Source: Gemmatimonadota bacterium
Lineage (GTDB): Bacteria > JBHIER01 > G020348925
Direction of reading: 5' to 3'
DNA: 20,939 bases
Assembly: GCA_020348925.1 (NCBI GenBank)
Contig: CP070758.1
Location: 31,643 to 52,581, forward strand
Shown here: positions 1 to 20,939 of the stretch, piece by piece
Layout: the number at the start of each line of letters is the position of its first letter
Position numbering within the stretch: position 1 is the first letter of the stretch
The notes under the pieces: generated by a model
Told to the model about the DNA's origin: nothing
Database searches by the model: none
The model's input: the letters and a program-made list of their open reading frames with translations, nothing else
Program-made: the position numbers and the translations under genes

Positions 1-1992
1 CTCGCCAGGAGTAACGACAAAAACTGCATTATCTACACTAATACCAAAAAATACTCCTCCATCTATCACTAAAATGTGATCAATTAAGGAGTTCTCCAAG
101 ATAAGACGACGCAAGCCTAAAAGGTAATTATTTGTTAGATAATTGGCAGGAGTTATCATGGAGCATCGTCCACCTGTACGAGTTAGTTTTACTCCCTTTT
201 CCATAAAAAGATGGTATGTATCTATTTTGTAAGAAGCAGCAGAGAACTCTGAACGGTAGTATGATAGCTGTTTATCATCTCGGAACTCATCTTGGAGAAG
301 CACATAAGGCGGGTTACCGATGATTGCATCAAACCCACCCGCCTTCATAATCTCAGCAAACTCGGTATTCCAATCGAAAACATTAATCCGATACTGTTCT
401 TCTTCATCAAGCAAATCCATCTGACCGCTTTCATAAAAATCCGGGCCGATGAGGGAGTTGCCGCATTTGATGTTGCTGGCAAGGTCAGGCAGGGCACGCT
501 CGCGGAAGAGCTTCTGCTGCATCTCAAGACTGTCCTGGTTTTCACCTTCAAGAACTTTCAGCAGTAAACTGAGTTTGGTCACTTCCACAGCCTGGCTGTC
601 TATGTCCACACCATAGATATTATTCAATAATATCCGCTTCTTCTCCTGGGTGGTGAGATACCACTGGCCTCCTGCACCCTGGTAGATCTGCTTAGTGTGC
701 TTCTTCGGCCCACGCTTGACATACCAGTCACGATGATAGTCCAGGAGATACGTATACGCCCCAATAAGAAATGAACCGGAGCCGCAGGCGGGATCGAGGA
801 TGCGGAGGTTCGAAATCTGGCGCGGAGTTTTGCTCTCACAGAGCTTTCCCACTGTGTTCTTGACGATGTAATCGACGATATACGACGGTGTATAGTAAAC
901 ACCTCCGGCCTTCTTGACCTCGGGCTTCTCCTCCACCTTGGCCTGATGGGCCGGGGTGAGGCGGATGACTTTGCCTAGGAACTGCTCGTAGACATTGCCG
1001 AGGATGTCGGCACCGAGGACGGAAAACTCGTACGGGCTTTCTGGGTAGTAGAGACGACGAATCATCTCTTTGATGACTTTATCGTCAACTTTGAGATACG
1101 GCGTCAGCTCATCCGGCGGTTCCCTCCCTTTTTCAGACCGAAAGTGAAAGAGACCTGAATTGTACTTATCATCAGCCAGGCCGAAGAGATACTGGAGACG
1201 GGAATAGGTCTTTTCCCCGTTCTGGAGGGCCTGCAGTTGACCGTAGGTCTCGATACCTCGATCCTCGCACATGCGAAGAAAAATGATACGGTCAATAACC
1301 CTCTGTACAGTGAAATTGAGTTCTCGCACTGATAGATCAGGATTGCGCAGGGCGATATTTCGGGCCAACATATCCCGCCAGCCTTCGATCTCGGTGAGAA
1401 ACTCTTTGTCGACCTCAGACGTCCCGCGCTTGCCTTTGGTAGAGATGGCATATTTGTCGAAGGATCCTTTACGGATGGCATCTCTTGAAAAAATATCTGC
1501 AATTTCATCCCAGCGATCAGGGTAATCCTGGTATGTCAAATACAGAATACGACCAATTCCGGGCTTATCTGAAAGTTTTGGCCGAGTATGGCATTCAAAA
1601 ACGGCAAGCTCCTCAAAATCGGTGAGTATCGAAAGAGGAAGTTTGGCACTCCAGGCGTAGCGGCGTAACTGGTAGGCGGGATGAATATCCTTTTTTATAT
1701 CTACTGATGGTCTTTTTGTCTCAACAAAAAATTTCCGGGTACCACCTATCCGAAAACAATAATCAGGAGCTTTTGTTGCTCCTCCAACTTTAATGGCATC
1801 TTCATGGACAACATCCTTGTATGCTTCTGCACTTCCTTCCTTATTCTGAACGTCCCAGCCCAATGCCTCGAAGAAAGGATTGATGAACTCCTGCCGGAGC
1901 GTTGCTTCGTTGTAAGCCGGGCTGCGATAGGAGGCTATATTTCCCTCGAATCTTTCTACGAGGTCAAGGACTATTTTTGGTGCTGTTGACAT
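1..1992 (-). CDS. Type IIG (Eco57I-like) restriction endonuclease / adenine-specific DNA methyltransferase, 3' end beyond window
   Basis: I translated this frame across the whole span and found no stop: 664 codons from ATG at 1992 to the left edge, so the C-terminus is missing. Residues 1-150 look like a PD-(D/E)xK nuclease domain, with D77 and then FVETK (E91, K93). A helical linker follows. An N6-adenine methyltransferase domain then shows motif I DPACGSGSF (400-408) and motif IV NPPY (560-563). Nuclease and methylase on one chain is the type IIG/IIL layout. Such enzymes cut and modify DNA at an asymmetric site, and the target-recognition domain should lie in the missing part. The ATG has only a weak upstream AGGTG. 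The gene sits in a repeat-rich accessory region with two ORF6N genes upstream on the same strand. BREX PglX is a related alternative, but no other BREX gene is visible and the nuclease motif favours type IIG. Confidence 0.88.
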   Translation of the reverse strand, partial: MSTAPKIVLDLVERFEGNIASYRSPAYNEATLRQEFINPFFEALGWDVQNKEGSAEAYKDVVHEDAIKVGGATKAPDYCFRIGGTRKFFVETKRPSVDIKKDIHPAYQLRRYAWSAKLPLSILTDFEELAVFECHTRPKLSDKPGIGRILYLTYQDYPDRWDEIADIFSRDAIRKGSFDKYAISTKGKRGTSEVDKEFLTEIEGWRDMLARNIALRNPDLSVRELNFTVQRVIDRIIFLRMCEDRGIETYGQLQALQNGEKTYSRLQYLFGLADDKYNSGLFHFRSEKGREPPDELTPYLKVDDKVIKEMIRRLYYPESPYEFSVLGADILGNVYEQFLGKVIRLTPAHQAKVEEKPEVKKAGGVYYTPSYIVDYIVKNTVGKLCESKTPRQISNLRILDPACGSGSFLIGAYTYLLDYHRDWYVKRGPKKHTKQIYQGAGGQWYLTTQEKKRILLNNIYGVDIDSQAVEVTKLSLLLKVLEGENQDSLEMQQKLFRERALPDLASNIKCGNSLIGPDFYESGQMDLLDEEEQYRINVFDWNTEFAEIMKAGGFDAIIGNPPYVLLQDEFRDDKQLSYYRSEFSAASYKIDTYHLFMEKGVKLTRTGGRCSMITPANYLTNNYLLGLRRLILENSLIDHILVIDGGVFFGISVDNAVFVVTPGE

Positions 1993-2027
1993 TGGTTTTT
2001 ACACCTGAGTATCTACATTCACAGAAT

Positions 2028-2081
2028 GATGGGCTGTGAAGCCCATGGACAATGCGCCTCGGGTAAGATACCCGAGACGAT
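2028..2081. repeat. 54-bp double-hairpin repeat, copy 1
   Basis: This element consists of two adjacent palindromes. The first is ATGGGCT-gtga-AGCCCAT and the second is CTCGGGTA-aga-TACCCGAG. It matches copy 3 (4118-4171) at about 50 of 54 positions. It lies between the restriction gene start and the ORF6N gene. The structure is REP-like, but no RAYT transposase is visible in the window. Confidence 0.8.
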
Positions 2082-2116
2082 TATATGTATTACATCTGAG
2101 ACTACCCTGTTGCCCT

Positions 2117-2698
2117 TCATCGTTTCCCCTTCTGCGCCTTTTTACGGCCATATGCGGCCCTTTTCTCCTTTACATGGAAACCGATCTCCTTCTTTTTCGA
2201 TTCGCGTGGTGGGAGCAAGAGGGGCCGAATCTTTTGATATATGTCAGCCAGTGCCACATCGTGACTCAGTAATGCTCTCTCAATCTCTGCCAGCCGTTTC
2301 TCCATGAGTTGAGTAGCGGAAAGCTGATCCCGCATCTTCACAAAAGCTCGTACAACAAAGACGCTCATTTGAACAGCCTTGAGGCTGTTGAGCACATTGG
2401 CAGCCATTATGGCGCCGTGTTCAGTATAGGCATAGGGGAGATAGCGCCTGCCACCTCGTCCAGTCTTTGAGGTTCCAATTTGGAACCTCAAAGCCCCAAG
2501 TTCTTCCCTCTTAAGCTGAAATACGAAATCGTCGGGGAACCTTTCTGCATTACGTTTCATCGCCTTGTTCAGAATTTTCGTTTCAACGCCGTAGAGTTTG
2601 GCGAGGTCGGCATCCAGGATGATCTTTTGGCCTCGAACCTCGTAAATACATGATTCGATGCGGATCGTCGCTGGAATGATTTCCTTTTTCTTCGGCAT
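2117..2698 (-). CDS. ORF6N domain protein A
   Basis: This 193-residue protein has an N-terminal ORF6N domain (about residues 10-105), with the family signatures RGQKIILDADLAKLYGVET, a KRN-x-RFP-x-DF stretch and TEHGAIMAANVLNS. A helical, charged C-terminal part follows, ending in a Lys/Arg-rich tail. ORF6N proteins occur in phages and mobile or accessory bacterial regions, where they are thought to be DNA-binding, but the function of chromosomal copies is not established. It is a paralogue of the gene at 3222-3779 (roughly half identical by eye) and faces the same way, towards the restriction gene. GAGGAAG lies about nine bases before the ATG. Codons 70-77 form a perfect 29-bp palindrome (2465-2493). 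I cannot assign a specific role; regulation of or linkage to the neighbouring restriction gene is only suggested by position. Confidence 0.9.
   Translation of the reverse strand: MPKKKEIIPATIRIESCIYEVRGQKIILDADLAKLYGVETKILNKAMKRNAERFPDDFVFQLKREELGALRFQIGTSKTGRGGRRYLPYAYTEHGAIMAANVLNSLKAVQMSVFVVRAFVKMRDQLSATQLMEKRLAEIERALLSHDVALADIYQKIRPLLLPPRESKKKEIGFHVKEKRAAYGRKKAQKGKR
2465..2493. repeat. Perfect 29-bp intragenic palindrome in ORF6N gene A
   Basis: The arms CTTTGAGGTTCCAA and TTGGAACCTCAAAG (14 bp) flank one central base. It overlaps codons for L-R-F-Q-I-G-T-S. As RNA it would form a 12-bp stem with a 5-nt loop. Its centre is the first base of the codon after Gln, exactly as in gene B. Confidence 0.95.
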
Positions 2699-2840
2699 TG
2701 TCGTCGTCTTCCTCTCGTAATCTCAATTGTTGGAATCTATCATGAGATACGTGGCAACCTCCATATTGATTTTCTGGGTGGATACGATTTTAATCTCGTC
2801 AGGGTATGGTCGGTAGAGTTTCATGGGGGACTCTCGTTTT

Positions 2841-2894
2841 TATGGACTATGAATCCCTTGGGTTTTGCGCTTCGGGTACGATACCCGAGGCGAT
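2841..2894. repeat. 54-bp double-hairpin repeat, diverged copy 2
   Basis: The span aligns without gaps to copies 1 and 3. The second palindrome (TCGGGTA-cga-TACCCGA) is well kept. The first (TATGGACTATGAATCCCTTG) has decayed and no longer pairs well. It sits directly left of the 135-bp repeat, copy A. Confidence 0.65.
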
Positions 2895-2931
2895 CAATCA
2901 GCTCCAGAACTGTTTTGTGTTCCTTTGATGT

Positions 2932-3067
2932 TGCTTTCTCAATCAATTTCCAAGTCCGCAGTTGTCGCTCCAGGGTAATGCACTCAAAAATATTCACAGG
3001 ATGAGGTGATGTCAAGAGAATATCGTAAAAATTTGATATTTCTTGCACTTGAGCAAAAAATTGTCAA
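2932..3067. repeat. ~135-bp dispersed repeat, copy A
   Basis: The span aligns with 4510-4644 in the same orientation at roughly 85-90% identity with one single-base indel. The indel shifts the minus-strand frame, so the similarity is at DNA level rather than of a conserved protein. On the minus strand the small frame leading out of it reads SKEHKTVLELID, which resembles the restriction enzyme's N-terminus STAPKIVLDLVE. The likely origin is a decayed upstream region and first codons of a related restriction gene. Confidence 0.75.
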
Positions 3068-3080
3068 TTGACTTTGGGGA

Positions 3081-3112
3081 GTCGAAAGGTCGAAAAGTCG
3101 AAGAGTCGAAAA
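3081..3112. repeat. Tandem 8-bp repeat GTCGAAAR, four units
   Basis: There are four contiguous units: GTCGAAAG, GTCGAAAA, GTCGAAGA, GTCGAAAA. A purine-rich stretch (about 3118-3175) follows, sharing the string GAGCAGAGGTGC with 3939-3950. The region is non-coding, between ORF6N gene B and the 135-bp repeat. Confidence 0.85.
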
Positions 3113-3221
3113 GACTCAATGGAGCAGAGGTGCGGAGGAGAAGGGGTGAAGAGGAGAGTTCAAAGGAGATAGGGAATAGGTAATCCGTGTCTGGTGAATG
3201 GTTGGCTTTTTTGTGGCTATC

Positions 3222-3779
3222 CTATTTTTCCTTCGTTCGAAATCCAATTTGGCGGTGGGACGGTTCAGGTGGTTGCATGAGTTGTCGGATAGTTTCAAAG
3301 ACAATTTTGAATTGAGCATCATACTTTTTCTCGAGTTCATTCAGTCTCTGCACCAGATCAGCATGCGAGGTAAGAATATATCTCAAGCGGACAAAAGCAC
3401 GTACCACGTAAACACTCATCAGAACGGCCCGCTTGCTTCTCAGAACATTCGCTGCCATAAGGGCACCGTGTTCGGTGAAAGCACGTGGTAACTTGCGTTT
3501 ACCACCATGTGATGAACTGATCACAATCGGTGACCAGTTTTCGTCGCATCTTGAAGTCACATTTTGTGACTTCAAGTTTGTAACTTCTTGCCGTGTAATA
3601 CGAAACGCAAAGTCTTCAGGAAACTTGTCCATGTTTCTTTTAACGGCTTGATTCAATACTTTTGTCTCGACACCGTAAAGACGAGCGAGATCAGCATCCA
3701 GAATAACTTTTTGCCCTCTAATTTGGAGAATCACCTGCTCAACGTTCTCAACAGGAATAAGAACTGAATCGTGAACCAT
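3222..3779 (-). CDS. ORF6N domain protein B
   Basis: This 185-residue paralogue of the product of 2117-2698 has an ORF6N domain at about residues 12-120 (RGQKVILDADLARLYGVETK, KRNMDKFPEDF, FTEHGALMAANVL). A helical segment follows (about 130-165), and the tail IGFRTKEK parallels IGFHVKEK in A. The start is well supported: AGGAGG lies seven bases before the ATG. Compared with A it has about 11 extra residues (around 77-90, CDENWSPIVISSS) placed just after a 27-bp palindrome at codons 69-76. The C-termini of both are better conserved than expected for decaying genes, so both are probably functional. The role is unknown. The family is linked to phage and mobile DNA and probably binds DNA. Confidence 0.9.
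   Translation of the reverse strand: MVHDSVLIPVENVEQVILQIRGQKVILDADLARLYGVETKVLNQAVKRNMDKFPEDFAFRITRQEVTNLKSQNVTSRCDENWSPIVISSSHGGKRKLPRAFTEHGALMAANVLRSKRAVLMSVYVVRAFVRLRYILTSHADLVQRLNELEKKYDAQFKIVFETIRQLMQPPEPSHRQIGFRTKEK
3550..3576. repeat. 27-bp intragenic palindrome in ORF6N gene B
   Basis: The arms CTTGAAGTCACA and TGTGACTTCAAG (12 bp) flank three bases. It overlaps codons for L-K-S-Q-N-V-T-S. The sequence differs from the palindrome in gene A, but its position and codon register are identical. Confidence 0.95.
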
Positions 3780-4117
3780 TTTTTAGCCTCCTCTTTCTCG
3801 CCCTTCTGAAGTCCTTCTTTTACATGAGGAACGTTAAGTTGAAAAATACATCGGTATCTCTTAAACGAAACGATACATCCAAATTAATGCAGAAGGTTAT
3901 ACGAAACAAGAGATTTTTCCTATAGAAAAACCTAAACTGAGCAGAGGTGCAGAGGTGCAGGGATGGAAAGGTGAATGTGTAAATGCATATAAGCGTATAT
4001 GAGAAAGCAGAGGAGAAGGGGATGGATGGTTGAATGTCATGGTAGGGTCATATCGAAAGGTCGCCTGGGACTCCCATCTTGGGACACAATTCTATAGAGT
4101 ATCTGCCCACTAAGAGC
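3780..4117. other. Intergenic region upstream of ORF6N gene B, no gene seen
   Basis: I see no credible coding region. It holds the ribosome binding site of ORF6N gene B at its left end. Purine-rich sequence from about 3937 to 4036 includes AGAGGTGC twice in tandem and a short palindrome, CATATA-agcg-TATATG (3986-4001). Any promoter for gene B should lie here on the minus strand, but I could not pick one with confidence. Confidence 0.6.
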
Positions 4118-4171
4118 GATGGGCTGTGAAGCCCATGGATCATGCGCCTCGGGTAAGATACCCGAGGCAAT
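4118..4171. repeat. 54-bp double-hairpin repeat, copy 3
   Basis: Nearly identical to 2028-2081 (four substitutions by eye), with both palindromes intact. It marks the left edge of the stretch that separates it from the 135-bp repeat, copy B. Confidence 0.8.
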
Positions 4172-4253
4172 CACAGAATATACTATCTTCATATAGTGAC
4201 TCACCAATGCCCTGAAGCCTGAACCGTAAGACCGACAGGTGAACGGAGCGACC

Positions 4254-4312
4254 GTTTTTTCCGCTGTCTGAATCCCCCGCCTTGGCGGGGGATGAGTTTG
4301 GAAAAAACAGCG
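4254..4312. repeat. Nested inverted repeat with GC-rich core
   Basis: The core is ATCCCCCGCC-tt-GGCGGGGGAT (4272-4293), a perfect 10-bp inverted repeat. Around it, TTTTTTCC (4255-4262) can pair with GGAAAAAA (4300-4307), or CGCTGT with ACAGCG, in alternative arrangements. It is non-coding as far as I can tell. Confidence 0.75.
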
Positions 4313-4365
4313 CAGTGAGCCGTTGACGATCTCGGCGAAGGTTTCGGGCTGGACTTTCTTTTTGC

Positions 4366-4398
4366 TTCTTTTTCTTTGACCAACAAAGAAAAAGAAGA
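4366..4398. repeat. Perfect 14-bp inverted repeat, pyrimidine/purine arms
   Basis: CTTCTTTTTCTTTG and CAAAGAAAAAGAAG flank a 5-base loop (ACCAA). It lies about 80 bp from the GC-rich palindrome and appears to be part of the same palindromic element between repeat copy 3 and the restriction-gene relic. Confidence 0.9.
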
Positions 4399-4476
4399 GG
4401 TATTATGATCTCACTTCCCTCATATGATGAAAATAATATACCTGGCTCAGGTATCTCCACTGCCTGGCTTTCCCTG

Positions 4477-4511
4477 AGGTCAATGACTATTTTAGGCGCT
4501 TTTGACATTGG
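4477..4511 (-). pseudogene. Relic of a restriction-gene 5' end
   Basis: The 35 bases match the start of the intact restriction gene (1961-1995) at 31 positions. On the minus strand from ATG at 4508 they read MSKAPKIVIDL, against MSTAPKIVLDL in the intact gene. Similarity stops after about 11 codons, where the frame becomes low-complexity sequence and runs into the palindromic element. It is interpreted as what is left of a second copy of this enzyme or of a homologue. Confidence 0.65.
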
Positions 4512-4644
4512 CTTTCTCACTCAATTTCCACGTCCGTAGTTTTCGCTCCAGGGTAGTGCGCTCAAAAATATTCTCAGAATGAGGCGTGTCAAGAGAATAT
4601 CGTAATAATTTGATATTTCGTGGACTTGTGCAAAAAATTGTCAA
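4510..4644. repeat. ~135-bp dispersed repeat, copy B
   Basis: Partner of 2932-3067. It lies directly upstream (minus-strand sense) of the restriction-gene relic, so the repeat probably represents an ancestral upstream region. Both copies keep TTGACAATTTTTTG at their far right end on the minus strand, which could be a promoter -35 element, but no good -10 stands at normal spacing. Confidence 0.75.
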
Positions 4645-4744
4645 AACGCCAGAGAGTAGATCGCAGGTATGAGATAATAGGTGGGTGAACAAGATTAAAG
4701 ATCGAAGATTAATTTGATTGCCCTCATATTCTGGTGAGAATCCA

Positions 4745-6655
4745 CTATTTATTTGCCACCAATATTCGACCCCATTGTCCTTTGACAGGTAAACTCAGAG
4801 TGCCATTGTGTGTCTTGAAATGATCATTCTCATTCAGCACATCACTCAATTCGGCTTTGAAATTCAGCGGGACCGTGACATTGTGTGCAGCAGTACTGTT
4901 GTTCAACATGACTATGACCCTCTCACCCCCGGTTTCCCGGGAGAAGGTGTAGATGCCCTTGGTATCGTCGATGAATAGGGTTGTATAATCTCCGGACTGG
5001 AGTGCCTCGTGCCTCGCTCTGATATGGATAAGTTTTCTGTAATGGTCGTAAAGCTCCTGGTTGAATGCAACCGTATCGGAATTCGTCCTCTTGGAGCCGT
5101 CGGGCAGGTAGGCCTCGTCGTCGTAGATCAGATCCTTCCAGATCATGGGCTTGCGGCAACAGGGATCGTTTGCCCCCCACATACCGGCTTCATCCCCGTA
5201 GTAAATCATCGGTGCCCCAAGGTACGTCATCTGAAATATGGCGAAAAGTTTCTGGATCCTGAGTTCCTCTGGAGTGGGTTTGCGTACGTCATACTTGGGA
5301 TTCTCCGCCTTCGATTTCCCGAAATAGTCCCCCCAGTTCCGAAAACTGCCGAGGTTACGATTCACAATATGAGACCCGAGACGATTGGTGTCGTGGCTGC
5401 CGAAAAGATTTTGCATTCTATACGCGACACCGAGGGGAAATGCCTGCCGGAGTTCCCGAAGCCTCCGGTCAAACTCCCCGGTCGAGATTCGGTCCTTTTT
5501 TTCAATAAAGTATTCGGCGCAGATGAAGGCGAAATTGTAATTCATAACCGCATCGAATTCGTCTCCCTGTAAATAGGGTTTCAAGGCGGTAATTGGTTCG
5601 ACGACTTCGGCTGTAAGGTATGCATCTGCATTGAGAGACTTTGCGAACTTTCGCCAGTCCACCCAGAAGGGATGGGCGATACAGAAGGCCACATCCAAGC
5701 GCCAGCCGTCTATCCCGTCGTCAGGATTGCCATCCCCATTGGGATCCATCCAGCGTTGTGTGGCAGCAAGGATGTATTGTTTGGGGCCGGCGACAATACC
5801 CTGGGCGTTCTCCCGCATCTCAGGCAGCTCCCGGACGCCGAACCACCCTTCGTACTCGAACTTCGATCCTACCGTCGGATCATCCCACGAGGTGATGGAG
5901 AACCAGTCCTTGTATTTCGATTTTTTCTGATTTTTCACTACGTCCTGAAAAGCCCAGCTGTTCAGTCCCATATGGTTAAAAACACCGTCAAAGATAACTT
6001 TCATGCCTCGGCGATGAAGTTCTTGAATAAGTTGCAACATGAGCGTGTCCGCGGATGTCCAGACCCAGGTGGATGGATCGTCCGGTGTTTCCGCTGCCGT
6101 CAGTCTTCGGTCGCCCACCGGGTCCGGGCCGAAATTGGGGTCAATGTGATGATAGGTGGCCGCATCGTACTTGTGATGGGAGGGCGCTTCGAAGACCGGA
6201 TTGAGATAGATGGCGCCCACGCCCAGATCCTTGAGATAGTCGAGCTTTTCAAGGATACCTTCGATATCTCCACCGTACCTGCGGCGCTGGATGTTGAACC
6301 AGATATCCCTCCCGTTTTCCCGCTCATAGGGCTGCAGTTCATACCAGTCGGAAATCCAGGGATGGATCTGCCACGGGGAAGTGATATCGTGAGGATACGC
6401 CCCTTTGATATCGGCCAGCATAGGATCGTTTTTCGGATTCCCGTTGCGAAAACGCTCTGGGAAAATCTGGTACCAGACGACCCGCTTGGCCCATTCCGGA
6501 CCCCAATCGTCCGTAGATGAGAGTGTTATACTGTTTTGTGTCTCTTTGGTGATCATTTCAGGCCCCTTCCTCTCACGTATTGGTGATGTGTTCGAGGTCA
6601 ACACCGTGATGACACAGCCTACCAGGCTGACATTCAAAACGACATGTTTACGCAT
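4745..6655 (-). CDS. Exported GH13 alpha-amylase-family glycoside hydrolase
   Basis: The enzyme acts on alpha-glucans or maltooligosaccharides. All GH13 motifs are present (numbering from an ATG at 6667): DGVFNH (227-232), GWRLDVAF with nucleophile D325, LTAEVVE with acid/base E354, and GSHDTNRL with D426. The (beta/alpha)8 barrel starts almost at once (RVVWYQIFPERF, about 63-74) and a short C-terminal beta domain follows (about 560-640). No N-terminal accessory domain is present. The N-terminus has a basic start, a hydrophobic stretch and a possible lipobox LVGC, so the protein is probably exported to the periplasm or outer membrane, perhaps as a lipoprotein. I prefer the start at 6655 because GAGG lies six bases before it. 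The ATG at 6667 would give four more residues. Exact specificity (neopullulanase, cyclomaltodextrinase or alpha-amylase) cannot be read from sequence. It is a monocistronic gene, divergent from the sugar transferase. Confidence 0.92.
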   Translation of the reverse strand: MRKHVVLNVSLVGCVITVLTSNTSPIRERKGPEMITKETQNSITLSSTDDWGPEWAKRVVWYQIFPERFRNGNPKNDPMLADIKGAYPHDITSPWQIHPWISDWYELQPYERENGRDIWFNIQRRRYGGDIEGILEKLDYLKDLGVGAIYLNPVFEAPSHHKYDAATYHHIDPNFGPDPVGDRRLTAAETPDDPSTWVWTSADTLMLQLIQELHRRGMKVIFDGVFNHMGLNSWAFQDVVKNQKKSKYKDWFSITSWDDPTVGSKFEYEGWFGVRELPEMRENAQGIVAGPKQYILAATQRWMDPNGDGNPDDGIDGWRLDVAFCIAHPFWVDWRKFAKSLNADAYLTAEVVEPITALKPYLQGDEFDAVMNYNFAFICAEYFIEKKDRISTGEFDRRLRELRQAFPLGVAYRMQNLFGSHDTNRLGSHIVNRNLGSFRNWGDYFGKSKAENPKYDVRKPTPEELRIQKLFAIFQMTYLGAPMIYYGDEAGMWGANDPCCRKPMIWKDLIYDDEAYLPDGSKRTNSDTVAFNQELYDHYRKLIHIRARHEALQSGDYTTLFIDDTKGIYTFSRETGGERVIVMLNNSTAAHNVTVPLNFKAELSDVLNENDHFKTHNGTLSLPVKGQWGRILVANK

Positions 6656-6769
6656 AGTTTGCCTCATTTCCCTTGAATATTTTCGAAAAGAATTTCGGAC
6701 AGCACGTAACAGCGTTCCGAGACGGCACTTCTATGCCTCATCCACCGTTGTGCTTTTTCGTGCTGAATT

Positions 6770-6797
6770 AAGTTAGAAGTTTCTCGAGTTATGTCAA
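6770..6797 (-). promoter_or_regulatory. Candidate promoter for the amylase gene
   Basis: On the minus strand, TTGACA (6792-6797) is followed after 16 bases by TAACTT (6770-6775), about 115 bases before the start codon. The -35 is perfect and the -10 is weak. The call assumes sigma70-type consensus, which may not hold in this lineage. Confidence 0.35.
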
Positions 6798-6964
6798 GAG
6801 GTATTTCCCCATTCAAATGCTTTCTGAGGTAACTTTTTATGCTCTTCATACATATACACATTTTTGACATGCACGCATCAGTGCTTTTTCAAGAGCCGTA
6901 TACGAATCGTAATGTCTTGCAGAAAAAGGAGTACGGTAAATTCTGCCGATTGAGGAAAAAGGAC

Positions 6965-6993
6965 TGGACAACGCTTTCCAGGATGTATATATT
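6965..6993 (+). promoter_or_regulatory. Candidate promoter for the sugar transferase gene
   Basis: TGGACA (6965-6970), a 17-base spacer and TATATT (6988-6993) each match the sigma70 consensus at five of six positions. It would leave a 5' leader of about 150 bases. Confidence 0.45.
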
Positions 6994-7148
6994 GAAAAGC
7001 CCTAAAATTACGTGCTATCGGAGGTGTTGAGAACCTGTGGACTGCACCGGTCGATTTTGTGGTATGTTACGACTCCGAAAACCGCCATGACAGGTCATCT
7101 CTCGAGGTTCGTTATTCATTTTCGGTCGATTGAAAGGGTCATTTTTGC

Positions 7149-8555
7149 ATGTCAAAATGTGTTGAAAAGATTCTCGTCCTGTGTACCGACATAATCGCCA
7201 TCACCATCCCCTTTATCCTTGTCACCGTGGGCCTTCAGCTTGGAGAGCAGTTCGCCCCGAGGTGGTTTTCCGGATTTCCCATCCAGTTGGATGTAATCCT
7301 GGCTGTACTCCTGACGGTCTACTGGATACTGTTCTTTGCCATTTTCGGGCTGTACAAATCATGGTATAACCGTTCGCGGGTGGATGAATTTTTTCAGGTG
7401 CTCAAGACCTCGTTTTTCGGTATGATTGTCCTTTCCATCGTCACCTTCAATATCAGGGGTCCGCTGCTGCTCACTGTGTTTCTTTTGGGCGTGTACTGGA
7501 TTTTTCTGTACCTCTTTGTGTGTGCGGGCCGCCTCGGCATCGGCAGTTTTCAGCGTCATCTCCTGATCTTGGGAATTGGGAGGAGACAAACCCTCATAGT
7601 CGGAGGCGGAGCCCTGGGTGAGGATCTACTGAGAAAGATCCGGGTGCAGCCCGCCCTGGGGTATGAAGTGATCGGCTTTGTCGACAAAGATCCTCACGGC
7701 GAAAAGGAGAGGCTGAACGGTTTGCCGTTCCTGGGCACCTATGAGAGCATTTCCCGTTTGGTGCAGTCATCGAAAGTGAGCGATATCATCATCGCCGTCG
7801 AATCAGGGTCCCATGAGGAAATTTTAGACATTATAGACAACTGCAACGGTCTGCCTGTGAATCTCAAGATTGTACCGGATCTTTATGATATTGCATCCGG
7901 CCACATCAAGACGCAAGAAATCACCGGTTTTCCTTTGATAGATTTGCTGCCGGAACCTTTACTGCCTCTGCAGCAGCATGTCAAAAGGACCATGGACATT
8001 GCCCTCTCACTGGCCGTGCTTCTTTTCTTCTGGCCGATGTGGGTGCTCATTGCCATGCTCATTCGCCTGGATACCAAAGGATCCATTTTCTTCACCCAGG
8101 AACGGGTGGGGAAAGATGGAAGAATTTTCACCATGATCAAATTCCGATCCATGGTACGAGATGCCGAGGAGCGTACCGGTCCTGTCTGGGCCGAGGAGAA
8201 CGATCTCCGGGTAACACGCGTCGGCCGGATCATCCGAAAATACAGATTGGATGAAATCCCCCAGTTTCTAAATATTCTCAGAGGGGAGATGAGTCTCGTC
8301 GGCCCGAGACCGGAAAGGCCTTACTTCGTCCAACAACTCAGGAAAACGATCCCCCTCTATACGAAGCGATTGAAAGTTCGGCCAGGAGTAACCGGCTGGG
8401 CCCAGACGAGGCATAAGTACGACTCGTCTCTCAACGATGTTCGTGAAAAACTGAAATACGATCTCTATTACCTGAGGAACATTTCCCTTATGCTCGATTT
8501 GAAGATCCTACTCGAAACCGTAGCCGTTATGATCAGGGGGAAAGGGGCCCATTGA
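7149..8555 (+). CDS. Polyprenyl-phosphate sugar-1-phosphate transferase (exopolysaccharide/O-antigen initiation)
   Basis: This membrane enzyme starts a polysaccharide repeat unit by moving a sugar-1-phosphate from a nucleotide sugar to undecaprenyl phosphate. The 468 residues show hydrophobic membrane segments in the first ~130 residues and a CoA-binding-like Rossmann region (TLIVGGGALGEDLL, about 148-161; GYEVIGFVDKD, 171-181). The bacterial sugar transferase domain is at about 277-468. Its motifs include KRTMDIALS, GSIFFTQERVGKDG, KFRSM and RLDEIPQFLNILRGEMSLVGPRPE, with the probable catalytic pair D368-E369. This is the WbaP/EpsE-type long form. AAAGG lies about 11 bases before the ATG. 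No other polysaccharide genes are next to it, so the gene seems to be an orphan initiator. The sugar transferred cannot be told from sequence. Confidence 0.93.
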   Translation: MSKCVEKILVLCTDIIAITIPFILVTVGLQLGEQFAPRWFSGFPIQLDVILAVLLTVYWILFFAIFGLYKSWYNRSRVDEFFQVLKTSFFGMIVLSIVTFNIRGPLLLTVFLLGVYWIFLYLFVCAGRLGIGSFQRHLLILGIGRRQTLIVGGGALGEDLLRKIRVQPALGYEVIGFVDKDPHGEKERLNGLPFLGTYESISRLVQSSKVSDIIIAVESGSHEEILDIIDNCNGLPVNLKIVPDLYDIASGHIKTQEITGFPLIDLLPEPLLPLQQHVKRTMDIALSLAVLLFFWPMWVLIAMLIRLDTKGSIFFTQERVGKDGRIFTMIKFRSMVRDAEERTGPVWAEENDLRVTRVGRIIRKYRLDEIPQFLNILRGEMSLVGPRPERPYFVQQLRKTIPLYTKRLKVRPGVTGWAQTRHKYDSSLNDVREKLKYDLYYLRNISLMLDLKILLETVAVMIRGKGAH

Positions 8556-8611
8556 ACAACATCTGCCAGCCCATATCTCCCCTCTCCTCGGGAAGGGGGA
8601 TTCGTCTTGTC

Positions 8612-8640
8612 TTGACCACGTCCGTGATCCAGAGTATGTA
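8612..8640 (+). promoter_or_regulatory. Candidate promoter for serS
   Basis: TTGACC (8612-8617), 17 bases, then TATGTA (8635-8640), ending 37 bases before the serS start. The -35 is good and the -10 is poor. Confidence 0.35.
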
Positions 8641-8677
8641 TCATCTCACTTGAAGCCGAGGCGAGAAAGGGATCAAC

Positions 8678-9949
8678 ATGTTGGATCAAAAGTTCATTCG
8701 CGAAAACAGTGACAGCGTCAAGAGGGCGATCGCTGACAAGGGTGAAACTGCAAATGTCGACGCCTTCTTAGAACTGGACAAAGAACGCAGAGGGCTCTTG
8801 ATCGAGGCCGACGAGTTGCGACACGCGCGCAATGTCACTTCCGAAGAGATCGGCCGCCTGAAGAGTCAGAAGGAGGACGCCTCCGAAAAGATTAAAGTCA
8901 TGCAGGAGGTGGCTCAGCAGATTAAAGATCTCGAGCAGAAGATAAGAGAGGTCGAAACGAACATAGAGACAATTCTCTTGACCGTGCCCAACATGCCCCA
9001 TTCATCGGTTCCCGTCGGAACGAGTGAGGCGAACAATGTTGAGATACGTCGCTGGGGCGAGAAAAGGGACTTAGGGTTTGAACCGCTGCCTCATTGGGAG
9101 ATCGGTGAGCGTCTGGAGATCCTTGATTTCGGCAGCGCTTCACGGATGTCCGGCTCCGGGTTCGTCATATTACAGGGTCTCGGAGCGAAGCTGGAACGGG
9201 CTCTGATCAATTTTATGCTCGATCTTCATGTTCGGAAACACGGGTACACAGAATTGTCACCACCGTTTCTCGTGAACCGCAGATCAATGGTAAATACCGG
9301 TCAGCTTCCCAAGTTGGAAGAGGATATGTATGAGTGCGAACAGGACGGTTTCTTTCTCATTCCGACAGGAGAGGTCCCGGTGACCAATGTGCATCAGGAT
9401 GACATTTTGAAGGAAAAAGAGCTTCCGAAATATTATGCGACGTATACCCCCTGCTTCCGTCGCGAAGCCGGCTCATATGGTAAAGAGACCCGGGGACTTA
9501 TTCGGGTTCATCAATTCGATAAGGTCGAAATGGTGAAATTCGTCCGCCCCGAAACATCGTACGACGAGCTGGAAAGTCTCCTGAAGGATGCCGAAGAGGT
9601 GCTCCAGCTCCTGGACCTCCATTACCGTGTTGTCTCCCTGTGTACGGCTGATTTGAGTTTTGCCGCCGCAAAATGTTACGACATCGAGGTCTGGGCTCCG
9701 GGTGTCGGGAAATATCTGGAAGTCTCATCATGCTCAAATTTCGAAGCGTTTCAAGCCAGAAGGGCATCCATACGGTTCCGCCGAGAGGATACAGGTAAAG
9801 TGGAATTCGTTCACACGCTCAACGGATCGGGGCTCGCCTTACCGCGCACTGTGATCGCCCTGCTTGAAAATTATCAGACTGAAAAGGGAACCGTAGTCGT
9901 CCCTGAGGTGTTAAGGAAATATATGGACGATGCGGAAATACTCTGTTAA
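8678..9949 (+). CDS. serS: Seryl-tRNA synthetase
   Basis: It charges tRNA-Ser (and tRNA-Sec where present) with serine using ATP, in the cytoplasm. The 423 residues match the usual length. Residues 1-110 form the N-terminal tRNA-binding coiled coil (long charged helices at 30-95). The class II catalytic core then shows the TGE serine-binding element (230-232), motif 2 [20 protein letters not shown] (257-276), and motif 3 [19 protein letters not shown] (about 382-400). AAAGGGA lies six bases before the ATG, giving a firm start. The gene stands between a sugar transferase and a two-component system with which it has no obvious functional link. Confidence 0.98.
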
Positions 9950-9999
9950 TATCTGGATCTTGTGGGACGTGAACGTGTTTTAACCGAGACATCTCAAAG

Positions 10000-11238
10000 A
10001 TGGAGTTCCTCGCACACAGAAGCAGGTTTCGTTTTTCAGGTCGCATCCACGAGCTGTCAGCCTTTTTCAAAGGTTTTCTCTTTATTGCGGCTATTCTCCT
10101 TATCTTAGCTTTCCTCATTTACAATCAGTACGTGGTTCACAGATTGAGGAATGACGAGCGGAGACTCCTCCACGTTTACGCCAATCTGTATGCTGCGGCG
10201 ACGTCGGAACTTTCCGACGGAGCTGAGTTGAACCTTATTTTCGACGAGGTCATTCGCCCCACCGATTTTCCCATAATTGCCACGACGGCTGACGGTACAC
10301 CTTACGCCTGGAAGGGAATTGGGATTGATACGGACGACTCAAAGGAAAAAGCGCTGTCCAAGGCCCGGCGGATGTTAGCTAAAATGGATTCAAAAACTGA
10401 ACCCATCCCTCTCTCAGTGCAGGAAACAGGCCAGGTCGTGGGCTATCTTCACTATGGTGATTCCGGTTTAGTGCGGCAACTGAGTTGGATGCCGTACATT
10501 CAAATCGTAGTTGTCGGTCTGTTCATATTCATCGGCTTCCTTGGGTACAGGAACATCAAAAAAAGCGAGCAACGGTTCATCTGGGTGGGTATGGCCAAGG
10601 AGACGGCGCATCAATTGGGTACGCCACTTTCATCCCTTATGGGTTGGCTCGAACTCATGAGAGTGGAGGGGAGAAAGGAAGGGCGAGACAAGATACTTCA
10701 GGAGATCGAAAACGATCTCAAGCGTCTGAGCAAAATTGTGTCCCGTTTCAGTCAAATAGGTTCGGAACCTAAATTGGAGAAACAGCCCATTATCCCCATT
10801 CTCACTGAGACAGCGGGCTATTTCCGGCAGCGACTGCCACAATTGAGCAAGCGCATCGAGATCGAGGAGCACTACAAGGAGATCCCTCCCCTTTCGGTGA
10901 ACAGAGAACTGTTGGGGTGGGTGTTTGAAAATCTGTTTAAAAATTCCATCGATTCCATCGGGAAAGATGGTGGGCGCATTGAAATCACAACCGATCTCAA
11001 CCACGATAAAGAGGATGTCATTATTACATTTACAGATACCGGCCGGGGTATTGATTCAAAGGTCCAGCGCAGAATCTTCGCCGCGGGTTACAGCACAAAG
11101 AAGCGCGGCTGGGGCCTGGGACTGACGTTGGCCAAACGGATCATTGAAGAGTATCACGGTGGTCGCATCCTTCTGAAGGAGAGCACACCGGAGCAAGGGA
11201 CGATTTTTCATCTGACGTTACCCATAGGAAGCGAATGA
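10000..11238 (+). CDS. Membrane histidine kinase, PorY-like
   Basis: This 412-residue sensor kinase is probably the partner of the PorX-like regulator that follows. TM1 (about 22-46) and TM2 (about 163-184) enclose a periplasmic domain of about 115 residues. The dimerization/H-box WVGMAKETAHQLGTPLSSLM carries the phosphoacceptor H204, in the form typical of kinases from Bacteroidota and relatives. The ATPase domain shows N-box ENLFKNSID (310-318), G1 DTGRGI (346-351) and G2 RGWGLGLTLAKRI. No HAMP or PAS domain is evident. The ATG at 10000 is the only good start after an in-frame stop at 9970. Its ribosome binding site is weak. A 239-base gap separates it from the regulator, which seems to have its own promoter. 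The PorY name is by analogy of family and context only. Confidence 0.85.
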   Translation: MEFLAHRSRFRFSGRIHELSAFFKGFLFIAAILLILAFLIYNQYVVHRLRNDERRLLHVYANLYAAATSELSDGAELNLIFDEVIRPTDFPIIATTADGTPYAWKGIGIDTDDSKEKALSKARRMLAKMDSKTEPIPLSVQETGQVVGYLHYGDSGLVRQLSWMPYIQIVVVGLFIFIGFLGYRNIKKSEQRFIWVGMAKETAHQLGTPLSSLMGWLELMRVEGRKEGRDKILQEIENDLKRLSKIVSRFSQIGSEPKLEKQPIIPILTETAGYFRQRLPQLSKRIEIEEHYKEIPPLSVNRELLGWVFENLFKNSIDSIGKDGGRIEITTDLNHDKEDVIITFTDTGRGIDSKVQRRIFAAGYSTKKRGWGLGLTLAKRIIEEYHGGRILLKESTPEQGTIFHLTLPIGSE

Positions 11239-11365
11239 GAGATCTCGTCGCACGAGGAGAGAGGGAGGGGGCTTTTGAAATTTCATTGTCTCATATCTCT
11301 GGAGCCTCCTCATTCCTTGCTGCCTCGAACCGGTTTTTCCGCCTTCGTACCGCTTTCGATTTACC

Positions 11366-11394
11366 TTGACAGCACATCAATTATCAGGTATTTT
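11366..11394 (+). promoter_or_regulatory. Candidate promoter for the PorX-like regulator
   Basis: A perfect TTGACA (11366-11371), a 17-base spacer and TATTTT (11389-11394). It is about 95 bases before the ATG, in the gap after the kinase gene. Confidence 0.45.
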
Positions 11395-11455
11395 TACAGC
11401 CGTTAGGGGTCCGGACAGAAGGGGAGGATGTACATATTTTTCCAGTCAAAAGAAT

Positions 11456-11476
11456 CGCCCGGGTTTCTACCGGGCG
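11456..11476 (+). promoter_or_regulatory. Hairpin in the leader of the PorX-like gene
   Basis: CGCCCGG (11456-11462) and CCGGGCG (11470-11476) form a 7-bp GC stem with a 7-base loop, ending 13 bases before the ATG at 11490. No T-run follows, so it is not an intrinsic terminator. Its position, where a ribosome binding site is expected and none is seen, suggests a role in translation. Confidence 0.55.
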
Positions 11477-11489
11477 TGTGACTTTAAAA

Positions 11490-13046
11490 ATGGCAGAACA
11501 GAAGAAAATTTTGTGGGTCGATGATGAGATTGACATGCTCCGATCCCACATTCGTTTCTTGGAGGAGCGTGGATATGCGGTTTCCGGCACAAGCAGCGGT
11601 CTTGATGCCGTGGAGCTGGTTGCGAAAGAACCTTTCGATCTTGTCTTATTGGATGAGATGATGCCGGGGAAAGATGGCTTGACCGTACTTGCTGAAATAA
11701 AAGACCTGAGCCCTTCGTTGCCTGTGATTATGATTACCAAGAGCGAAGAGGAACGACTTATGGACGAAGCGATCGGAAAAAGAATTGACGACTATCTGAC
11801 CAAGCCTGTGAATCCAAGTCAGATACTTTCGGCCTGTAAGAAGATCCTGGAAAAGCGGAGGATTCAACGGGGACAGATCACTCAGGACTACGTCATTGAC
11901 TCGAACCAGATCAGAGGTCTCATCGCAGGTCCGACCTCATGGCCAGATTGGATCGAAATCCAGAACAAATTGGTGAAATGGGACATCGAGCTGGATCAGA
12001 GCGCAGACACAGGCTTGAAGCAAAGCCATCAAGATCAAAGACGTGAATGCAATACTGAATTTGTGAAATTTGTGGAACGGAACTACCACCGTTGGCTTGA
12101 AGAAGAGGATCGACCACCGCTGTCCGTCGATGTCATCCGGCGATTCATTCTTCCTGAAATCAGATCTGGCAGGAACGTCATATTCATCGTCATGGATTCC
12201 ATGCGCCTGGATCAATGGGCTGCCGTCGAATCACTTCTCTACGATTACTTTACCGTCCAGCGGGACTACTATTACGCCGTTTTACCCACGGCGACGCCTT
12301 TTGCCCGGAATGCTATCTTCGCCGGCCTCTTCCCCGATGAGGTCGCCCGAAGATATCCCGAACTGTGGCGAAAAGGCGGTGATGATGAGGGAAGCCTGAA
12401 CCGATATGAACATGATTTGCTCAACGACCAGCTTAACACACTCGGTCTCAAACTTCATCCGGACCCGAAGTATATTAAAATATTGGATGTGACCGAAGCG
12501 AGAGAGCTTACAAAACAAATCGTCACATACAGGGATACACCGCTGACGGCGATCGTTTTTAATTTCGTCGATATACTTTCACACGGCCGATCTGAATCCG
12601 AAATCCTTCAGGAGATAGCACCTGACGAATCGGCGCTGCGATCCCTTATTCGATCATGGTTCATTCACTCTGAACTGTTTACTATTTTAAAGACTGCCTC
12701 ACAATGGGATTGTACGGTCGTTCTCACCTCCGATCACGGCTCTGTCCTGAGTACGAAAGGAACAACCGTCTATGGAGATCGGGAAACCTCAACCAATTTG
12801 CGTTACAAATACGGGCAGAATCTTCGATGCGATGATAAGCATGCCCTCCATATTAAGAAACCGGAGGAGTACAGACTGCCGAGTATTGGATTACATTCCA
12901 ACTTCATCATTGCCAAGGAGGACTACTTTTTTCTCTACCCCACGAAGTATCATAAATATAAAAGGCAGTTTCAAGGGAGTTTCCAGCACGGCGGTATCTC
13001 CCTGGAAGAGATGATTCTGCCGGTAGCCATCATGAGATCGAAGTGA
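11490..13046 (+). CDS. porX: PorX-like response regulator with PglZ domain
   Basis: An N-terminal receiver domain (about 1-120) is fused to a linker and a PglZ domain of the alkaline phosphatase superfamily (about 165-518). Receiver residues, numbered from the ATG at 11490, are D11/D12, phosphoacceptor D55, T83 and K105. PglZ hallmarks are VIFIVMDSMRLDQW (metal ligand Asp), LPTATPFARNAIFAG (probable Thr nucleophile), TSDHGS and FQHGGISLEEMILP. This architecture is that of PorX, which in Bacteroidota controls the type IX secretion system and whose PglZ domain has been reported to cleave oligonucleotides. Here it follows its probable kinase and overlaps tsaE, a linkage I recall from Bacteroidota. 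A GTG at 11478 would add four residues but lies just after the leader hairpin. Whether T9SS exists in this organism is not shown by the window. Confidence 0.9.
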   Translation: MAEQKKILWVDDEIDMLRSHIRFLEERGYAVSGTSSGLDAVELVAKEPFDLVLLDEMMPGKDGLTVLAEIKDLSPSLPVIMITKSEEERLMDEAIGKRIDDYLTKPVNPSQILSACKKILEKRRIQRGQITQDYVIDSNQIRGLIAGPTSWPDWIEIQNKLVKWDIELDQSADTGLKQSHQDQRRECNTEFVKFVERNYHRWLEEEDRPPLSVDVIRRFILPEIRSGRNVIFIVMDSMRLDQWAAVESLLYDYFTVQRDYYYAVLPTATPFARNAIFAGLFPDEVARRYPELWRKGGDDEGSLNRYEHDLLNDQLNTLGLKLHPDPKYIKILDVTEARELTKQIVTYRDTPLTAIVFNFVDILSHGRSESEILQEIAPDESALRSLIRSWFIHSELFTILKTASQWDCTVVLTSDHGSVLSTKGTTVYGDRETSTNLRYKYGQNLRCDDKHALHIKKPEEYRLPSIGLHSNFIIAKEDYFFLYPTKYHKYKRQFQGSFQHGGISLEEMILPVAIMRSK

Positions 13047-13516
13047 TGACAGAGAGAGTGCAGACAGGGGAGATGAGAAATACGACTACTGTTTTCACAC
13101 AAAGCCCTGAGGAGACACACAGTTTTGGCGTTGAACTTGCCAGGGATCTTGAACCTCAAACCGTCATTGCCCTCATCGGGGATCTCGGATCCGGCAAGAC
13201 CTGTTTGACCCAGGGAATCTGTGCCGGACTGGAGGTGGAGGAGTATGTGACGAGTCCGACCTTCACCCTCATCAACGAGTACCGGGGGCGGTTGCCCGTG
13301 TACCATTTCGATCTGTACAGAATTGACGACCTGAAGGAGATGCTCGACCTGGGATATGAGGAATACTTTTACGGCAACGGCGTGTGTGTGATTGAATGGG
13401 CGGAAAAGATGGAGACGCTCTTGCCGGAAAAGCGCATCGAAATTCTATTGAAGCGGATTGGTGAAAACGAGAGGGAGTTTCGAATCACCCATTTCACTGA
13501 ACATACTCGGGAATGA
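13046..13516 (+). CDS. tsaE: tRNA t6A37 biosynthesis ATPase TsaE
   Basis: TsaE is the ATPase that drives the TsaB-TsaD complex in making threonylcarbamoyladenosine at position 37 of ANN-decoding tRNAs. The 156-residue length is typical. Walker A is GDLGSGKT (residues 45-52), followed by the family motifs TSPTFTLINEY, YHFDLYRI and VIEWAEK. The ATG shares a base with the stop of the upstream regulator (TGATG), so translation is probably coupled. A GTG three bases earlier is possible, and an ATG at 13073 lies nearer the usual family start. tsaB follows after 13 bases, forming a t6A module; tsaD is not in the window. Confidence 0.95.
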   Translation: MTERVQTGEMRNTTTVFTQSPEETHSFGVELARDLEPQTVIALIGDLGSGKTCLTQGICAGLEVEEYVTSPTFTLINEYRGRLPVYHFDLYRIDDLKEMLDLGYEEYFYGNGVCVIEWAEKMETLLPEKRIEILLKRIGENEREFRITHFTEHTRE

Positions 13517-13529
13517 GCAGATCATTGGG

Positions 13530-14219
13530 ATGATTGTTTTAGGCATTGAGACGGCGACTTTAATTGAAGGCGTGGCCGTTGTTGACGGCGACAGGGTTGT
13601 GGCCGAACATCGATCACACGTGGGATCGACCCACGCGGAGCACCTCGTGCCGACTATCCTCCAGACCCTCGGAGCCGCAGGGTTTGGCATGAAAGAAGTG
13701 GACGGTATCGCAATTTCCATAGGGCCCGGTTCTTTTACTGGGCTTCGAATCGGACTGAGCGCCGTGAAAGGTTTGAGCCTGGCGCGAGGAATACCCGTTG
13801 TTGCTGTTCCGACACTGGACGGGCTGGCCTATCACGTTCCTTTTTGCAGGTACTCCGTTTGCCCCATACTCGATGCCAAAAGGCATGAGGTGTACACGGC
13901 TTTGTATCGTACGAGCGAGGGTGTTCCGGAACGCTTGACTGAACCTCGTGCGATCAATCCCGAAGACCTCGTGACCGAAATCTCTGAGCCGACGATTTTT
14001 CTCGGAGATGGCGTGCCCGTTTACGCTCGCTTGATAAGGGAGCACTTGGGATCCAAAGCCCATTTCGCGCCGAATCATGTCGGCCTTCCTAGTGGTTCGG
14101 CCATCGCTCTTTTAGGGCATACACTCCTTATCGAGGGGAAGACCGTAGACATCCAAAGCGTGCAACCGTTCTATATTCGGAAATCGGATGCGGAGTTGAA
14201 GGCGATCAGAGGGGCATGA
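13530..14219 (+). CDS. tsaB: tRNA t6A37 biosynthesis protein TsaB
   Basis: TsaB is the catalytically inactive ASKHA-fold partner that scaffolds TsaD in t6A synthesis. From ATG 13530 the protein has 229 residues, normal for the family, and begins MIVLGIETAT. The hallmark GPGSFTGLRIG is at residues 65-75, and LDAKRHEVYTALYR is the usual mid-protein element. The frame is open further upstream to 13458, but that part overlaps tsaE and is not family-like, so I chose the later ATG. No strong ribosome binding site is seen; coupling to tsaE is likely. rimI follows after 13 bases, the common tsaE-tsaB-rimI order. Confidence 0.95.
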   Translation: MIVLGIETATLIEGVAVVDGDRVVAEHRSHVGSTHAEHLVPTILQTLGAAGFGMKEVDGIAISIGPGSFTGLRIGLSAVKGLSLARGIPVVAVPTLDGLAYHVPFCRYSVCPILDAKRHEVYTALYRTSEGVPERLTEPRAINPEDLVTEISEPTIFLGDGVPVYARLIREHLGSKAHFAPNHVGLPSGSAIALLGHTLLIEGKTVDIQSVQPFYIRKSDAELKAIRGA

Positions 14220-14232
14220 AGAGCAGGTAAGA

Positions 14233-14760
14233 ATGGACGAGATGAAACTTGAGAAAAGTGATGAAATTGTGAGGATGTCTCTTCACGATCTCGAAGACGT
14301 TTTAGCCATTGAGAGGGATTCGTTTTCAAATCCTTGGCCGAAGGACCACTTTCGGCAGATCATCTCCGATCGAAAACACGCGGTTCCTCTTGTGGCGAAA
14401 CGGGATGGTGAGGTTATTGGCTATGGTATTGCGTGGCTTAAGTTCGAAACCTTCCACATCGGTAATCTCGCCGTCCATCGTTCCTTTCGCCGTCGTAAAA
14501 TTGGCCAGAGGCTGCTGCGTGCGCTTATGGAAACCGGATTGGGGAGGGATTGTCGCCTGGCTACATTGGAGGTCAGGGAGACAAACCAAGCAGCCATTTC
14601 GCTGTACCGGAAGTTCGGATTTTCGCCCGTGGCTTTGCAGACAGGATATTACGATGACACGGGAGAGAACGCCATCATAATGATGACGGAACTGAGGCAA
14701 GATGTTCGGACACCCCCGGGGTATCAAATGATCCCTCACGTGGAAGAGAAGGACCGATGA
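14233..14760 (+). CDS. rimI: RimI-type N-alpha-acetyltransferase (GNAT)
   Basis: This GNAT enzyme is expected to acetylate protein N-termini, classically ribosomal protein S18, using acetyl-CoA. The 175 residues carry the RimI signatures FSNPWP (31-36), the acetyl-CoA loop RRRKIGQRLL (86-95), LEVRETNQAAISLYRKFGF (112-130) and YYDDTGENAIIM (139-150). A C-terminal tail of about 20 residues (QDVRTPPGYQ...) exceeds the E. coli length. AGGTAAGA just before the ATG gives the ribosome binding site. Grouping with tsaE and tsaB is widespread in bacteria. Substrates beyond S18 are possible. Confidence 0.92.
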   Translation: MDEMKLEKSDEIVRMSLHDLEDVLAIERDSFSNPWPKDHFRQIISDRKHAVPLVAKRDGEVIGYGIAWLKFETFHIGNLAVHRSFRRRKIGQRLLRALMETGLGRDCRLATLEVRETNQAAISLYRKFGFSPVALQTGYYDDTGENAIIMMTELRQDVRTPPGYQMIPHVEEKDR

Positions 14761-14874
14761 AATCGAATGGTCAAAAAGCCCGAACGTCAGAAAGATGTGT
14801 CGTCGGAAATCGGTTTTACTTTTCGACGTTTCAACTTTTCCCCCAGGCCGAACGGCGGGGAGGGATGATGCAGC

Positions 14875-15711
14875 ATGGAGTGGTTTAAAAAGGTCAAGAC
14901 AGGCCTCAAGGCCCAAGAAAAAAGGCCTATCCCCGATGGTGTCTGGGTCAAGTGTGACACGTGCGGTGAGATTATCTACAAAAAAGAGCTGATCCAGAAC
15001 CTCTGGGTGTGCGCCAAGTGCGGATTTCATTTTCGAATCAAATCCGGTGATTATGTGCGAATCCTTTTGGATGACGGCACATTCGATGAGCTCCACAGCA
15101 ACATCACGGCCGTCGATTCACTCAAGTTCAGAGATAGCAAGAAGTATACCGACCGCGTGAAAGACGCGATGAAGAAAACAGGTTTGTCCGAGGCCGCCAG
15201 GACGGGCATCGGAAAGGTCGATGGCAAATCCATTGTTCTTGGAATTCTGGCTTTTGACTTTTTAGGGGGAAGTATGGGATCCGTCGTTGGCGAGAAGATC
15301 GCCCGGGCGACAGAGCAAGCATTGCGGGATAAAATTCCACTGATTGTTGTCTCCAGTTCCGGTGGGGCCCGGATGCAGGAAGGGGCTCTGTCTCTTATGC
15401 AGATGGCAAAAACGAGCGCACGTCTGGCTCAGTTGTCGGAGGCGAGTGTCCCTTATATTTCAGTCCTGACCCATCCCACCACCGGCGGTGTCGCCGCCAG
15501 TTTTGCTATGCTGGGGGATATCATCATCGCTGAGCCGGGCGCCCTCATCGGGTTTGCCGGCCCTCGAGTCATTGAGCAGACCATCGGCCAGGAATTACCC
15601 GAAGGCTTTCAGCGCTCGGAATTTCTTCTCGAACATGGCTTTATCGACGTCATCGTGAACAGAAGAGAGTTGAAACCGATCATCAGCACACTCCTCGACC
15701 ATCTGACATGA
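14875..15711 (+). CDS. accD: Acetyl-CoA carboxylase carboxyltransferase subunit beta
   Basis: AccD forms, with AccA, the carboxyltransferase that makes malonyl-CoA for fatty acid synthesis. The 278 residues include the N-terminal four-Cys zinc ribbon (C27, C30, C46, C49) and the crotonase-like domain. Key stretches are SSSGGARMQEGALSLMQMAK, HPTTGGVAASFAMLGD and AEPGALIGFAGPRVIEQT, then LPEGFQRSEFLLEHGFID near the C-terminus. GGGAGGG lies about ten bases before the ATG. Its TGA overlaps the folC start (ATGA), so the two are probably translated together, as accD and folC are neighbours in many bacteria. accA is not in the window. Confidence 0.97.
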   Translation: MEWFKKVKTGLKAQEKRPIPDGVWVKCDTCGEIIYKKELIQNLWVCAKCGFHFRIKSGDYVRILLDDGTFDELHSNITAVDSLKFRDSKKYTDRVKDAMKKTGLSEAARTGIGKVDGKSIVLGILAFDFLGGSMGSVVGEKIARATEQALRDKIPLIVVSSSGGARMQEGALSLMQMAKTSARLAQLSEASVPYISVLTHPTTGGVAASFAMLGDIIIAEPGALIGFAGPRVIEQTIGQELPEGFQRSEFLLEHGFIDVIVNRRELKPIISTLLDHLT

Positions 15712-17006
15712 CCTACCGCGACGCACTCCGTTTCCTTTACGGACTCCAAATTTTCGGGATAAAACTTGGGTTGCGTAATATTACGAGCGTCCTCCGTGAG
15801 ATCAACAACCCCAACCACCATTTTAAGATTATTCATATTGCAGGGACAAACGGGAAAGGATCGACTGCGGCTCTGGTCGAGTCCGTGCTGCGCTCCGCAG
15901 GCTACAAAACCGGTCTGTTCACCTCGCCCCATCTTTTCGATTTCACCGAACGGATCCGCGTTGCCGGGAAACCTATTCCCAGGCGACAGGTTTCCTCCGG
16001 GATTGCTCTGCTCAAACCATATATTGAACGCTACCGTTGCACTTTCTTTGAGGCGACCACAGCCCTTGCCTTTCAGATTTTTCAGAAAGAAGGGGTCGAT
16101 GTGGCCATCATCGAGGTGGGTATGGGTGGCCGGCTCGATGCCACAAACGTGGTCACCTCGATGTGCAGCATTATTACTGATATTGACAACGATCACACCG
16201 AATATCTTGGGGAAAAATTGAAAAGCATCGCTCGGGAGAAAGCCGCTGTTATCAAGGAAAAAAGTACCGTTGTCACATCTGCAACACAGCCTGAGGTGAA
16301 GGAAGTATTACGGGCCGCGTGTATGAAGCGCGGGGCGACTCTGTACGCAACGGGCGAGCATTGCACTCTTGATATTAGAGAGATTTCATCCGAGGGATCC
16401 CGCATCACTCTTCAGACCCCTTTCAGAGTTCACACCGATCTCCAGGTTCCACTCTTGGGGAGGCATCAAGTTCGAAACGCGGCTGCGGCGGTGCTGGCGA
16501 TCGATGTGCTCAATAGCAACGGTGTTGCCGTATCTGAAGGGAACGTGCGGCAAGGTATTGCCGGAACGACGTGGCCCGGGAGACTCCAAGTCCTTCAAAA
16601 AAGACCGTTGTTTCTCGTTGACGGGGCGCATAATCCGGGCGGAATGCATGCGCTGAAAGATGCTCTTCAGGAATTCTTCACCTATAAAAATCTCATCCTC
16701 GTCTTCGGCGTTATGTCCAACAAAAGTTACACAGAGATGTTGAGGGCCATCGTCCCCATGGCCCATCATGTCCTTCTTACAAGACCGAACATGGAAAGGG
16801 CACTGAACTGCCGCGTGCTTGCCGAGGAGGTGTCTCTGCTCACCTCACGTTTCGAGGTCATACCCTCAGTTTCTCAAGCGGTACGCAGAGCTTTCACTAT
16901 TGCCGATCCCGGCGATGTTGTGTGCGCTGCCGGATCGCTTTTTCTTGTCGGTGATATTTTGAAGTCCAGAATGAAGCGGGTGGATGAGCTTTTTGGCTTG
17001 AATTGA
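15708..17006 (+). CDS. folC: Dihydrofolate synthase / folylpolyglutamate synthase
   Basis: FolC adds glutamate to dihydropteroate and to reduced folates, using ATP. The 432 residues fit the Mur-ligase-like family: P-loop HIAGTNGKGST (43-53), TSPHLFDFTERIRV (about 75-88), VGMGGRLDATNVV (about 138-150) and LVDGAHNPGGM in the C-terminal domain. The ATG overlaps the accD stop by four bases, which fixes the start. The macro-domain gene follows after 13 bases with its own ribosome binding site. Whether it has both synthase activities cannot be read from sequence. Confidence 0.96.
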   Translation: MTYRDALRFLYGLQIFGIKLGLRNITSVLREINNPNHHFKIIHIAGTNGKGSTAALVESVLRSAGYKTGLFTSPHLFDFTERIRVAGKPIPRRQVSSGIALLKPYIERYRCTFFEATTALAFQIFQKEGVDVAIIEVGMGGRLDATNVVTSMCSIITDIDNDHTEYLGEKLKSIAREKAAVIKEKSTVVTSATQPEVKEVLRAACMKRGATLYATGEHCTLDIREISSEGSRITLQTPFRVHTDLQVPLLGRHQVRNAAAAVLAIDVLNSNGVAVSEGNVRQGIAGTTWPGRLQVLQKRPLFLVDGAHNPGGMHALKDALQEFFTYKNLILVFGVMSNKSYTEMLRAIVPMAHHVLLTRPNMERALNCRVLAEEVSLLTSRFEVIPSVSQAVRRAFTIADPGDVVCAAGSLFLVGDILKSRMKRVDELFGLN

Positions 17007-17019
17007 AAGGAACGAACTT

Positions 17020-17559
17020 ATGAAAATTCGCGTGCTGAACGCATCGCTGGAGGTCATCCAGGGTGACATTACTGAGGTGGACGTTGAGGCTCTTGTAACT
17101 CCGGCAAATAATCACCTGTGGATGGGAGGTGGGGTGGCTGGGATCGTCAAATCGAAGGGAGGGGAAGGGATAGAGAAAGAAGCGGTCAAGCAAGGGCCGG
17201 TGAAAATCGGATCGGCCGTAATGACAACGGGAGGTGCGTTAAAAGTCAGGCATGTCATTCATGCCGCAGCCATGGGACAGGATCTGAAGGCGAGTGAGGA
17301 GTCCATCCGCACATCGACGCAGGCCGGCTTGCGACTTGCGGAGGAGAAAGGGATCCGGTCTCTGGCGTTGCCTGCCATAGCGACCGGTGCCGGTGGCTTT
17401 TCGCCGTATGTGTGTGCCAAAATCATGCTCGAAGAGACCATCGAATTCCTCACCAATACTCAGACCGTTCGACAGATCCTCTTCGTTCTGTTTGATCAGA
17501 AGACGTACGATATTTTTAAGGAGGAGCTGGGGAAGATGTTCAGCAGCGGCCCGAAATAA
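17020..17559 (+). CDS. Macro domain (ADP-ribose-binding) protein
   Basis: The whole 179-residue protein is one macro domain. Macro domains bind ADP-ribose or derivatives, and many bacterial members remove ADP-ribose from proteins or process ADP-ribose-1''-phosphate or O-acetyl-ADP-ribose. Visible motifs are IQGDITEVDVEALVTPANN (13-31), the MGGGVAGIV loop (35-43) and ALPAIATGAGGFSP (116-129), which line the ligand pocket. AAAGGAAC about eight bases before the ATG is a clear ribosome binding site. Being the last gene of the folC group, it may share its transcript. No partner ADP-ribosyltransferase is visible, so the substrate is unknown. Confidence 0.92.
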   Translation: MKIRVLNASLEVIQGDITEVDVEALVTPANNHLWMGGGVAGIVKSKGGEGIEKEAVKQGPVKIGSAVMTTGGALKVRHVIHAAAMGQDLKASEESIRTSTQAGLRLAEEKGIRSLALPAIATGAGGFSPYVCAKIMLEETIEFLTNTQTVRQILFVLFDQKTYDIFKEELGKMFSSGPK

Positions 17560-17716
17560 TCTTATTCTTCGATGGCCAAATTAAAACATGAATGGTATTG
17601 CGAGCAACCGAAGGTCACGCGGCAGCTCCGCTTCATCAAAGATCTTGCTGAAAGGAATGGAAATTCATAAGGGGGCCGGGCGGTTGCATTTCGAATATCG
17701 ATAGCTGAAAAACATC

Positions 17717-17745
17717 TTGACTTTGGGATGACCTTTTATTAAGTT
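17717..17745 (+). promoter_or_regulatory. Candidate promoter for tRNA-Asn
   Basis: TTGACT (17717-17722), a 17-base spacer and TAAGTT (17740-17745), ending about 30 bases before the tRNA. The -35 is good and the -10 moderate. Confidence 0.4.
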
Positions 17746-17776
17746 TGTGATCTCTAATTTGATTTGAATAGAACAT

Positions 17777-17852
17777 TCCCGGGTAGCTCAGTTGGTAGAG
17801 CGGGTGGCTGTTAACCACTTGGTCGCTGGTTCGAGTCCGGCCCCGGGAGCCA
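17777..17852 (+). tRNA. tRNA-Asn (GTT)
   Basis: A full cloverleaf can be drawn. The acceptor TCCCGGG pairs with CCCGGGA. The D arm is GCTC-AGTTGGTA-GAGC. The anticodon stem GGTGG/CCACT has loop CTGTTAA, giving anticodon GTT. The T arm is GCTGG-TTCGAGT-CCGGC. Discriminator G and an encoded CCA end the gene. Confidence 0.98.
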
Positions 17853-17860
17853 TACCTCCC

Positions 17861-17896
17861 CCCGGCAGTAGTAATATCCTCTGCCGGGAATTTTTT
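17861..17896 (+). terminator. Intrinsic terminator after tRNA-Asn
   Basis: CCCGGCAG (17861-17868) and CTGCCGGG (17881-17888) form an 8-bp stem with a 12-base loop, followed by AATTTTTTA. It starts eight bases after the tRNA. Confidence 0.85.
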
Positions 17897-18115
17897 ATTT
17901 ATACCTAACACGCTTGGAGTTGGAGCAAAGTAGTAGATTGTAAGCTTCTCCTCGCCGATCTCAATCCTGTCAATGAACTTCGACAGGAATTCCCTTTTCT
18001 CTTGGGTGGCATTCCCAACGAAGACTTTGAGAAGTTTCCTCCTGCCTTTCAGCCTTTCCTGATTGAGAGAAGAAATGTTTTCTGAGATTGTATTGGTTGT
18101 TGATGCCAAAGGCAC
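17890..18115 (-). pseudogene. C-terminal remnant of a serine recombinase (resolvase/invertase family)
   Basis: On the minus strand the frame reads LLKVFVGNATQEKREFLSKFIDRIEIGEEKLTIYYF in two steps (about 18034-17920). It resembles the very end of large serine recombinases, where a coiled segment is followed by EKREFL-xx-IDRIEI-xx-EKL-x-IYY. No catalytic resolvase domain precedes it, and the upstream 470 bases are AT-rich and non-coding. The frame then runs on through the antisense of the tRNA, which is not meaningful. I read it as the last piece of an integrated element that once lay next to tRNA-Asn. The assignment rests on a short stretch only. Confidence 0.5.
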
Positions 18116-18173
18116 TATTGATGAAGTGCAGAAGAATGTGGTCGTAGCACTCTCCGGATTAAATATTCAATGA
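18075..18173 (+). pseudogene. Possible C-terminal fragment of a nucleoside-monophosphate kinase-like protein
   Basis: A 32-codon frame, MFSEIVLVVDAKGTIDEVQK then about 12 residues to the stop at 18171-18173, recalls the last beta strand and helix of thymidylate or adenylate kinases (VVDA-x-G-x-IDEV). A stop at 18060 cuts it upstream and it overlaps the recombinase remnant on the other strand. It may be chance. Confidence 0.2.
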
Positions 18174-18582
18174 CGGGGGATGTAGAGGGACAACGAATGT
18201 ATTTGATATTAGACATTTGAAATATTGTCAGAGAAGAGCACTCTATATTAGGGAAGATAGGTACTTATTATTCTCGGAAAAGTGTGTGTTATCAAAGTTA
18301 TTCTTTACTTTCGCTGCAAAAATGACAGTCATTGTTTCTGTCAAAAGTAACAGAATTCAACTCTAGAAAGTAACTCTCCGTCAGAATATAGTGGATTAAG
18401 GGAAAATGTCACTGTAAGTAACATTATTATTAAATAGTACAATTTCGTTTCTCATGAGATCAAAAAGACTCTCTCCTCCCAGGATCAGCTTTTCTCCTTG
18501 ATTTCAAACAAGAAACTGAATAGTTTAAACGGAGATCTATCTCTCACTGGATTCCTCTCAAAAGGAGGTCTATAAGCAAGTT
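18174..18582. other. AT-rich intergenic region before the kinase gene
   Basis: I see no gene. It is clearly richer in A and T than the core block. It includes a small inverted repeat TGACAG/CTGTCA (18323-18343) and a TACAAT that could be a -10 element (near 18438) without a good -35. A strong ribosome binding site, AAGGAGGT, ends 13 bases before the kinase ATG. Confidence 0.55.
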
Positions 18583-20820
18583 ATGATCGGTGAAACCATT
18601 TCCCACTACAAGATCCTCGAAAAGCTTGGTGAAGGTGGCATGGGTGTCGTCTATAAGGCCGAGGACACCAAACTCAAGCGCACTGTTGCCCTGAAGTTTT
18701 TACCGCCTGAGTTGACAAGAGATCCTGAAGCTAAACAACGCTTCATCCACGAAGCCCAGGCAGCATCCGCTCTTGATTACTCCAACATTTGCACTATCTA
18801 TGAGATTGATGAGACCGGGGATAACCAATTATTCATTTCTATGGCCTGCTATGGGGGTCAAAACTTAAGGGAGAAAATTGAAAAGGGGCCACTCAAGCTG
18901 GAGGAGACCATCGACATTGGTATCCAGATTGCTCAAGGTCTTTCCAAAGCTCACGAGAAGGGTATTGTGCACAGGGACATAAAACCGGGCAATATCTTGA
19001 TAACAGAAGACGGACAAGTGAAGATTGTCGATTTTGGCTTGGCCAAATTACGCGGGCGTACCAAACTGACGAAAACGGGTACCGCACTGGGTACGGTGGC
19101 ATATATGTCGCCAGAGCAGAGTCGAGGTAAAGAGGTTGACCATCGTACAGACATCTGGTCCTTGGGCGTTGTATTGTACGAGATGCTAACTGGACAAATG
19201 CCCTTCAAAGGCGACTACGAACAGGCAGTAGTATATTCGATTCTAAATGAAGAGCCGGAACCAATAACAAATCTTAGGAGCGATGTCCCGACAGAATTGC
19301 AGCAAGTGATGCAAAAGGCGATGCAAAAAGAGCCAACCGAGCGGTATGCAAGCATGGCTGAGCTGTTAACCGATCTTAAATCAATGAAAAAGGATCTTCA
19401 AATTGAGGATGCAAGGTCGCTTGCAGAGAAAGAAAAACCTTTGCCTTCCATCGCTGTTCTGCCCTTTGTGAACATGAGCGCCGATCCTGAGCAGGAATAC
19501 TTCTGCGACGGCATGTCTGAAGAACTCATCAATGCACTGACCAAAATTGAGAATCTGCGTGTGCCTGCCCGGACTTCTGCTTTTGCCTTCAAAGGTGAGA
19601 AGATAGACGTGCGCGAAATTGGGAGGAAGCTGAGTGTCGCAACGGTTCTTGAAGGTAGCGTTCGTAAAGCAGGGAATCGTCTTCGTATCGCTGCGCAGCT
19701 CATCAATGTCGCCGACGGTTATCATCTCTGGTCGGAGCGCTTTGACCGTGAACTGGATGACGTCTTTGCCATTCAGGATGAGATATCGATGGCAATTGTG
19801 AATAACTTAAAGGTCCGGCTATTGAGAGACGAAGAAGAGAAACTGGTGAAACGACATACAAGGGACCCAGAAGCCTACAACCTCTATCTAAAAGGGCTCT
19901 ACTTCAGTTTCAAAGCGTCTCCGGAGGGAATGGAAAAAGTCCTTCAGTATTTTAGAAAAGCGATTGATAAAGATCCAGACTTCGCTCTTACCTACACAGG
20001 AGTGGCTAATGTGTTCTTAGCTCTTGGAATCTTTAGTCTTCGGCCCACGAAGGAGATTCTGCCCAAAGCCAAGGCCGCACTCGACAAAGCCTTACATTTG
20101 GATGATACCCTTGCCGAGGCTCATGCCAATGCCGCCTTGATGGCTTTCTGGATTGAATGGGACTGGAGAGCTGCGGAGAACCATTTCAAGAAAGCGTTAG
20201 CGCTGAATCCTAGACTGGCCTCATGCAGAGCCTGGTATGCGTGGTATCAGTTGGCCATGGGGAGATTTGATAAGGCCATCTCCGAACTCAAAAGAGCTCA
20301 GGAGCTCGACCCGCTCATGCCTCTTTGGTATTCCCAGGGAACGGGAATTCACCTCACCGTAGGGAATCTTGATGAAGCCATGAATCAGTTTCATAAAGCC
20401 ATCGAGCTCGATCCGAACTTCGGCCTTGCTTATTTCCATGTGGGCAGAGTCTATTTTCTCAAAGGAATGATGGAGGAAGCAATTTCTGCCTTTAAAAAAA
20501 TGTTAGGACTAACTCCTTACCCAGGATGGGCAGAATGCTACCTCGGAATGATTTATCATTTACAGGGGAAGAAAGAGAATGCCGAGAACCTCCTTGAGGA
20601 GATCATTGAACGGAAGAAAAAGACGTACGTTTCCTCTGTCTGCATAGCTATTCTATGCCACGAATTGGGCAAGCTGGAGTTAGCATATGAATTTTATGAA
20701 AAGGCTATTGAAGAGCGGGATATACTCATGCCCTTTATCAAGGTGCACCCGGAGCATGAAAAGCATCGCTCTGACCCCCAGTTCAAGTCCCTGCTGAAGA
20801 AGATGAGTTTAGATAAATAA
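18583..20820 (+). CDS. Soluble Ser/Thr protein kinase with TolB-like domain and TPR repeats
   Basis: The 745-residue signalling protein starts with a Hanks-type kinase (about 9-270). It has the G-loop GEGGMG (17-22), K38, HRDIKPGN (130-137) with catalytic D132, DFG (150-152), and APE-like SPE (176-178). A TolB-like/CsgG-like domain follows (about 288-395: IAVLPFVNMSADPEQEYFCD, GMSEELINAL, VLEGSVRKAGNRLRIAAQLI, LWSERFDREL), known from many adenylate cyclase and kinase regulators. TPR-type helical repeats fill about 425-740. I see no transmembrane segment between kinase and TPRs, unlike many PknB relatives, so it is probably cytoplasmic. All catalytic residues are present. It has its own AT-rich upstream region and strong AAGGAGGT. 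Targets are unknown. A gene for a small lipoprotein starts 60 bases downstream. Confidence 0.93.
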   Translation: MIGETISHYKILEKLGEGGMGVVYKAEDTKLKRTVALKFLPPELTRDPEAKQRFIHEAQAASALDYSNICTIYEIDETGDNQLFISMACYGGQNLREKIEKGPLKLEETIDIGIQIAQGLSKAHEKGIVHRDIKPGNILITEDGQVKIVDFGLAKLRGRTKLTKTGTALGTVAYMSPEQSRGKEVDHRTDIWSLGVVLYEMLTGQMPFKGDYEQAVVYSILNEEPEPITNLRSDVPTELQQVMQKAMQKEPTERYASMAELLTDLKSMKKDLQIEDARSLAEKEKPLPSIAVLPFVNMSADPEQEYFCDGMSEELINALTKIENLRVPARTSAFAFKGEKIDVREIGRKLSVATVLEGSVRKAGNRLRIAAQLINVADGYHLWSERFDRELDDVFAIQDEISMAIVNNLKVRLLRDEEEKLVKRHTRDPEAYNLYLKGLYFSFKASPEGMEKVLQYFRKAIDKDPDFALTYTGVANVFLALGIFSLRPTKEILPKAKAALDKALHLDDTLAEAHANAALMAFWIEWDWRAAENHFKKALALNPRLASCRAWYAWYQLAMGRFDKAISELKRAQELDPLMPLWYSQGTGIHLTVGNLDEAMNQFHKAIELDPNFGLAYFHVGRVYFLKGMMEEAISAFKKMLGLTPYPGWAECYLGMIYHLQGKKENAENLLEEIIERKKKTYVSSVCIAILCHELGKLELAYEFYEKAIEERDILMPFIKVHPEHEKHRSDPQFKSLLKKMSLDK

Positions 20821-20880
20821 AAGTAAAGAAGTAAAACAAATGAACTGATCAAAAAAATTAATAACTTAGAGGAGTTTACC

Positions 20881-20939
20881 ATAAAAAACTTATTTCTATT
20901 ATTCGTGGGAGTATCCTTTTTAGTTATCAGTGCTTGTGA
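20881..20939 (+). CDS. Start of a putative lipoprotein with an ATA start codon, 3' end beyond window
   Basis: From 20881 the frame reads (M/I)KNLFLLFVGVSFLVISAC, a textbook lipoprotein signal peptide: Lys, a hydrophobic core, and lipobox ISAC. GAGGAG lies six bases before the ATA. No ATG, GTG or TTG occurs in this frame between the stop at 20824 and the ATA; an in-frame GTG at 20905 would destroy the signal peptide. So either ATA is used as the start or an ATG has been changed by mutation or sequencing error. The mature protein is not in the window. It may be cotranscribed with the kinase gene. Confidence 0.6.
   Translation, partial: MKNLFLLFVGVSFLVISAC

Follow-up and report, generated by a model that had tools for sequence, protein, structure and literature searches.

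Two adjacent genes of one protein family carry perfect palindromes at the same codons but with different sequences, and the question is what keeps them there. Both genes are on the minus strand of a 20,939-nucleotide stretch of a Gemmatimonadota genome (hereafter the window), and both products score above the curated cut-off of the ORF6N family (PF10543). The relevant features are:

2117..2698, minus strand: gene A, ORF6N protein of 193 aa (PF10543, 110.5 bits; cut-off 27.8)
2465..2493: putative operator embedded in A, CTTTGAGGTTCCAA-A-TTGGAACCTCAAAG on the coding strand; perfect, 14-bp arms, 1-bp centre
2549..2584, minus strand: recognition helix of A (ETKILNKAMKRN, aa 39-50; specificity residues K41, I42, K45), from the AF2 helix and the coupling analysis
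3222..3779, minus strand: gene B, ORF6N protein of 185 aa (PF10543, 111 bits; cut-off 27.8)
3518..3536: decayed second operator-like copy, TGGTCACCGATTGTGATCA on the coding strand, within 11 extra codons of B
3550..3576: putative operator embedded in B, CTTGAAGTCACA-AAA-TGTGACTTCAAG; perfect, 12-bp arms, 3-bp centre
3633..3668, minus strand: recognition helix of B (ETKVLNQAVKRN; K40, V41, Q44), from alignment to A

A palindromic site conserved as DNA

We have re-derived the coordinates and arms of both palindromes (A, 2465-2493; B, 3550-3576), and they lie where a sequence-only reading of the window had placed them, centred on the first base of the codon after the Gln of L-x-x-Q-x-x-T-S. The 11 extra codons reported for B were likewise recovered, with 33 codons from the palindrome to the FTEHG anchor in B versus 22. 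The same reading had argued that coding constraint alone would not maintain the third-base matches. Holding the peptide fixed and scoring the arm at its observed centre, we found that the observed arm was reached by only 4 of 300,000 synonymous versions for A and by 29 of 300,000 for B. At the corresponding site, a third intact ORF6N paralogue from another part of the genome reads TTTGACATCGCA-AAA-TGCGATGTCAAA.

The window's genome also contains fragmented ORF6N copies (L004, L005 and L006), which suggests gain and decay of ORF6N genes. Separately, three copies of a REP-like repeat (GATGGGCTGTGAAGCCCAT...CGGGTANGATACCCG) flank A and B (2007-2081, 2820-2894 and 4097-4171); of the only five occurrences of its CGGGTANGATACCCG part in the whole genome, three lie in this window.

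ORF6N genes were then collected by protein profile and conserved peptide, not by palindrome; a few loci came via the palindrome pattern, yet from genomes already picked by protein. Genome contigs supplied 80 loci and viral contigs 59; with plasmid records and whole-genome searches around several phyla added, the set came to 383 non-redundant genes, 346 of them with a usable anchor. The proposal that this site is palindromic in ORF6N genes at large withstood synonymous shuffling with each ORF's own codon usage (200 shuffles per gene): the mean best dyad score over the 346 genes was 11.0, compared with 3.58 in the shuffles, and 86% of the genes beat all 200 of theirs. Chance combined with codon bias is ruled out by these shuffles as the source of the palindromes. 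A dyad score of at least 8 was obtained at the same site in 312 of the 346 genes, from many phyla, and 39 of 47 ORF6N genes on viral contigs have the dyad. About 10% of ORF6N genes have no strong internal dyad, and most of these have no upstream dyad either. A single-sequence scan of the viral contigs with gene A as the query gave no relative; an alignment query of these contigs did. The phylum-wide search around the window's genome returned that genome only.

Among 295 strong dyads, the centre falls on codon base 1 in 278, where the frame reads LRSQIATS, and on codon base 2 in 17, where it reads EVVANCDHL, a wholly different peptide. Since the dyad occurs in two reading frames, the conserved entity is the DNA and not the peptide.

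A dyad whose bases follow the recognition helix

Watson-Crick pairing is 86-100% at positions ±2 to ±13 and drops to 50% at ±14, the element being a 27-bp DNA dyad with 12-bp arms and a 3-bp centre. The pairing by paired changes noted between A and B proved strong across hundreds of genes; these changes vary offsets 4, 5, 7, 8 and 10, and at offset 4 the pairs are A-T (134), G-C (98), C-G (80) and T-A (4). Two loci, L473 and L010 (a Treponema plasmid), have the rare half-site TCGAAA.TTTCGA, with A instead of C at -3 and the motif Q becoming K.

A further candidate, an mRNA hairpin within the coding sequence, would act on elongation, translation or decay, and a perfect inverted repeat with a 3-nt centre would indeed fold as RNA. 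However, A.C mismatches (44) outnumber G.T mismatches (18), the opposite of what RNA pairing with tolerated G:U pairs would leave, and therefore the unit is double-stranded DNA and not an RNA stem. Moreover, Rfam holds no family matching the palindrome, the same element also occurs upstream of genes, and its bases covary with the recognition helix of a helix-turn-helix (HTH), as detailed below. The hairpin is thus very improbable.

In the AF2 model of A, helix 40-49 follows helix 29-36 as a predicted HTH DNA-binding domain, and the palindrome-coded residues (about 70-78) lie where helix 64-74 ends and in a loop of low confidence. We have compared protein columns with palindrome bases in 242 genes less than 75% identical, with the palindrome codons masked. 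The signal fell on E-T-K41-I42-L-N-K45-A46 (gene A numbering), the recognition helix encoded 70-115 bp upstream of the palindrome, and most other columns were near zero. Base 4 and residue 45 shared 1.03 nats of mutual information (z 121); the z values were 60 for base 5 with residue 45, 48 for base 4 with residue 42 and 40 for base 7 with residue 41. We did not treat as recognition the couplings between the outer positions (±10 to ±13) and the columns that immediately follow the palindrome, because these columns abut the coding overlap.

Residues 45, 42 and 41 predict arm bases -4, -5 and -7 almost deterministically. At -4, E45 goes with G (63/63, also tallied as 98/98), K45 with C (27/27, also 36/36), Q45 with A (98/101, also about 140/145), R45 with C (41/45) and L45 with T (3/3). 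K45 further goes with T at -5 (27/27), and K41 with G at -7 (140/142). Taken as residue pairs, R42 with E45 gives CG at -5-4 (63/63), V/A42 with Q45 gives CA (82/83), N42 with K45 gives TC (20/20) and Q42 with R45 gives GC (16/16). The code also holds for palindromes in the other reading frame, and it is obeyed by A, B and the third paralogue alike: operator A has TC at -5-4, as K45 predicts, and G at -7, as K41 predicts, and operator B has CA (Q44) and G (K40).

Shared ancestry is not the cause of this code, because close relatives of unlike residue-45 class have different bases at -4 in 152 of 156 pairs, and control pairings do not (66/116 and 29/153); phylogenetic confounding was rejected on these contrasts. 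With the rules fixed first, 44 new ORF6N genes were taken around two further phylum centres. The dyad was present in 41 of them, and the predictions were correct at -4 in 37 of 39 cases, at -5 in 27 of 27 and at -7 in 27 of 27 (91 of 93 bases in total); for one of the two misses (L486), a second dyad obeys the code. The coupling, the code tables, the held-out genes and the contrasts between relatives all have the site sequence determined by the gene's own recognition helix.

The ORF6N proteins are related to phage antirepressors of the KilA-N/Bro-N type in sequence and fold, with a match to PHROG 4792 (7.8e-25) and KilA-N proteins as top viral fold matches. Among solved structures there was no convincing relative, the best sequence matches covering the coiled-coil segment only; Foldseek gave nothing at E ≤ 0.001, and VIA-align reached Z values of at most 6.6, with Ski/Dachshund, MerR-like and Mbp1-like winged helices.

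The palindrome as a probable operator of its own gene

The window's genome, 5.04 Mb in size, has the full motif in its three intact ORF6N genes and nowhere else (reversed control, 0); with one mismatch tolerated, just two more matches appear, both non-palindromic. In 39 genomes, scanned for the TCRC form of the motif only (control, zero), there were 50 places: 35 within an ORF6N domain, 10 at 81-236 bp upstream of ORF6N, 1 at 265 bp downstream, 1 at 1,053 bp upstream and 3 elsewhere. A palindrome dispersed by mobility is ruled out by the restriction to ORF6N genes in the window's genome and by the 46 of 50 places in ORF6N or at most 265 bp away, with no scatter over unrelated loci. A mobile palindromic element (RPE-, REP- or MITE-like) that merely happens to insert in ORF6N genes would account for the two reading frames and for extra copies in the loop and upstream, but not for this distribution or for a sequence that fits the host gene's own helix, and is hardly credible.

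Two loci stand apart from ORF6N domains. L264 has a perfect operator-like dyad (CTTGAGGTCACAATTTGTGACCTCAAG, 1286-1312) with no ORF6N gene detected nearby. L027 has two (983 and 1084); a MazF-like toxin gene lies on one side of them and a Phd-like antitoxin/RelE-like pair on the other (named by eye), and an ORF6N gene follows about 1 kb downstream.

We conclude, with a probability of about 0.88, that the 27-bp palindrome serves the ORF6N protein of the same gene as its operator. Conservation at the DNA level, coupling to specificity and near-exclusive location in or beside ORF6N genes are direct results of the computation. Since the recognition helix coevolves with a site 70-115 bp further on, the protein would bind within its own gene; from this coevolution of sequences we strongly infer physical binding, and we also infer dimerisation and repression. 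Among the roles first proposed, a paralogue-specific operator bound by the ORF6N protein itself is therefore the supported one, as the palindrome bases track that protein's own recognition-helix residues.

The ORF6N protein would act as a dimer with an HTH, the dimer being suggested by the dyad and a long C-terminal helix. Positions 2, 3 and 6 of the recognition helix would read base pairs -7, -5 and -4 of each half-site (K41, I42 and K45 in A; K40, V41 and Q44 in B), and each paralogue would have its own palindrome because the residues differ at the reading positions. The operator would be encoded at a helix end and in a flexible loop, a place where it costs the protein sequence little. Bound about 200 bp inside the gene, the dimer may block the transcribing polymerase as a roadblock, providing negative feedback that travels with the gene whatever promoter stands in front. 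As a caution, intragenic binding sites can be transcriptionally inert, according to a study on PhoB (PMC10294691).

A site for recombination, homing or segregation (parS- or att-like) instead of transcription control would also be a self-binding site inside the gene of its binding protein, and tandem duplications at the loop would fit it, as would the long C-terminal region present in a minority of ORF6N proteins, one of which has a weak PLD-like match. Yet beyond an HTH and a coiled coil most ORF6N proteins have no domain, neither a recombinase nor a nuclease motif was seen in them, and the promoter-region sites upstream fit regulation better; we regard such a site as unlikely. Nothing in the data directly supports the recombination or insertion site that the sequence-only reading had also considered, although second operators are tolerated in the loop. 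These probably explain the length variation at the loop, including the 11 extra residues of B. On the Treponema plasmid (L010), the operator-bearing ORF6N gene lies between type I methyltransferase and S subunit genes, and its product has a C-terminal PLD-like match below the cut-off.

Operators beyond the own gene's site point to a wider arrangement. Fourteen genes have at least two dyads in the loop; each has at least one obeying its own helix, and nine have another that disobeys it. Upstream dyads are present in 72 ORF6N genes, and 23 of 66 obey the gene's own code, which is about chance level; in genes with no internal site, 5 of 5 upstream sites with a conserved core obey it. Because upstream dyads of genes with an internal operator follow the own code at about chance level, autoregulation is not the whole story. 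Upstream of L411 (-126 to -42 of the domain) there are four adjacent 27-bp operator-like dyads, three of foreign specificity.

ORF6N proteins might therefore form a closed regulatory or exclusion network, binding their own and each other's genes and repressing operator carriers, in the manner of phage immunity or plasmid incompatibility. Such a network is compatible with the self-operator and goes further. It would explain the foreign-specificity operators upstream and in loops, including the four within 126 bp at L411. For 20 of 27 foreign upstream sites a sampled paralogue has the matching helix, versus 14.4 ± 2.1 at random, and half-sites common to two paralogues of a genome are fewer than expected (1.7% versus 4.3%, p 0.018), numbers that rest on incompletely sampled paralogue sets and include several foreign sites that are the internal operator of a tandem neighbour. 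These modest effects suggest cross-regulation among ORF6N genes; the closed network itself we consider possible but rather doubtful. Our most general reading, tentative and given a little less than an even chance, is that ORF6N genes are self-contained units across phyla whose proteins bind almost only their own and each other's genes, in closed exclusion networks with a readable code, and that LxSQxxTS, the signature peptide of the family, exists as operator code and not for protein function.

Significance and relation to known systems

ORF6N is a widespread family with almost no literature, being mentioned in 5 of 5.39 million open papers, and it now has a specific, testable predicted activity. 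Its recognition code is near-deterministic, with at least five specificities, and its putative cognate protein-operator pairs, in the hundreds, could find use as orthogonal repressors. The family also offers a domain signature in protein databases that is driven by DNA, where peptide conservation can be mistaken for protein constraint. We found no paper on ORF6N operators; searching ORF6N together with palindromes gave word overlap only (a phage paper).

RptR (PMC12255303) is a different system, its targets being promoter repeats that contain a 6-bp palindrome. KilA-N, Bro-N and phage antirepressors resemble ORF6N proteins in sequence profiles and predicted fold, and the literature searched gave neither an operator within the gene nor a recognition code for them. 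Rickettsia palindromic elements are also palindromes inside ORFs but are dispersed among unrelated genes, whereas the ORF6N element is nearly private to one family. ParB, like ORF6N, is a DNA-binding protein with a palindrome in its own gene, parS lying inside parB; it serves segregation through several sites of conserved sequence, whereas the ORF6N site diverges with each protein.

The nearest precedents are intragenic operators and the LacI code. Operators acting as roadblocks inside genes are known from purB/PurR, gal OI and lac O2, where a separate regulator acts on an enzyme gene. They share with ORF6N an operator within coding DNA and a proposed roadblock; the ORF6N site differs in that it belongs to the gene of the regulator, keeps one position across phyla and coevolves with the protein. 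Roadblocking is reviewed in PMC10310618 and PMC4132739. In the LacI family, a recognition code has been read from autoregulated operators (Camas 2010, PMC2978694), with two helix residues and two bases setting specificity and coevolution with locally regulated sites, as in ORF6N. That code concerns another protein family whose operators were sought intergenically, whereas the ORF6N site lies inside the regulator's own ORF.
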